Assembly (NCBI GenBank): GCA_946480695.1
Contig: CAMLKG010000010.1
Coordinates: forward strand, 1 to 64,000
Reading direction: 5' to 3'
From: an uncultured Cellvibrio sp.
Lineage (GTDB): Bacteria; Pseudomonadota; Gammaproteobacteria; Pseudomonadales; Cellvibrionaceae
DNA length: 64,000 bases
This document shows positions 1 through 64,000 of the stretch, piece after piece (position 1 is the first letter of the stretch; each line of letters begins with the position of its first letter). Position numbers and translations under genes: made by a program. The notes below the pieces were generated by a model that was given only the letters and a program-made list of their open reading frames with translations, was not told the DNA's origin and did not search any database.

Positions 1-2
1 TA

Positions 3-125
3 GAAGGCCAGGCTTCCCGCGCGTTGGATACGAGCCTACCCCCCAACGTGGACCATAATCCACGCCCCATTAACAGGCCACTCAATGATCCCCGCTTAAA
101 CAAGCGAAACAATAGCGAGCAGTAA
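3..125 (+). CDS. C-terminal end of an unidentified protein (5' end outside window)
   Basis: One frame is open from the window edge to TAA at 123-125 (about 40 codons). The readable tail is polar and Asn/Pro/Arg-rich, ending in RLNKRNNSEQ, so it looks like a disordered C-terminus. An intrinsic terminator begins 24 bases after the stop, which supports a real gene end. The other two + frames close earlier. The family cannot be recognised from this piece. Confidence 0.4.
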   Translation, partial: EGQASRALDTSLPPNVDHNPRPINRPLNDPRLNKRNNSEQ

Positions 126-148
126 CAACCACTGTTGGCGCTAATCCC

Positions 149-183
149 AAAAAAGCCGAATTGAAATCAATTCGGCTTTTTTA
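149..183 (+). terminator. Rho-independent terminator after the first partial gene
   Basis: A 12-bp perfect stem (151-162 with 169-180), a six-base loop and a run of T. Preceding As pair with the final Ts, so it could work in both directions. Confidence 0.85.
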
Positions 184-248
184 TAATCAATAAAATTAAC
201 CAGCCATTTTTGATCTGCATGTTCGGATATTAAAATTAGGATTTTCTC

Positions 249-276
249 TTGCCCAATGAAAAAAGCTATGTATAAT
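249..276 (+). promoter_or_regulatory. Promoter of tRNA-Ser
   Basis: TTGCCC at 249-254, a 16-base spacer and a perfect TATAAT at 271-276. The predicted start is a few bases before the tRNA 5' end at 288. Confidence 0.65.
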
Positions 277-287
277 TTGCCGCACTC

Positions 288-377
288 GGAAGGGTGGCAG
301 AGTGGTTTAATGCACCGGTCTTGAAAACCGGCGTAGGTGCGAGCCTACCCAGGGTTCAAATCCCTGCCCTTCCGCCA
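288..377 (+). tRNA. tRNA-Ser (anticodon UGA)
   Basis: This is a 90-base class II tRNA. The acceptor stem GGAAGGG (288-294) pairs with CCCTTCC (367-373), followed by discriminator G and an encoded CCA (375-377). The anticodon stem CCGGT/ACCGG encloses the loop CTTGAAA, with TGA at 322-324. A long variable arm (GTAGG..CCTAC) is typical of serine tRNAs. The T arm GGGTTCAAATCCC is canonical. It has its own promoter upstream and terminator downstream, so it is a single-gene unit. Confidence 0.97.
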
Positions 378-382
378 TACAC

Positions 383-412
383 AAGGCATTTGAGCAATCA
401 AATGCCTTTTTT
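383..412 (+). terminator. Terminator of tRNA-Ser
   Basis: A 10-bp stem AAGGCATTTG / CAAATGCCTT with a six-base loop, followed by a T run to 412. It starts six bases after the tRNA CCA end. Confidence 0.85.
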
Positions 413-584
413 ATTGCCGCCATTAATTTCCGTCGAATTAACATTCATCATTTTCCCTATTGAACTCATTCCATCCGCTCCCCACTAAGTAATACCCTAC
501 GCCAGATTTACCTTGGCTTTATTTATTTAGCTTTGTATTATCAATTTATTTTCTCTAATCCCTGGCACATTGATGGAGTTCAAC

Positions 585-1268
585 ATGCAAGACGTTTATC
601 AAACTCATTCGACTCAGGTGTTGAGCCAAAGCGAAGTTAGTAAAGTATTGCGCAATACCTATTTCTTGCTTGGGCTGACCCTGGCATTTAGCGCTATTTG
701 CGCTGGCGGCGCGCTGGCGGCTGGCATTGGCCATGGAGCAGGATTAATGATGAGCCTTATCGCATTAGCCCTGATTTGGTTTGTCCTGCCTAAAACAGCA
801 AATTCCGCAACCGGTTTGGCTGTGGTATTCGTCTTCACCGGCCTGATTGGTGCAAGTCTCGGCCCCATTCTGAACAGATATCTCGCAATGGAAAATGGTA
901 CCGCCATTATTATGCAAGCATTAGGCGGTACAGCTGCGATTTTTATCGGCTTATCTGCTTACGTTCTGGCATCCCGTAAGAACTTCAGCTTCCTCGGTGG
1001 CTTCGTTGTCGTCGGAGTAATGCTAATGTTGGCAATAATGTTATTTTTATTCGGTGCATCTTTTTTTGGTTATCAATTTTCGGGACTGCATTTAGCGTTT
1101 TCCGCCGGCATTGTGTTACTGATGTCGGCGTTGATTCTTTATCAAACAAGCGAAATTATTCATGGTGGCGAAACTAATTACATCCTGGCTACAACCAGTT
1201 TGTACCTGTCTATAGTCAACTTATTCAACAGCCTGTTGCATCTATTGGATGTATCCAATGACAATTAA
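585..1268 (+). CDS. yccA: YccA-type inner-membrane protein (Bax inhibitor-1 family)
   Basis: A seven-helix inner-membrane protein of the BI-1/UPF0005 family. In E. coli YccA is a substrate and modulator of the FtsH protease. The pattern KVLRNTYFLL...LAFSA, the FLGG segment and the C-terminal HGGETNYI are family hallmarks. I place the start at ATG 585 because GGAG lies at 575-578, six bases upstream. In-frame TTG 570 and ATG 573 have no ribosome binding site. The protein is about 227 residues, normal for the family. It sits just upstream of tusDCBE in the same direction, as in Pseudomonas. The role in FtsH control is by homology only. Confidence 0.9.
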   Translation: MQDVYQTHSTQVLSQSEVSKVLRNTYFLLGLTLAFSAICAGGALAAGIGHGAGLMMSLIALALIWFVLPKTANSATGLAVVFVFTGLIGASLGPILNRYLAMENGTAIIMQALGGTAAIFIGLSAYVLASRKNFSFLGGFVVVGVMLMLAIMLFLFGASFFGYQFSGLHLAFSAGIVLLMSALILYQTSEIIHGGETNYILATTSLYLSIVNLFNSLLHLLDVSNDN

Positions 1269-1330
1269 TTTCAAACAAACTCATTTCGAGGCTCCCTTTG
1301 TGGAGCCTTATTTTTTTAAGCTGATTCATC

Positions 1331-1723
1331 ATGATCTTCGCTATTAACGTTCTTTCTGCTCCCTATTCATCACAAGCTAGTTATAGTGCTTATCAATTTG
1401 CAAATTCACTACTTGCGCAGGGACACCAGCTTCACCGCGTATTTTTTTATGGAGACGGCATACATAACGCAACAAGGCTTGCTGCCCCTCCGCAAGATGA
1501 ATTGGACCTTTACACTGCATGGCAGGAGTTGGCCGGCACACATGGCATAGACCTGGTGGTGTGTATTGCCGCTGCGTTAAAGCGCGGACTTATAAATAAG
1601 GAGGAATCATTGCGCTATCAAAAAGATACCGAAAACCTAGCCACTGGATTCACATTAGGCGGGCTTGGGCAATTGGTTGACGCGACAGTAGCGGCAGACC
1701 GGGTAATAACTTTCGGAAATTAA
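1331..1723 (+). CDS. tusD: Sulfurtransferase TusD
   Basis: This is a subunit of the cytoplasmic TusBCD complex. It accepts persulfide sulfur from TusA and passes it through TusE to MnmA for 2-thiolation of wobble uridine in tRNA-Lys, -Glu and -Gln. The DsrE-like fold covers all 130 residues. The active cysteine is Cys78 in VVCIAAALKRG, the same position as the catalytic Cys of E. coli TusD. It is the first gene of tusD-tusC-tusB-tusE, with eight bases to tusC, which predicts translational coupling and a fixed complex stoichiometry. Confidence 0.95.
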   Translation: MIFAINVLSAPYSSQASYSAYQFANSLLAQGHQLHRVFFYGDGIHNATRLAAPPQDELDLYTAWQELAGTHGIDLVVCIAAALKRGLINKEESLRYQKDTENLATGFTLGGLGQLVDATVAADRVITFGN

Positions 1724-1731
1724 CAGCACAG

Positions 1732-2094
1732 ATGCAAAAAAAATTATTATTCATCAGTCGCCACGCACCTTATGGCAACCCTCTTGCCAGGGAAGCCTTG
1801 GACGCCGCGTTGACAGCGGCAGTCTATGAGCAGGAAGTGCACATACTTTTTATGGACGACGGTGTATTCCAATTGCTTAAGGACCAAAACGGGAAAAACA
1901 TTGCACAAAAAAATTTATCCGCGATAGTGTCCGCCTTGCCTTTTTATGACATCGAAAATGTTTACGTCCACAGGGAGTCACTTGAACAAAGAAGAATAGC
2001 CCTCGATGAATTGGCTATTGAGAGTTTGACCGTTTTAAACAACCATCAAGTTGCGGAATTAATGGGCCAGCAAACGCATATACTGAGTTTTTAA
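1732..2094 (+). CDS. tusC: Sulfurtransferase subunit TusC
   Basis: The second subunit of the TusBCD sulfur-relay complex (DsrF-like, about 120 residues). The N-terminus KKLLFISRHAPYG and the segment HILFMDDGVFQLL match the family. TusC has no catalytic cysteine and acts structurally, and none is seen here. It lies between tusD and tusB with gaps of 8 and 3 bases, so it is almost certainly co-transcribed. The family assignment rests on sequence pattern plus operon position. Confidence 0.94.
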   Translation: MQKKLLFISRHAPYGNPLAREALDAALTAAVYEQEVHILFMDDGVFQLLKDQNGKNIAQKNLSAIVSALPFYDIENVYVHRESLEQRRIALDELAIESLTVLNNHQVAELMGQQTHILSF

Positions 2095-2097
2095 TTT

Positions 2098-2406
2098 ATG
2101 GGTATCTTGCATACAGTTAACAAATCACCGTTTACTCACAGTGCATTAAAGTCCTGCATAGCGGTTTGTGCAAATGAAGATGCCCTGTTACTCATAGAAG
2201 ATGGCGTTTTTGGAGGAATCTCAAATTCGCCTGATGCAATCGCCCTTTTGGACCTGATTAATCGCGGCATAAATATTTATGCTTTATCAGAGGATGTGGG
2301 TGCGCGCGGCATTGAAAAAAAAATTTACAGCCAGATCCAAATGATTAATTATGATGGTTTTGTCAAACTAGCACTTGATCACAAGTGCGTACAAAGCTGG
2401 TATTAG
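2098..2406 (+). CDS. tusB: Sulfurtransferase subunit TusB
   Basis: The third subunit of TusBCD (DsrH family, 102 residues). It starts MGILHTVNKSPF and ends CVQSWY, where a terminal QSW-type tail is typical of TusB. ALLLIEDGV and INIYALSEDVGARG are family segments. It starts three bases after tusC and ends one base before the ATG of tusE, a tightly packed operon. Confidence 0.94.
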   Translation: MGILHTVNKSPFTHSALKSCIAVCANEDALLLIEDGVFGGISNSPDAIALLDLINRGINIYALSEDVGARGIEKKIYSQIQMINYDGFVKLALDHKCVQSWY

Positions 2407-2407
2407 C

Positions 2408-2740
2408 ATGCACCTTGAAATTAATGGCCGGGCAATAGCAGTGGATCAGGATGGCTATATTAAGGATTTGCAGGAATGGACTGCGGAAGCAGCTACAGCG
2501 ATTGCCCAACAGGAGAATATCTGCCTAACGGAAGCACACTGGGAAATAATTTTTTTATTACAGGAGTTTTATCGCGAATTTGAAATTTCACCAGCCATGC
2601 GAGCGCTGGTGAAATATACAGAAAAAAAACTTGGCCCGGAAAAAGGAAAAAGCATTTACCTTTTACAATTGTTTCCACCTAGCCCGGCAAAAGTTGCGAG
2701 TAAAATTGCAGGGCTTCCTCGTCCCGCTAATTGTCTATAG
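2408..2740 (+). CDS. tusE: Sulfur-relay protein TusE (DsrC family)
   Basis: A 110-residue DsrC-like carrier that takes sulfur from TusD and presents it to MnmA. The penultimate residue Cys109 in LPRPANCL is the conserved carrier cysteine on a flexible C-terminal arm. HWE, FYREF and SPAMRALVK are the conserved core. The start is ATG 2408, immediately after the tusB stop; a longer frame upstream overlaps tusB and is unlikely. Its last 14 bases overlap the 3' end of the convergent symporter gene. Confidence 0.95.
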   Translation: MHLEINGRAIAVDQDGYIKDLQEWTAEAATAIAQQENICLTEAHWEIIFLLQEFYREFEISPAMRALVKYTEKKLGPEKGKSIYLLQLFPPSPAKVASKIAGLPRPANCL

Positions 2741-4106
2741 ATGGCGATGGCGCTTTATTATTTTCTTTATTGTCAAAATAATTCCTGGTGAGGGCGAGCA
2801 CGACGGGACTTAACAACAAAAGCGCTATCAGGTTTGGAATTGCCATTAATGCGTTTAGGGTATCAGCCAATAACCAGACAAAATCCAACTGAAAAACCGC
2901 TCCACCAAACACTGCAAACACCCAGACTATTCGAAATGGCAGTACAGTTTTCCTCCCGGCAAGATATATCCAGCATTTTTCCCCGTAGTACCCCCACCCT
3001 AAAATGGTGGTAAATGTAAAAATTAACAAAGCGATAGCCAGTAGGTATGCGCCTACACCCGGCAAGGCTGTTTCGAACGCTGCGCTTGATAAACTCGCCC
3101 CTTTGATACCGCTATTCCAAACACCGGAGCAAATAATGGTCAATCCGGTCATGCTACAAACAACTATGGTATCGATGAAGGTACCTATCATTCCAATCAA
3201 CCCTGACCGCACCGGACTGTTTGTAGTACCAGCCGCCTGGGCAATGCCGGCAGTTCCCAAGCCTGCCTCATTGGAAAAAATACCTCGCGCTACACCATAT
3301 TGGATCGCCATCAATACCGCTGCCCCCGCGAAACCTCCTGTGGCCGCCGCCGGTGTGAAAGCGTGCTCAAAAATCAACGCAAGTGCAGCTGGAATACGAT
3401 CAGCATAAATTACCAGTACAACCAATGACATAACCACGTAACCGACGCACATAAATGGCACCAGTGATGCGGAAACCTTTGCAATTCGCTGTATGCCCCC
3501 AAGGACTACAATTGCAACAATAATTGTTGTTACCAATCCGGTTATCCAACGCTCAATATGGAAGGTTGATTCCAATACCTCCGCCATACTGTTGGCCTGC
3601 ACCATATTTCCGATCCCAAAACCGGCAAACCCCCCGAAAAGGGCGAATGCAAAACCAAGCCACGCCCAGCGTTTACCCAATCCATTTTTTATTGCATACA
3701 TGGGTCCGCCAATGTATTCACCTTTTTCATCTTTTTCACGGAAATGAACGGCCAAAACAATTTCCGAGTATTTAGTGGCCATACCCACCAGGGCTGTACA
3801 CCACATCCAAAACAAGGCGCCGGGACCGCCCAGGAAAATGGCCGTAGCTACACCGGCGATATTACCCGTACCGACCGTTGCTGAAAGGCATGTCATCAGT
3901 GCCTGGAAAGGGCTGACGTCGCCGGTCGATTGATCACCTTTTTCCCGTCCGCCCCACATTAGTTTGAAACCCAGGGCCAATTTTAGCAGCGGCATTCCCT
4001 TCAGCATTGCCATCAGGAAAAATCCCGTCCCCAAGATAAGTATGAGCATGGCAGGTCCCCATACCATGCCATTCAGCCAGGTAACAATCTGTTGTATTAA
4101 CTCCAT
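2727..4106 (-). CDS. Sodium/alanine (glycine) symporter, AGCS family
   Basis: A 459-residue inner-membrane transporter of the alanine-or-glycine:cation symporter family. It imports small amino acids with sodium. The hallmark blocks are SATVGTGNIAGVATAIFLGGPGA near residues 74-97, GGPMY near 133 and FSNEAGLGTAGIAQAA near 275. Ten or more hydrophobic segments span the protein, and the C-terminus is hydrophilic. It is transcribed alone, convergent with tusE (14-base overlap) and separated from yajC by a terminator. Substrate choice between alanine, glycine and serine cannot be read from the sequence. Confidence 0.93.
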   Translation of the reverse strand: MELIQQIVTWLNGMVWGPAMLILILGTGFFLMAMLKGMPLLKLALGFKLMWGGREKGDQSTGDVSPFQALMTCLSATVGTGNIAGVATAIFLGGPGALFWMWCTALVGMATKYSEIVLAVHFREKDEKGEYIGGPMYAIKNGLGKRWAWLGFAFALFGGFAGFGIGNMVQANSMAEVLESTFHIERWITGLVTTIIVAIVVLGGIQRIAKVSASLVPFMCVGYVVMSLVVLVIYADRIPAALALIFEHAFTPAAATGGFAGAAVLMAIQYGVARGIFSNEAGLGTAGIAQAAGTTNSPVRSGLIGMIGTFIDTIVVCSMTGLTIICSGVWNSGIKGASLSSAAFETALPGVGAYLLAIALLIFTFTTILGWGYYGEKCWIYLAGRKTVLPFRIVWVFAVFGGAVFQLDFVWLLADTLNALMAIPNLIALLLLSPVVLALTRNYFDNKENNKAPSPSIDN

Positions 4107-4165
4107 AAGTTAAGTCCGCATCATTTTTATTAGTGTAAAAACCAGGGCTGGTGAAATATCGGGAA

Positions 4166-4191
4166 TAAAAAAGGGGCCTAAGCCCCTTTTT
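4166..4191 (-). terminator. Terminator after yajC
   Basis: On the minus strand a GGGGC / GCCCC stem flanked by A and T runs lies 13 bases after the yajC stop. It separates yajC from the symporter gene. Confidence 0.75.
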
Positions 4192-4203
4192 ACCACTAGC
4201 TGA

Positions 4204-4548
4204 TCAGGCAGCATCTATGGATTTGATTGTCCCTTTAGGCAATACCGCGTGCACAGCAACCTTTTGGAATTTAAGCTCTACATTATTTCCCGTTTCAAGC
4301 ACAACATAATTTTCATCAACTTTGATAATTTTACCAAGCATTCCGCTGGTCATAATTACCTCATCGCCCTTGGCCAGGGCTGCAACCAGATTTTGGTGTT
4401 CTTTTTGACGCTTGCGCTGAGGACGAATAATCAATAAGTACATAAATAAAAACATGCCACCAAACATCAACAATGTAATCATTGGATTACCTTGCGAAGC
4501 AGGTGCGGCCTGAGTCTGGGCCACGGCGGACGCAATAAAGAAACTCAT
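4204..4548 (-). CDS. yajC: Preprotein translocase subunit YajC
   Basis: A 114-residue accessory protein of the Sec translocon that associates with SecD and SecF. It has an Ala/Gln-rich N-terminus (SAVAQTQAAPAS), one membrane helix at about residues 22-40, then the family signature IIRPQRKRQKEHQ and the cytoplasmic segment GDEVIMTSGMLGKI. Normally yajC is followed by secD and secF. Here a terminator follows directly and no secDF is in the window, so this copy is transcribed on its own. The start ATG 4548 fits the family N-terminus. Confidence 0.93.
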   Translation of the reverse strand: MSFFIASAVAQTQAAPASQGNPMITLLMFGGMFLFMYLLIIRPQRKRQKEHQNLVAALAKGDEVIMTSGMLGKIIKVDENYVVLETGNNVELKFQKVAVHAVLPKGTIKSIDAA

Positions 4549-4572
4549 GAATCTAACCTCATAGAATAAAGA

Positions 4573-4614
4573 GCGCTAACTCTACCTGTTTTGCAACAGG
4601 CAAGCAATTAGCGC
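4573..4614. repeat. Nested inverted repeat between the AraC-type gene and yajC
   Basis: Outer arms GCGCTAA (4573-4579) and TTAGCGC (4608-4614) enclose an inner hairpin CCTGTT-TTGC-AACAGG (4585-4600). On the minus strand it is followed by a weakly T-rich stretch. It could end the AraC-type transcript or mark the yajC control region. Confidence 0.5.
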
Positions 4615-4645
4615 AACTTAACCAGAAGGGAAGTGAAAAGATTGA

Positions 4646-5089
4646 TCAGGCGTAATCCCTGAACAATTTTCTGAATACGCTGGGGGACAAACTGGTCCAG
4701 CGTTTAAAGGCATTGGTGAAACTGGTGCGATCTGAAAAATCCAGTGACTTGGAAACCGTGTCCACACTCATGTGCTCATCAATGAGGTACTTAATCGCAT
4801 AATGGAAACGCAACACATCTCGCAACTGCGCAAAATTTGCACCTTGCTGTTGCAACCGGCGTTGCAGGGTTCGCTTGGAAAGTTTGAGGTCCTCGGCAAT
4901 TCGATCTATTGATAGATCATCCCGGCCAACACGCTGTTTTAACGCGTCGATTACCCTGGCAGAAACCCCTTCATATTTTGGAATTTCAGCCATGGCCAAA
5001 TATTCAGGGTATGACCTGACCTCCGAGCCTTCGAATGAGTTTTCTGAAAAATGTTCACTGTTACGGTAAATGCGCTGTAGTTGGATCAT
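4646..5089 (-). CDS. Small AraC/XylS-type transcriptional regulator
   Basis: This is a 147-residue protein made almost only of the AraC-type DNA-binding domain, with two helix-turn-helix units. LSIDRIAEDLKLSKRTLQRR is the first and VDTVSKSLDFSDRTSFTNAF the second, followed by the usual RW..LSPSVFRKLF end. The normal effector domain is replaced by about 50 unassigned residues. I place the start at ATG 5089 because AAGGAGA lies eight bases upstream; the longer frame starts at a TTG with no site. A long inverted repeat at 5228-5270 lies upstream and could be its target. The regulated pathway is unknown. Confidence 0.82.
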   Translation of the reverse strand: MIQLQRIYRNSEHFSENSFEGSEVRSYPEYLAMAEIPKYEGVSARVIDALKQRVGRDDLSIDRIAEDLKLSKRTLQRRLQQQGANFAQLRDVLRFHYAIKYLIDEHMSVDTVSKSLDFSDRTSFTNAFKRWTSLSPSVFRKLFRDYA

Positions 5090-5227
5090 CCAGCCGTCTC
5101 CTTTGCCGAGCAAGGGCGTTTGTTAAAATCTAAAGGAAGTGTAGTGTAGCGTTGAGAATGCATTATCAGTGCCAAAACCTTCCCGTGCTGGTTCGAGTTA
5201 TTAATTGGGCGAATTATAATCGCACTT

Positions 5228-5270
5228 TATTTTGCACAAAGCGACATGCTTTGGAATTATGTGCAAAATA
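5228..5270. repeat. 11-bp perfect inverted repeat upstream of the AraC-type gene
   Basis: TATTTTGCACA (5228-5238) and TGTGCAAAATA (5260-5270) are exact inverse complements with a 21-base spacer. It lies in the 219-base gap between the peroxiredoxin stop and the AraC-type start. There is no T run, so an operator or paired activator site is more likely than a terminator. Confidence 0.6.
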
Positions 5271-5308
5271 TAATTTTCCATATCACCCAACATTATATTA
5301 AGGCCTCT

Positions 5309-5782
5309 CTAAATACCCTTACCTATAAGCGCGAGCATGTCTTGATCGTGGGTTTTAGTATTTACCTTATCCATAATATGCACGAGCCGCCCTTCTTTAT
5401 TAATTAAAAAGCTTGTGCGCAAAATTCCCATAAATTCCCGCCCCATGAATTTTTTTAAACCCCAGACTCCATACTTTTCAGCAATGGAATGATCTTCATC
5501 AGCCAATAAATTGAAATTTAAATTATATTTATTTACAAATTTTTGTAATTTTGCCACTGGATCCGGGCTTATTCCCAGAACAACTGTCTCTAATGCGGCG
5601 AATTTTTCATGGGTATCCCGAATACCGCAAGCCTGCACCGTACAACCCGGTGTGGATGCTTTTGGATAAAAATATACAACAACGTTGCTCTTGCCTTTGA
5701 AGTCTTTTAATGAAACGGAATTGCCATTAGAGTCCGACAAGGTGAACAAGGGGGCGAGGTTACCTACCTTGGGAAAAGTCAT
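5309..5782 (-). CDS. bcp: Thioredoxin-dependent peroxiredoxin, PrxQ/Bcp type
   Basis: A cytoplasmic thiol peroxidase that reduces hydrogen peroxide and organic peroxides at the expense of thioredoxin. The motif ASTPGCTVQAC carries the peroxidatic Cys47 and the resolving Cys52 five residues later, the PrxQ atypical 2-Cys arrangement. YGVWG and RTSFLINKEG are family blocks. I choose ATG 5782 (157 residues) because GGAG lies ten bases upstream and the length matches the family. The frame is open 19 codons further, but that part resembles no Prx. It lies 71 bases downstream of the GGDEF gene on the same strand. Confidence 0.92.
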   Translation of the reverse strand: MTFPKVGNLAPLFTLSDSNGNSVSLKDFKGKSNVVVYFYPKASTPGCTVQACGIRDTHEKFAALETVVLGISPDPVAKLQKFVNKYNLNFNLLADEDHSIAEKYGVWGLKKFMGREFMGILRTSFLINKEGRLVHIMDKVNTKTHDQDMLALIGKGI

Positions 5783-5853
5783 CAATGAATTGCTCCGGAA
5801 ATTGGTGGATGTTGAAAGTAGCACACAGTCGCTAGCCAAATGTAATCCGGCAG

Positions 5854-6537
5854 CTAATCATCTCGATTGTCAAATAAATCGACAAGTGCCGCCTTCTCAT
5901 CCGGTGTTACTGTTGATTGCACAAGAGCCGAATCGATTACTGAAGACTTCACACGATTGCGGCCATCATTTTTTGCCTCGTAAAGTAAACTATCAACACG
6001 TTCAACAAACCCCTCTGGGGTATCGCTGTGATTCGCGCGAAACTCGCCAACCCCCAGGCTCGCGGTTATCGATAAGGTATGGCCATTGTGCAGGAGGGGG
6101 GTATTTTGAATTACCTCACGCAAACGTTCTGCAACACTTCTTGCCTGGCCTAAATCGGTGTTAGGCAATAGGATGATAAATTCTTCACCGCCGAAACGAC
6201 AGGCATAATCCAGCTTGCGAATCGTTAACCTGATGAGGTTTGCAACCAAGGTCAACGCCTGGTTTCCCAATTCATGTCCCCATGTATCATTAAATTTCTT
6301 GAAATGATCGATATCCAAAACAATGAGGGATAATGCCTGGAATGAACGGCGGGCTCGTTCCATTTCAAGCGGCAAGGTATCGGAAAAAAACCTGAAATTA
6401 TAAAGACCGGTGAGTGCGTCCGTCCGCACTTGTTCTTTTAACAAGCTGACCTGCTCGCGCAAATTCTGTAATTCTTGCGCGAATCGGCAGGGCGAGTCCC
6501 CTAAAAGGCAGAAATAACCGGAAGACAATGAATCCAT
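5854..6537 (-). CDS. Diguanylate cyclase with a GGDEF domain
   Basis: Likely converts two GTP to cyclic di-GMP. The protein is 227 residues: a short N-terminal part, a brief coiled coil (about 20-38) and one GGDEF domain (about 38-200). The active-site motif is GGEEF at 116-120. RKLD at 107-110 lies exactly five residues before it and matches the RxxD inhibitory site, so product feedback is expected. DALTGLYNFRFF is the conserved domain start. No sensor domain or membrane helix is seen, so its input must come from a partner or from dimerisation. No strong ribosome binding site supports the chosen start. Confidence 0.88.
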   Translation of the reverse strand: MDSLSSGYFCLLGDSPCRFAQELQNLREQVSLLKEQVRTDALTGLYNFRFFSDTLPLEMERARRSFQALSLIVLDIDHFKKFNDTWGHELGNQALTLVANLIRLTIRKLDYACRFGGEEFIILLPNTDLGQARSVAERLREVIQNTPLLHNGHTLSITASLGVGEFRANHSDTPEGFVERVDSLLYEAKNDGRNRVKSSVIDSALVQSTVTPDEKAALVDLFDNRDD

Positions 6538-6604
6538 AGCACGAGGGTGATAAATGAATAATGTGGAGATGGCAGTCTAGACGATTGGAAATATTCCCAC
6601 CACT

Positions 6605-6634
6605 GGTTCCGGTAAACACAACCTTACCGGAACC
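6605..6634 (-). terminator. Strong hairpin downstream of aguB
   Basis: An 11-bp perfect stem GGTTCCGGTAA / TTACCGGAACC with an eight-base loop, 10 bases past the aguB stop. There is no T run on either side, so it is either an imperfect terminator or an mRNA-stabilising 3' hairpin of aguAB. Confidence 0.5.
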
Positions 6635-6643
6635 TGTCTCATA

Positions 6644-7543
6644 TTAATCGCGGTAGATCTTTAACAAGTCTCCGTAATGATCAATTCGGCGATCTCGCAA
6701 ATAGGGCCACATGCGTCGCACCGCTTCGCTTCGCGATAAATCTACAGCGACTACCTGGGTTTCTTCCTGATCCGTACTTGCCGCCCACAAAAATTCGCCC
6801 TGGGGTCCTGCAACAAAACTGCTGCCCCAGAAATTTAACCCGGCTCCACCTGCGGGATCAGGCTCGTGCCCTACACGATTAACACTGATAACGGGCAAAC
6901 CGTTGGCAATCGCATGGCCGCGTTGAATAGTAATCCAGGCCTCGCGTTGGCGAGCCTGTTCATCGGCAACTTCTTCCGGCGACCAACCGATAGCCGTGGG
7001 ATAGATCAGCAACTCTGCTCCGGCCATCGCCATTAACCTGGCAGCCTCCGGAAACCACTGATCCCAACAGACTAATATGCCCAGCTTACCAACGGATGTC
7101 TGTATTGGATTAAACCCTAAATCGCCCGGCGTAAAATAGAATTTCTCGTAATAGCCTGGATCATCCGGAATATGCATTTTGCGATATTTACCGGCAATAA
7201 TTCCATCGCGCTCAATAACAACGGCGGTATTGTGATGCAGCCCTACTCCACGTTTTTCAAACAAGGAAGCCACAATAACTATATCCAATTCCTTTGCTAA
7301 ATCCCCCAGGGCTCGCGTGCTGGGGCCAGGGATTGGCTCCGCCAGGTCAAAATATCCCGACATTTCCTGCTGGCAAAAATAGGGGCCGCGGTGCAATTCC
7401 TGGAGCACCACCAGCTCAGCGCCCCGAGACGCAGCAATACGGATTTGCGCTATGGTTTTTGCAAAATTATCATCAGCATTGGCACTACACGATTGTTGGA
7501 CCAAACCAACATTCAAGGATTTACGGGAATCTTTTTTTTGCAT
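6644..7543 (-). CDS. aguB: N-carbamoylputrescine amidase
   Basis: A nitrilase-superfamily amidase that hydrolyses N-carbamoylputrescine to putrescine, CO2 and ammonia, the second step after agmatine deiminase. The catalytic triad is visible as Glu49 (LQELHRG), Lys122 (YRKMHIPDD) and Cys159 (LVCWDQWFPE). The protein is 299 residues, normal for AguB. The ATG at 7543 overlaps the aguA TGA stop by one base (TGATG) and has GGAG just upstream inside aguA, so the two genes are translationally coupled. Together with speA and the carboxynorspermidine genes it supplies putrescine for spermidine. Confidence 0.95.
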   Translation of the reverse strand: MQKKDSRKSLNVGLVQQSCSANADDNFAKTIAQIRIAASRGAELVVLQELHRGPYFCQQEMSGYFDLAEPIPGPSTRALGDLAKELDIVIVASLFEKRGVGLHHNTAVVIERDGIIAGKYRKMHIPDDPGYYEKFYFTPGDLGFNPIQTSVGKLGILVCWDQWFPEAARLMAMAGAELLIYPTAIGWSPEEVADEQARQREAWITIQRGHAIANGLPVISVNRVGHEPDPAGGAGLNFWGSSFVAGPQGEFLWAASTDQEETQVVAVDLSRSEAVRRMWPYLRDRRIDHYGDLLKIYRD

Positions 7544-8586
7544 CACAGTAACTCCAATACACCTTCCGGAATTTGCATAGTAATACAATGCAAACTTCCG
7601 CCTTGTTCAATAAGTGATAAGCAGGGAATGCCCATTATCTCGTAACCGGGGAATGCTTGCGAAATAACCTCCAGCGCTTCTTCATCCATTGGCAAATCGT
7701 ATATAGGCACCAATACAGCTTCGTTTACAATTAAAAAATTGGCATAGGTTGATGGCAAGCGCGCACCGGAATCACGACCTGACACCGCCCCAGCCCATGG
7801 AAGCGGTAACAGTCGGTATGGTTCGCCCATGGCATTGGTAAATGTCTTTAATTGTTCTTCCATTTTCTTTAACGCTTCGTAATGTTCATCTTCCTTGTCA
7901 TCGCAAGCGGTATAAACAATGGTGTTATCGGGACACAAACGTGCCAATGTATCGATGTGACTATCGGTATCATCACCAGCCAGATAACCGTAGTCCAGCC
8001 AATTTATTTTTTGCACACCGAATGCCGATTTTAATCGCGCCTCTATTTCATCTTTACCTAAATCCGGGTTGCGATTTTTATTTAACAAGCACGATGAGGT
8101 AGTTAACAAAGTTCCTTTGCCGTCGGTTTCAATCGAACCGCCCTCCAATACCCAGTTTTGCGGTTCCAGGCGTGCATGGGGAAAGGCCTTTTGTACAAAT
8201 AATTGGGAAGTAATTTGATCATCCAGGTCATGTGCGAATTTATTGCCCCACCCGTTAAATTTAAAATCAAGCAGTTTAAATCCTTCGACCGATTCGACGG
8301 TTAAGGGGCCATGGTCGCGCGCCCAGGTATCGTTACTTTTACAAGGATATAAATAAATATATTCCATTGGTGCGCCCATGGCTTCCAAGCGCAATCGCAC
8401 TGTATCCAATTCGGTTTCAGGTGCTGCAATGATGACATCGGCATAATCACTGATGACAGTGGCCAAGGCTTCGTAAAGCTCTACAACTTCATCCAGAATC
8501 CAATTCCACGCCGTATTTTTATGCGGCCAGGTCAACATGACGGCATCTTGTGGTTCCCATTCAGCAGGCAGGCGTTGGTTTGACAT
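7543..8586 (-). CDS. aguA: Agmatine deiminase
   Basis: A cytoplasmic enzyme of the guanidino-modifying (PPADAF) fold that converts agmatine to N-carbamoylputrescine and ammonia. Key blocks are EWEPQDAVMLTWPH at the N-terminus, NDTWARDHGP, WVLEGGSIE, the histidine of DTDSHIDTLARL, and the catalytic Cys334 in GGSLHCITMQ near the C-terminus. The length of 347 residues is typical. It is the first gene of aguAB and takes the agmatine made by SpeA at 39013-40932. A palindrome lies just after its predicted -10 box. Confidence 0.96.
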   Translation of the reverse strand: MSNQRLPAEWEPQDAVMLTWPHKNTAWNWILDEVVELYEALATVISDYADVIIAAPETELDTVRLRLEAMGAPMEYIYLYPCKSNDTWARDHGPLTVESVEGFKLLDFKFNGWGNKFAHDLDDQITSQLFVQKAFPHARLEPQNWVLEGGSIETDGKGTLLTTSSCLLNKNRNPDLGKDEIEARLKSAFGVQKINWLDYGYLAGDDTDSHIDTLARLCPDNTIVYTACDDKEDEHYEALKKMEEQLKTFTNAMGEPYRLLPLPWAGAVSGRDSGARLPSTYANFLIVNEAVLVPIYDLPMDEEALEVISQAFPGYEIMGIPCLSLIEQGGSLHCITMQIPEGVLELL

Positions 8587-8610
8587 AAAGATACCTCGTT
8601 AACAAAATAA

Positions 8611-8637
8611 ATGGCCAGTTAATTGCCGGCCATTATA
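8611..8637 (-). promoter_or_regulatory. Predicted -10 box and palindrome at the aguAB start
   Basis: On the minus strand TATAAT occupies 8637-8632. ATGGCC and GGCCAT (8611-8616 and 8628-8633) form an inverted repeat with an 11-base spacer that begins at the -10 box and covers the expected start point. That position suits a repressor site. The -35 box is weak. Confidence 0.4.
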
Positions 8638-8679
8638 AACAACTGTGCGTACCAATACATGATTGACACCTGGATGTAT

Positions 8680-9252
8680 TTATTGCGAGGGTCTTACGGT
8701 CTCCTGCGCCGGCAACTCTATCACAGCGGATTCATCATCATTCAGGCCATCATCTTGTATCTTGAGTGCCCTGGCAGCTAATGCTCCTACCTGAATCACA
8801 GCGGTAATTACTTTGGTTTGTTGTTGTTGGCCGTTGGTGATGCGCACGTGAAGGTTAATGTAAAACCGCCCTTCCCCAGCCGCTGAAATTTGCAGAGGTA
8901 ATTTATAAATCCCATTGCTGGTCAGTGCAAAATCGAAGCGGGATTGGGAGGATAACAATTCCACCCCCTGCCCGACAGCGACATCAACTTGCATATTGCC
9001 CGCCGAAGCTGCTGCCGATAATAATACATCCAGGTCAGCTACTCCCGGGGATTCAAGGTAAAAAGGCTGCGAATTTTCCATTCTGACTGACGCCCCCGGT
9101 TTGCCCCGGGAGGGTTTGGATTCCCGATTTTCCTGTGCGTGAACAACACCGGCATTAACTTTTTTTCCAAAAAAAGACTTATCGCTACATCCACACACCA
9201 ACATTGCCATTAACGCGGTCAAGACCAGGTAAAAAACCTTGGTTTTATTCAT
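8680..9252 (-). CDS. Hypothetical lipoprotein, partner of the metallopeptidase gene
   Basis: A 190-residue secreted lipoprotein of unknown function. The signal peptide MNKTKVFYLVLTALMAMLV ends in a lipobox with Cys22 (VCGCS). Then comes a charged linker (about 28-58), a beta-rich domain with alternating hydrophobic residues (about 60-165) and an acidic tail. It starts 15 bases after the stop of the metallopeptidase gene on the same strand, so the pair is an operon. The second domain may bind or tether the peptidase, but no known family is recognised. Confidence 0.75.
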   Translation of the reverse strand: MNKTKVFYLVLTALMAMLVCGCSDKSFFGKKVNAGVVHAQENRESKPSRGKPGASVRMENSQPFYLESPGVADLDVLLSAAASAGNMQVDVAVGQGVELLSSQSRFDFALTSNGIYKLPLQISAAGEGRFYINLHVRITNGQQQQTKVITAVIQVGALAARALKIQDDGLNDDESAVIELPAQETVRPSQ

Positions 9253-9267
9253 TTCCGGTTACCCCTG

Positions 9268-10986
9268 TTAATTGATTGGATGAGCTTGCACATCAAAACA
9301 CGCGGTAATTTGGGAGGTTTCATCAACATCTACGACTCGCCCATCAACCAGCTCCAATGTATAAATCCCCGCTGTTAAAAACCGGGAAATGTTTTCCTGG
9401 CCAACATCAATATTTTCCGCCATACCAATCAGGTAACCGCTACGGTACAAATATAAATCCGGATTCGCATTGCCGGAATCTTCGCCCATTTCCCGTGCAG
9501 TAAATTGATAATTTCCGCTTGCTGCTATATTGATGAGGAAATGCTGCGCATTGCCCAATTTATTGTAGGACCCGAAAATATTGGTGCTGCAGGCTCTCAC
9601 AGCCACATTGTTTAAGGACAAATTTTTATAAATCGGCAGGTTACCTGTATATCCCCCTGAATTGCTTTCACCCGAACCGTATTCATCGGTTACTTCTATA
9701 TTTTGCTCATTCAGCAGACTATTGAAAGGAAGCGTTTGAGCGGGCATATTTTTTCGTAACTGGTCGGCAAACACATAGATGGATATCAAGGCATTGGAGC
9801 CCACGTAGTTATCCGCATTGATAATGTGGAAGATATCCGCAAAATTACCTGCAACCTTCCCATTACTGCTGGTATAAAAATTATAAATTACCGATTGTAC
9901 CGAGGCCTCTGAATACCAACCGCGCTCATAGTTATTTTTTTGGCTAACATTGTAAAAAAAACCATCCGCTTGCGCAGGGCCACTTGAGTCACGATATTCA
10001 GGATCATCCAGAATCATCGCTGAAAACGCGTTAGCGAAGCCCTCGGACATAGCGACACGCATATCGAGTTTTTCATCGGGTGTGTGGTCACCACCAATGC
10101 TATCCGATCGGGAAAAATTGGTTTCCACGTAATGCCCCCACTCATGCAAAATCACATGGCGATCATATTCATCGGTATCATTATTCTCATCACCGAGGAT
10201 ATAAATGGCATCGCCCTGAAAAAAACTGGTGCCGATTTCACCCAGGGAAAGCTGCCCTTCCGCCGTTTTATTTTTGTCGCTCCAACGCAACTCCAACGCC
10301 GGGTAACTACCCTGTTGGCCCGTTGATTGGATACGTTCAACGCCGATATAAATTGAATCCAATATTGCAAACGGTGCCGCAACCCTCGGCCCCGTATAAC
10401 TGCTTCCCCCCCATCCGGAGGATGCATGTAAATCACGTATACCTGTGGCCTCTGTTGCCGCAATTAAACTGCCACCCATAGCGTACAGGGTATTTCCCTG
10501 GGTATTATCAGTGACTTTAAAATTCCAGCCGGGTGACTGATTTAATAATTGCGCTTTTACCCTGATTTTAACCAACTTGTCCCGCGTTGCATCCAGTGAA
10601 TATTTGCCTTCATGATTGGTTGCCGTGGTTGCTAATACCTGATTACTTTCGTCCAGTAACTCCACCAATACCCCACGTGCCGGCCGCGCAACTGTAGCTG
10701 CATAATTCAAACCATTCGTTGTGTGGGGAACAAAGTCATAGGTCACCACGCCACTGATAGGCACCCTGGCAGACGAAGAAGATGATGAACGCGGGCTTGT
10801 AAAATTTGCACTGGGGGACGAACTGGCAACCACCGATAACTGGGAACTGCCAAGTGAGAAACTTGCTTTATTTGATGAATGCGAATTTGAGGAACCGCCA
10901 CCACAACCCGCTATAAAAAGGCTCACCAACAGGAACATTAATCTGCACAAGTACATAGTGGTAACAGCAGAAGGCGAAAACCCCAT
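9268..10986 (-). CDS. Lipoprotein zinc metallopeptidase candidate (HEWGH)
   Basis: A 572-residue surface lipoprotein. A signal peptide ends in the lipobox LFIAGC (Cys28 from ATG 10986), followed by a Ser-rich linker (about 31-75). A carboxypeptidase-regulatory or CNA-like beta domain (about 76-145, GVLVELLDESNQVL..GKYSL) follows. Next is a catalytic region with HEWGH at 281-285 and a likely third ligand Glu315 in MSEGFANA, a gluzincin arrangement. The C-terminal region (about 460-570) resembles a PPC-type beta domain (YQFTARE, DLYLYRSG). GGGGA lies before ATG 10986, while ATG 10956 would give a more ordinary signal length. The substrate is unknown. Confidence 0.72.
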   Translation of the reverse strand: MGFSPSAVTTMYLCRLMFLLVSLFIAGCGGGSSNSHSSNKASFSLGSSQLSVVASSSPSANFTSPRSSSSSSARVPISGVVTYDFVPHTTNGLNYAATVARPARGVLVELLDESNQVLATTATNHEGKYSLDATRDKLVKIRVKAQLLNQSPGWNFKVTDNTQGNTLYAMGGSLIAATEATGIRDLHASSGWGGSSYTGPRVAAPFAILDSIYIGVERIQSTGQQGSYPALELRWSDKNKTAEGQLSLGEIGTSFFQGDAIYILGDENNDTDEYDRHVILHEWGHYVETNFSRSDSIGGDHTPDEKLDMRVAMSEGFANAFSAMILDDPEYRDSSGPAQADGFFYNVSQKNNYERGWYSEASVQSVIYNFYTSSNGKVAGNFADIFHIINADNYVGSNALISIYVFADQLRKNMPAQTLPFNSLLNEQNIEVTDEYGSGESNSGGYTGNLPIYKNLSLNNVAVRACSTNIFGSYNKLGNAQHFLINIAASGNYQFTAREMGEDSGNANPDLYLYRSGYLIGMAENIDVGQENISRFLTAGIYTLELVDGRVVDVDETSQITACFDVQAHPIN

Positions 10987-11150
10987 AACTGGTCCCCGAA
11001 ATGAATATGGTGAGCCTTATTGTATCAATCGTTTTCAGGTTTGATTTGCATTAATTAGTCCAACATAGACAAAACCTTAATAAAAAGACAACACATCGAT
11101 AAAAACATTCATAATGCCATGCACCCACCAGACCCGGTCAGTCCCATCAT

Positions 11151-11193
11151 CGGCTTAACCGGCTACGGAGGCCCATATCATGGGCATAAGCCG
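11151..11193. repeat. Two-tier hairpin in the intergenic region
   Basis: Outer arms CGGCTTA (11151-11157) and TAAGCCG (11187-11193) enclose an inner hairpin GCCCAT-ATC-ATGGGC (11171-11185) with a 13-base bulge on the left side. It lies about 70 bases before the J-protein start. It matches no RNA family I can name and could be a REP-like element or a leader structure. Confidence 0.4.
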
Positions 11194-11264
11194 GGTATCG
11201 ACATAAAAAAGTAGCCGCCTATAATACTGCCAATTAAACCGACCCTTTCCGTCCTGGAGGCTTT

Positions 11265-11777
11265 GTGCTCAAGATCCTGCTCTTTGCAGTAATAGTGACC
11301 TGTGTGATCATTTTCTTTGGTCGCTATAAAAAAATGAACGCTGAACAAAAACGAAAAACCTTATGGCGCATCGGAGTGGGTGCATTCCTTGGAATTTTGG
11401 TGTTGCTGGTTGTTACCGGGCGAATGCATTGGGTCGGTGCCGCGTTAGGTGCGTTGATTCCCTTCCTACGGAATGCTTACGGGCTGGTTACCCAACTGTT
11501 ACCCTTCTGGCTGCAACGAAAAAAAGCAGAGCAAACGCAGCAACAAGAAAAACAAACACCGCCGGCCAACCACACCGGTAATATGACAACAGCGGAGGCA
11601 CTTGGAATCCTTGGATTGGATGGAGATATCAACAGCGGGGACATCACCGCCATAATGGTTCAGGATGCGCATCGCCGCTTGATTCAAAAATTGCATCCGG
11701 ATCGGGGAGGCAATGATTACCTTGCTGCGAAAATCAACCAGGCGCGGGATTATTTGCTCAGGATTTTGCAAAATTGA
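11265..11777 (+). CDS. Membrane-anchored J-domain protein (TIM14/Pam18-like)
   Basis: A 170-residue DnaJ-type co-chaperone expected to stimulate an Hsp70 ATPase at the membrane. An N-terminal helix (about 1-18) and a second hydrophobic stretch (about 34-70) precede a Gln-rich linker. The J domain is C-terminal (about 107-169). Its HPD motif lies in KLHPDRGGNDYLAAKINQAR, which strongly resembles mitochondrial Pam18/Tim14. The start is GTG 11265 with GGAGG just upstream (11256-11260, short spacing). It ends eight bases before the convergent cmoM. The client and the partner DnaK are not encoded nearby. Confidence 0.85.
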   Translation: MLKILLFAVIVTCVIIFFGRYKKMNAEQKRKTLWRIGVGAFLGILVLLVVTGRMHWVGAALGALIPFLRNAYGLVTQLLPFWLQRKKAEQTQQQEKQTPPANHTGNMTTAEALGILGLDGDINSGDITAIMVQDAHRRLIQKLHPDRGGNDYLAAKINQARDYLLRILQN

Positions 11778-11785
11778 TTGCTGTT

Positions 11786-12595
11786 TTAACCGTGTCGTTG
11801 CAGCAACAAATGAATATAGCGCCCTAGAGATCGATAGGGTTCGCACTGCGAAAACTCCAGCTCCAACCGCAATAGATTTTCGGGTTCGCGAGCGCGGTGT
11901 TCCTCATTAAAAATATAATCATGGAATACCCTGATTCCGCTGTAGCACAAGGTAGTTAGCGGCAACGCATCTACCCACGCCAATACTTGCAGAGGATCCA
12001 GCGGGTTGATCGGCGTCAGGCTCCCGCGCGAGCCACCGAAATCCCGGTTAATAATTTTTTTGAAATTGGTGCGCAGCAAATTTTTATAGACCAACGAATG
12101 CAGATTATAAAAAATCAGCGATAAATAAGCACCCGGCGCCATATATTGGAGCAAGCAAGGCAGCAATTGCTGAGGCTCCTGCAACCACTCCATTACGGCA
12201 TGGCAAATAACAAAATCAAATTGCGTGTCCTTTCCCAAATGCAAATGTAGATCCTGAATCGCTGCATGGATCAAACGTACCCGCGGCGCCAATTGCTGTG
12301 CGTTAACTTGTTCTTCAGCGAGCCTGAGCATTTCGGCGGAAATGTCGCAGATCACAACTTCATGCCCCGCCTTGGCCCACTGCAACGAAAACTGCCCTTG
12401 CCCCCCTCCCGCATCTAAAATACGCCAGGGCCTTGCACAATCGGTATTGCCGGGAAAGACGGGCAAATTAGCTTTACAATCCCGTTCCAACACAGCCAGG
12501 CGGATATCGCCTTTTAAGCCGCCATAAATATTTTTCTTAAACCGTTGCGCAAGGTCATCAAAATTGCGATCTTGCTGTGCTGATTCTTTTGCCAT
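11786..12595 (-). CDS. cmoM: tRNA 5-carboxymethoxyuridine methyltransferase CmoM
   Basis: A SAM-dependent methyltransferase that methylates the carboxyl group of cmo5U34 in tRNA to mcmo5U. The N-terminal signature QDRNFDDLAQRFKKNIYGG..KGDIR is diagnostic for CmoM (formerly SmtA). The SAM-binding motif I is ILDAGGGQGQFS. CHAVMEWL and the C-terminal GIRVFHDY, LELEFSQCEPYRSLGRYIHL also match. It is 269 residues, normal for the family, and divergent from the GIY-YIG gene across a 53-base gap. Confidence 0.93.
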   Translation of the reverse strand: MAKESAQQDRNFDDLAQRFKKNIYGGLKGDIRLAVLERDCKANLPVFPGNTDCARPWRILDAGGGQGQFSLQWAKAGHEVVICDISAEMLRLAEEQVNAQQLAPRVRLIHAAIQDLHLHLGKDTQFDFVICHAVMEWLQEPQQLLPCLLQYMAPGAYLSLIFYNLHSLVYKNLLRTNFKKIINRDFGGSRGSLTPINPLDPLQVLAWVDALPLTTLCYSGIRVFHDYIFNEEHRAREPENLLRLELEFSQCEPYRSLGRYIHLLLQRHG

Positions 12596-12648
12596 TCTTC
12601 GCCCGGGAAAATAAAATCACCTATCCATTCCTGCCATTTATTTTATCC

Positions 12649-12984
12649 ATGACAGTAACCAACAACTGGTTTGTTTACATGATCCTCACCAGTGATCGAC
12701 AAGTTTACACCGGAATCACAACGGATATGGCGCGCCGCTGGCGAGAACATACATCAGGCAAGGCGGGAGCCCGTTATTTTCGCGGCCGGGTACCGCAACA
12801 GCTGTGTTACCTGGAGATTAACCACACGCGATCCAGCGCCAGCCAACGCGAAGCGGCAATTAAGGCGATGACCGCGCAGAGCAAGCGTTTGCTCATTGAC
12901 CAATCACAGGCGCAAACACTTGCCCATATTATTCGCTACCAATTGCAGGAGCTGCACCCTGCCTCACCTGTTAGCCCTTATTAA
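12649..12984 (+). CDS. GIY-YIG nuclease superfamily protein (YhbQ/UPF0213-like)
   Basis: A 111-residue single-domain GIY-YIG protein. The core reads FVYMILTSDRQVYTGITTDMARRWREH, where VYM and YTG stand for GIY and YIG, with the catalytic-type Arg in RRWREH and the family His. ARYFRGRVP and REAAIKAM are typical of the UPF0213 group, whose physiological role is unsettled. I start it at ATG 12649; the upstream frame lacks homology. Its TAA overlaps the ATG of the DTW gene by one base. Confidence 0.85.
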   Translation: MTVTNNWFVYMILTSDRQVYTGITTDMARRWREHTSGKAGARYFRGRVPQQLCYLEINHTRSSASQREAAIKAMTAQSKRLLIDQSQAQTLAHIIRYQLQELHPASPVSPY

Positions 12985-13613
12985 TGTTAGCGCCTGCCCA
13001 AAAACGCCCCTTATGCACGCGATGCTTGCGCCCCTTGCGCAATTGCCTTTGCCATTTGGTCAGGGACATCGAAAACCGTATTGAACTGCTGGTTATACAG
13101 GATAAAAATGAAGCAACGAATGTTAAAAACACCGCCGGGTTATTACAACTAAGCCTGAAAAATTGCGAAAGATATTTATGTACTGCCGATGAAAGCATGC
13201 CGCCATCAACTTTGCATGAGATGCTTTACGCGGACGGAAAACTGCCGTTACTACTCTATCCACCCACCCGCGATGCCCTGGCGCTGGGATTGGAAATGCC
13301 TATCGCTATTCCGGAAGGTGAAGGAACATCACCCGACACATTGCGATTAGTGGTGATAGATGCAACCTGGCGCAAAAGCCGGAAGATACTTTATTTAAAT
13401 CCTTCGCTACAACGTTTGCCGCGATTAACGCTGGAAAATCCACCGGCATCCCTATACCTGGTTCGTAAGGCAGATAGCGAAAATCAGCTTTCCACACTGG
13501 AGGCAAGTTGTTACGCTCTACACCAGCTCGAACAGGGCTGCGTCGATTACGCGCCACTACTGGACAGTATGCAGGGTTTTGTCGCCCAATTACTGGCCTT
13601 CCGCCCTGATTAA
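12984..13613 (+). CDS. DTW-domain tRNA-uridine aminocarboxypropyltransferase (TapT-like)
   Basis: Predicted to transfer the 3-amino-3-carboxypropyl group of SAM to uridine in tRNA (acp3U). The N-terminus has a zinc-binding cysteine set, CTRCLRPLRNCLC (residues 11-23). The family motif appears as DATW in VVIDATWRKSRKI, followed by LNPSLQRLPRLTL and RKADSENQLSTLEA. At 209 residues it fits the YfiP/TapT group. It is coupled to the GIY-YIG gene by a TAATG overlap. Which tRNA position it modifies is inferred from E. coli TapT and is uncertain. Confidence 0.83.
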   Translation: MLAPAQKRPLCTRCLRPLRNCLCHLVRDIENRIELLVIQDKNEATNVKNTAGLLQLSLKNCERYLCTADESMPPSTLHEMLYADGKLPLLLYPPTRDALALGLEMPIAIPEGEGTSPDTLRLVVIDATWRKSRKILYLNPSLQRLPRLTLENPPASLYLVRKADSENQLSTLEASCYALHQLEQGCVDYAPLLDSMQGFVAQLLAFRPD

Positions 13614-13639
13614 CGTTCATTCCAGAGATACTTGCCCTT

Positions 13640-16558
13640 ATGACTCATCCCGCTTTTGAATTGCTGCGCAGCCAAACCATAGATGCCTTGAAAATCCGCG
13701 TTGAAGAATATCGCCATAAACGCACCGGGGCGCAGCATATTCACCTGGCGGCTGATAACGACGAAAACGTATTCCTGGTGGCGTTGCGCACCGTGCCGCA
13801 CGATTCCACCGGCGTTGCCCACATCCTGGAACATACGGCGTTATGTGGCAGTAAAAAATATCCGGTGCGCGACCCGTTTTTCATGATGGTGCGCCGCTCG
13901 CTCAATACCTTTATGAACGCATTTACCAGTTCCGATTGGACTGCCTACCCCTTTGCCAGCCAGAACGGTAAAGATTTTAATAACCTGCTCGATGTCTATT
14001 TGGATGCGGTGTTTTTTTCCCGCCTGGATGAACTCGATTTTGCGCAGGAAGGCCACCGGGTGGAATTTGCGGAACCGGAGAACCCGGATTCGGAATTGGT
14101 GTTTAAGGGGGTAGTCTTTAATGAAATGAAAGGCGCCATGAGTTCGGTTCCCTCGCAACTCTGGCATACATTGTGTAAATACCTTTACCCGACCACCACC
14201 TATCACTACAACAGCGGCGGTGAACCGGAACACATTCCGGATTTAACCTTCCAACAATTGCAGGATTTTTACCGTACCCATTACCACCCCAGTAACGCGA
14301 TCTTCATGACCTACGGCGATATTCCTGCCCGGGTGCACCACGAAAAATTTGAAAACCAGGCATTGCGCCATTTTGAAAGGCTGGATGAAATCATTGCGGT
14401 GGGCGATGAAAAACGTTACCACGCGCCAGTCAATGTCGAGGAAGCCTATCCCGTTGATGAAAATGACGCGGACGACCTCGAACACAAGAACCATGTGGTC
14501 ATATCGTGGCTACTGGGGAAAACAACCAACCTGGACGAATCGCTTGAAGCGCAATTGCTCGCTAATATTTTGCTCGATAACAGCGCCTCACCCTTGCAAC
14601 AAGCCCTGGAAACAACAGACCTGGGCCAGGCTCCCTCACCATTGTGCGGGCTCGACGATTCGTCACGCGAAATGGCATTTGTATGTGGCCTTGAAGGTTG
14701 CAGGCTGGATGATGTGGCCAAGGTAGAAGCCTTGATCCTGGATACACTGCAACAGGTTGCCGAACAAGGCGTCCCCCAAGAGCAAATCGCGGCCTCCCTC
14801 CATCAGCTTGAATTATCGCAACGTGAAGTCGGGGGTGACGGTTACCCCTATGGCCTGCAATTAATATTGACGGGCCTCACCTCGGCCACCCATCGCGGCG
14901 ACCCTATTGCGCTGCTGGACGTTGATGCTGCCCTCGAAAACCTTCGCCGTAAAACGCAAGATCCGCAATTTATCCAAAACGCGGTACGAAAATGGTTATT
15001 GGAAAATCCGCATCGCGTCCGCCTTACCTTGCGTCCGGATTTACACATGGGGGAACGAATCAAAGCCGCGGAAAAAAATCGCCTTGCTGCGTTAAAAGCG
15101 CAATTAAGCAATGAAGAAAGACAAACAATTATTGAGCGCACCAAAGCCCTGCAAGCGCGCCAATTGCAACAGGATGACGAAAGCATTTTGCCTAAAGTGG
15201 GCCTGGAAGACATTCCCGCGAACTTGCATTACACCGCAGGCAGCCATGAACACTTCCATCATTATCCATTGCGACGTTATGCCGCCGGCACCAATGGCCT
15301 GGTCTATCAACAGATCACCTGCAAATTGCCCGCGCTGACCGACGCACAATTAAAAGTCCTACCGTTTTACTGCATTTGTTTAACCGAATTGGGCAATGGG
15401 GAAAAAGATTACCTGGCAACCCAACGCCGGCAGGCGGAAACCGTGGGTGCTATCAGCGCATTCAGCAGTATTCGCGGCGCGGGCGACGACGTGCAACATA
15501 TCGATGCTTACATAACCCTTTCCGCCAAAGCCTTAAGTCGCAATAGCGCGGCCATGAGCACATTGATGCAAGACACTTTATTGCAGGCGCGCTTTGATGA
15601 ATTGGATCGCATCCGCGAATTAATTGCCCAAAACCGTGCGCGCCGCGAGCAAAGCATCACTGGCAACGGCCACAGCCTGGCGATGACCGCAGCCTGTGCC
15701 GGTATGAGCCCCGCCGCCAAAGTGTCGCACCAACTTAGCGGGTTGGAAGGCATTGCCGCGTTGAAGGCATTGGATTCGGCACTGGATAATGAAAAATCCC
15801 TGGCGGAATTTGCGCAAACACTCGCGGGAATCCATCAATTGATTTTGCAAGCACCCAAACAATTCCTACTGGTTGGTGAACAGGAACACCTGGATGCTTA
15901 TCGCAAGGATTTGCAACAACGCTGGCATGGCGAAGAGGTTAATACGGGCTTCTCAGCGTTTTCGCTTCCGGCTGTCCACGAACAAATCCGCGAGGCCTGG
16001 ATTACCAACACCCAGGTTAACTTCTGCGCAAAAGCCTACCCGACAGTGCCGAGTGAACATCCGGATGCGGCTGCACTCACTGTACTCGGCGGTTTCCTGC
16101 GCAATGGCTATCTGCACCGCGCCGTGCGTGAACAAGGCGGCGCCTATGGTGGTGGGGCAAGCCAGGACAGCAATACGGCCTCGTTCCGTTTCTATTCCTA
16201 TCGCGATCCACGCCTGGTTGAAACATTGGGCGATTTTGATCAGTCCCTTGTATGGCTACAGGAAACCGACCATCAATGGCAAGCCGTGGAAGAAGCGATT
16301 CTTGGCGTTATCGGCAGCATTGATAAACCCGGCTCACCGGCAGGCGAGGCCAAATCAACCTATCAAGCGGAGCTTTTTGGTCGCACCCGCGAAAAACGCG
16401 AGCTGTTCCGCAACCGTGTGCTGCAAGTAACCGCCGAAGATTTGAAACGTGTGGCGCGCACTTACTTGATACCGGGGAAAGCAAGCATCGCCGTTGTCAC
16501 TCACGCCGGGCAAAAGGCAGCGCTGGAGTCCCTCGGTTTGCAATTGAAAACGTGCTAG
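13640..16558 (+). CDS. Large M16 zinc peptidase (presequence-protease/insulinase type)
   Basis: A 972-residue M16C-type metallopeptidase related to PreP and Cym1, which degrade short unfolded peptides inside a closed chamber. The inverted zinc motif HILEH is at residues 61-65 with LCGSKKYPVRDPF directly after. The distal Glu ligand lies in VVFNEMKGAMSS. Four M16 repeats are expected; the C-terminal half has VREQGGAYGGG and RVLQVTAEDLKRVA. No signal peptide is visible, so it is probably cytoplasmic. It starts 26 bases after the DTW gene and may share its transcript. Confidence 0.92.
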   Translation: MTHPAFELLRSQTIDALKIRVEEYRHKRTGAQHIHLAADNDENVFLVALRTVPHDSTGVAHILEHTALCGSKKYPVRDPFFMMVRRSLNTFMNAFTSSDWTAYPFASQNGKDFNNLLDVYLDAVFFSRLDELDFAQEGHRVEFAEPENPDSELVFKGVVFNEMKGAMSSVPSQLWHTLCKYLYPTTTYHYNSGGEPEHIPDLTFQQLQDFYRTHYHPSNAIFMTYGDIPARVHHEKFENQALRHFERLDEIIAVGDEKRYHAPVNVEEAYPVDENDADDLEHKNHVVISWLLGKTTNLDESLEAQLLANILLDNSASPLQQALETTDLGQAPSPLCGLDDSSREMAFVCGLEGCRLDDVAKVEALILDTLQQVAEQGVPQEQIAASLHQLELSQREVGGDGYPYGLQLILTGLTSATHRGDPIALLDVDAALENLRRKTQDPQFIQNAVRKWLLENPHRVRLTLRPDLHMGERIKAAEKNRLAALKAQLSNEERQTIIERTKALQARQLQQDDESILPKVGLEDIPANLHYTAGSHEHFHHYPLRRYAAGTNGLVYQQITCKLPALTDAQLKVLPFYCICLTELGNGEKDYLATQRRQAETVGAISAFSSIRGAGDDVQHIDAYITLSAKALSRNSAAMSTLMQDTLLQARFDELDRIRELIAQNRARREQSITGNGHSLAMTAACAGMSPAAKVSHQLSGLEGIAALKALDSALDNEKSLAEFAQTLAGIHQLILQAPKQFLLVGEQEHLDAYRKDLQQRWHGEEVNTGFSAFSLPAVHEQIREAWITNTQVNFCAKAYPTVPSEHPDAAALTVLGGFLRNGYLHRAVREQGGAYGGGASQDSNTASFRFYSYRDPRLVETLGDFDQSLVWLQETDHQWQAVEEAILGVIGSIDKPGSPAGEAKSTYQAELFGRTREKRELFRNRVLQVTAEDLKRVARTYLIPGKASIAVVTHAGQKAALESLGLQLKTC

Positions 16559-16715
16559 CCATGCTGCGTAGCTCAGGGATGAGCTTGTCCATTTCCCATT
16601 TCCTTACCCAAAAGGCTCTACTATGTTTTGTGCCGGGCGGCGTAGTTTTCCCTTCCAAAGTCATCTAGTATTCAAACACACGGAATCGCGAGAATAACAA
16701 CATACAACCTGACCG

Positions 16716-17585
16716 ATGATGACCATTACCCCACTGGAATACAGCGCTGCATCCCACCCGGGACTGGTACGCGATAACAATGAAGACTGCTTTCTCAGTC
16801 AACCGGAACACGGGTTATGGTTGGTTGCCGATGGCATGGGCGGTCACGAAGCCGGTGAAGTCGCCAGTGCAATAGTTCGCGATACCATTGGGCGCGATAC
16901 CAACGATAACCCCGAGCTTTCCCTCGTCGATGCAATCCAGCACGCCCACACCAGTATCCTTACTTCCGCTGCTAACGGCGTAGGCGCACCCGGCATGGGT
17001 TCAACCGTAGTCGCTTTGCGAAGTGATCACACCAAATACCAAATTGCCTGGGTTGGCGACAGTCGCGCCTATTTATGGACGCCGACCCATGAAGGCGGCC
17101 GCCTGGAGCAATTAAGCGTTGACCATTCCTATGTGCAGATGCTGGTGGACACAGGTGCAATCAGCGCCGAAGACGCCGAAGTCCATCCGGAAAAAAATAT
17201 TATTACCCAATGCCTCGGTATGCAGGAGCTTAAACAAGTTAAAGTAGATTTATTTGAAGGCCAGTGGCAAACCGACCAATGGATTCTATTGTGCAGCGAT
17301 GGATTGACCGATGAAGTAAGTGACAAAACCATCGCGCAGATTTTATGCGAATCCAGTGATTGCCTCGCTGCGGTGGACCAACTCTTACATGCTGCACTTA
17401 CCAGCGGTGGGCGCGATAATATTACGCTGCAAATTATTGAGTCCCCACTGCGCCACAGCACCCTGCGCAAAGGCCTGTGGCAGTGGATTCCCTATTTAAC
17501 CGGCACTGTCAAAGTCGACGCCTGGATTTTTGGCGGCGCGCTTTTATCCTTGCTGGGTTTATTGGTTTATGTGCTGACCGCCTGA
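16716..17585 (+). CDS. Membrane-tethered PP2C-type Ser/Thr phosphatase
   Basis: A 289-residue metal-dependent phosphatase of the PPM family (Stp1/PppA type) that should dephosphorylate Ser/Thr sites made by the adjacent kinase. Metal-binding motifs are RDNNED (19-24), VADGMGGHEAGE, GSTVV, GDSRAY, CSDGLTDEV and GGRDNITL. After the catalytic domain (to about 245) a linker leads to one C-terminal membrane helix (about 268-288), unlike the usual soluble Stp1. ATG 16716 and ATG 16719 are both possible starts. It ends 33 bases before the kinase gene, giving a phosphatase-kinase pair. Confidence 0.93.
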   Translation: MMTITPLEYSAASHPGLVRDNNEDCFLSQPEHGLWLVADGMGGHEAGEVASAIVRDTIGRDTNDNPELSLVDAIQHAHTSILTSAANGVGAPGMGSTVVALRSDHTKYQIAWVGDSRAYLWTPTHEGGRLEQLSVDHSYVQMLVDTGAISAEDAEVHPEKNIITQCLGMQELKQVKVDLFEGQWQTDQWILLCSDGLTDEVSDKTIAQILCESSDCLAAVDQLLHAALTSGGRDNITLQIIESPLRHSTLRKGLWQWIPYLTGTVKVDAWIFGGALLSLLGLLVYVLTA

Positions 17586-17618
17586 TGCCGGTCACTGTCA
17601 AAACAGATACAACTTTAT

Positions 17619-20003
17619 ATGGCGCTACAAATTCCCGGTTACCGGGTGATACGGAAAATTAACCAGGGTGGCATGTCCACCGTATACCTCGCGATCCAGA
17701 TCAGCGTGGGGCGTGTTGTCGCGTTAAAGGTAATGAATCCGCAATTGAATAGCGACCCCGCCTTCAGCGAGCGCTTCCAGCGCGAGGCCACTATCGTTGG
17801 CCAACTGTCACACCCCAATATAGTGGCGATTTACGACATAGGCCGCCATGAGGATTTGAATTACATCGCTATGGATTATTTACCCAACGGTTCGGTGCAC
17901 GACCGCATGGGTACAGGCCTGAGCGGCGAAGAGGTGTTGCGCATTACGCGGGAAATCGCCAGTGCCCTGGACCATGCCCATGAGAAGGGTTATATCCATC
18001 GCGATATAAAACCGGAAAATATTTTATTCCGCTCCGATAACTCCGCCGTGCTTACCGACTTTGGCGTTGCGCGGGGCCTGGCAGTCAACTCACGCATGAC
18101 CCACGTGGGTACTGTGGTAGGTACACCGCACTACATGAGCCCGGAACAAACCAAGGGCAACACCATTGATGGCCGCTCGGACCTCTACAGCCTCGGTGTT
18201 GTATTTTATGAAATGCTCACCGGTGTGTTGCCGTTCCAGGGCGATGAAGCGGTAACTATCGCGCTCAAGCACATTAGCGCGCCTATTCCCAAATTACCGA
18301 TGCAGTATCTGGGCTACCAGAGAATATTGGATAAATTACTGGCCAAGGACCCCGACCAGCGTTTCCAACGGGGGCGCGATCTGGTTATAGCCCTGGAAGA
18401 ATTGGAAAAAATCCCGCGTACCACAACCACCACCGCAGCGCACCCGGCGGATTTAACCGTCGTAAACCTCGCACGGGCACTGGTATCCGCCACATTTAAT
18501 GCTGTGCGCTGGCGCTGGAACAAAATCCGCAGTCTTCGCTGGAGCCCCGGCCGCGGTTTTTATTCACGCCCTGCCACCAAGATCACCGAAATATTTTTTA
18601 ACGAACAGCACGCGCCTACCCAAATCAGCCGTGAAGAATCCAGCACCGCGTTGCACCAGGCCTATAGGGGAAAAAATCGCCCTATCACCCTGGCGGTATC
18701 GCTACTGATATTCCTTCCGTTGCTCTGGTGTGGCATGAGTATTTTTTATGCCAACAGCGAGTCGCCGGGGGGAAATCCATCCGGCATCGGAAAATTAATG
18801 TTGGCAACGGCGAAATGGTTTACCGGAACGCCTGATACCACACCGATGACAACCCCTGACGTTATTGCAACAGCAAGTAGCGTCAGTTCCACCAGCAGCC
18901 TTACGGCTGTAATGGTGGTAAACCAGGTAAGCCCCACTGCAACTGCCTATGTGGCCTCGTCCACAGCGGAAGAAATCCATATCGCCCAATTGGCTCCCAT
19001 GGATCAATCCGCTTATTCCGAGGCGGCCAGCAGCGCACCGGTGCAAACATTTGCATTGAAAGTATTGAGCAAACCCACCAACGCGCGGGTTCGCATATTA
19101 AATATTCCGGAGCGTTACCAACCGGGTATCCAATTGCCTCCAGGGCGTTACCACATCGAGGTCAGCCAGCCGGGTTATGAAACGCAAAGGCTCTGGGTGG
19201 ATATTATCGACAAGGATTTACAACCGGAATTTGCCTTGGACGAAGCAATTCAACCGGGTAAGGAAATCAGCAGCCAATTGGTAGCTTCGATCAAAACCCA
19301 GGGGCCGGACATGATCAGCATTCCCACCGGTAATTTCCTCATGGGAAATAAAGATGATGTCCTGGCCATGCCGGTACATAAAGTAGTAATCGCCAAACCC
19401 TTTGCAATCAGCAAATACGAAATCACCTTCGATGATTACGACATGTTTGCGCAGGCCACCAAGCGCTCCCTGCCCAGCGATAATCGTTGGGGACGCGGCA
19501 ATCGCCCGGTGATCAATGTCAGTTTTGAAGATGCGCGAGCCTATGCCCAATGGTTAAGCCAAACCACCGGGAAAAAATATCGATTACCCACTGAGGCCGA
19601 ATGGGAATACGTGGCCCGCGCGGAAACCAATACCCTGTTCTGGTGGGGTGACCAGGTAAGCGAAGCCGCCGGCCGCGCCAATTGCCGTCGCGGTTGTAAC
19701 AGTAAATTTTCGGGATTATTTGGCGCTAAAACTGCGCCTGTGGGCACCTATCCCGCCAATGGCTTCGGCGTTTACGACACCGCGGGAAATGTCGCCGAAT
19801 GGGTAGAGGATTGTTTTGCGGACAACTACAACCTCCATCCCAGGAATGGGCAAGCCCTGATCGTTAAAAGTTGCGATTCACGTGTGGTGCGTGGGGGCTC
19901 AGCCAAAGACAATGCCGAACGCCTTGCCAGCCACATTCGCGATTATCACCGCAGCGAAATTTTTGATAACCATTTGGGGTTCCGTGTGGTAATGGAGCTG
20001 TAA
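17619..20003 (+). CDS. Transmembrane Ser/Thr kinase with PEGA and SUMF1-like domains
   Basis: A 794-residue Hanks-type kinase. The kinase domain covers about residues 8-262: glycine loop INQGGMSTVY, Lys37, Glu56, the HRD loop at 127-129, DFG at 147-149 and SPE at 174-176, all intact. A linker precedes one membrane helix (about 356-377). A Thr/Ser-rich stretch (about 405-475), a PEGA domain (about 478-540) and a C-terminal formylglycine-generating-enzyme-like (SUMF1) domain (about 562-793) follow. The last shows MISIPTGNFLMGN, RLPTEAEWEY, GNVAEWVEDC, RGGS and LGFRV. The outer part likely senses envelope or substrate signals. The layout recalls PpkA kinases of type VI secretion, but no secretion genes are nearby. 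Confidence 0.92.
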   Translation: MALQIPGYRVIRKINQGGMSTVYLAIQISVGRVVALKVMNPQLNSDPAFSERFQREATIVGQLSHPNIVAIYDIGRHEDLNYIAMDYLPNGSVHDRMGTGLSGEEVLRITREIASALDHAHEKGYIHRDIKPENILFRSDNSAVLTDFGVARGLAVNSRMTHVGTVVGTPHYMSPEQTKGNTIDGRSDLYSLGVVFYEMLTGVLPFQGDEAVTIALKHISAPIPKLPMQYLGYQRILDKLLAKDPDQRFQRGRDLVIALEELEKIPRTTTTTAAHPADLTVVNLARALVSATFNAVRWRWNKIRSLRWSPGRGFYSRPATKITEIFFNEQHAPTQISREESSTALHQAYRGKNRPITLAVSLLIFLPLLWCGMSIFYANSESPGGNPSGIGKLMLATAKWFTGTPDTTPMTTPDVIATASSVSSTSSLTAVMVVNQVSPTATAYVASSTAEEIHIAQLAPMDQSAYSEAASSAPVQTFALKVLSKPTNARVRILNIPERYQPGIQLPPGRYHIEVSQPGYETQRLWVDIIDKDLQPEFALDEAIQPGKEISSQLVASIKTQGPDMISIPTGNFLMGNKDDVLAMPVHKVVIAKPFAISKYEITFDDYDMFAQATKRSLPSDNRWGRGNRPVINVSFEDARAYAQWLSQTTGKKYRLPTEAEWEYVARAETNTLFWWGDQVSEAAGRANCRRGCNSKFSGLFGAKTAPVGTYPANGFGVYDTAGNVAEWVEDCFADNYNLHPRNGQALIVKSCDSRVVRGGSAKDNAERLASHIRDYHRSEIFDNHLGFRVVMEL

Positions 20004-20008
20004 CTCCA

Positions 20009-21427
20009 TTACCCATGCTTTAGCACCGCTACAAACATGGTGTCGGAATTTAATTCCGGCGCACCTAAAATGCGTTGGTAGTGCACGGAAAATTGCGGTT
20101 GTTCCTGTATAAACCAGTTAACCTGGGCTTCGTTTTCACTAACCTGCCAACTGCAAGTTGCATAAACAAGGCTCCCGCCTTTACGCACAGCGGCGGCGAC
20201 ATTGCGCAAAATTTTTCGTTGTAATTGGATTAATTCCTGTGTATCAGCGTCATCAAAACGCCAGCGCGCATCCGGGTTCCTGCGCCAGGTGCCGGATGAA
20301 CTGCAAGGTGCATCCACCAATACCCAATCAAAACCCTGCTGCTGTGCAATTTCCTTGGGTAAACGCAATGGCTCCCCACCATTCCAACTGAACGCCCGCA
20401 CATTAAATATCCCGGCGCGTTTTACCCGGCGTTTTAATTCTTCCAATTTGTAATCATGCAAATCGGTTGCTAACAGTGCGCCTTTGTTATCCATTCGCGT
20501 TGCAATCGCGAGCGTTTTTCCACCCGCACCGGCACAGGCATCCCAGACTTTTTGGCCCGGCATCACCTCCACCGAATACGCAATTAATTGGCTGGCCAGA
20601 TCCTGTATTTCAATATCGCCTGACTGGTATTCCCGGGTGGTATTGATGCCCCTACCGCCCTGCACGTAAATGCCATGTTCAATATCTATTTCCGCATACA
20701 CCCCCTGGGAAAGCAGTTGCCCATGGATATCCCTGGTTGTTTCGCGCTTGTTTGGTTCGCGCGATTGAATGCGTAACCAGAGCGGTGGAGTAATTGTTTG
20801 CAACCGCAAAAACTGCGCGACTTGCGGGTCGCTCCAACCGCTCGCGTTTTTACGTTCGTCAATTAACGGCTTCCACTGCGGACGTAAGCCATTCCATAAA
20901 TAAGCGGCTTCGGTTTGTGCAAAATAATTAACGTCCAGCAGGCGCGCAAAAAACGCTTCACGCGCTTGGGCATCCGGTAATTGCGCCGGGTTTTGTTTCG
21001 CTTGCGGCCCAACAACTCGTAATTGAATCCAATACCAAAACGCACTGATAGGTAAATTTTGCAATTCTGCCGGTTGCCATTGGTTATCCCACTCCAACCA
21101 ATCAACGGGGCTCCGCCTGTTATCCAGAACACTTTCGCGAAATGCAAATTCCAGCGCGCAGGCGAGTTGCTGGAAACGCAGGGCGTTATTCATCGCTTCC
21201 GTGAGATTTGCCTGATCAGTAAGCGAAAGCTGTGCCCGCGATTGTGATGAGCCCCCCTTTCCGGATTTTCCCGGCTTGTTACCGGCCAATTCCCGCAGGT
21301 GTTGCCGGAGCCACTTATCCAACGGCATCTTACCTGCTGCCGATAACCAGTTGCGCCAAAGGCGTACCAAGCGGGAATCCTCATATATCACATTGCTGGC
21401 GTTGCGTGGGGGCATGGGTATTTGCAT
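20009..21427 (-). CDS. RsmB/NOP2-type RNA cytosine-5 methyltransferase
   Basis: A 472-residue SAM-dependent enzyme of the RsmB/NOP family that makes 5-methylcytosine in RNA, probably rRNA. The SAM site is VWDACAGAGGKTLAIA. The two catalytic cysteines lie in VDAPCSSSGTW and VYATCSWQVSENE. The N-terminal 200 residues are helical, as in RsmB, but there is no clear NusB-like or PUA domain. It is convergent with the kinase gene, separated by only five bases. The exact C position modified is not predictable. Confidence 0.88.
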   Translation of the reverse strand: MQIPMPPRNASNVIYEDSRLVRLWRNWLSAAGKMPLDKWLRQHLRELAGNKPGKSGKGGSSQSRAQLSLTDQANLTEAMNNALRFQQLACALEFAFRESVLDNRRSPVDWLEWDNQWQPAELQNLPISAFWYWIQLRVVGPQAKQNPAQLPDAQAREAFFARLLDVNYFAQTEAAYLWNGLRPQWKPLIDERKNASGWSDPQVAQFLRLQTITPPLWLRIQSREPNKRETTRDIHGQLLSQGVYAEIDIEHGIYVQGGRGINTTREYQSGDIEIQDLASQLIAYSVEVMPGQKVWDACAGAGGKTLAIATRMDNKGALLATDLHDYKLEELKRRVKRAGIFNVRAFSWNGGEPLRLPKEIAQQQGFDWVLVDAPCSSSGTWRRNPDARWRFDDADTQELIQLQRKILRNVAAAVRKGGSLVYATCSWQVSENEAQVNWFIQEQPQFSVHYQRILGAPELNSDTMFVAVLKHG

Positions 21428-21659
21428 GGTCTGGAGGTGCGTAGGCTAAAAGACCTCGCATTCTATCAGGCGACATGGATTCACCCAAATGGCTTATACA
21501 TAGTGGTTTGATAAATGCATTGCAAAAATACCTCGATAAATGGCATCGCTCAGCCAATACCAAAGTTAGGTTTGCAGGGGTAATTTTTTGTTTAGCAATT
21601 TGCGCGGGGTTATAACGGGGTTTACAACTTAACAAATTCGAATTTTTTGTGAGGTTTGT

Positions 21660-22745
21660 ATGAAGCATGTCGCCTTATCTCGCCGACAGTTAATTAAAGG
21701 TTTGGGATGGATTGGCCTGGCAGCAACGGCGGGTAATTCATTTGCAAGCAGCAATGCCAAACGCCTGGGCGTGGCGCTGGTTGGCCTTGGTTATTACAGC
21801 CGTGACCTCCTCGCGCCTGCGCTGCAACTGACACGCTATTGTCAACTTGCAGGCATAGTGACCGGATCGCCAGAAAAAATTTCTTACTGGCAAAAAACCT
21901 ATGGCATTTTGGATTACAACATTTACAACTATAAAAATATGCACGAAATAGCCAACAACCCGGCAATTGACGTGGTTTATGTTGTAACTCCCACCGGAAC
22001 CCATAAACATTTCACTGAAATTGCAGCCAACGCGGGCAAGCATGTCTGGTGTGAAAAACCCATGGCAATGAATGCGCGCGAATGCCAGGCCATGATTGAT
22101 GTTTGTAAAAAAAATAAAGTGCAACTCACCATTGGCTACCGAATGCAACACGAAGCCAACACCCGGAAAATTATGCAATTCGCGCGTGAAAAGCCCTACG
22201 GCAATATTAAAGAAATTATTGCGGAAGCTGGCTACAACAATACCAGTGATAGCCACGGCTGGCGCGCCGACCCAACACTCGGCGGCGGTGCCATGTACGA
22301 TATGGGTGTCTATCCCCTGAATGCCGCGCGCTATACTGCCGGTGAAGAACCGGTTGCCGTAACGGCACGAATGGAATCAACGCGGGAGTTGTACAAACAC
22401 GTCGATGAAACCACCGAGTTTGAATTGGAATTTGCCAGCGGCGCACGCGCACAATGCGCAACCAGCTATGCACGCAGCATGAATTTCCTGCGCGCTAATT
22501 GTGAAAAAGGCTGGTATGAATTAAAACCTTTCCAATCCTATTCCGGCGTGCGTGGCCGCACCAGCAGCGGTTTGCAATTACCCGCCTCGCCAGATCACCA
22601 GCAGGCGACACAAATGGATAATGATGCCTTATCCATTTTGCAAAATTCGCCCATCCTGGTTCCGGGTGAAGAAGGCATGAGGGATATTGTTATCCTTGAG
22701 GCGATTTTTAAAGCGGCCAAAGAACGCAGGCGAATTGTTTTATAA
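21660..22745 (+). CDS. Tat-exported Gfo/Idh/MocA oxidoreductase (glucose-fructose oxidoreductase-like)
   Basis: A 361-residue NAD(P)-binding oxidoreductase predicted to act on sugars in the periplasm. The N-terminus has the twin-arginine motif SRRQLIKG followed by a hydrophobic stretch and an Ala-x-Ala-like site near residues 25-32. The Rossmann loop is VALVGLGYYSRDL, and the family catalytic motif appears as CEKPMA. YNNTSDSHGWRADPTLGGGAMYDMGVY is typical of glucose-fructose oxidoreductases, which keep a tightly bound cofactor, fitting folded export through Tat. A 230-base upstream gap shows no other gene. Confidence 0.88.
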   Translation: MKHVALSRRQLIKGLGWIGLAATAGNSFASSNAKRLGVALVGLGYYSRDLLAPALQLTRYCQLAGIVTGSPEKISYWQKTYGILDYNIYNYKNMHEIANNPAIDVVYVVTPTGTHKHFTEIAANAGKHVWCEKPMAMNARECQAMIDVCKKNKVQLTIGYRMQHEANTRKIMQFAREKPYGNIKEIIAEAGYNNTSDSHGWRADPTLGGGAMYDMGVYPLNAARYTAGEEPVAVTARMESTRELYKHVDETTEFELEFASGARAQCATSYARSMNFLRANCEKGWYELKPFQSYSGVRGRTSSGLQLPASPDHQQATQMDNDALSILQNSPILVPGEEGMRDIVILEAIFKAAKERRRIVL

Positions 22746-22752
22746 AAATAAA

Positions 22753-22798
22753 TAGCGGAAGCTGCGAACACGGGTACCGGTATTCGCAGCTTCCGCTA
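22753..22798 (-). terminator. 16-bp perfect hairpin between the Gfo-type gene and uvrB
   Basis: The left arm (22753-22768) and right arm (22783-22798) are exact inverse complements of 16 bases with a 14-base loop. On the minus strand the hairpin is followed by TTTATTTTTA, so it should end uvrB. It can also serve the + strand oxidoreductase gene. Confidence 0.75.
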
Positions 22799-22836
22799 AC
22801 CATGGATTTTTACATGGGCCTATAGTGGATGCAAAA

Positions 22837-24849
22837 CTAAAGCGCCCGTTTCTTCAATTTCTCAATTTCATCGCGCAGTTTTGCAGCCACTTCAAATTCC
22901 AGGTCTTTCGCGGCCTGGAACATTTGTTTTTCCAGCAGGTCGATGGTTTTCCAAATATCCTTTGGATTAACATCCACCTTGTATTTGCCCTGTTTTTCCG
23001 CGATCGCCATGGCCTTGTTGCGCGCACTGCGACCACCAGCACCTGGAACCACTGAACCTTCGAGAATATCCGTGATATTTTTGTTGATGCCCTTGGGAGT
23101 AATCCCGTGCTGCAAATTATGGACAATTTGCTTTTGGCGGCGACGGTCAGTTTCGTCTATGGCACGTTTCATGGAGCCGGTAATATTGTCAGCGTAGAGG
23201 ATCGCTTTGCCGTTAACATTACGCGCCGCGCGACCGATGGTTTGGATCAGTGAACGGTCTGACCGCAGGAAGCCTTCCTTATCCGCATCCAATATCGCCA
23301 CCAGTGAAACCTCCGGCATATCCAGTCCTTCGCGCAACAGGTTAATCCCCACCAGTACATCGAATTGGCCAAGGCGCAAATCGCGAATAATTTCCACACG
23401 CTCAACAGTATCTATATCCGAATGCAAATAACGCACGCGCACACCGTGCTCGCCGAGATATTCGGTCAAATCCTCGGCCATGCGCTTGGTGAGCGTGGTG
23501 ATTAATACGCGTTCATTTAATTCCGTACGCAAGCGAATTTCCGAGAGCACATCATCGACTTGCGTTGTCGCCGGACGAATTTCGATAATAGGGTCGATCA
23601 GCCCTGTAGGGCGAACCACCTGCTCCACCACCTGCCCCTGGTGCTCCTCCTCGTATTTGCCCGGTGTCGCCGAGACCATAATCATTTGCGGTGCAATTCG
23701 CTCCCACTCATCAAAACGCATGGGTCGGTTATCCAACGCGGAAGGCAAGCGAAAACCGTATTCAACCAGGGTTTCCTTGCGCGACCTGTCGCCCTTGTAC
23801 ATCGCTCCGATTTGCGGGATGGTGACATGGCTTTCATCGATAACAAGCAGGGCATCTTGCGGCAAGTAATCAAATAATGTCGGTGGCGGTTCGCCAGGAT
23901 TGCGTCCGGATAAAAACCGCGAGTAGTTTTCAATACCGTTGCAATACCCCAATTCCTGCATCATTTCCAGGTCGTAACGGGTGCGCTGCTCCAGGCGTTG
24001 TGCCTCCAGCAATTTATTGTTTTCGCGCAAATATTCCAGGCGGGTGCGCAATTCCTCTTTAATATTTTCTATGGCTTCCAAAACCGTTTCACGGGGCGTA
24101 ACGTAGTGGGTTTTCGGATAAATGGTGTAACGGGCAACTTTGTGCAACACCTCACCCGTAAGCGGATCGAAAATGGATATTTGCTCTACTTCATCATCAA
24201 ATAACTCAACGCGCACTGCTTCAATATCAGAGTCAGCGGGGTATATATCAATCACTTCACCGCGCACGCGATAAGTGGCCCGGGCGAAATCCATATCGTT
24301 GCGGGTGTATTGCAATTCGGCGAGCCGGCGTAAAATCTGGCGCTGGTCAATCTTATCGCCGCGCACTATATGCAACAGCATTTTCATGTAGGAATCCGGA
24401 TCGCCCAAACCATAAATTGCCGATACGGTCGCCACGATAATTGCGTCTTTGCGCTCCATCAATGCCTTGGTTGCGGAGAGGCGCATTTGCTCAATATGTT
24501 CGTTTACCGACGAGTCTTTTTCGATAAACGTATCCGATGAGGGAACATAAGCTTCGGGTTGGTAATAATCGTAATAGGAGACAAAGTATTCAACCGCGTT
24601 GTTAGGAAAAAACTCTTTGAATTCCCCATAAAGTTGCGCGGCGAGGGTTTTGTTGTGGGCCATGATCAACGTTGGGCGTTGTACCCTCGCGATCACATTG
24701 GCTACCGTAAATGTCTTGCCTGAACCTGTAACTCCCAGCAGCGTTTGGTGCGAAAGTCCCGCCTCTATACCTTGTACCAATGCTTCAATGGCGGTTGGCT
24801 GGTCACCGGCAGGCCCGAACTCACTATTGACGACGAATTGTTTGGACAT
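22837..24849 (-). CDS. uvrB: Excinuclease ABC subunit B
   Basis: UvrB is the damage-verifying helicase of nucleotide excision repair and loads UvrC at lesions after handover from UvrA. The Walker A motif GVTGSGKT is at 39-46. The beta-hairpin that probes DNA is in [12 protein letters not shown] near residue 95. The helicase motif [13 protein letters not shown] and QTIGRAARN follow. The C-terminal UVR domain that binds UvrC is [20 protein letters not shown]. It is 670 residues, full length. No classical LexA box was found upstream, but an inverted repeat lies at 24889-24909. Confidence 0.98.
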
Positions 24850-24888
24850 AAATGCTCGATAAAAATAGAAAAAAGGATTGTAGCGAAA

Positions 24889-24909
24889 TTTCAGCCCGGG
24901 TAGCTGAAA
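24889..24909. promoter_or_regulatory. Inverted repeat upstream of uvrB
   Basis: TTTCAGC (24889-24895) and GCTGAAA (24903-24909) form a perfect 7-bp repeat with a 7-base spacer, 40-60 bases before the uvrB start in the uvrB/fumC divergent region. It has operator geometry, but no known regulator is assigned. Confidence 0.4.
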
Positions 24910-25067
24910 CTATCCAGTGAATAAAGTGCCAACCATCTGTTAATTACCAGGGTGTAAATGCATCGACACCTGCTGGTGCTTTCAAGCGAATCCTGACTAG
25001 ACTAGGAAGCATTCCAGACTATCCTGTCCCTACGACAATTTGTGTCAGCAGCCCAAAGGAGGATTCT

Positions 25068-26444
25068 ATGAGCGATTTCCGCATTGAACGAGACAGTATG
25101 GGGGAAGTACAGGTTCCAAAGCACGCCCTCTATGGCGCGCAAACCCAACGGGCGCTGGACAATTTCGCTATCAGTACCCTCACCTTGCCGCCCCGCTTTA
25201 TCCATGCCGTGGTCCACATCAAGAAGGCTGCCGCCACGAGTAATCGCCAATTGGGGCTCATTGATGAAGATATCGCCTGGGCTATCGGCGCCGCATGCGA
25301 CAGCATCCTCGCCGGGAAATATCACGACCAGTTTCCCGTCGATGTTTTCCAGACCGGCTCCGGTACCAGCACCAACATGAATGTGAATGAAGTGATCGCG
25401 CATATTGCCAGCGACCTGGCGGGTCAAAAAGTCCATGCCAATGATCATGTCAACATGAGCCAAAGCAGCAATGACACCATTCCCAGTGCTATCCATATCA
25501 GCGCTGCGCTGGCGTTGAAGCAGCAACTTTTCCCCGCGTTGGAGGAATTGCACACCAGCCTGCTAGGAAAAGCGGAAGCCCTGGCGGATGTCGTAAAGAC
25601 AGGGCGTACCCATTTAATGGACGCCATGCCGGTTACATTCGGCCAGGAAATCGGCGGTTGGGCCAGCCAGATAGAAAGTAATTACGTGCGCCTGCAAATG
25701 GCGCTGCCGCAGTTGTTACACCTTGCCCAGGGCGGCACGGCGGTCGGTACTGGTGTAAATGCCCATGCGCAATTTGCCGAAAAACTGGCAGGACAACTCA
25801 ACGAAGCGACCGGCCTTGCCTTTGTCCCCGCCGATAATTTTTTTGCCCAGATGAGCGCGCAGGACACCGCCGTCGCAATTTCCGGCCATTTGAGAACCCT
25901 GGCAGTCAGCCTGATGAAAATTTCCAATGACCTGCGTTGGATGAATTCGGGGCCGCTGGCCGGGCTGGGCGAAATCCAGCTACAACCGTTGCAACCCGGT
26001 TCCTCGATTATGCCAGGCAAGGTTAACCCGGTAATTCCCGAAGCCGTGTGTATGGCTGCTGCCCAGGTAATGGGTAACGATCTAAGCATCGGCATTGCCG
26101 GGCAGTCCGGCAATTTCCAGTTGAACGTGATGCTTCCGTTAATCGCACATAACCTATTGCAGTCCATCGAGTTATTGAGCAATTCTTGCAACGAATTAGC
26201 GGACAAAACTATCGCAACCTTCAACGTAAACCATACCAACATTAATAAAGCATTGGCACAAAACCCAATCCTGGTGACAGCGCTTAACCCGATTATCGGT
26301 TACGAAAAAGCAGCGGCTATCGCAAAAAAAGCTTACCAGGAAAACCGCGCAATTATTGAAGTCGCGCAAGCAGAAACCAACCTGGATCGCGCAGAATTGG
26401 AAAAACTATTGGATCCGGAAAAATTAACGAAAGGCGGTTTGTAA
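25068..26444 (+). CDS. fumC: Fumarate hydratase, class II
   Basis: An iron-independent, homotetrameric TCA enzyme that interconverts fumarate and malate. The substrate signature GSSIMPGKVNP is at 311-321. GSGTSTNMNVNEV (97-109), HVNMSQSSNDTIPS (127-140) and the TH pair at 181-182 (GRTHLMDA) are the other conserved regions. It is 458 residues. A strong ribosome binding site AAAGGAGG precedes the ATG. Lying well away from the main TCA cluster, it supplies the step after succinate dehydrogenase. Class II enzymes are often induced by oxidative stress or iron limitation; no such site was identified here. Confidence 0.97.
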   Translation: MSDFRIERDSMGEVQVPKHALYGAQTQRALDNFAISTLTLPPRFIHAVVHIKKAAATSNRQLGLIDEDIAWAIGAACDSILAGKYHDQFPVDVFQTGSGTSTNMNVNEVIAHIASDLAGQKVHANDHVNMSQSSNDTIPSAIHISAALALKQQLFPALEELHTSLLGKAEALADVVKTGRTHLMDAMPVTFGQEIGGWASQIESNYVRLQMALPQLLHLAQGGTAVGTGVNAHAQFAEKLAGQLNEATGLAFVPADNFFAQMSAQDTAVAISGHLRTLAVSLMKISNDLRWMNSGPLAGLGEIQLQPLQPGSSIMPGKVNPVIPEAVCMAAAQVMGNDLSIGIAGQSGNFQLNVMLPLIAHNLLQSIELLSNSCNELADKTIATFNVNHTNINKALAQNPILVTALNPIIGYEKAAAIAKKAYQENRAIIEVAQAETNLDRAELEKLLDPEKLTKGGL

Positions 26445-26522
26445 AGGCAGTTGATACAAAGCATACCCTCGCCTCAATCAAATGGGGCGCGGGTGCCCAA
26501 AGGGCAGCGATTCTATTTTGTG

Positions 26523-26951
26523 CTAGAAATTGATCTGCACCGAAAGCGCGCTACGTTTTGCCTCTCCGTGGTATACCGCCTCAATGTTATTGCCATCCGG
26601 GTCCAGCACAAAGGCCGCATAATATCCGGGATGGTATGCCCGCTCACCTGGCCTCCCATTGTCTGTTCCGCCATTAGCCAGGGCGGCATTATAAAACGCC
26701 TCCACCATGGCTCGGTCCTGTGCCTGGAATGCAAGATGATGACGCCCTGTTAACTTACCCTGCGCGGCATCGCTTTCTTTTGTTGACACAAATAATTCAT
26801 CTGCCCAGAAATAATCGTCACCCTGCCCGGCAATCGGAATATTCAATACGTCAAAGATAGCAGTATAGAATTTTTGCGAAGCGGATAAATCACGCACGAC
26901 AAGTTGGATATGATCAATCAATCGACCACGATGAAGCTCTTGTGTTTCCAT
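26523..26951 (-). CDS. VOC-family (glyoxalase/dioxygenase fold) protein
   Basis: A 142-residue single-domain protein with paired beta-alpha-beta-beta-beta modules of the vicinal-oxygen-chelate fold. Likely metal ligands are His14 in IDHIQLVVRDL, the HHLAF histidine pair and the Glu of NNIEAVYH. YAAFVLDPDGNNIE is a typical C-terminal motif. The substrate cannot be predicted; this branch is often annotated only as glyoxalase-like. It is convergent with fumC. Confidence 0.85.
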   Translation of the reverse strand: METQELHRGRLIDHIQLVVRDLSASQKFYTAIFDVLNIPIAGQGDDYFWADELFVSTKESDAAQGKLTGRHHLAFQAQDRAMVEAFYNAALANGGTDNGRPGERAYHPGYYAAFVLDPDGNNIEAVYHGEAKRSALSVQINF

Positions 26952-27237
26952 TGTATTCTCCTTCCAAACAATACCGGTTTAAAAATCTGAATAACAATTT
27001 GGCCAAATACTTATTTTCCTCGCAGGCATCGCGCAATGCTGAAATTCAGTTTTTTCATTTTTCAGGAATGCCTGGGTAACGCTAACCAAGCCTAAATATG
27101 GATGTTTTCGCTTTGACTGCCAAAAAGCTCTAATTGCTCAAATTTTTAAGATGGAGGAGTTAAAGATATAAAAATAATTACATATATACAAAATCGATAG
27201 AACAGTTATTCGCAAATCCTTTGCAATTTTCCACTCC

Positions 27238-30200
27238 TTATTTAACAAATTCCAAATCCATCAGTCGTACTTCCGCTGCTGATTTTCCCTCCGCCTTTAG
27301 CCGGATATATAACTCAGTGTAATCATTCACTTCCCGGGTTAACGGTACCGTTACGCGTGAATAATTTGAGAGTTTTTCCGGTGTCGCACTAAAGGAGCCG
27401 AGCATTTCACCATTGGCATCGGATTGATAGATTTCTATTTTCCATTCAATGTTTTCACGTAAAAAATAGGCACCCAATATTAAATTTTTAATACCGGTTA
27501 AATCATATTTGCCAAAATTAAAACCCACCCAATCATTACCTGCTTTAAGGTTAATTACATCTTGCTCGCGATATTTATCAATACTCACCAATTTACCCAA
27601 TGATCCGGGATTAATGGTGCTGGCAAAATCCAGGCGGGGTGGCGTCAGCGAAAATTCTTTTTCTGTTTGGATAGCCGCCACGCCGTTTACACTTTTGTCC
27701 GTAAAGTTCACATTGAATTTGTAACCTTCTCCAGTTGTTTTGTAGGGCTCATCGGGTTTACCCGTGCCTTTGCCGTGGCCCTTTAATTCAACCACACCGA
27801 CAAGCGGCAAGGATTTAGGGGCATTGTCTTCCGTTAAGGACAATACATAGGTAGCCAGGGCAGTGCGATCCGCTTCGCTCAAACCGGAAAACGCGGGCAT
27901 ATTCATCTCGCCCCACACACCGCTGCCGCCATTACCGATTTTATCCACCAAATATTTCAAGGCTTTTTTATCTTTTTGATATTTTTGGGCAACATCGCGA
28001 AATGCCGGGCCGACAACTTTTTCATTAAGTTTGTGGCATGCCAGGCAATTATTAGCATCAACCAATGCCTTGCCCTGCTCCACCAGGCTCACATTTTGGT
28101 GGCCAAGGTCTTTTTCGGACAGCGCCGGTTGATAGTCGAATTGAATAAACGGATTATTATTTTCCACTGCGGTAATCATGCCGTCTTCTTTATCTTCAAT
28201 TGCAATCTCATACGCAAAACTGCGCGTATCTGGCCAATAGAAACTTTTATTCGCCGCTGATTTCAGCCGGATAACAGGCGGCTCATTACCGATAACCAAT
28301 GTTTGTTGTGTAGTTGCCCTGGCTCCCTGCGTGTCCGCCAGGGACAAATTCAATTGGTAAGTCCCGGGCTGGATGATATCCAATGTAATTTCCGGGTCGC
28401 TACCCAAACGATTTTCCACACAACCGGCGGCCGCGCACCGCAGTGTCCATTCGTATTGGATTTTATCGCCATCCAGGTCTAGCGATTCTTTTGCGGACGC
28501 GCGAATTTCCGCCGGAATTCCGGCCTGGGTTTTATCGATTCGGATATGCGCAACCGGTGGGCGATTGCCGGCGCCTACATATTCAATTCGCGATAACCGT
28601 GCGTCCGGGTTGCCAGTAAACCAGGACATGCCATATTCAAGCACGTATAGCGTGCCGTCCGGTGCGAAACGGGCATCAATAGGCAAGGCATAACTAATTT
28701 GCGGCGCAAAGGGTTCAATTTTTCGGACTCGCCCTTGCTCATCAAAACTTACCGCTTTAACCCAGGTGCGCATGAAATCCAGGATAAATAATTTATTGTT
28801 GTAGTAAGCGGGATAGCGATTGATCGACTCTGGATATTCGTCCGCATGGTACACATCTGCCACAATAGCGGTGCGCCCCCCGGTGCCCATTTCGGGAAAT
28901 TCCCCGGAAATTCCATAGGGGTAAGCAATGAAGGCCGGCTGCGCGGGGGGTAATGTTTTCGCACCGGTATTATTCGGGGAAATATTTAGCGGTGCAGCGG
29001 GATTCACCCAGTCACCGGCTTTCTTATTTTCATAATCATAGAATTTGTACGGATGATTTTTACCGATCACCAAAGGCCAGCCAAAATTACCCGCCGCAGT
29101 GACGCGATTGATTTCATCATATCCCTGCGAGCCTTTTTCATCTGAGTCTTTGCTCGCATCGGGGCCAACATCACCGTAAAACAAATGATTGGTTTTCTTA
29201 TCAAAGGTTATGCTGTAGGGATTGCGCGCGCCCATTACGTAAATTTCGAGGCGACCTTGCGCCGGATCAGTAAATAAATTTCCAGCCGGAATTTCGTAAC
29301 CACCCTCCGCTTTAGGAGTTATCCGTAACACCTTGCCGCGCAAGTCCATAGTGTTTCCCGCACCACGCAACGCATCATTTTTTTTCATACCCGCACGGAA
29401 ATCGACCGGCGCATAGCCATCCTGGTCGTGGGGATTGGTGTTATCTCCCGTAGAGAAAAATAATTCCCCGTTGCTACCGAACTGCAAATCACCGCCGGTA
29501 TGGCAACAATTATTATCAATGGGATATTCCAGCAATATTTGTTCAGAGGCCGCATCCACTTGCTGGTTGCTCCATTTAAACCGCGCAAGGCGCTGGCTTA
29601 ATTGTTTCTTTCCTCCAGTTTCATTTGCGACAGTATATGCCGCGTAAATCCATGGGTTGTTCGCAAAATCCGGATCTATTGCAACCCCGACTAGTCCCAG
29701 CTCCATAAACTTGTCGTAACCCACCTTGAGCGTACCAGCTTCAACCAAGGCTCCGGTTTTATAATCAACTCGCTGGAAACGACCGGGACGCAACGCAATC
29801 AATGCGTCACCGTTAGGAAAAAATGCCAGCTTTACCGGTTCATCCAGTTTTTCAACAAGTGTTTTTTTGATGAAACGGTTATCTTCCGGACGCACTTTGC
29901 TGTAGTCCAATTGCGGTTGGGCACCGTTGCGATGGTTCAGGCCAACCACGTATTCCAGCCCACCGGTTAAATGCTGCAAAAATTCCGGGTTGGAAAATGT
30001 TTCATCCGCGTGACCAAGCCCGGTGTAAAACGCCCTGCCGCCATCGTATTCGTGATACCAGGAAATCGGATGATCGTGATTGTGTTCCCCGCCCTGGTAG
30101 GTAGTTTCATCCACTTTAGCAATTACATGGATAAACTCGTAAAAATCGCGAAAGTTGTACCACTCATCCGCTAATGAAAAGGAATCCGGTAATGTCGCGG

Positions 30201-30783
30201 TTGATGGATGATTTTTATCGGTAACCAATACCTTGGCGGCTTGCACATTGCTGGGTTCATTGGGATGGTTTTTAAATACTGCGCCCACCAAATTGCGATA
30301 CCAAAACCAATCACCCTGCCATTCGGTATCCGTCGCGGAGTGGATGCCCACGAAACCACCACCGGCCTGGATAAACCGCTCCATGGCCAATTGCTGGGTT
30401 TCATCCAGTACATCACCAGTGGTATTTAAAAAAATCACGGCATTAAAATGGCGCAGGTTTTCATCGGAAAATTGCGTGGCATCTTCGGTGGCAACCAGGT
30501 TGAATTGGCGCTCGCTCGCCAGTTTTTGCAAAGCGATCAACCCGGCGGGAATTGATTCATGACGAAACCCGGACGTTTTACTAAATACCAGGACATGCGC
30601 GCCAATCAGGCTTGGCGGGTTCTTTGCCAGGGTAGATGTTTTCGCTTGGGTCCCTTTCCCTGGAGGTGTTTTTTGATCACAGGCCGCAAGCACAAATACC
30701 GAGATCAAACAGGTAATTAAAACTGTGGCGCGCTGCAAGAAGAAGGACCGAGGCACACGAAAAGGAGCCGTACACGGGAACAT
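27238..30783 (-). CDS. Giant lipoprotein: ThuA + PQQ-type sugar dehydrogenase + PKD + cytochrome c + CBM-like
   Basis: A predicted surface lipoprotein of 1181 residues from ATG 30783 (AGGGG upstream). The lipobox is FVLAAC with Cys35. Domains in order: ThuA-like (about 60-285, GGGFVGIHSATDTEWQ), glucose/sorbosone dehydrogenase-type propeller (about 300-735, HTGGDLQFG and MGARNPYSI), PKD-like (about 740-835), and a class I cytochrome c (about 895-985) with heme motif CLACH at 913-917 and a candidate axial Met at 962 (NMPAF). A C-terminal carbohydrate-binding-like beta domain (about 1010-1180) follows. The likely job is to oxidise a sugar and pass electrons through its own heme; the substrate is unknown. 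Such fusions are better known from Bacteroidetes and Planctomycetes. Confidence 0.85.
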   Translation of the reverse strand: MFPCTAPFRVPRSFFLQRATVLITCLISVFVLAACDQKTPPGKGTQAKTSTLAKNPPSLIGAHVLVFSKTSGFRHESIPAGLIALQKLASERQFNLVATEDATQFSDENLRHFNAVIFLNTTGDVLDETQQLAMERFIQAGGGFVGIHSATDTEWQGDWFWYRNLVGAVFKNHPNEPSNVQAAKVLVTDKNHPSTATLPDSFSLADEWYNFRDFYEFIHVIAKVDETTYQGGEHNHDHPISWYHEYDGGRAFYTGLGHADETFSNPEFLQHLTGGLEYVVGLNHRNGAQPQLDYSKVRPEDNRFIKKTLVEKLDEPVKLAFFPNGDALIALRPGRFQRVDYKTGALVEAGTLKVGYDKFMELGLVGVAIDPDFANNPWIYAAYTVANETGGKKQLSQRLARFKWSNQQVDAASEQILLEYPIDNNCCHTGGDLQFGSNGELFFSTGDNTNPHDQDGYAPVDFRAGMKKNDALRGAGNTMDLRGKVLRITPKAEGGYEIPAGNLFTDPAQGRLEIYVMGARNPYSITFDKKTNHLFYGDVGPDASKDSDEKGSQGYDEINRVTAAGNFGWPLVIGKNHPYKFYDYENKKAGDWVNPAAPLNISPNNTGAKTLPPAQPAFIAYPYGISGEFPEMGTGGRTAIVADVYHADEYPESINRYPAYYNNKLFILDFMRTWVKAVSFDEQGRVRKIEPFAPQISYALPIDARFAPDGTLYVLEYGMSWFTGNPDARLSRIEYVGAGNRPPVAHIRIDKTQAGIPAEIRASAKESLDLDGDKIQYEWTLRCAAAGCVENRLGSDPEITLDIIQPGTYQLNLSLADTQGARATTQQTLVIGNEPPVIRLKSAANKSFYWPDTRSFAYEIAIEDKEDGMITAVENNNPFIQFDYQPALSEKDLGHQNVSLVEQGKALVDANNCLACHKLNEKVVGPAFRDVAQKYQKDKKALKYLVDKIGNGGSGVWGEMNMPAFSGLSEADRTALATYVLSLTEDNAPKSLPLVGVVELKGHGKGTGKPDEPYKTTGEGYKFNVNFTDKSVNGVAAIQTEKEFSLTPPRLDFASTINPGSLGKLVSIDKYREQDVINLKAGNDWVGFNFGKYDLTGIKNLILGAYFLRENIEWKIEIYQSDANGEMLGSFSATPEKLSNYSRVTVPLTREVNDYTELYIRLKAEGKSAAEVRLMDLEFVK

Positions 30784-30855
30784 AAATAAACCCCTTATTT
30801 TTTTGATTGTGATGTATTGAATTGAGTCTAGTAAAAAAAGGAAATTCCGTCGGTG

Positions 30856-30891
30856 CAAATAAAAATGCCGCTGAGTGTATCAGCGGCATTC
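30856..30891 (-). terminator. Terminator of the hybrid kinase gene
   Basis: An 11-bp perfect stem AATGCCGCTGA / TCAGCGGCATT with a five-base loop. On the minus strand it is followed by TTTTATTT. It separates the hybrid kinase from the ThuA lipoprotein gene. Confidence 0.8.
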
Positions 30892-30969
30892 TGTGCAAAC
30901 CCGCAGGTTTACCCTGCTAAACGCTTCTTTTCTATCCCGATCTATTTAATTGGCATGATGAAGCTAATC

Positions 30970-33168
30970 CTATGGGGATACCTTTTCCAGCCAGCGCTGC
31001 AAACGATTTTCCAAATCATCGTAACGGATCGGCTTGGCAATATAATCATCCATTCCCGCTGCGTAATATTCTTCCTGGTCTCCTTCAGATTGGGCCGAAG
31101 CAGTTACTGCGACTATGGGTAAATGGCGCGAGCTGTGGGTGTTACGTTCATATTGGCGAATTTTTTGGGTTGCCAGGAGGCTGTCTTCCTCCTTCATGTC
31201 GTAATCCATCAATACCAGGTCAAAGCGTTCTTTCTCGACAATTTCCACCGCTTCCAAACCATCGTAAGCAATTTGCACGTAGCAACCGAGCTTTTTCAAC
31301 ATGGCACTAATAACCATCTGGTCTACACGGTGATCTTCCACCAGCAAAACGCGAGGTATTACCGCAGGGGTATTCGCATCCCTGTCCGGCACCTTGCGCT
31401 CGTCCTCATTGCTTAAATTCAATAATTTTTGTACCGCGACATCGTGCAAGCGCCTGCGCATGATTGGCTTTTCAATCACTGCAACCTGTGGATAGCTGCG
31501 CAAATGCAATTTCATTTCCGGAATATCGCTTTGCAGAATGCTCATCGCGATAATTTGTTTAACAGGGGCGATTTCAGGGTGTGCAACAATTTCGCGGGAC
31601 AGTGCCAAACCATTCATATTGTTCAGTTTGGTAAAAATTAACACCAAATCAAACGGCGTGCCTGCATTCGCTTGCTCGATAAGGCGAAGGATAGCTTGTT
31701 CCTGCCCGGTCACAATGGCTGTGCTCATGCCCCAGGCATTAATTTCATCCGCCAGCGCATTCGCATTACTATCCGGTAAATCGACCAGCAGCGCACGTTT
31801 GCCGCGCAATTTTTGCTCGGAACCGAAACGACGCTCTTCATGTGACACCACCTGTAAGGCAACATTGATAAAAATGCGATTGCCGCGGTTTTTATTTTCA
31901 CGCAAGTGAATACTGCCGCCCATACATTCCGCCAGCCCTTTGCAAATTGCCAGGCCTATTCCGGTATGGTTACTTTCGTGTGCTTCAGGATCATTTTCTC
32001 CCGCCACATTTTTTTCACTGTCGCTGATGATAACTTGCAACTCACCGAAATCATCTTGCTCCTGGTGAAAACGCGCCTCGATAAACACGTGCTCAATGCG
32101 GCTCGCTTTCAGGGTGTGGTTTAATAAGGTGGCTAATATTTGATTTAAACGCGCTACGTCCCCTTTAACCCGCAATGGCATATTGGGATCAAACATATAA
32201 TAAAGTTCGATTCCTTGCTGATGGGCATCCAGCGTAAAATCTTGCACCAGTTTTTCCAGGATGCGCCGCAAATCAAATTCAACGTCGTCCAGCACCAGTG
32301 TCCGGGTCGTGATCTTGGAAAAGTCCACCACATTGTTAACCAGGTCAATCTGGCGTCCGGCAGCTTTATTGGCGGTACTCAATAATTCACGGTGATGTTC
32401 AGAAAGCTGGCTATCGTCGATTAATGACAAGGTGCTCATTACATCGCTAATGGATGAACGGATTTCCTGGCCCAGGTTAATCAGGAATTCATTTTTTAAT
32501 TCCATCTGCGCTTGGGACGTGCGCTTTTCGTTTTCCAAACCCTGGGCCCTTTCACGCAGGGCGTGATGGGCCTCCAGACGTTCCCAATAGGCCAATGATG
32601 TAACCTTACCCTGGTGTGACAGCATTATGTAGAACATCAACATAATACTGCCGTATAAAACGCCTTCCGCATTGCCGAGAAAAATAGCGGTGACCGCAGC
32701 AGGTATCTGGCCGATAGCAAGGTATAACCGCAAGAAATGCTGGTAGGGTGCGAATACATTCGCAACGCTGGAATAAAATACCACCGAATAGAGCCACATT
32801 ATCAATGTTTCATCGCGCATTCCCTGCACCCAGGTAAGCGTAACAAGAATGACGCTCCACCAGGCCGCCCCCAGGCATGAAGCAAAAAAGTATTGGTTAC
32901 GCCAGCGCGACGGTGCGCGAGCATACAGCGTGTCGAAGCGAAATAAATAGTAGCTGCGCACCAAGGTCACCAGCAACAGACCGGTAACCAGCACAATCGC
33001 CGTGTTGTGTTCCTTTTTTTCGAAATCGCCAAAGGCGAGACAGAGTACAAAAACAATAAAATTCAGGATTAATCCGCGACGGCTGTATTTGGCGACACGC
33101 GCATCAGTTTCACGCATAATCGCGCGATCTTTCTGCACCTTGCTGGCGGGAACAAAAAAATGAAACAT
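30970..33168 (-). CDS. Degenerate hybrid histidine kinase with two receiver domains
   Basis: A 732-residue membrane protein with about six N-terminal helices (33-185), a dimerisation segment, an HATPase-like domain and two receivers. The H-box reads FLINLGQEIRSS: Gln234 stands where the phosphoacceptor His is expected (compare SHEIRTP). The N-box (TLLNHTLKAS) and the first glycine box (ISDSEKNVAG) are also eroded, while HTGIGLAI remains. The first receiver (about 456-580) has lost its phosphorylation Asp (VLIFTKLNNMNG). The second (about 606-728) is intact with Glu611-Asp612, Asp655, Thr689 and Lys712. It probably cannot autophosphorylate and instead receives phosphate or acts as a scaffold. 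Confidence 0.85.
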   Translation of the reverse strand: MFHFFVPASKVQKDRAIMRETDARVAKYSRRGLILNFIVFVLCLAFGDFEKKEHNTAIVLVTGLLLVTLVRSYYLFRFDTLYARAPSRWRNQYFFASCLGAAWWSVILVTLTWVQGMRDETLIMWLYSVVFYSSVANVFAPYQHFLRLYLAIGQIPAAVTAIFLGNAEGVLYGSIMLMFYIMLSHQGKVTSLAYWERLEAHHALRERAQGLENEKRTSQAQMELKNEFLINLGQEIRSSISDVMSTLSLIDDSQLSEHHRELLSTANKAAGRQIDLVNNVVDFSKITTRTLVLDDVEFDLRRILEKLVQDFTLDAHQQGIELYYMFDPNMPLRVKGDVARLNQILATLLNHTLKASRIEHVFIEARFHQEQDDFGELQVIISDSEKNVAGENDPEAHESNHTGIGLAICKGLAECMGGSIHLRENKNRGNRIFINVALQVVSHEERRFGSEQKLRGKRALLVDLPDSNANALADEINAWGMSTAIVTGQEQAILRLIEQANAGTPFDLVLIFTKLNNMNGLALSREIVAHPEIAPVKQIIAMSILQSDIPEMKLHLRSYPQVAVIEKPIMRRRLHDVAVQKLLNLSNEDERKVPDRDANTPAVIPRVLLVEDHRVDQMVISAMLKKLGCYVQIAYDGLEAVEIVEKERFDLVLMDYDMKEEDSLLATQKIRQYERNTHSSRHLPIVAVTASAQSEGDQEEYYAAGMDDYIAKPIRYDDLENRLQRWLEKVSP

Positions 33169-33216
33169 AGTTTACTCGGCAAAGTTGTCCATTAATTGGC
33201 GAAATGAGCCGGGGCT

Positions 33217-33414
33217 TTACCCCAGCATGTGAACTACGACTTCCTTGATGACAAACACCATAATCGCGAACCCCAGCACACCGAAGAGTACAAATGTTCC
33301 GAATTTGCCCGCGTTGGACTTTTTAGCCAAGTCCCACACGATAAAAAACATAAAAATAATTAAACCACCGCCGCATACATACATCGCCAGGGTTTCAAAT
33401 TGTTCCAAAGTCAT
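33217..33414 (-). CDS. DUF2788 small membrane protein
   Basis: A 65-residue protein with two membrane helices (about 12-27 and 38-57). It starts MTLEQFETLAMY and contains FIVWDLAKKSNAGKFGTFVLF, which I recognise as the DUF2788 family of small inner-membrane proteins of unknown function. The longer frame upstream is not family-like; ATG 33423 is an alternative start three codons earlier. It lies just upstream of the hybrid kinase on the same strand (48-base gap) and may be co-transcribed. Confidence 0.8.
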   Translation of the reverse strand: MTLEQFETLAMYVCGGGLIIFMFFIVWDLAKKSNAGKFGTFVLFGVLGFAIMVFVIKEVVVHMLG

Positions 33415-33825
33415 TATCAGCATCGCCTGAATATAGTTAGGCCTGCAACCGGAGCCGCGCCGGAGCAAGCGGGAAAGCCTGCCGCCATTGTAACGAAAAG
33501 GCGAATTCAAGTTTAGCGTTAATCCCGGATTCCATTGGTTAATGGGTAAATCCTATCGAAAGGGATAAAGAACCACCCGGTGACATGTGACCGTTATTTA
33601 TCCAATTCCAACAGCCCTATTGTTCCCCCTGGTATTGATAGCGCGGGCGTCCAGCGCCAGATAACCCTTATCCGGTATGCCTCCACACAGGCACGGATAT
33701 TAACCGACGCGGTTATAGCCAGCCATGGCAGTGAGCCACAACTGGACGCATTCGCACGGTTCGCGCACAATCTGCACCCGTTCATGGTCTATCCACTTGC
33801 CCCAACGTTATCGGACATCGATTTT
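33415..33825. other. Intergenic region between DUF2788 and the coiled-coil lipoprotein
   Basis: No gene is supported. A frame in phase with the downstream lipoprotein is open from 33580, but it shows no signal peptide or domain before ATG 33826. No clear promoter or terminator was found. Confidence 0.5.
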
Positions 33826-34545
33826 ATGCGAATTTCCAAAATTACCACTATTGCGTTTATCTGTTTATTACTGTCGGCTTGTGTGTCGTCCATGTTGATC
33901 GGCAACAAGCTCCAAAACAAACTGATGTGGTCATTTTTAAAACCACTGGTAGGCTTTGACCCCAATGAAGTCAATCTATTTGAAGCTCCTATTATTAAAG
34001 ACCGTATGACAGCGCTGCTGGGTGATAAATACGAACCCACGATGAAGCTCCTGCGTACCGCCCAGGAGATCCAGCAAGAGGGAGCGTTATTTTACGTTGC
34101 CTCACGCTTCGCGCCTGCTCAAGTCCAGGCAATTACCGACAAGGCAGGCATGGTATGGAACGCCGACACCAACCAGATGGCCGTTATGGTGATTAAGGAT
34201 GGGGTACCGGAAATTTTCTCGGAGCAAATTGAGGGCGCGAAGGAAAAAATAACACCGGTACTTCCCAAAGAATTACAAACAGCCTATGACAAGGCCCAAG
34301 CCGTGAAAGAAATCCTGGACGAAAAGCAAAAAGCCCTGGAAAAAGCGCAAGACATCATGGAGAACCCGATTGAAGCCACCACGGAAGCGGTCAGAAAGAA
34401 AGTAGATTCCAGTATCCAGGAGCAGAAAGACGCCGTTCAACAACAGGTGGATGAAAAAATTCAGGAAGCGACCCCGCTTATTGACCAGGACCAGCTAGAC
34501 CTGGAAGAAGCCCTGAAAAAAGAAGCAGAAGGCGTGGAAAATTAA
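33826..34545 (+). CDS. Hypothetical lipoprotein with a long C-terminal coiled coil
   Basis: A 239-residue envelope protein of unknown function. From ATG 33826 the N-terminus MRISKITTIAFICLLLSAC is a classical signal peptide with lipobox LLSAC (Cys19). A central globular part (about 30-150, with MAVMVIKDGVPEIFSEQ) is followed by a charged Lys/Glu/Gln-rich helix (about 150-235). The frame extends upstream to 33580, but then the lipobox would be buried at residue 101, so I reject the longer start. The next gene, TSUP, begins 93 bases downstream. The coiled coil suggests a periplasmic spacer or assembly role. Confidence 0.72.
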   Translation: MRISKITTIAFICLLLSACVSSMLIGNKLQNKLMWSFLKPLVGFDPNEVNLFEAPIIKDRMTALLGDKYEPTMKLLRTAQEIQQEGALFYVASRFAPAQVQAITDKAGMVWNADTNQMAVMVIKDGVPEIFSEQIEGAKEKITPVLPKELQTAYDKAQAVKEILDEKQKALEKAQDIMENPIEATTEAVRKKVDSSIQEQKDAVQQQVDEKIQEATPLIDQDQLDLEEALKKEAEGVEN

Positions 34546-34638
34546 TTTGATACCGGGCCTTGCCGGTTCACAAGTAGCGGACTGGCAGGTTCAACATCGC
34601 TTTTATAACAACACATAGGACGACACGCAGGAGGCCCT

Positions 34639-35397
34639 TTGGAATTCGCACTGGAAACATTGGTGTTTTTATTTTTTGCAGCTGCCATTGCGGGTTTCAT
34701 GGATACGCTGGCAGGCGGCGGGGGCTTGATTACAATTCCGGCGTTAGTTGTCTCGGGGGTACCGCCCCTGGCTGCCCTGGGCACGAATAAGTTGCAAAGC
34801 TCCTTTGGATCAGGTACCGCCAGTGTTTTATTATTCATGCGTAAAAAAATTTCCTGGGCAGAAATAAAACCGCTCATGCTCATGGCATTTGTCGGCTCCA
34901 TTATTGGCAGTGTACTGGTGCAATTTATCAACACCCAAGCGCTGGGCTTTATTATTCCATTGGTACTGCTTTTTATTGCTGTTTATTTTATTGCCGCGCC
35001 TTACCTGAAATTTGAAACAGATAAACCCCGCCTCAGTAAAAAAACCTATAAAAATATCGTGATTCCCGGCATAGGTGTCTATGACGGTATGTTTGGTCCA
35101 GGTACAGGGTCTTTTTTAGCTGTCGCCGGAGTAAGTTTGCAGGCATTGGAATTGATTAAGGCAACCGCCACCGCCAGGCCCCTGAATTTTGCAACCAATA
35201 TCGCTTCCTTATTGGTTTTTATTATGGCTGGCCAGGTGATTTGGCTCGCAGGGCTAGCCATGATACTTGGCCAGGTATTGGGCGCCTGGTTGGGGTCGCA
35301 TTATTTATTCCAGGTAAATCCGAAAGTCTTGAGGATACTGATTGTTACAATGTGTTTAATCATGCTCGGGCAATATGGGTTCAAGCAATTTCTTTAA
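34639..35397 (+). CDS. TSUP-family permease (TauE/SafE)
   Basis: A 252-residue inner-membrane protein with about eight helices. It belongs to the sulfite/sulfoacetate exporter-like TauE/SafE family, which moves sulfur-containing or organic anions. Both internal-repeat motifs are present: AGFMDTLAGGGGLITIPALV with LGTNKLQSSFGSGTA, and YDGMFGPGTGSFL with NFATNIASL. The start is TTG 34639, supported by AGGAGG at 34629-34634. The substrate is unknown. A frameshifted lipoprotein gene begins 27 bases downstream. Confidence 0.9.
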   Translation: MEFALETLVFLFFAAAIAGFMDTLAGGGGLITIPALVVSGVPPLAALGTNKLQSSFGSGTASVLLFMRKKISWAEIKPLMLMAFVGSIIGSVLVQFINTQALGFIIPLVLLFIAVYFIAAPYLKFETDKPRLSKKTYKNIVIPGIGVYDGMFGPGTGSFLAVAGVSLQALELIKATATARPLNFATNIASLLVFIMAGQVIWLAGLAMILGQVLGAWLGSHYLFQVNPKVLRILIVTMCLIMLGQYGFKQFL

Positions 35398-35424
35398 AGC
35401 TCATCATTTTCCCGGGACCAGCCA

Positions 35425-35855
35425 ATGGACATCAGGTATACATTCTTTCGTTTAACCCTCCTCTTTTTTTAAGTACCTCGCTTTGCGCATGTGTCGTTGT
35501 GCCCAAAAAGGTGGCCAGCTATGACGAGAAATGTAAGCTAGCGGTACAAAAAATGGGGCTCGATATAGCCGCTATGGAAAGCGACGACAAATGGGTTTGC
35601 ACACAGAACGATTGCGCATGGGATATTTCCCGGGATATTGCGCAAGCAACATTTACCGTCGCAACCAGCGCCGTTATTGCTAGCTCGATAGCACTGGCGG
35701 GAAACACCATGTATTGGCTTGAACGCAATGGTGAATGCCCTAACGAAAAAACGCAACAACACCAGCCACCACATAAGCGCTCGCCAACAGAGCAACAACA
35801 GGAAAAAAACGGCATATACACAATCGAAGAAGAAATCGTAACCGCTAAATCCTGA
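35425..35855 (+). pseudogene. Frameshifted small lipoprotein gene
   Basis: ATG 35425 reads MDIRYTFFRLTLLFF and stops at TAA directly after a run of seven T (35464-35470). One base off frame, the reading continues LSTSLCACVVVPKK to TGA at 35853-35855. Joined, this makes a perfect lipoprotein signal peptide with lipobox LCAC and about 125 further residues. Those include four more Cys, a hydrophobic stretch (VATSAVIASSIALAG) and a polar tail. Eight T would restore the frame, so this may be a mutation, a phase-variable tract, slippage or a sequence error. The end overlaps the convergent methyltransferase gene by 11 bases. Confidence 0.65.
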
Positions 35856-36348
35856 CGTTATTATTTACGTCCCTGTTGTCCGCGATAGGCCGCTGCTCAA
35901 TTACCTCCCTGCCCGACTTACACAATCGGTCATACAACACGACATTTACTGTAGCGGCTAAATTCATACAACCGATGGTCGGTATATAAACAACGTGCTG
36001 ACAATAATCCAGCAATTCTTTTTTTAATGATCCGTCCTCCGGGCCAAAAATATAAAACGCATTTTCCGGGTGCACAAAATCCATGAGTGGTATTGCGCCC
36101 TCCACCAATTCGATGGCCACCAGGGTTGCCGCGGCAACATTAGCATCGCGAACATTATCGAGGTGAATTAAAGGAATCTTACTGCTGGCATTTTTTGTAT
36201 CGGTCGCAAACTTGCGCGCGCGATTAAACCGGTCACCCGAATAATAAACCGCGTCCGCCTCGTAACACCCTGCCGCACGCATTACCATACCAACATTCTC
36301 CGGGCTCTTGGGGTTTACAAGCCCGATGTAAGCTGAATTTTTTTGCAT
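35845..36348 (-). CDS. SpoU/TrmH-family RNA 2'-O-methyltransferase
   Basis: A 167-residue SPOUT-class methyltransferase that should methylate ribose 2'-OH in tRNA or rRNA. The three SpoU motifs are visible: NPKSPENVGMVMRAAGCY at the N-terminus, AFYIFGPEDGSL in the middle, and VYIPTIGCMNLAATVNVVLYDR at the end, where the knot binds SAM. It lacks the extra N-terminal domain of RlmB. The target nucleotide is unknown. It lies 33 bases upstream of the carboxynorspermidine decarboxylase gene on the same strand and may share its transcript. Confidence 0.87.
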   Translation of the reverse strand: MQKNSAYIGLVNPKSPENVGMVMRAAGCYEADAVYYSGDRFNRARKFATDTKNASSKIPLIHLDNVRDANVAAATLVAIELVEGAIPLMDFVHPENAFYIFGPEDGSLKKELLDYCQHVVYIPTIGCMNLAATVNVVLYDRLCKSGREVIEQRPIADNRDVNNNVRI

Positions 36349-36381
36349 TTATGTATTTGCACCCCGGAATATTTTGGGAAG

Positions 36382-37569
36382 TCAGGAAAGTCTCTGCTTG
36401 AAATCGCTATAACCGAACTCACGGATAACCGCGAGTTCGTCTGTCCGTGAATCCCAAATGGCGATAGCGGGTAAATTAATACCGTTAAACGTGGTGGTTT
36501 TCACCATGGTGTAATGAGCCATGTCATCGAACATTAACCGCTGGCCAATGTGTAACGGTTGCGCGAAGGAATAATCACCAATCACGTCGCCTGCCAAACA
36601 GGTCATGCCCCCCAAACGATATGTATGAGCCAGTTCATTTGGCATTGCCGCACCCAGAATATCCGCGCGATACGGCATTTCCAGCACATCCGGCATATGG
36701 CATGTTGCGGAAGTATCCAATATTGCCTGGGATATGCCATTCCAGGTTATATCCAACACTTCCGTTACCAGGACACCACTACGAATCGCGACAGCTTCGC
36801 CCGGCTCCAGATAAACCTGCAAGCCAAATTCCTGGCGGAATTGCTTAATCATATCGATAAGCCCATCGACTTGATAATCCTCGCGACTAATGTGATGGCC
36901 CCCACCAAAATTAATCCATTGGATATGCTTGAAATATTTTCCAAATTTTTCCTTTACGGCGGACAGGGTCCTCTGCAATGGTGGCAAATTTTGTTGGCAG
37001 AGCGTATGGAAATGCAAACCCGAAATCCCATCCAGGATATCCGGATATTGTGTCACTGCCTTTTCAAATTCAGCAGCCGGCACTCCCATACGCGAGCAAG
37101 GTGAACAGGGATCGTACAGCGCCACATCTCCCTCTGAATGTTCCGGGTTGATGCGAATACCGAAGTGCAATTCAGGGCGTTCACGTTGCGCGGCGAGCGC
37201 CATGGATTTAAAACGCGACCACTGCGAGAACGAATTAAATACCAGGTGATCTGCGACCTTCAGGATTTCAATCAGATCGGATTCCTTATAGGCGGCGGAA
37301 TAACAGTGAACCTCCCCGCCAAATTCCTCGCGTCCCAAACGCGCCTCATGCAAACCGCTGGCACAGGTACCGGAGAGATATTTTTGGAACAAAGGAGCAA
37401 GCTTCCAACAAGAAAAAGCCTTGAGCGCAGCAAGGATTTTTGCACCGCTTTCACGTTGTACGCGATGCAGGATTTTTAAATTATCCTCAACAGCAGCTTT
37501 ATCAACCACAAAACAAGGTGAAGGCACACGGCCAGGATTGAAGTGTGTGAAATATTCGCGTTTCTGCAT
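36382..37569 (-). CDS. nspC: Carboxynorspermidine/carboxyspermidine decarboxylase
   Basis: A PLP enzyme of the alanine-racemase fold that decarboxylates carboxyspermidine (or carboxynorspermidine) to spermidine (or norspermidine). The PLP lysine is Lys50 in ILAALKAFSCWKL. Other family blocks are GIRINPEHSEG, GLHFHTLCQQ, WINFGGGHHI, YLEPGEAV and ATCHMPDVLEMPYR. At 395 residues it is full length. It is the last step of the pathway and sits 157 bases downstream of the dehydrogenase gene. Because putrescine is made here, spermidine is the more likely product. Confidence 0.94.
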   Translation of the reverse strand: MQKREYFTHFNPGRVPSPCFVVDKAAVEDNLKILHRVQRESGAKILAALKAFSCWKLAPLFQKYLSGTCASGLHEARLGREEFGGEVHCYSAAYKESDLIEILKVADHLVFNSFSQWSRFKSMALAAQRERPELHFGIRINPEHSEGDVALYDPCSPCSRMGVPAAEFEKAVTQYPDILDGISGLHFHTLCQQNLPPLQRTLSAVKEKFGKYFKHIQWINFGGGHHISREDYQVDGLIDMIKQFRQEFGLQVYLEPGEAVAIRSGVLVTEVLDITWNGISQAILDTSATCHMPDVLEMPYRADILGAAMPNELAHTYRLGGMTCLAGDVIGDYSFAQPLHIGQRLMFDDMAHYTMVKTTTFNGINLPAIAIWDSRTDELAVIREFGYSDFKQRLS

Positions 37570-37726
37570 GGCATAACCTGTATTCAGGCGTGACTGGTAA
37601 TTGCTATCGGCAAATAGCGCGTTTTTTCATCCGGCATGATATTTCAACCTTCACGCCATAAGTGGCAACACGGGCGTTTAATACTTTCAAATACCATGCT
37701 GGATGAACAACAGGTTCAAAGGAAAA

Positions 37727-38923
37727 TTATTTCATGAGGCCTGGATCAATATCCACAACTTGCCATGGCAAACCGTATTTGTTGAGGTCTTCCATAAACG
37801 GGTCCGGGTCATGCTGCTCCATATTCCATACACCCGGCTTTTTCCATTTTCCCTCCAATATCATTTTTGCACCGATCATTGCCGGCACACCGGTGGTATA
37901 GGAAATAGCTTGTGATTTTACTTCGCGATAGCATTCCTGGTGATCACATACGTTGTAAACAAAGACCGTTTTCGGTTTGCCATCCTTAATACCTTGTACC
38001 AAACAACCGATGCAGGTTTTACCTTTAGTTAAGGGGCCAAGGCTCGCCGGATCAGGCAGTAGCGCTTTCAAAAATTGCAGCGGGACTATTTCACGCCCCT
38101 CGAACATAACCGGCTCAATGGAAGTCATGCCCACATTGCCCAATACTTCCAAATGCTTTAAGTAATTGTCAGAAAAAGTCATCCAGAAACGTGCGCGCTT
38201 GATTTCCGGGAAATGCTTCACGATGGATTCAAGCTCTTCGTGGTACATCATATAGATTTTCCGGGGACCGATGTCCGCAGGGAAATCAAACAGCTGGGTT
38301 ACCGACAAGGGCGGCGTCTCCACCCAATTACCATTTTCCCAATAGCGGCCATTTGCCGTTACTTCCCGGATATTAATTTCCGGATTGAAATTGGTTGCAA
38401 AGGGTTTTCCATGATCACCGGCGTTGCAATCGATAATATCCAAATAATGGATTTCATCGAAATAATGTTTTTTCAAATAGGCGGTGTAAACATTCGTTAC
38501 CCCTGGATCAAAACCTGAACCCAATAACGCGGTGATGCCCGCATTTCTAAATTTATCCTGGTATGCCCACTGCCAGGAATATTCAAATTTGGCGGTATCC
38601 AATGGCTCATAGTTTGCCGTATCAAGATAATCCACTCCTGTTTCAAGGCAGGCATCCATGATGTGTAAATCCTGATAAGGCAAGGCAACATTAATGACCA
38701 AATCCGGCTTCTCAGCGTTAATCAATGCGACCAGTTGGGGAACCTTGTCGGCATCCACTTGCGCTGTTTTAATGGGGCGGTTTAATTGCGCTGCTATAGC
38801 CTTGCATTTGGATTCAGTGCGGCTCGCCAGTACAATTTCCGAAAACACTTCGGGCAATTGCGCACATTTATGCACAACAACCCCGCTCACACCGCCAGCA
38901 CCAATGATTAACACTTTTGCCAT
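37727..38923 (-). CDS. Carboxynorspermidine (carboxyspermidine) dehydrogenase
   Basis: A saccharopine-dehydrogenase-like enzyme that condenses aspartate semialdehyde with putrescine (or diaminopropane) and reduces the Schiff base with NADPH. The Rossmann motif is VLIIGAGGVSGVVVHKCAQ at the N-terminus. LGSGFDPGVTNVYTAY and IDCNAGDHGKPFATNFNPE are characteristic of the group. It has 398 residues, and GGAG lies eight bases before the ATG. It lies between the decarboxylase and speA on the same strand, so the three form a polyamine cluster. Confidence 0.93.
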   Translation of the reverse strand: MAKVLIIGAGGVSGVVVHKCAQLPEVFSEIVLASRTESKCKAIAAQLNRPIKTAQVDADKVPQLVALINAEKPDLVINVALPYQDLHIMDACLETGVDYLDTANYEPLDTAKFEYSWQWAYQDKFRNAGITALLGSGFDPGVTNVYTAYLKKHYFDEIHYLDIIDCNAGDHGKPFATNFNPEINIREVTANGRYWENGNWVETPPLSVTQLFDFPADIGPRKIYMMYHEELESIVKHFPEIKRARFWMTFSDNYLKHLEVLGNVGMTSIEPVMFEGREIVPLQFLKALLPDPASLGPLTKGKTCIGCLVQGIKDGKPKTVFVYNVCDHQECYREVKSQAISYTTGVPAMIGAKMILEGKWKKPGVWNMEQHDPDPFMEDLNKYGLPWQVVDIDPGLMK

Positions 38924-39012
38924 ATTTTTACTCCAGACAATCAGAGCCGAAACTCAGAAAAAAATAAATACAGGCGAGCCCAGGTGGCCCGCGCGGGTTT
39001 TAACATAAAAAG

Positions 39013-40932
39013 TTATTTTTCAAAGTAGGTGTAGCCGCGCAAACCTTCGGAATAAGCAGCCAGCATCTGCTGGCGATCTGCCACGCTGATAATACCGTCG
39101 CGCACCGCCTGTTCAGCGGTATAACGGAATTGCTGATAAAGTTTGTTAGGCTCGTATTCCACGATAGCCAACACATCGGCGATGCTATCACCATGGATTT
39201 CATGGACAAAGTCAATGCTGGAATCCGCATTGATTCGCACACTGGCCACATTGGTATCACCGAATAAATTGTGCAAGTCACCCAGTGTTTCCTGATACGC
39301 GCCTACGAGGAATACCCCCAGATAATACTCCTCGCCGTTTTTGATTGAATGCAAAGCAATTGTAGAAGTTTCACCTTCCGGACCGGCAAATTTTTTTAGT
39401 TTGCCGTCACAATCACAGGTCAAGTCCGCGATAATTGCTTGCCGCAAAGGCGCTTCATCCAGACGATGGATGGGCATAACAGGAAAGACCTGGCCGATGG
39501 CCCACGAATCCGGCAATGACTGGAATACACTGAAATTACCATAATAAATATCCGCCAATAATTGCGGCAAATATTCCAATTCTGCGGGGATACGTTTCAT
39601 TTCCGGTAGGAGTGCCGCAATTTTTTGCAACGCGGCAAGGTAGATATTTTCCGCTAACACACGGTGGCGCAAACTGATATCCCCCGCATGGAAAAAGTCG
39701 CGGATTTTATCGCGATAATAAATCACATCGTTATAGGACTCTTGCAAGTTCGCCAACCGAATAGCGGACAAGGTATGCCATAAATTCACAATCATTTCGT
39801 GGCAACCCTGCGGCAATGTTTCGGGTAACGCCATGGGCTCAAAATGTGTTACATCGAGAATATTGAATAACAAAATCGATGTATGCGCGACTGTGGCCCG
39901 ACCCGATTCGGTCACAATGGTGGGATGCGGAATGCGATGCACATCCAGGCTTTCCTGGATGGCTTCAACTATATCAATACAATATTCCTGCACTGAATAG
40001 TTACGGCTATGCCCATTGGTACTGCATGTTCCGTCATAATCAATGGCGAGGCCGCCACCCAAATCCAGGTACCCCAGCGGTGCGCCCTCGCGCACCAATT
40101 CAATGTAATAACGACAGGCCTCCAATGCGCCGGCGCGAATACTGCGAATATTGGGAATTTGCGAACCTAAATGAAAATGCAGCAATTGGAAGCAATGCAG
40201 CAGCTTCGCATCGCGCAAGGTATCAATGACAGTCACCAGTTCGTTAGTGTTCAAACCAAATAAACTGCGGTCACCGCTATCTTCGCTCCAGTGCCCTTCC
40301 ACTTTCGTGGATAATTTCAAACGCACACCGATTAATGGATCGACTTCCATCGCGCGGCTGCGCTCAATTACTGATTGCAATTCGCTGAGTGTTTCAAGCA
40401 CAAAGAAACATTTGAAACCGAGCTTGCGCGCTTGCAAACCAAGCGAAATAAATTCGGCATCTTTATACCCGTTGCAGATAATCAGGCTTTCGCGATTGGT
40501 TAAGGTCGCGAGCGCGATCATCAGTTCCGCTTTACTGCCCGCTTCCAAACCGTGGTTGTAGCGCTCACCAAAGCGGGCTATCTCCGCCACCACATGGCTT
40601 TGCTGGTTCACCTTGATGGGAAAAGCACCGCGATACTGGCCGCGATAGCCATTGGCCTCAATGGCCTGTGAAAAAGAATCGTTAAGGATACTGATTCGCT
40701 TATCAACCAGGTTTTCCAAGCGAAGCAATACTGGCATTTGCAAGCCGCGTTGTTGCAGTCCATCAACAATTTCCATCAGGGATACCGTTGCTTCGCCATC
40801 CGCTGTCGGCGCGCGCACCACAACTTCCCCCTTCGGCGAAATGCCGAAATAACCACTACTCCATTCATCAATCCCGTAAAGTTCAGCGGCGCGGCGGGTA
40901 TTCCAATCGGTGTTTTTTTCTGTGGTTTTCAA
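39013..40932 (-). CDS. speA: Biosynthetic arginine decarboxylase
   Basis: A PLP-dependent enzyme that converts arginine to agmatine, feeding AguA and AguB. The protein is 639 residues, full length for SpeA. The PLP lysine is Lys107 in GAFPIKVNQQ. The glycine-rich phosphate site is in YLDLGGGLAIDYDG. The start codon is TTG 40932, with GAGGAG ten bases upstream. An out-of-frame ATG at 40939 lies between that site and the TTG and opens an 18-codon overlapping frame, which could affect initiation. The carboxynorspermidine dehydrogenase follows after 89 bases. Confidence 0.95.
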   Translation of the reverse strand: MKTTEKNTDWNTRRAAELYGIDEWSSGYFGISPKGEVVVRAPTADGEATVSLMEIVDGLQQRGLQMPVLLRLENLVDKRISILNDSFSQAIEANGYRGQYRGAFPIKVNQQSHVVAEIARFGERYNHGLEAGSKAELMIALATLTNRESLIICNGYKDAEFISLGLQARKLGFKCFFVLETLSELQSVIERSRAMEVDPLIGVRLKLSTKVEGHWSEDSGDRSLFGLNTNELVTVIDTLRDAKLLHCFQLLHFHLGSQIPNIRSIRAGALEACRYYIELVREGAPLGYLDLGGGLAIDYDGTCSTNGHSRNYSVQEYCIDIVEAIQESLDVHRIPHPTIVTESGRATVAHTSILLFNILDVTHFEPMALPETLPQGCHEMIVNLWHTLSAIRLANLQESYNDVIYYRDKIRDFFHAGDISLRHRVLAENIYLAALQKIAALLPEMKRIPAELEYLPQLLADIYYGNFSVFQSLPDSWAIGQVFPVMPIHRLDEAPLRQAIIADLTCDCDGKLKKFAGPEGETSTIALHSIKNGEEYYLGVFLVGAYQETLGDLHNLFGDTNVASVRINADSSIDFVHEIHGDSIADVLAIVEYEPNKLYQQFRYTAEQAVRDGIISVADRQQMLAAYSEGLRGYTYFEK

Positions 40933-41123
40933 GGCTCATCAACTCCTCTCCAGGTGGGTTGCCCCCGTTGACGCGGCGCCAATACTGCGGCGACACAAAA
41001 AAGCAAAAAATGGCGCGCAATTGTCCACATTTTTGATTAAAAATAAAGGCTTACCGCAATAGTGACTGCTTTTTGCGCGAAAAATTCTGGTTCACACACC
41101 TGATTCTGTGGATAACAGAAACG

Positions 41124-42734
41124 CTACTTCTGCTCAAGATAGCGGATCAAGGTGCCCATATTGCGAATAAAGGCACCGGTGGAAATCCCCATGACCGGCT
41201 TATCGGCAGGGTAAGGAGAAGTGTCCCACTGGTCACCTACCATACTATTGGCATAGCGATTATCACTGCGCCTCGGTTTACCGTGCGCGGGCTCACCCAG
41301 GTATGGATTGGTAGTGTAATACAAGGGAGTCGGCCAATATCCCTGTGTATCAAGCCCGTTAATTAATGCCGTGGCGCGCTCCTGAAGTGATTCCCCATCG
41401 CCAGCTGAGCGTTCGACTTGTGCACGGAAATTTAAATCAGAAAAACTCACCCTATCGAGCGTGAAATATTTGGGTAATACCATTTTTATATTTTCACGCA
41501 ACGGCGAATCGCGATTGACCTCAGCGCGAGGAATGGTTAATACACCTGCGTACGCCTCGCGCAATCTATCGACACGGATCTCGGCCGCTGATTTGTAATG
41601 CGCAAGCATATTACCCGCAATGTAATCCACATAATATTCCCCATTCGCAACATTCGACCCGCGACGATGGGTATAAATCGCCTTACCGGTTCCCACTTCA
41701 ATGAAACTGGGATGGCTTCTTCCTTCCTGGTTTGAAGTATCAAGCGTTTTTAAAGAATCCAACCAATCCAGGGCCTCCGGAATACGCGCCAAAAATTTGC
41801 TGTCGCCTGTTAACCGGTAAAACTTGATAAGTTGAATGATATTTTCTGCGGTAGTCGGCGTGTGCAGGCTACGCGGTTCATAAGAGCGGGCCGCGGCGGG
41901 CTGCAATTCGGTGGTGTATTGCAAAGCCCAACCAGGTTGCGGTTGCCCTTGCTGGGTCACAAGGAATGTATTCATCGCACGGATAATTGGCTCACGTAAA
42001 CGTGTTTCACCTAGCGTTTGATAACACATTAATAAAAAATCAATATTTTCAGCCGCAACATCATCATTAAACGTGATGAAGGATGGATAGTCCAGGCGAC
42101 TATGCAGTAACGGGAAACGCTGTGGCCAACCGCCAATCGGATATTGGCTATGCAATACAAAATCAATCGCTTTGTTTAACGGCGCGCGATATTGGTCGTC
42201 GCGCTTTTCCAGATAAAGCCGCAGCAAAAATTTCGCTGCCTCTGCCGTGCCGCCATCGTCAAATGTGGCGTTACCGAAATAATGGTGAAACTCCTCCAGG
42301 CGCCAGGCATGTTTTCCAATAGTGGCGTACCAGTTTTTTAATGATTTTTCACCGGCGTAATCCGCAACATAATTCCATCCACCGCTGGAATGCTGGGCGT
42401 AAATAATGGCAACAGCAATTTTTTGCGCACCCTGATAATAAAATTCATCAGCCGTTGCATGATAGGCATCCAACATTACATGTCCCATGCTCGCAGTTCC
42501 CGGGGGTTGCATCCAGATCATTGTGCGCCGCGCTTCCAGCTCACCCCACTGCCGCGAAAAATCGGGCAAATACGACCATACAAATCCACCGCGATAACTC
42601 ACTTTTTCCAACATGAATTGACTCGCGGTTTTCATGCCGTGGAGGACATGTTCACGCGCTGGAGGACCCGCCAGGCCGTTATTGGCAACTGAAACAATAA
42701 ACAGGAACCACAAAAAAGGGTTGAGTTTGCGCAT
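41124..42734 (-). CDS. Secreted pectate lyase, PL10-like
   Basis: A 536-residue exported protein that likely cleaves pectate by beta-elimination. A signal peptide (MRKLNPFLWFLFIVSVANNGLA) is followed by an alpha-helical toroid. PL10-type motifs are GGWPQRFP, FITFNDDVAAENIDFLL, GWALQYTTELQPAAARSYEP and LHTPTTAENIIQLIKF. An N-terminal region (about 25-180) and a C-terminal region (about 370-536) extend the usual 330-residue catalytic core, so it may be a divergent branch with its own specificity. It is monocistronic by position, with no other pectin gene in the window. Confidence 0.8.
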   Translation of the reverse strand: MRKLNPFLWFLFIVSVANNGLAGPPAREHVLHGMKTASQFMLEKVSYRGGFVWSYLPDFSRQWGELEARRTMIWMQPPGTASMGHVMLDAYHATADEFYYQGAQKIAVAIIYAQHSSGGWNYVADYAGEKSLKNWYATIGKHAWRLEEFHHYFGNATFDDGGTAEAAKFLLRLYLEKRDDQYRAPLNKAIDFVLHSQYPIGGWPQRFPLLHSRLDYPSFITFNDDVAAENIDFLLMCYQTLGETRLREPIIRAMNTFLVTQQGQPQPGWALQYTTELQPAAARSYEPRSLHTPTTAENIIQLIKFYRLTGDSKFLARIPEALDWLDSLKTLDTSNQEGRSHPSFIEVGTGKAIYTHRRGSNVANGEYYVDYIAGNMLAHYKSAAEIRVDRLREAYAGVLTIPRAEVNRDSPLRENIKMVLPKYFTLDRVSFSDLNFRAQVERSAGDGESLQERATALINGLDTQGYWPTPLYYTTNPYLGEPAHGKPRRSDNRYANSMVGDQWDTSPYPADKPVMGISTGAFIRNMGTLIRYLEQK

Positions 42735-42889
42735 ATCGGTCTCTTATTGTTCTAACCCATCGATAAAATTTTTATCGCGGATAAGGTTGATTAGAAGGAC
42801 CAAACCAATGCCGATCAATTTATTCTTATCAAAACATCTTAAACAGCGAACACCGTTTGTGGCATTTATTTAACATTTTTTAGCGTGCT

Positions 42890-43513
42890 TCAACCGCTAG
42901 ATAATTGCGGAAAAAGCCCTTTGATTCCACCGGCAATAAATTCAACAGCAATCGCAGCGAGCAACAAACCCATAACGCGCGTGGACATTACAATGCTGCG
43001 CTTGCTCAAATGGCGACTAAACCAGGGCAAAAATGTAAACCCTAACCAAAGCGAACCGCTGACCAGCACAATACAGGCGGTCACAGCCAGGTAATGCAAA
43101 ACCGAACTGGATTGGTGGGCATAGACGATCACAGTGCTCATTGCACCCGGCCCGGCCAATAACGGCATCGTCAAGGGTACCAGTGCGATTGTTTCATCAT
43201 GCGCGGCTTCAATTTCCTCCGGTGTGTGGCCGCGCGACTTGAGCATGGTCAACCCCATCAGCAATAAAACAATACCGCCGGCACAACGGAACGCATCAAT
43301 GCTGATACCGAATGCCCACAGGATCCATTCACCGAATAGCAATGCCACCATAAGCACCGCAAACACCGAAATGACCGTCAGCCGTGCTGTTTTATATCGC
43401 TGTTCTTCGGTCTGATGGAATGTCAGCGCAATAAAAACCGGGATCGCTCCCAAGGGATCAACTATCGCAAGGAGACCAATGAGGAATTTGGTGTATTCGG
43501 TAATTTCCAACAT
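42890..43513 (-). CDS. MarC-family integral membrane protein
   Basis: A 207-residue, six-helix inner-membrane protein of the MarC/NAAT family (YchE-like). The N-terminal signature is LLAIVDPLGAIPVFIAL, and the repeat motif VPLTMPLLAGPGAMSTVIV lies in the fourth helix region. Despite the name, MarC is not clearly involved in drug resistance. Some relatives are reported as neutral amino-acid transporters, so the substrate remains open. It has a 149-base gap to sucD. Confidence 0.9.
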   Translation of the reverse strand: MLEITEYTKFLIGLLAIVDPLGAIPVFIALTFHQTEEQRYKTARLTVISVFAVLMVALLFGEWILWAFGISIDAFRCAGGIVLLLMGLTMLKSRGHTPEEIEAAHDETIALVPLTMPLLAGPGAMSTVIVYAHQSSSVLHYLAVTACIVLVSGSLWLGFTFLPWFSRHLSKRSIVMSTRVMGLLLAAIAVEFIAGGIKGLFPQLSSG

Positions 43514-43603
43514 AACCCGACTCTTTGATATTTATCATTAAGTCTAGGCGGGATTTCCGGATTCGTTACCGGTTCCTGGTTGCTTGGTGAAGGTAATCAG
43601 GCC

Positions 43604-43640
43604 TTGAAAAAACAAAAGGCGATCCGAAGATCGCCTTTTG
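43604..43640 (-). terminator. Terminator of the sucCD/TCA cluster
   Basis: An 11-bp perfect stem AAAAGGCGATC / GATCGCCTTTT with a CGAA tetraloop, followed on the minus strand by GTTTTTTC. It lies 23 bases after the sucD stop and closes the TCA cluster. Confidence 0.85.
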
Positions 43641-43662
43641 CTAAAACATCCAACTGGAAAAC

Positions 43663-44535
43663 TTACCAGCCGGTGATTTCCTTCAGTGCTTTACCGATGT
43701 CGGCCAGGCTTTTAACCGTTTTCACGCCAGCATCTTCCAGCGCGGCAAATTTCTCGGCAGCGGTACCTTTACCACCGGAAATAATCGCACCGGCGTGCCC
43801 CATACGCTTACCGGCAGGTGCGGTTACACCCGCGATGTAAGATACCACAGGCTTGGTCACATTAGCCTTGATGAATGCCGCCGCTTCTTCTTCCGCAGAA
43901 CCACCGATTTCACCGATCATTACGATCGCTTCGGTTTGTGGGTCAGCCTGGAACAGCTTCAGGATATCGATGAAGTTGGAACCTGGAATTGGGTCACCAC
44001 CGATACCTACGCAAGTAGATTGACCGAAGCCGTAATCAGTCGTTTGCTTAACGGCTTCATACGTCAACGTACCGGAACGGGAAACAATACCGACTTTACC
44101 TGGCTTGTGGATATGGCCTGGCATGATGCCGATTTTGCACTCACCCGGGGTAATAACACCCGGGCAGTTAGGGCCAATCAAACGTACGCCCAGCTCATCG
44201 CACTTTACTTTTGCGTCGAGCATATCGAGGGTCGGGATACCTTCAGTGATACAAACGATCAGTTTGATACCACCATTGGCAGCTTCCAGGATAGAGTCTT
44301 TACAGAAAGGTGCCGGAACGTAAATTACCGATGCTTCCGCGCCGGTAGCGTCAACTGCTTCTTTCACTGTGTTAAACACCGGCAAACCGAGGTGAGTTTG
44401 GCCACCTTTACCCGGCGTCACACCACCAACCATTTTGGTGCCATAAGCAATCGCTTGTTCGGAGTGGAAAGTACCTTGCGAACCGGTGAAGCCCTGGCAA
44501 ATTACTTTGGTGTCTTTGTTAATTAAAACGCTCAT
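43663..44535 (-). CDS. sucD: Succinyl-CoA synthetase alpha subunit
   Basis: Binds CoA and carries the phosphohistidine of succinyl-CoA synthetase, which makes ATP or GTP from succinyl-CoA. The phospho-His is His247 in [16 protein letters not shown]. The CoA-binding loop is [11 protein letters not shown] near residue 14, and [20 protein letters not shown] is conserved. It has 290 residues. It follows sucC after 11 bases and ends the cluster before a strong terminator. Confidence 0.98.
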
Positions 44536-44546
44536 TCTTTCACCCC

Positions 44547-45713
44547 TTATTGGTTCGCAGCAGCTGCAACCACTTTCTTGGCAGCGCCAGTCAAGTCGGT
44601 ATCGGCAATGATGTTCAGGCCGCTTTCGCCCAGCACTTTAGCGCCCAGTTCAGCGTTGTTACCTTGCAGGCGAACAACTACCGGCACTTTTACACCTACT
44701 TCTTTTACCGCGCCGATTACGCCTTCCGCGATCATGTCACAACGGACGATACCGCCGAAGATGTTGATAAATACCGCTTTAACCGCAGAATCAGACAGGA
44801 TGATTTTGAATGCTTCAACAACACGCTCTTTGGTCGCACCGCCACCCACATCAAGGAAGTTGGCTGGTTGTCCACCGTGCAGCTTAACAATGTCCATGGT
44901 ACCCATCGCCAGGCCAGCGCCGTTTACCATGCAACCGATGTTGCCGCCGAGCGCAACATAGTTCAGCTCCCAGGCGGCAGCGTGGGCTTCACGAGGATCT
45001 TCTTGCGATGGATCTTGCATCGCTTTCAGTTCCGGATGACGGTACAACGCGTTGCCATCCACAACCAACTTGGCATCCAGGCAATGCAGGTTGCCTTCGG
45101 GAGTGATAACCAGAGGGTTAACCTCAACCAACGCCAAATCTTTCTCCTGGAACAGTTTGGCCAGGTTTACAAAGATGTTTACAAATTGATTGATTTGCTT
45201 GCCTTCCAGACCAAGTTTGAATGCCAACTCACGGCCTTGGTAGGGTTGTGCGCCCACGAGTGGATCAATAGTCGCTTTCAGGATTTTTTCCGGGGTTTCG
45301 TGGGCAACTTTTTCAATTTCCACGCCGCCTTCGGTAGATGCCATGAACACAATACGACGTGAAGAGCGATCCACCACCGCACCCAAATATAATTCTTTGG
45401 CGATGTCGGTGCAGGTTTCAACCAGGATACGGCTCACCGGTTGGCCTTTTTCGTCAGTTTGGTAGGTCACCAGGTTCTTGCCCAACCACTTTTCAGCGAA
45501 GGCTTTGATGTCATCTTTGCTCTTAACCAGCTTTACGCCGCCCGCTTTACCGCGGCCACCTGCGTGAACCTGGGCTTTAACGACGAAAGTATCGCCGCCG
45601 ATTTGATCGGCCGCGGCAACAGCTTCTTCAACAGTCGCAGCCGCAATGCCTTTGGAAACAGGCAAACCATATTGGGCAAACAGTTGCTTACCCTGATACT
45701 CGTGCAAATTCAT
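44547..45713 (-). CDS. sucC: Succinyl-CoA synthetase beta subunit
   Basis: The nucleotide-binding beta subunit, 388 residues, with an N-terminal ATP-grasp domain. It starts [18 protein letters not shown], contains [18 protein letters not shown] (ATP site) and ends with the CoA-ligase domain, [16 protein letters not shown] and [15 protein letters not shown]. It pairs with SucD as an alpha2beta2 or alphabeta enzyme. A 123-base spacer holding a hairpin separates it from lpd. Confidence 0.98.
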
Positions 45714-45782
45714 GGTGTAGTTCCATTTGACGATGGTTGGACAGGCGATTTAAAACACATGCCAACTTGGGTTATCGATGGA

Positions 45783-45803
45783 GGCAAACCTTATGAGTTT
45801 GCC
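45783..45803 (-). repeat. Intercistronic hairpin between lpd and sucC
   Basis: GGCAAAC (45783-45789) and GTTTGCC (45797-45803) with a seven-base loop. There is no T run, so a processing or stability element is more likely than a terminator. Confidence 0.5.
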
Positions 45804-45836
45804 CCCGCCTAAAAAAACGAGGACTCTATGGTTCTC

Positions 45837-47291
<1,455 letters not shown>

Positions 47292-47337
47292 TTATTAACT
47301 GTCGGCTACGGCCTTGTGAGCAGCAACCCTTTACATG

Positions 47338-47369
47338 AAAAAACGCTCCTGGGTTGCCAGGAGCGTTTC
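47338..47369 (-). terminator. Terminator-like hairpin between sucB and lpd
   Basis: AAACGCTCCTGG (47341-47352) pairs with CCAGGAGCGTTT (47357-47368) around a GTTG loop. On the minus strand it ends in six Ts. It probably lets part of the sdh-suc transcript stop before lpd. Confidence 0.65.
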
Positions 47370-47379
47370 AAATAGCGAA

Positions 47380-48579
47380 TTAAATTTCGAGCAGGATGCG
47401 CGCCGGATCTTCTAACAAATCCTTAATAGTTACCAGGAACTGCACAGCCTCTTTACCATCCAGCAAGCGATGGTCATAAGAAAGCGCCAGGTACATCATC
47501 GGCAGGATTTCAACTTTGCCGTTTACCGCCATCGGACGCTCCTGGATTTTGTGCATGCCCAGAATCGCGGATTGCGGCAGGTTCAGGATCGGGGTAGACA
47601 ACAGCGAACCAAACACACCGCCGTTGGTGATGGTAAAGGTACCGCCAGACATTTCTTCGATGCCCAACTTTCCATCACGTGCGCGCAAACCGAAATCACG
47701 AATAGTATTTTCGATAGTGGCCAGGCTCATGTTTTCCGCATTACGCAATACCGGAACAACCAGGCCTTTATCAGTAGAAACCGCAACACCGATATCCTGG
47801 TAACCGTGATACACAACGTCGTTGTTATCGATTGACGCATTAACAACCGGGAAACGGCGCAATGCTTCAGCAGCCGCTTTTACAAAAAAGCTCATAAAGC
47901 CCAAACGGGAACCATTATGGGTTTTTTCAAATTGATCTTTATACTTCGCCCGTAAATCCATCACTGGCTTCATGTTCACTTCGTTAAACGTAGTAAGCAT
48001 TGCAGTGGTGCTGGAAGCTTCGAGCAAACGCTCTGCAATACGTTTGCGCAAACGGGTCATGGGAACACGTTTTTCAACGCGATCACCCACCGCTTCAATT
48101 GCAGCAACGGGTGCAGATGCAGTGGCTGGCGCGGCGGCCGGCGCGGCTTTCAAATGATTTGCAACATCTTCTTTTAATACGCGGCCATCTTTACCTGAGC
48201 CTGCAACAGCAGCAGTGTTTACATTGTTTTCCTCCGCCATTTTACGCGCGGCAGGGTTTACCGGCTTAGCGGTATTCGCCGCAGGCGCAGCACTGGCCGC
48301 CGGAGCGGCGGAAGCTGCCGGCGCCGGAGAAGCGGCAGCGGCACCTTCAACAAATTTAGCAATCACTTCATTGCTCAGGACCGTTTCGCCTTCGCCCTTA
48401 AGGATTTCTGCAATGCTACCGTCCGCCGGTGCAACAACTTCCAATACAACCTTGTCAGTTTCAATATCAACGATCAATTCATCGCGCTTGACAGCTTCGC
48501 CAGGTTTTTTGTGCCAGGTTGCTACCGTGCCGTCGGCAACGGATTCAGGGAATGTAGGGGCTTTGATTTCGATACTCAT
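47380..48579 (-). CDS. sucB: Dihydrolipoyl succinyltransferase (E2 of 2-oxoglutarate dehydrogenase)
   Basis: The core of the 2-oxoglutarate dehydrogenase complex, 399 residues. The lipoyl domain (1-75) carries the lipoylated Lys43 in [11 protein letters not shown]. An Ala/Pro linker (about 76-105) leads to the peripheral-subunit-binding domain (about 107-143, [12 protein letters not shown]). The C-terminal catalytic domain has [20 protein letters not shown] and the active-site DHRLLDG. It follows sucA with a 59-base gap that holds a hairpin. Confidence 0.98.
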
Positions 48580-48633
48580 GCTATTCCATCTCTCTGTAGC
48601 GCTAGGATTATTTGATCAATTCAGTTCAATGCG

Positions 48634-48654
48634 AGCGCTCACACCGTGAGCGCT
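48634..48654 (-). repeat. Hairpin spanning the sucA stop codon
   Basis: AGCGCTCAC (48634-48642) and GTGAGCGCT (48646-48654) form a 9-bp perfect stem with a three-base loop. The sucA TGA (48641-48639) lies in the stem and there is no T run. It may protect or process the mRNA between sucA and sucB. Confidence 0.6.
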
Positions 48655-51470
48655 TTATTTACAAAACGTTTTTCTTCTTCAATATGCGCGGACATATAAC
48701 CACCTGCCGGCGCAGCGGAAGGATCACGGCCCACATAATCAAGGTGCTGGGCGGTGCCATATACTTCACTGACAACGTGACGCATATGATGTTGGCTGCT
48801 GTACCAGGCGCCCTGGTTCATTGGTTCTTCCTGGCACCAATAAATATCCTTGATATTTTTGAATGGGGACAAGGCGACCTTTAACTCTTCCTCGGGGAAC
48901 GGATACAACTGCTCCAGGCGAATTAACGCAACATTATCCAGGCTGCGTGCGGTACGTTCTTCCAACAGCGTGTAGTAAACCTTACCGCTACAAAGGATTA
49001 CACGCTGCACCTTTGCCGGATCGACACTGGAATCGCGAATCACATTCTGGAAGCTGCCATTGGCTAATTCTTCCAATGTGGAGGTTGCCAATTTATGGCG
49101 CAACAAGGATTTCGGACTCATTACCACCAGCGGACGACGCATTGGACGGATCGCCTGGCGGCGCAGCATGTGGAAAACTTGCGCAGGTGTGGATGGTACG
49201 CAAACCTGGATGTTGTGTTCTGCACATAATTGCATGAAGCGCTCAAGGCGAGCAGAAGAGTGCTCGGGGCCTTGCCCTTCATAACCGTGAGGCAACAACA
49301 TAGTCAGGCCACTCAAACGGCCCCACTTGTGTTCACCGCTGGTAATGAACTGATCGATAACAACTTGCGCACCGTTTGCAAAGTCACCGAACTGGGCTTC
49401 CCAAATGACCAGACCTTTTGGTGACGTTGTTGAGTAACCATATTCGAATGCCAGCACTGCTTCTTCAGACAAATAAGAATCAAACAATTCAAATGAAGGC
49501 TGGTCAGCCTTCATATTTGCCAGAGCAACATACGCTGAACCATCTTTCTGGCTATGCACAACTGCATGGCGATGCGAGAAAGTACCGCGGCCTACGTCCT
49601 GGCCGGTCATACGTACCGGGTAACCCTGCTCCAACAAAGTGGCGTATGCCAAGGTCTCAGCCATACCCCAGTTAAGTGATAACGCACCGCCGGCCATTTT
49701 GCGGCGATCTTCGTAAATTTTTTCTACTTGTTTTTGCAACACGATTCCATCTGGAATCTCGCACATTTTATAGGCGGCTGCCTGCAAGGCTTTCAACTCA
49801 TAACCGGTGTCTGCCGGAGTTTCCCAATCGTGGCCGATATAAGGAGTCCAATCCACAAACAAGGTACGATCCGGCTCACTGACCAAACCGCTGGCAACAT
49901 GCTCACCACGATCCAACGCTGCGCGATAATTGGTAGTCAATTCATCAGCCGCAGCCTGGGTCAATAAGTTTTCGGCAACCAACTTTTCCGCATAGAGTGT
50001 ACGGGTGGTTTTGAGCGAACGGATAATTTGGTACATCAACGGCTGGGTAGCAGATGGCTCATCAGTCTCGTTGTGGCCACGACGACGGTAACAAACCAAA
50101 TCAATCACGACGTCTTTCTTGAATTCATAGCGATAATCCATCGCCAATTGCGCAACAAACAACACCGCTTCCGGATCATCACCATTTACGTGGAAAATCG
50201 GGCACTCGATCATTTTGGCAACATCCGTGCAATATTCCGTCGAGCGCGAATCCTCACGCTTGTTGGTGGTAAAACCAACCTGGTTGTTGATCACGATGTG
50301 CAAAGTGCCGCCTGTGCCATAAGCACGGGTTTGGGACATTTGGAACGTCTCCATTACCACACCTTGCCCGGCAAATGCAGCATCGCCATGAACAACAATA
50401 GGGACTACCTTGAAGCCTTTTTTATCGCTGCGGCGATCCTGACGCGCACGCACTGACCCTTCCACTACTGGCGAAACAATTTCCAAGTGAGACGGGTTAA
50501 AGGCCATCGCCATGTGCAATTCACCGCCCGGCGTCATCACGTTGGATGAAAAACCCGAGTGATACTTAACGTCGCCCGACGTATTCAACGAGCGCTTGCC
50601 ATCAAATTCCGCAAATAGTTCCGCCGGATTTTTACCGAATACATTCACCAGCGTATTTAAACGACCGCGATGCGCCATGCCTAAAACAATTTCTTTCGCG
50701 CCGTAAGTGCCTGCACGCTTTACCAGTGCATCCACCAATGGAATAAAGCTCTCACCACCTTCTAGACCGAAACGTTTGGTTCCGGGATATTTACTATCCA
50801 GGTGTCGCTCAAGGCCTTCTGCCGCCGTCAATCGTTCCAGCAGCGCCAGGCGTTGCTCCTTAGTAAACTCCGGATTCGAGCGAACGCTTTCGAGGCGTTG
50901 CTGTAACCATTGTTTTTCTGCCAAGGGTGTGATGTGCATAATTTCAGCCCCGATGTGACCGCAATAGGTCTTTTCAAGGGCTTCGATAATTTCACGCAAT
51001 GTCGCTTGTTCTTTACCGATAAATAAGGTACCGCTGCTAAATACAGTATCCAGGTCGGCATTAGTTAAACCATGGAATTGCAAATCCAGGTCTGCCACCG
51101 GCTCGCGTACCATTAACCCCAGCGGGTCAAGTTGCGCTTTCTGGTGGCCGCGGAAACGATAGGAACTAATTAATTGCAGGACTTTGATTTGTTTTTGCTC
51201 GTGCTCAGCGCTGACTGAACCACCAGCAACAGTCACTGTACGAACGCGGGATTTGCCCAATTGCTCAAACTGGGCGCGAATGACTGAATGAGGAGTATCT
51301 TGAGTCAGTACGCCATTAACGCGCGGTAACTGATCAAAGTAATTACGCCATTCTTCAGGAACGGCATTAGGGTTATGTAAATACGTGTCGTAGAGCTCTT
51401 CGACATAAGCAGCGTTCCCACCGGAAATGTGAGACGTGCTCCAAAATTGCTCCATAATGCTGTCTTGCAT
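48639..51470 (-). CDS. sucA: 2-oxoglutarate dehydrogenase E1 component
   Basis: The thiamine-diphosphate enzyme that decarboxylates 2-oxoglutarate and succinylates the SucB lipoyl arm. I start it at ATG 51470 (943 residues): the N-terminus MQDSIMEQFWSTSHISGGNA matches the E2-binding start of the family and AGGTGG lies just upstream. The 14 codons before it are not family-like. The thiamine-diphosphate region is HGDAAFAGQGVVMETFQMS with NNQVGFTTN. AHRGRLNTLVNVFGK and FNPSHLEIV are conserved. It follows sdhB in the cluster after about 200 bases. Confidence 0.97.
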   Translation of the reverse strand: MQDSIMEQFWSTSHISGGNAAYVEELYDTYLHNPNAVPEEWRNYFDQLPRVNGVLTQDTPHSVIRAQFEQLGKSRVRTVTVAGGSVSAEHEQKQIKVLQLISSYRFRGHQKAQLDPLGLMVREPVADLDLQFHGLTNADLDTVFSSGTLFIGKEQATLREIIEALEKTYCGHIGAEIMHITPLAEKQWLQQRLESVRSNPEFTKEQRLALLERLTAAEGLERHLDSKYPGTKRFGLEGGESFIPLVDALVKRAGTYGAKEIVLGMAHRGRLNTLVNVFGKNPAELFAEFDGKRSLNTSGDVKYHSGFSSNVMTPGGELHMAMAFNPSHLEIVSPVVEGSVRARQDRRSDKKGFKVVPIVVHGDAAFAGQGVVMETFQMSQTRAYGTGGTLHIVINNQVGFTTNKREDSRSTEYCTDVAKMIECPIFHVNGDDPEAVLFVAQLAMDYRYEFKKDVVIDLVCYRRRGHNETDEPSATQPLMYQIIRSLKTTRTLYAEKLVAENLLTQAAADELTTNYRAALDRGEHVASGLVSEPDRTLFVDWTPYIGHDWETPADTGYELKALQAAAYKMCEIPDGIVLQKQVEKIYEDRRKMAGGALSLNWGMAETLAYATLLEQGYPVRMTGQDVGRGTFSHRHAVVHSQKDGSAYVALANMKADQPSFELFDSYLSEEAVLAFEYGYSTTSPKGLVIWEAQFGDFANGAQVVIDQFITSGEHKWGRLSGLTMLLPHGYEGQGPEHSSARLERFMQLCAEHNIQVCVPSTPAQVFHMLRRQAIRPMRRPLVVMSPKSLLRHKLATSTLEELANGSFQNVIRDSSVDPAKVQRVILCSGKVYYTLLEERTARSLDNVALIRLEQLYPFPEEELKVALSPFKNIKDIYWCQEEPMNQGAWYSSQHHMRHVVSEVYGTAQHLDYVGRDPSAAPAGGYMSAHIEEEKRFVNKALTV

Positions 51471-51661
51471 TCCACCCACCTTAATCATTGGGGACTGGTC
51501 CCCTGCTATCAACTAGCGGTTAGCTACCAAACGCTTTCAACTTGTGATTAAAAGCGCCGCTTTTAAGTTGCCATCACCCGGGGTGATAACGAACAGTTTT
51601 CGATTGGATAAGCACGCAAATCGCTCATCAAATCATCAATTTTTGCCTGCTTCAGATACGC

Positions 51662-51685
51662 AAAAGCGCCACCTTAGGTAGCGCT
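51662..51685 (-). terminator. Terminator-like hairpin whose loop is the sdhB stop codon
   Basis: On the minus strand AGCGCTACC pairs with GGTGGCGCT (one G-T pair). The three-base loop is exactly the sdhB TAA (51676-51674). Four Ts follow. It can end part of the sdhCDAB transcript before sucA. Confidence 0.55.
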
Positions 51686-52378
51686 CTGTAACAACATGTT
51701 GCGTATATGGCCGATGGCTCGTGTCGGGTTCAACCCTTTGGGGCAAACCGCCACACAGTTCTGGATACCATGGCAACGGAACACACTGAAGGGATCATCC
51801 AAATTGGCCAGTCGCTTCTGAGTGGCAAGATCGCGACTGTCTGCCAGGAAACGATACGCCTGCAACAAACCGGCCGGGCCGATAAATTTATCCGGGTTCC
51901 ACCAGAAAGACGGGCAACTGGTTGAACAACAGGCGCAGAGTATACACTCATAGAGGCCATCAAGCTTCTCGCGATCTTCCGGTGACTGTAAACGCTCGAT
52001 TGCCGGCGCCGGCGTATCATTCTGCAAATATGGCTCGATCTTCTTGTACTGGTCGTAAAACTGGGTCATATCAACAACCAGATCACGAATCACCGGCAAG
52101 CCCGGCAATGGGCGCAGAATCAAGGTGTTATTTTTTACACACTCGGATAACGGCTTGATACAAGCCAAACCATTTTTGCCATTAATATTCATACCGTCGG
52201 AACCGCATACACCTTCACGGCATGAGCGGCGATATGCCAACGATTGGTCCTGAGCTTTTAAAAGTTCGAGGACATCCAGCACCATCAGGTCTTTACCCTG
52301 GGTATCTACCTCATAGGTCTTCATGTAAGGCGCGTTATCAGTCTCAGGGTTATAACGATAAACTTGTACTTTCAACAT
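51674..52378 (-). CDS. sdhB: Succinate dehydrogenase iron-sulfur subunit
   Basis: Carries electrons from SdhA to quinone in complex II. It is 234 residues. The [2Fe-2S] cysteines are in CREGVCGSDGM with the later LAC. The [4Fe-4S] and [3Fe-4S] cysteines are in CILCACCSTSCP and CHGIQNCVAVCPKG. It follows sdhA after 15 bases, and its stop codon forms the loop of a terminator-like hairpin. Confidence 0.98.
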   Translation of the reverse strand: MLKVQVYRYNPETDNAPYMKTYEVDTQGKDLMVLDVLELLKAQDQSLAYRRSCREGVCGSDGMNINGKNGLACIKPLSECVKNNTLILRPLPGLPVIRDLVVDMTQFYDQYKKIEPYLQNDTPAPAIERLQSPEDREKLDGLYECILCACCSTSCPSFWWNPDKFIGPAGLLQAYRFLADSRDLATQKRLANLDDPFSVFRCHGIQNCVAVCPKGLNPTRAIGHIRNMLLQSAT

Positions 52379-52393
52379 GATCTCTGCTCCCGC

Positions 52394-54166
52394 TTAGTAA
52401 GTGCGTTTTTTGGGTTGGAAAGCTTCCATAGTGCGCGGTTTGAAATTCACCGCGCGCTTGCCAACGCGCTTTTCGCCGGGGAAATACATGGAGTGACATA
52501 ACCAGTTGGCATCGTCACGGTCTTCAAAATCTTCACGAGCATGGGCACCGCGCGACTCTTTTCGCTCTTCCGCTGCAATCGCCGTCGCTTCCGCCACTTC
52601 AAGCAGGTTTTGCAATTCCAATGCTTCAATGCGCGCAGTATTGAAAGCATTGCTCTTATCGGTAATTGCCACATTTTCGATACGCTTGCGCAGCTCAGCC
52701 AGTTGCTGGATACCCTTCTGCATAAACTCGCCTTTACGGAATACACCGAAGTAGTTTTGCATAATGGTTTGCAACTCTTTGCGCAACACGGCGGGACTTT
52801 CGCCAGTGGTAGAGTTATTGATCTTGTTCAAGCGCGCCATGGCTTTATCGATATCAGCCTGGGTTGCATCACGGTGTTCAATGCCTTCGCGCAAAGCCTT
52901 TTCAATGTACAAACCGGCTGCGCGCCCAAACACCACCAGATCGAGCAGCGAATTACCACCCAAACGGTTTGCACCATGGACTGACACACAAGCTACTTCA
53001 CCGCAAGCAAACAAACCATCAATGATGACATCATTGCCATTGGCATCCTGGGTCAGGGCCTGGCCATTCACGTTGGTGGGAATTCCCCCCATCATGTAGT
53101 GGCAGGTTGGAACAACAGGAATCGGCGCATATACGGGATCAACATGCGCAAAGGTACGTGACAATTCGCAAATACCCGGCAATTTGCTTTCGAGCACTTC
53201 TTCACCGAGGTGATCCAGCTTCAGCAATACGTGATCCTTGTTGGGACCAACACCGCGACCGGCAATAATTTCCTGGATCATAGAACGGGCCACAACATCG
53301 CGACCAGCAAGATCCTTGGCGTTAGGAGCATAACGCTCCATAAAACGTTCACCCTCGGAGTTAATCAGGTAACCGCCTTCACCACGGCAACCTTCGGTTA
53401 CCAACACCCCGGCACCGGCGATACCGGTCGGGTGGAATTGCCACATTTCAATATCCTGTACCGGGAAGCCGGCGCGCAATGCCATACCGACACCATCACC
53501 GGTATTGATATGCGCATTGGTAGTCGAGGCATAGATCCGCCCTGCACCACCTGTTGCCAACACAGTTGCCTTGGCTTTTACATAAACGGTTTCACCATCT
53601 TCAATATTAATAGCAATGACCCCGACAACGGCACCATCAGCATTCTTAACCAAATCAACAGCAAACCATTCATTAAGGAATACGGTTTTATTTTTCAGGT
53701 TGCCCTGATAAAGGGTGTGGAGCAAAGCGTGGCCGGTACGGTCAGCCGCCGCACAAGTACGCGCAGCCTGGCCACCTTCACCGAAATTTTTGGATTGGCC
53801 ACCGAATGGCCGCTGATAAATACGGCCGTTTTCGGTACGGGAGAATGGCAACCCCATGTGCTCCAGCTCAAATACCGCTTCCGGCCCTACCGAACACATA
53901 TATTCGATTGCGTCCTGGTCACCGATATAGTCAGACCCTTTAACGGTGTCATACATATGCCAGCGCCAATCATCGTTTGGATCAGCACTGGCAATTGCGC
54001 AAGTAATGCCACCCTGGGCAGATACTGTATGGGAACGCGTCGGAAATACTTTAGTAATAACCGCTGTTTTGTAACCTGATTGGGCCAACTGCAACGCAGC
54101 GCGCATACCAGCGCCGCCGCCGCCAATCACAATACCGTCAAATGAAATCGTGCGCATATTAGCCAT
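52394..54166 (-). CDS. sdhA: Succinate dehydrogenase flavoprotein subunit
   Basis: The catalytic subunit, 590 residues, with covalently bound FAD. The FAD motif is [16 protein letters not shown]. The FAD-linked His lies in [19 protein letters not shown] and the [18 protein letters not shown] block near the C-terminal half are conserved. The ATG overlaps the sdhD stop by one base (TAATG), so translation is coupled. Confidence 0.98.
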
Positions 54167-54537
54167 TAGTTAATACCCCAAATTACTTGAACACCCCAAA
54201 CCAGATAGGTGACCGCCACCGCGCCCAATATGATCTGGGCAAATATACGAAGGAAAGTAGCTTTGGAGCCTAACAGGCGAGTGGTCAGATAATCGGTGAG
54301 CACAGCCCACAAACCAATCCACGCATGGGAAATAAAAGAAAGCAAAGTAACAAGGGTAAATACGCGCATCCACAATTGGCTGTAGAGCGATTGCCATTGC
54401 TCGTAAGTCAAATCCGGATTTAAAACAAGGTAAACAACGATGAAAATGGTGTAGGCCGCCATTACAGCGCCGCCGACACGCTGGATCAGCCAATCATAAA
54501 GACCGCTGCGCCCGAAACTGGTTACTGAAGTTACCAT
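54166..54537 (-). CDS. sdhD: Succinate dehydrogenase membrane anchor SdhD
   Basis: A three-helix membrane subunit that with SdhC binds heme b and quinone. It is 123 residues from ATG 54537, chosen because GGGAG lies seven bases upstream; a TTG two codons earlier is less likely. [15 protein letters not shown] and [14 protein letters not shown] (with the likely heme His) match the family. It overlaps sdhC by seven bases and sdhA by one. Confidence 0.94.
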
Positions 54538-54905
54538 ACCCAAACTCCCGCCAAAACAAACAATACAACCGCAATTACCAACACTAATTTGGCACCGGTC
54601 TGACCACCTTTTAAGGATTCACCAATGCCGAAATCCATAATCAGGTGACGAATACCTGCCACTGAGTGATAGGCGAGCGCAGCCAGGACCACCCATAAAA
54701 TAATTTGGCAAATGGGATTGGCAGCCAAGTCGCTGACGCTGTTAAAGCCTTCCTGGGAATCCAGGCTGGCATCAAGCATCCATAAAAGGAGCGCAACGCC
54801 TGCAAAAAGGAAAATACCGGAAATACGATGAAGGATTGAAACGTAAGCAGTGATAGGGAGTTTAATGGTGGAAATATCGAGGTTGACAGGTCTTTTCTTG
54901 TTCAC
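54531..54905 (-). CDS. sdhC: Succinate dehydrogenase cytochrome b556 subunit SdhC
   Basis: The first gene of the cluster, 124 residues with three membrane helices. RPVNLDISTIKLPITAYVSI and HRISGIFLFAG lie at the N-terminus. The heme-binding His lies in YHSVAGIRHLIMDFG. The start codon is GTG 54905 with AGGTGAG upstream. A promoter about 110 bases before it should drive sdhCDAB and, by read-through, the suc genes. Confidence 0.95.
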   Translation of the reverse strand: MNKKRPVNLDISTIKLPITAYVSILHRISGIFLFAGVALLLWMLDASLDSQEGFNSVSDLAANPICQIILWVVLAALAYHSVAGIRHLIMDFGIGESLKGGQTGAKLVLVIAVVLFVLAGVWVW

Positions 54906-55011
54906 GGTCTATCTCACCTGGTTGCCCATCGCGGGCAGGTTTAAGAATAAGCGCTTCATTTTCATCCAGGAAGATGATTTAAAATGAAACACGCCCTGCA
55001 AGTCGCGCCGC

Positions 55012-55040
55012 ATTATAGAGATTGACACCCTGAAACACAA
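55012..55040 (-). promoter_or_regulatory. Promoter of sdhCDAB
   Basis: On the minus strand TTGTGT (55040-55035), a 17-base spacer and a perfect TATAAT (55017-55012), about 110 bases before the sdhC GTG. Confidence 0.6.
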
Positions 55041-55298
55041 ACAAAATGCCGGATTCAGGCCTCCATATTTATTGTTGTGAAAGCAGCGAACAACATTTAA
55101 CGATTTTTTTACACAACCCCCTGATTTTTATAAAATATTTCCCTGGAAATGCACTCCATCGAGGCACTTTTTTCATCATTGCTCCACACCAGTGCAGGCA
55201 ATTTGCACTGTTTTTCCGCCTCCAAATCACCAAACTTAAATGGCGCTAAAAATTTTGCAAAAGATAAAAGAAAATGCCCCGGAGATGCCCCAAAAACT

Positions 55299-55327
55299 TT
55301 CGCCTTAACAATTAAGTCATCTATAAT
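55299..55327 (+). promoter_or_regulatory. Possible gltA promoter
   Basis: A perfect TATAAT lies at 55322-55327, 17 bases after a weak TTCGCC (55299-55304). The poor -35 suggests activator dependence. Confidence 0.4.
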
Positions 55328-55541
55328 GCCGCTCGCAAAACGGCAGTGTCAGCCGAACATCAGGAACTGACTAGTCCATAAAAAGTAGCCGGCCCATAAC
55401 GCCACTCGTAGTAAGTACATCTGCGTTAACTTAATCCAACAGGTTGATTGCAGCAGACTACCTACAGTTTTTATTCGATGAGCAGAGCGAAACATGCTTC
55501 TCTCAAGCCTTAAGTCCAATCAGTAAGCACAGGAGTCAGTA

Positions 55542-56822
55542 ATGACTGACAAGAAAGCACATCTCAAGATTGATGGCATTGATACGACGATTGAATTACC
55601 CATTTATTCAAGCACTATCGGCCCCGACGTAATTGACGTTACCAGTATTACCAAGAATGGCTTTTTCACGTTTGACCCGGGCTTTATGTCCACCGCCTCA
55701 TGCGAATCGAAGATTACGTTTATTGATGGCGATGAAGGTGTGCTGCTCCACCGTGGTTATCCGATCGAACAACTGGCTGTCTCCTCTGATTACATCGAAA
55801 CCTGCTACCTCCTGCTGAATGGCGAACTGCCAACCCCGTCCCAAAAAGAAGAATTCACTGCTGAAATCAAAAAGCACTCTGTTGTAGACCCCTCCGTTGC
55901 CAATATCGTTAAAAGCTTCAAACGCGAATCGCACCCAATGGCAATTTTGTGTAGCGCTGTGGCAGCACTCGCAGCGGTTTACAACGATGAAATTGATATT
56001 ACCAACGCCGATAGCCGCAAATTAACGGCATATCGCCTGATTGGCCAAATCGCCACTTTGTCGGCCATGGTGTACAAACACCGCAAAGGTGAAGAATTTA
56101 TCGCACCTGACAACAACCTTGACTACGCCGAAAACTTCCTGAATATGACGTTCGGCACTGCCGGTAAACCATCAACTGTCAGTAAGACTATCGCTAAAGC
56201 GATGGATAGGATTTTTGTCTTACACGCGGATCATGAACAGAATGCGTCCACTTCGACAGTCCGCTTGTCCGGTTCGTCAGGTACCAATCCCTTTGCTGCA
56301 ATTGCCGCCGGGATTTCAACACTTTGGGGTCCCGCCCACGGTGGTGCCAACGAAGCGGTGTTGAATATGCTGGAAGAAATCGGTTCAGTGGACAATATTG
56401 AAGCCTGTGTAGCGCGCGCTAAAGATAAGACTTCCGGTTTCCGCCTGATGGGTTTTGGCCATCGCGTTTATAAAAACTTCGACCCGCGCGCCAAAGTAAT
56501 GAAACAAACATGCGATGAAGTGTTGTCTGAGTTAGGTTTGGAAAACGAGCCATTACTCGCAATTGCCAAACGCCTTGAGCAAATCGCGTTGGAAGATCCG
56601 TATTTCATTTCAAAGAAACTTTACCCTAACGTAGACTTCTACTCTGGCATTATCATGAAAGCCATAGGCATCCCGACTGAAATGTTCACCGTCATTTTTG
56701 CATTGGGGCGTGCGGTCGGCTGGTATTCCCATTGGAACGAAATGGTAAGCGGCGCCTATAAAATCGGTCGTCCACGCCAGCAATATACAGGCAGCCCGAA
56801 ACGCGATTATCCAAAAAAATAA
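55542..56822 (+). CDS. gltA: Citrate synthase (type II, hexameric)
   Basis: Condenses oxaloacetate with acetyl-CoA, the entry step of the TCA cycle. It is 426 residues. The catalytic residues lie in [14 protein letters not shown] (His), [12 protein letters not shown] (His) and VDFYSGI (Asp). The N-terminal beta domain is that of the Gram-negative NADH-sensitive type II enzymes, with Cys residues in [13 protein letters not shown]. The ribosome binding site AGGAG lies just before the ATG. It is divergent from the sdh-suc cluster and followed by a strong terminator. Confidence 0.98.
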
Positions 56823-56841
56823 TTCGTTAGGGGAAAATGGG

Positions 56842-56866
56842 AAGGCCGCGCTATGCGGCCTTTTTT
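56842..56866 (+). terminator. Terminator of gltA
   Basis: An 8-bp GC-rich stem AAGGCCGC / GCGGCCTT with a five-base loop and six Ts, 20 bases after the gltA stop. Confidence 0.88.
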
Positions 56867-56941
56867 ATTGCTTTCGTTTGATCAGGATGAAAGTTGCTTG
56901 ATAAATTGATGAAACTGTTTGGACAGAACAGGATAAAGATC

Positions 56942-56977
56942 GAAAAAATTCCCCGGCTATCATTAACCGGGGAATTT
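56942..56977 (-). terminator. Terminator of the porin gene
   Basis: An 11-bp perfect stem AAATTCCCCGG / CCGGGGAATTT, followed on the minus strand by six Ts, six bases past the porin stop. Confidence 0.85.
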
Positions 56978-56982
56978 AAACA

Positions 56983-58242
56983 TTAAAAATTCCAATCAGC
57001 CATCAACCAGAATTTTGTAGTGTCTGAATAGCTGGCATTGGCATCCCCCATGGAATATTGAGCATACTTTGCTGTCCAGGCCACTGCGCCAAATTTTTTA
57101 GTTACACTCAGGTTAACTTCATCACCAAAATCGATACTGCCATAATCTGAACCATATTGGTGATAAGCCACCACAGCCTGGGCTCCCGCCATAGTTATGC
57201 CCACAGTTGCGTAGGTATCCTCCAAGCCTGTTACCGGCGTATTCAGGAATTTATCAGCCCATCCCTGAAAAGCATGCAAGGTCGCCAGGGGGGTTGAAAA
57301 ACCGTAAGCGCCTTCATCCGAGCCAAGCAGTTCGTAACCTAATGTAAAACTAAAACGATTAAAGTTATAGATAACTTCCGCCAACGAATAATCCGCCTCG
57401 AATTGCTTTGCTATCCCAGCATCCTGCTGTTTTGCATATTCAAGATTGTACAAAAAGGATTCACCCACTGCGCCTTGCCAGCGAATACCGAATGTATCGC
57501 TGGTTAATCCCAATTGTGCGAGCGGGTCATTGATATCCAGCAAATAGGCATAACCGATTAGCTTGCCCGCCCCAAACCCGGTGTAACTTGCATTCACTAC
57601 ATGGCTGTCCATGTGCAAGTCACCTAACGCCGGATTATCTTCACCAAAAACACGGTTCACATTACTGATGTAGGCATAAGTGAAGTTTGTATAGCGAATG
57701 CTTTTATTGGCCCAGGATAAACCATCGTAAGTTTGTTCGTTCTGCCTCCAACCAACATTGCCGATAAAACGCGAGTTATCCAGCATCAAACGCTGGCGAC
57801 CATACTTGACCTGGTTATTAAAGTTAGCGTACGAAATAAATGCCTGATTGACTTCGGTACCGGTTGGGTCTGCAATGACCGCGACTGAATTACGCTGGCT
57901 CCATAACGGATCGATGTTCGCCGCAGAGGTCCGATAATCCATATCGTTTGTCATTTCGCTGACATTATCCATCTCCCCCGTAAAACCGAAGCCATTCCAC
58001 ACACCCGATTGATAGGAAATCCTTGAACGCGTTGTCCAGGCATCTGCTTCACGATCACCGATTTTTTCCCCCGTTGCATCAAGTGCATCTTCAGTTACAT
58101 CTTCAAAACGCGTACGGAAATTAATTTTTACTGCACTTCCCTGTTGCATAGACTCAGTAAATGTTTTTGCGGAAACACCTGGCACCGACCAGATCAATGA
58201 ACCTGCAACGGCAACAAGCAAATGAACTGTATTTTTTCTCAT
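56983..58242 (-). CDS. Outer-membrane beta-barrel porin (alginate-export-like)
   Basis: A 419-residue outer-membrane protein. The signal peptide MRKNTVHLLVAVAGSLIWSVPGVSA is followed by alternating-hydrophobic beta strands through the whole length and ends in an aromatic residue (WLMADWNF), the usual assembly signal. VKINFRTRFEDV, TTRSRISYQSGVWNGFGF and QVKYGRQRLMLDNSRFIGNVGWRQ are typical of the alginate-export porin family. It probably passes sugars or small organic acids; the substrate is unknown. It has its own terminator, and inverted repeats upstream suggest regulation. Confidence 0.83.
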   Translation of the reverse strand: MRKNTVHLLVAVAGSLIWSVPGVSAKTFTESMQQGSAVKINFRTRFEDVTEDALDATGEKIGDREADAWTTRSRISYQSGVWNGFGFTGEMDNVSEMTNDMDYRTSAANIDPLWSQRNSVAVIADPTGTEVNQAFISYANFNNQVKYGRQRLMLDNSRFIGNVGWRQNEQTYDGLSWANKSIRYTNFTYAYISNVNRVFGEDNPALGDLHMDSHVVNASYTGFGAGKLIGYAYLLDINDPLAQLGLTSDTFGIRWQGAVGESFLYNLEYAKQQDAGIAKQFEADYSLAEVIYNFNRFSFTLGYELLGSDEGAYGFSTPLATLHAFQGWADKFLNTPVTGLEDTYATVGITMAGAQAVVAYHQYGSDYGSIDFGDEVNLSVTKKFGAVAWTAKYAQYSMGDANASYSDTTKFWLMADWNF

Positions 58243-58649
58243 AGAGCCTTCTCCAATTTTGCGTAAGTGTGTGGTTTACTCATCAGCACCATTAACGTAA
58301 AAATAGAAATTACGTTTGCCATGCACAAAGAAGTGCCTTATTAATAGTTTCATGCGCGGGGTGTGACCAAGTGCCACTGGAGCAAGGGCTATGCCAATCA
58401 CTTTTTTTAAAATTTTTTAAAGGTATATCTCATTACTTTTCAAGGAGATATATTTTTAGCAATCAGAATTAAACATTTTTGAGGGATTTTTTTACTGCAC
58501 GCTTGTGGTGACACAGGAATTAGCCTGCGTCATTTACAAACAAATAGCTGAAATTTAATGCACAATTAAAACACACACCTGTGCACACCATTTTTTAACA
58601 ATGCCCAACGAGAAAGCATTTCTAATAAAAATTGCGGGAAAAAGCGCGC
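58243..58649. other. Intergenic region upstream of the porin gene
   Basis: About 400 bases with no gene. Two inverted repeats stand out: AACGTAA / TTACGTT (58294-58300 and 58310-58316, 9-base spacer) and TATATCTC / GAGATATA (58424-58431 and 58445-58452, 13-base spacer). Both lie where porin regulators would bind. No clear promoter boxes were fixed. Confidence 0.5.
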
Positions 58650-58684
58650 ATAAAAAAGGCCACTGCTTGCGCAAGTGGCCTTTT
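58650..58684 (-). terminator. Terminator of the GH3 gene
   Basis: AAAAGGCCACT pairs with AGTGGCCTTTT around an inner GC-TTGC-GC. On the minus strand it ends in TTTTTT. It lies 19 bases after the GH3 stop. Confidence 0.87.
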
Positions 58685-58702
58685 GGTATCACAACCGCGG
58701 TA

Positions 58703-61162
58703 TTAACAGATCCTGACACCCTTACCTTGCGCCAAGCCTTTTTCAATACGCACCCGGGAAAAGGTCGCATCCAGTTTGCCATTGGCAACCAACGTGAAAG
58801 GTTCAAGGATCAAGGCGAATAACTCCTGTGGCGTACGCTTTAAACCGAAATCTGTCCCTGCATCCGGATAATCTTTCAAATCAACCATCAGGGTCTTCCA
58901 ACCCTTGCCGGCAATTTCCGTAAGCTCCCTGGTGATCTCGACTTGCGAAAAACAGGAAGGGCCGCAACCTATCCTCACCCAGGCATTAGCCTGTGGCGGG
59001 ACATCCACTTTAATATCGAAAACCAATGCGGAATCGGATTCATAGTAATCACTGAGCACCTGGCGATTGGGTGCCGATATCGCTACAAGCCCTTCACCCT
59101 CACCATTCCATTGGGCACGGCGGGCATCTTCCTGTACATCGCGATCCACACAAGTCACCGTCAGTGTGGAAACACTGGCGATGTTGCCATTTAGGGTAGC
59201 CCGATCATTGTTCTTGCCTTCCAGGATAATGCCGTAAATCCCAATGGGCCTGCGGTTAAACAACTCCAATACATGGGATGTGGCCTCGAAACTGATTCCC
59301 TCTTCCGACAAATCATCGCCGAGCTTATCCTCATCGCCATATTTCAAACCAAAACCATAGGCAAACAACGGGTTGTAATCTTTATCACCAATATTTAACG
59401 CTCCCTGGTCGGGGCGCCTTGGCCATGAAAATGACAACTGCCCTTTTATTGGATAATTTATTTTTCCGCCTACCGTTTTAAAAATAACGTCAGCCACACC
59501 AGCACCTTCTGTGCCTGGTTGCCAAATAACTGCAAACGCATCGGATGCGTTAAGCTCGCGATTGACCCACATAGGGCGGCCGGTCACAAATAAGGCAACC
59601 ACAGGAATACCGTCATTTTTCAGTTTCCTGAGTAATTCGAGATCCGATGTGTCACCAGCTTTGAGTAATTGGTGTTGGAGGTCGCCCTGCATTTCTGCAT
59701 AAGGATCCTCACCAAAAATGACAATGGCTACATCCGGCTTTTCGGTATAGGAACCATCAACGCTCAATTGGGCGGAACCGCCGGCGGCTGAAACGGCCGC
59801 TTCAATGCCCATCCACAATGTCGTGGCGCCGGGAAAATCAGCCATTGTGTTCCCGGTGCCTTGCCAGTTGATCGACCAGCCACCGGTTTGTTTACTGATG
59901 TTATCAGCACCATCACCTGCGACCAGGACCCTTGCCTTGGGTGATAGTGGCAGTAGTTGGTTTTTGTTTTTTAGCAGCACAACCGACTCACGCACGGCCT
60001 GGCGTGCCACAATGCGATGCTCCGCTGCGCCCAATAATTCATCACGCCCCGCCAATGGCCGGGAGGAAGGCAACCCCTTTTCCCACAGGTTCGCACGTAA
60101 CTTAACCCGCAGCACACGGCGCACTGCATCATCTACCCGACTCAACGGAATGGTGCCGTCCTGTGCCTGGGCAAGGGTATTCCGATAAAGCTGCTTCCAT
60201 TCAGGATCTGGCACCATATATACATCCAACCCCGCATTCAGCGCCTGGGGACAATTCAACGGCGTAGCTCCGGCAACAAAACCATGGCCATTCCAGTCGC
60301 CAACCACAAACCCGTCAAACCCCATTTGGTTTTTCAATACATCGGTTAATAAATAGCGATGGCCGTGCATATGTTCGCCGTGCCAACCATTGAAAGAAGC
60401 CATGACGGTTTGGACACCGGCTTCTATAGCACTGTAATAACCGGCGGCGTGGATGCGGTACAAGGTCTCTTCATCATCAATACAATTACCGCGATCAATT
60501 CCATTGAGCGTTCCGCCATCACCTATAAAATGTTTGGCTGTGGAAATAACCTTATATTTCGAGAGAAAATCTTTACTCTGCGCCTCGCCCTGCAAACCTT
60601 CTACCATTTGGTAAGCATAATCGCGCACCAGGTCAGGAGCTTCAGACCAGGACTCATAGGTACGCCCCCAGCGATCATCGCGTGCAACAGCCACGGTTGG
60701 CGAAAAATCCCAATCAAGCCCGGTTACCGCAATTTCTGTTGCCGTGATACGACCTATCTCTTTAATTAACTCCGGATTGCGCGCCGCGCCCAAAGCAATG
60801 TTATGCGGGAATAACGTAGCACCCACAATGTTGCCAACCCCGTGGACAGCATCGGTTCCCCACATAATTGGAATGGCCAATTTGCCATCGCTATCGTCCA
60901 TTGAGGCATTGTAATAAGCATCGGCAATGGCCAACCAATCAGCAGCCCTGGAATAGCGATTGCCATTAGGCACGGAACCGCCCCCATTCAAAACGGAACC
61001 TATGTGGAACTCCTTAACATCCGCAGGCGTTAAATAGCGGATTTCAGGCTGAATCAGCTGGCCAATTTTTTCCTCCAGACTCATTTGCGCGAGCAAATCA
61101 TTAACTCTTGCTTCAATCGCGGGGTCTTTTTTCACTTTACTGGTGATACCTGGCCACTGCAC
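58703..61162 (-). CDS. GH3 exo-beta-glucosidase, probably cytoplasmic
   Basis: An 819-residue glycoside hydrolase family 3 enzyme that should release glucose from cello-oligosaccharides or beta-glucans. GH3 features: LLAQMSLEEKIGQLIQPEI near the N-terminus, WGTDAVHGVGN, the KHFIGDGGT block, and the nucleophile Asp in GFVVGDWNGHGF. The (alpha/beta)6 domain (GRPMWVNREL) and a C-terminal beta extension follow. I start it at GTG 61162 because TGGAGG lies eight bases upstream and the family begins at QWPGITS. The frame runs 127 codons further but is not protein-like. No signal peptide results, so it likely acts in the cytoplasm beside glucokinase. Confidence 0.88.
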   Translation of the reverse strand: MQWPGITSKVKKDPAIEARVNDLLAQMSLEEKIGQLIQPEIRYLTPADVKEFHIGSVLNGGGSVPNGNRYSRAADWLAIADAYYNASMDDSDGKLAIPIMWGTDAVHGVGNIVGATLFPHNIALGAARNPELIKEIGRITATEIAVTGLDWDFSPTVAVARDDRWGRTYESWSEAPDLVRDYAYQMVEGLQGEAQSKDFLSKYKVISTAKHFIGDGGTLNGIDRGNCIDDEETLYRIHAAGYYSAIEAGVQTVMASFNGWHGEHMHGHRYLLTDVLKNQMGFDGFVVGDWNGHGFVAGATPLNCPQALNAGLDVYMVPDPEWKQLYRNTLAQAQDGTIPLSRVDDAVRRVLRVKLRANLWEKGLPSSRPLAGRDELLGAAEHRIVARQAVRESVVLLKNKNQLLPLSPKARVLVAGDGADNISKQTGGWSINWQGTGNTMADFPGATTLWMGIEAAVSAAGGSAQLSVDGSYTEKPDVAIVIFGEDPYAEMQGDLQHQLLKAGDTSDLELLRKLKNDGIPVVALFVTGRPMWVNRELNASDAFAVIWQPGTEGAGVADVIFKTVGGKINYPIKGQLSFSWPRRPDQGALNIGDKDYNPLFAYGFGLKYGDEDKLGDDLSEEGISFEATSHVLELFNRRPIGIYGIILEGKNNDRATLNGNIASVSTLTVTCVDRDVQEDARRAQWNGEGEGLVAISAPNRQVLSDYYESDSALVFDIKVDVPPQANAWVRIGCGPSCFSQVEITRELTEIAGKGWKTLMVDLKDYPDAGTDFGLKRTPQELFALILEPFTLVANGKLDATFSRVRIEKGLAQGKGVRIC

Positions 61163-61394
61163 GTTTGCAACCTCCACATGGGTATTAGCTAAAAAAATTG
61201 AAACGGACCTAATTTCCGGATTACGCCCTAAGCATAGGCTTAATCGATAAAAGCGCGGGAAGCGAACCGAAGAAAAATCCTTGAGAAGGGGAAGGCCCAC
61301 GTAACAGGAATCGGGCCTACTCGTCAATGAACCTATTGATGAATCTCTAACACCCGGACCGTCGGCGATCCCGGGAGCACTTCTGGGCTGGCGC

Positions 61395-61423
61395 AAATTA
61401 CTATCAAATGACAGCGCTGTCAA
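61395..61423 (-). promoter_or_regulatory. Predicted GH3 promoter
   Basis: On the minus strand a perfect TTGACA (61423-61418), a 17-base spacer and a weak TAATTT (61400-61395). The -35 box overlaps the palindrome at 61409-61422. A leader of about 225 bases is implied. Confidence 0.45.
61409..61422. promoter_or_regulatory. LacI-type operator palindrome
   Basis: TGACAGCGCTGTCA is a perfect 14-bp palindrome with the central CG typical of LacI-family operators. It overlaps the -35 box of the GH3 promoter. The LacI-family gene at 62729-63745 is the obvious candidate regulator. Confidence 0.6.
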
Positions 61424-61674
61424 CGACACCAAACCCAAACCGGGTAGAGCGCATACCTCTCGGATGATCGCGCCATTTGACACCAAAATTAACATTTTTC
61501 CAATGGAGTATTCCAAATATAACGAGCCCTGTATCCCAGCCATTATTGGGAAGCGAACCCGTAAGTGAATTTCCGCACTTTCTGTTTAATGGTATCCTCC
61601 CCGCCCCTGACCATTACAAACACACCATCCATAAAATTATTTGATCTTCTATGTAAAAGAAGTTGAGGAGTCAC

Positions 61675-62679
61675 ATGAGCCTGTTACTGGTTGCAGATAT
61701 CGGCGGCACCAATGGCCGTTTTGGCCTGGTTGAGTTCGATGCGGAAAAAAATCGTGCGCGCGGGAGAATTAATTACACGGCGGAACGCCAAATCACATTG
61801 AAATGCGCAGAATACGCCGACATGGCGACGATGATCAAAGCCTGCTGTGTTGAATTTGGGATAGAAATCCCCCCCCATGCGTGTCTCGCCATTGCCGGCC
61901 CCATTGAAAACGGCCAAGCCGCCATGACCAACCTTAACTGGAAATTTTCTATCGAAGGCCTGCGCGATCAACTGGGCATGAAAACGCTTCATGTTATCAA
62001 TGACTTTGCTTCCCTCGCCTATGCTGTCCCGTTCCTGCAAGACGATGAATTGGTTACCCTTTACGATTCCAGCAAATCCAACCCCAATGCGCCGATTGTC
62101 GTTATGGGACCGGGTACCGGCTTTGGAATGGCAGCCCTGGTGCCGGACAATGGTAATTGGCGAATCATCCCCACCGAAGGCGGGCACGCCAGTTTTGCAC
62201 CTACCAATGAAAAAGAATTGGAAATCAAATCATTCCTTCTGAAAGAACAAAACCATGTTTCCGTTGAAAACATTCTGTCCGGTGGTGGATTGGTAACACT
62301 GTATCGCGCACTCGCGCATAACGCTGGTGTAGAAGCCAAACCCTATACTCCTGCCGACGTTAGCAGCAAAGGTTTGTCGGACACAGATGATCTGTGCCGT
62401 GAAGCTGTTCTAACATTCTGCGATGTATTGGGTGAAGTGGCGGGAGACAAAGCCTTGTCGCTGGGAGCCAAAGGAGGTGTCGTCATTGGTGGCGGTATTA
62501 CTCCGAAATTGGTTAACCTTTTGCCGGAATCCCACTTCCTTGAGCGCTATAAAAACAAAGGGCCAATGGCAGGTTACGTCAGCGATATTTCAATTCGACT
62601 GATCGTAAATGACAAAGCTGCGCTGGTAGGTTCCGCAGCCTGGTTAATCAATAACACCCCTGCGTTAAAAAACGCTTGA
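61675..62679 (+). CDS. glk: Glucokinase
   Basis: Phosphorylates glucose to glucose-6-phosphate with ATP. It is 334 residues from ATG 61675, chosen because GAGGAG ends four bases upstream; the frame also opens at TTG 61663. The ATP phosphate-binding motif is VADIGGTNGRFGLVEF. The sugar-binding region has HVINDFASLAYA, GPGTGFG and PTEGGHASFAP. GGVVIGGGITPKL is the C-terminal nucleotide site. This is the Glk family common in proteobacteria, without a ROK zinc motif. It is divergent from the GH3 gene, so the pair links cello-oligosaccharide cleavage to glycolysis. Confidence 0.96.
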   Translation: MSLLLVADIGGTNGRFGLVEFDAEKNRARGRINYTAERQITLKCAEYADMATMIKACCVEFGIEIPPHACLAIAGPIENGQAAMTNLNWKFSIEGLRDQLGMKTLHVINDFASLAYAVPFLQDDELVTLYDSSKSNPNAPIVVMGPGTGFGMAALVPDNGNWRIIPTEGGHASFAPTNEKELEIKSFLLKEQNHVSVENILSGGGLVTLYRALAHNAGVEAKPYTPADVSSKGLSDTDDLCREAVLTFCDVLGEVAGDKALSLGAKGGVVIGGGITPKLVNLLPESHFLERYKNKGPMAGYVSDISIRLIVNDKAALVGSAAWLINNTPALKNA

Positions 62680-62696
62680 TACAATAAATCCTCCTT

Positions 62697-62720
62697 TAAA
62701 AAATGCACCTTCGGGTGCAT
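62697..62720 (-). terminator. Terminator between glk and the LacI gene
   Basis: ATGCACC (62703-62709) and GGTGCAT (62714-62720) with a TTCG tetraloop. The six Ts are on the minus strand, so it best fits the LacI gene, but it can also serve glk. Confidence 0.75.
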
Positions 62721-62728
62721 TGTTCATG

Positions 62729-63745
62729 TCATTTTTGCAATGGTCCGGTGGAATCACGCACGATAATACTTGAACTCAGCATACTTGTCGGCAATTGGAT
62801 TTCCCGTCCCTTTAACTGTTTCAATAATAAATCTGTGGCTTTTTTTGCCATTTGGCGAATAGGTTGGCGAATAGTTGTCAGCGAGGGGTAAATCTGATGG
62901 GCAACCGGTGTATCGTCAAAACCTGCGACCGACAATTGCGCTGGAATTTTAATTCCCAATTGGTGAGCCACCATCATAACCCCAGCGGCCATATCATCGT
63001 TTGCTGCAAAAATTGCAGTTGGCCGTTGAGCTTGTTGCAATAGTTTTTTGCCGCAGGCTTCACCGGATTCAAACGAGTTATCTCCCTGCTCTATCAATTC
63101 CTTTATAAGCGGCAAATCGTTTTCGATTAATGCGGCCTTATAACCTTCGTAACGCAATGACATAGCGCGGTGATCAGGATGGCCGCAGATAAAACCTATC
63201 CGGGCATGACCCAACGCGATTAACTGGCAAGTCATATCATATGAAGCTTCTTCATCGTTCGTTTCTACATAGGGTGATAAGGATTTATTTTCCGTAGGGG
63301 CCACACGTACAAAAGGAATGTTCATTTTCTTAAGGGAGTTGATGACCATCATATTGTCCGATAACGGCGGTGTTAACATCACCCCATCAACTCGCTTTTC
63401 CAGAATTAATTCCGTTACTTCATTTAATACATTGGGATCGCGATGGATAGCCGGGTGAACAAGCAGCTCATAACGCTGCGGGCGACATATTTCCAACACA
63501 CCTTCCTGGATATCCAATACATAGTGCGCACTTGGGTGGCCGTATATCAGCCCCAAAAGATAAGAGCGATTCCCCGCCAGGCTCCGCGCTGATTGATTAG
63601 GTCGATAGTCCAGCGCCGCTATGGCGGATTCGACTTTCTCACGCGTTGCCGGCCTTACATTAGGCTCATTGTTAACCACACGCGAAACCGTTTTGATCGA
63701 CACACCCGCGAGGGCAGCTACATCATCAATCGTTGCTTTGGCCAC
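62729..63745 (-). CDS. LacI-family transcriptional repressor
   Basis: A 338-residue regulator. The N-terminal helix-turn-helix (about 4-50, TIDDVAALAGVSIKTVSRV) and hinge (YRPNQSARSLAGNRS) are canonical. The periplasmic-binding-like effector domain covers about 62-335, with AIFAANDDMAAGVM and SVAGFDDTPVAHQIYPSLTT. The effector is likely a sugar such as glucose or cellobiose, inferred only from the neighbouring GH3 and glk genes. It is convergent with glk and divergent from the gene that starts at the window end. Confidence 0.93.
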   Translation of the reverse strand: MAKATIDDVAALAGVSIKTVSRVVNNEPNVRPATREKVESAIAALDYRPNQSARSLAGNRSYLLGLIYGHPSAHYVLDIQEGVLEICRPQRYELLVHPAIHRDPNVLNEVTELILEKRVDGVMLTPPLSDNMMVINSLKKMNIPFVRVAPTENKSLSPYVETNDEEASYDMTCQLIALGHARIGFICGHPDHRAMSLRYEGYKAALIENDLPLIKELIEQGDNSFESGEACGKKLLQQAQRPTAIFAANDDMAAGVMMVAHQLGIKIPAQLSVAGFDDTPVAHQIYPSLTTIRQPIRQMAKKATDLLLKQLKGREIQLPTSMLSSSIIVRDSTGPLQK

Positions 63746-63855
63746 TAGGTAAACCTCTTGGTTGATTTTTTCCCGTTATCCTTTAGCTCGCAATAAGTCA
63801 GCTTGACCATTAGTCGATACTTTTGTGAAGGGATTGTAATCGTGAAACAAAGAAT

Positions 63856-63884
63856 GTGACAGCTATATAGCCTTGGATTATAGT
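63856..63884 (+). promoter_or_regulatory. Strong promoter facing the right window edge
   Basis: GTGACA (63856-63861, five of six consensus), a 17-base spacer and TATAGT (63879-63884, five of six). It should drive the gene starting at 63998 with a leader of about 107 bases. Confidence 0.6.
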
Positions 63885-63899
63885 ACCGCCGCTATTTCG

Positions 63900-63935
63900 G
63901 CCGGATAAAAAAGGCACACGAACCTGCTATCCGGC
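63900..63935. repeat. Inverted repeat in the leader of the edge gene
   Basis: GCCGGATA (63900-63907) and TATCCGGC (63928-63935) are exact 8-bp arms with a 20-base loop, just after the predicted transcription start. Operator or leader hairpin. Confidence 0.45.
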
Positions 63936-63997
63936 GAATTCATTTCGAGACCATTACAACGACAAATCATTTATATAACAACGAGGCAATCACTTTC

Positions 63998-64000
63998 ATG
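63998..64000 (+). CDS. Probable start codon of a + strand gene cut by the window end
   Basis: The window ends with ATG, preceded by CGAGG at about 13 bases and by a good promoter. Divergent from the LacI gene, it is a natural target of that repressor, but no protein sequence is visible. Confidence 0.35.

Follow-up and report, generated by a model that had tools for sequence, protein, structure and literature searches.

A conserved hybrid histidine kinase of Cellvibrio and its relatives that lacks its catalytic motifs and may act as a pseudokinase on a partner sensor kinase

We describe a hybrid histidine pseudokinase of 732 amino acids (AA), the whole gene of which lies at positions 30970..33168 on the minus strand of a 64,000-nucleotide stretch of DNA from an uncultured Cellvibrio sp. 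(the window), as defined by the ORF call, Pfam and an alignment of homologues. Judged by the sequences compared, the replacement of its phosphoacceptor His by Gln234 and the loss of its kinase motifs are a conserved trait of a family of proteins, not a mutation of one strain. With a probability of roughly 55%, we regard the protein as a conserved, catalytically dead hybrid kinase that modulates a partner kinase through contacts of its DHp domain, and the second receiver of which is phosphorylated in trans.

The protein begins with a membrane sensor domain (residues 1-200; 32569..33168, minus strand, as are all features of the gene), which matches no Pfam family at E values of up to 1, contains at least five hydrophobic segments and is predicted to form six long helices. 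It is followed by a HisKA/DHp domain recognized by Pfam (residues 214-290; 32299..32529), a degenerate HATPase_c (CA) domain defined by Pfam and alignment (residues 295-440; 31849..32286), a pseudo-receiver, REC1 (residues 450-590; 31399..31821), and a receiver, REC2 (residues 604-730; 30979..31359). Over the whole protein, the Pfam scores in bits were 31.8 for HisKA (cut-off 26.9), 38.6 for HATPase_c (26.4) and 100.4 for Response_reg (30.2), the latter covering two stretches. Translation and alignment place Gln at codon 234 (32467..32469), where the phosphoacceptor His is expected, so that the H-box reads LGQEIRSS. The N-box is a remnant (residues 343-356; 32101..32142) with His351 at the position of the Asn, and the DxGxG of the G1 box has been reduced to DSEKN (residues 383-387; 32008..32022), without glycines, while the G2 box GIGL (residues 403-406; 31951..31962) is retained. 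REC1 carries Phe512 (codon 31633-31635) in place of its Asp; REC2 keeps the catalytic residues Glu611, Asp612, Asp655 (codon 31204-31206), Thr689 and Lys712. All of these features, namely the lost His, the eroded N-box and single glycine box, the first receiver devoid of its Asp and the intact second one, had been proposed in the initial annotation, and they stand. As far as motifs can tell, the residues for ATP binding and autophosphorylation are absent and the protein is unable to work as a normal kinase: its fold makes it a hybrid histidine kinase, whereas its activity, on this evidence, does not. Its structure was modelled with a pLDDT of 80.8 and a pTM of 0.48, and the best PDB matches of the model were ShkA (E 2.5e-20) followed by GacS, the RetS-GacS complex and RetS.

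The same losses recur throughout the closest relatives. Identity to the window protein is 99% for the nearest of the matches listed and 90% for the orthologue of Cellvibrio mixtus, and an alignment of the window protein with the best 120 of 619 matches, at an identity of at least 60%, has Gln at residue 234 in 112 of 121 rows, His in eight and Tyr in one. In these 121 rows the REC1 Asp never occurs, Asp655 is found in 119, and Glu235, Arg237 and Lys712 are invariant; in all eight rows with His at residue 234, His also replaces the N-box Asn and the paired glycines of G1 are missing. This is the comparison of orthologues that the initial annotation had proposed as a check. On a wider scale, a search with the sensor domain across 144 genomes of the family to which C. 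mixtus belongs gave a single match in each of 130 and no match in 14, and these 130 loci constitute our family set. The ORF reaches at least 690 AA in 128 of them, the sole shorter ones being L072:8904-10463 (520 AA) and L077:8809-9723 (305 AA). The alignment, together with the single match in 130 of 144 genomes, rules out a strain-specific mutation.

Across the 130 loci residue 234 is Gln in 70, His in 23, Ser in 11, Asp in six, Asn in five, Gly and Lys in four each, Arg and Ala in three each and Thr in one. The N-box Asn is present in eight, G1 in 50 and G2 in 75, and all four kinase motifs coincide in a single locus (L041). The initial annotation had held that orthologues with an intact H-box would mark the loss as strain-specific. 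His-bearing orthologues do exist; however, a His in an orthologue does not amount to an active kinase, because 16 of the 23 lack the N-box Asn and only one locus of the 130 has all four motifs. The REC1 Asp occurs in none of the 130 loci (two have no letter at this position). REC2, which we call intact when it has acidic residues at 611 and 612, Asp655, Thr or Ser at 689 and Lys712, is intact in 84 of the 130 loci and not in the remaining 46. Within the clade of the window, by which we mean the 13 loci that group next to it, the REC2 residues are kept in 12, the exception carrying Asn at 612. At least one further Cellvibrio, C. polysaccharolyticus (P0117, on the contig of L146), falls outside this clade and has Ser at 612.

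Homologues from outside the family indicate what was lost. When 390 genomes of the order were searched with a profile, 59 matched at E values of up to 1e-80, 18 of them within the 144 of the family, and our outside set consists of 20 of the 41 non-family genomes at 1e-80 or better, mostly from the top of the list. All 20 loci share the architecture of the family; 16 have all four kinase motifs, REC2 is intact in all 20, and the REC1 Asp is present in five. Family and outside sensors align over 200 columns with an hhalign probability of 99.95% (E 5e-38), the two sub-alignments having both been cut from one joint alignment. Since motif-complete homologues outside the family have the same sensor and architecture, the ancestor was most likely, on sequence grounds, an active hybrid kinase whose motifs were lost within the family. 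Among the C. mixtus paralogues matched, the five closest all carry SHEIRTP. Loss of the REC1 Asp is another matter: of the 15 outside relatives that lack it, 11 have all four kinase motifs, and, according to the available part of PMC7010744, a pseudo-receiver between CA and REC2 is a widespread feature, shared by GacS/BarA and RcsC. The loss of REC1 is older than that of the kinase and of a common kind, and we rule it out as a special feature. The selective decay around one intact receiver that the initial annotation had perceived is thus only partly upheld: the kinase loss is conserved and the protein selected, but the loss in REC1 is not recent and no more than 84 of 130 loci retain an intact REC2. 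The kinship of family and outside loci rests on sensor and architecture because no adjacent gene is common to both among the 45 neighbour clusters compared (each present in at least ten loci); two clusters are shared with three of the 20 outside loci each, approximately 4-6 kb away. The outside loci (L163-L182) have surroundings of their own: 15 of the 20 have an NAD-binding/epimerase-like gene approximately 30 bp downstream, and 13 have, approximately 100 bp upstream, the gene of a protein of approximately 467 AA, one of which was tested and showed no Pfam family. We also note that the sensor, despite having no Pfam name, is common to kinases outside the family and is a candidate for a new sensor-domain family.

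Could the protein simply be a relict that is decaying without a present function? The erosion is graded between clades, two of the 130 ORFs are shortened, and at least ten changes between His and another residue are counted on a quick tree, a figure that takes the uncertain alignment of the most eroded rows at face value and comes from a tree without L077 in which 48 of 147 inner branches are open. Such decay is nevertheless highly improbable, given the ORF lengths, the single match in 130 of 144 genomes, the confident full-fold model obtained for the most eroded clade and the substitution pattern. In the clade of the window the median dN/dS was 0.01 for DHp and 0.03-0.055 for the other domains, highest for REC1, as estimated from those of the 91 pairs that had a usable dS (15 to 58, depending on the domain), with dS near saturation (means 1.8-2.0) and most pairs dropped for some domains. 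By these sequence measures the gene is under strong purifying selection and is not decaying, and dN/dS, ORF length and predicted fold together rule out random decay.

Mean p-distances among the window protein and its 13 clade loci were 0.048 for DHp, the most conserved domain, 0.088 for the sensor, 0.128 for CA, 0.201 for REC2, the second fastest-evolving, and 0.212 for REC1. Conservation of DHp is in itself no proof of a new role, because DHp also has the lowest p-distance (0.224) in ten kinase-competent outside homologues, in which REC2 reaches 0.264 and the sensor 0.521. Acceptance of phosphate is not the common function, because REC2 evolves fast in the clade of the window and, in the family, is intact in no more than 84 of 130 loci. 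A simple phosphate scaffold is likewise disfavoured by the lack of an intact REC2 across the family and by an eroded clade that keeps the fold without most catalytic residues.

In the Microbulbifer-type clade of 49 loci (Microbulbifer with Biformimicrobium), codon 234 encodes Gln in 49 of 49 (47 CAG, two CAA), as it does in all 49 listed protein clusters P0241-P0289. A purine-to-pyrimidine change in the third base of this codon would give His, and none of 72 fourfold-degenerate sites in the clade is equally free of purine-pyrimidine variation, in a control that ignores relatedness and codon bias. On this comparison Gln234 appears to be held by selection in the Microbulbifer-type clade. In the clade of the window, Gln234 is present in 14 of 14, yet 15 of 158 fourfold sites are equally invariant, making it a weak control. 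One reading of a selected Gln is that the protein is a dedicated transmitter phosphatase, in which Gln234-Glu235-x-x-Ser238 would set a water molecule against the aspartyl-phosphate of a partner receiver. The invariance of Glu235 and Arg237 among the best 120 of 619 matches and the window protein fits this, as do reports, in the accessible parts of the sources, that RetS dephosphorylates GacS via HExxT (PMC5992135) and that the Gln of the NarX DxxQ motif is proposed to act on water (PMC5727384). However, both the His and the Thr at H+4 are reported to matter for the phosphatase activity of HK853 (PMC5727384), and DivL, with Tyr at the position of the His, is described as having neither kinase nor phosphatase activity (PMC4211667). 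Moreover, Gln, His and Tyr interchange among the relatives of the window protein, and in the 99 family loci with the H-box core (F228, E235 and R237; Gln in 67, His in 19) the residue at H+4 is Ser 70 times and Thr 16 times, while the Pro at H+5 is missing from all 99 as opposed to being present in all 20 outside relatives. We therefore consider a phosphatase of this kind improbable.

We return to a dead kinase acting through its DHp domain, for which there are precedents. RetS of Pseudomonas aeruginosa, which acts on GacS, shares with the window protein the order HisKA - degenerate HATPase - REC - REC and the Asp of REC2, and the kinase region of RetS ranks with the best matches by both fold and sequence. 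The likeness would extend to the degenerate HATPase, here recognized from the loss of motifs, and to a phosphorylatable REC2, here suggested by the presence of Glu611, Asp612, Asp655, Thr689 and Lys712. According to the available sections of PMC5992135, RetS has a degenerate HATPase, accepts phosphate from GacS on Asp858 of its REC2, acts as a transmitter phosphatase and inhibits the autophosphorylation of GacS; they also give a REC1 Asp (D713) that is missing from the window protein. The two further differ at the phospho-His, which is Gln here, so that the RetS phosphatase motif HExxT reads QExxS (QEIRS), and in the sensor. RetS carries a 7TMR-DISM sensor; Pfam found none in the window protein. 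For lack of both this sensor and HExxT, we rule out that the protein is a RetS orthologue; the JGI label 'RetS' on P0001 and others is the source's own name. Two of five Cellvibrio genomes contained 7TMR-DISM matches, three in all, and the other three genomes contained none; one match fell below the cut-off, and the ORFs concerned, of 151, 650 and 662 AA, are too short for RetS.

DivL, of the Caulobacter DivK-CckA pathway, resembles the window protein in that its His is replaced clade-wide and the kinase fold is kept; PMC4211667 further describes poor binding of ATP and provides a precedent for a fixed and useful loss of the phospho-His. DivL has a PAS sensor, a Tyr and a C-terminal kinase module, unlike the multi-helix membrane sensor, Gln and two receivers found here, and, having no PAS domains and no Tyr in place of the His, the window protein is not DivL. 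The best fold match, ShkA of Caulobacter, with its c-di-GMP-binding pseudo-receiver, has the same DHp-CA-pseudoREC-REC layout, including a REC1 without Asp between CA and REC2 (Phe512 here), but is an active kinase in the available portion of PMC7010744. Finally, the consulted part of PMC9491836 reports on a ChrS variant of Corynebacterium glutamicum which, although inactive as a kinase, continues to influence a paralogous system; unlike the protein described here, it is the product of a frameshift in laboratory evolution and not a natural conserved family.

By analogy, the window protein most likely works as RetS does on GacS or DivL on CckA, without our claiming that it is either. The membrane sensor would set the conformation of the DHp dimer, and the pseudokinase would modulate a partner sensor kinase by protein contact, possibly a GacS-like kinase of Cellvibrio. 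Asp655 of REC2 may take phosphate from the partner kinase or from a phosphotransfer protein, serving as a sink or as a read-out of status. GacS is a candidate partner by presence only: C. mixtus encodes a protein with the domain order of GacS, HAMP-HisKA-HATPase-REC-Hpt, although the GacS-like matches passed the curated cut-off of the BarA model in none of six genomes. A search of gene order for a partner found no response regulator among ten annotated neighbour families. Speaking against a RetS-like mode of action is the most eroded clade, in which DHp, CA and the receivers diverge far more than the sensor.

Gene order offers a different lead. The gene for a small membrane protein, DUF2788 (PF10981; 33217..33510, minus strand), lies 48 bp upstream of the pseudokinase gene, the listed TTG start of its ORF being probably too far upstream. 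In 95 of the 130 loci (92 when overlapping stop-to-stop frames are left out) a DUF2788 gene immediately precedes that of the pseudokinase on its own strand. Of the 35 loci without it, 23 genomes were searched; 13 had a DUF2788 gene, located approximately 1.7 kb upstream in two of these (G012 and G013), and ten had none. Its product may well be an accessory subunit, as the gene order suggests; no paper containing 'DUF2788' was found. The electron-transfer-flavoprotein genes etfA and etfB are each upstream of the pseudokinase in 54 of 130 loci; in 44 loci etfA shares its strand and is no more than 600 bp away. ETF-QO is present in 43 of the 130. C. mixtus is among those in which etfB and etfA precede DUF2788. 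By clade, the loci with etfA upstream number 25 of 26 in the most eroded clade, 10 of 13 in the clade of the window, none of 49 in the Microbulbifer clade and 19 of 42 among the others. No ETF genes are present in the window or in the 20 outside loci, and in place of etfB and etfA the window has a divergent ORF of 321 AA that starts 69 bp past the DUF2788 ORF (gap 33511-33579). The neighbourhood of DUF2788 and etfA hints at a redox link.

Other neighbours are less widespread. The next gene downstream (27238-30858, minus strand) encodes a protein of 1206 AA with ThuA, glucose/sorbosone dehydrogenase and cytochrome c domains and a PKD match below its cut-off, and a similar sequence is found downstream of the pseudokinase in 14 of 130 loci. 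Two ORFs at 36382-38923 (minus strand), which we take to encode carboxynorspermidine decarboxylase and dehydrogenase, occur near the pseudokinase in 10 of 130 loci.

The most eroded clade, comprising 26 loci that we cut from the quick tree and having its named relatives in Teredinibacter, Agarilytica, Thalassocella and Agaribacterium, has lost most catalytic residues, and the pseudokinase gene in this Teredinibacter-type clade stands directly behind electron-transfer-flavoprotein genes. Largely gone are the phospho-His, the motifs of the ATP site, and the Lys and acidic pair of the receiver. In Pfam, one member matched HATPase_c alone (E 0.02), with no HisKA or receiver match. According to a rough alignment of 112 proteins of this clade, His234 is present in four, the Asp655 position is Asp in 64, and Lys is outside the eight commonest residues at 712. 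Divergence is 0.353 for the sensor, the best-kept domain, against 0.574-0.762 for DHp, CA and both receivers. Nevertheless, when the protein of T. haidensis was modelled with 112 sequences (pLDDT 91.2, pTM 0.77), the model comprised the helices of the sensor as well as DHp, CA and two receiver folds, and its Foldseek matches in the PDB include ShkA, GacS, RetS and DivL; the clade is thus predicted with confidence to retain the complete sensor-DHp-CA-REC-REC fold.

These observations allow the view that the membrane sensor, linked to ETF or DUF2788, does the conserved job of the family, the cytoplasmic part being a structural module that signals without phosphate chemistry. The clade in which the sensor is best conserved has etfA in nearly every locus and yet is modelled as a complete fold, as this view would have it. 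Against it, ETF genes are absent from the window, the Microbulbifer clade and the outside loci, and a query with C. mixtus etfA, which matched in seven of eight genomes of the clade of the window and its near kin, found the gene beside the kinase in four, only elsewhere in three and not at all in G020. Neighbourhood, furthermore, is not function; DHp and not the sensor is the most conserved domain in the clade of the window, where the REC2 catalytic residues are kept, and Asp at the 655 position persists in more than half of the eroded-clade proteins, if the rough alignment is followed. We regard this view as possible but doubtful. More speculatively, and in our estimation somewhat unlikely, a hybrid kinase may have given rise to a receptor family free of phosphotransfer, which would sense the redox or quinone state of the membrane and signal by conformation alone, the window protein with its dead kinase and live REC2 representing an intermediate stage.

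Pseudokinases as such are already known, and what is new here is another variant among those derived from bacterial histidine kinases, of which we encountered few descriptions (RetS, DivL and a ChrS variant); among the literature matches listed, no paper on this protein was recognized by title and start of abstract. The family provides a graded series, which starts with motif-complete homologues, passes through a kinase that is dead but has a live receiver and ends in a fold from which most catalytic residues are gone. Several of the bacteria concerned, among them Cellvibrio, Microbulbifer and Teredinibacter, have been cultured. It is therefore testable which domain carries the function after catalysis has been lost, and whether ETF metabolism is the input or the output of the system.
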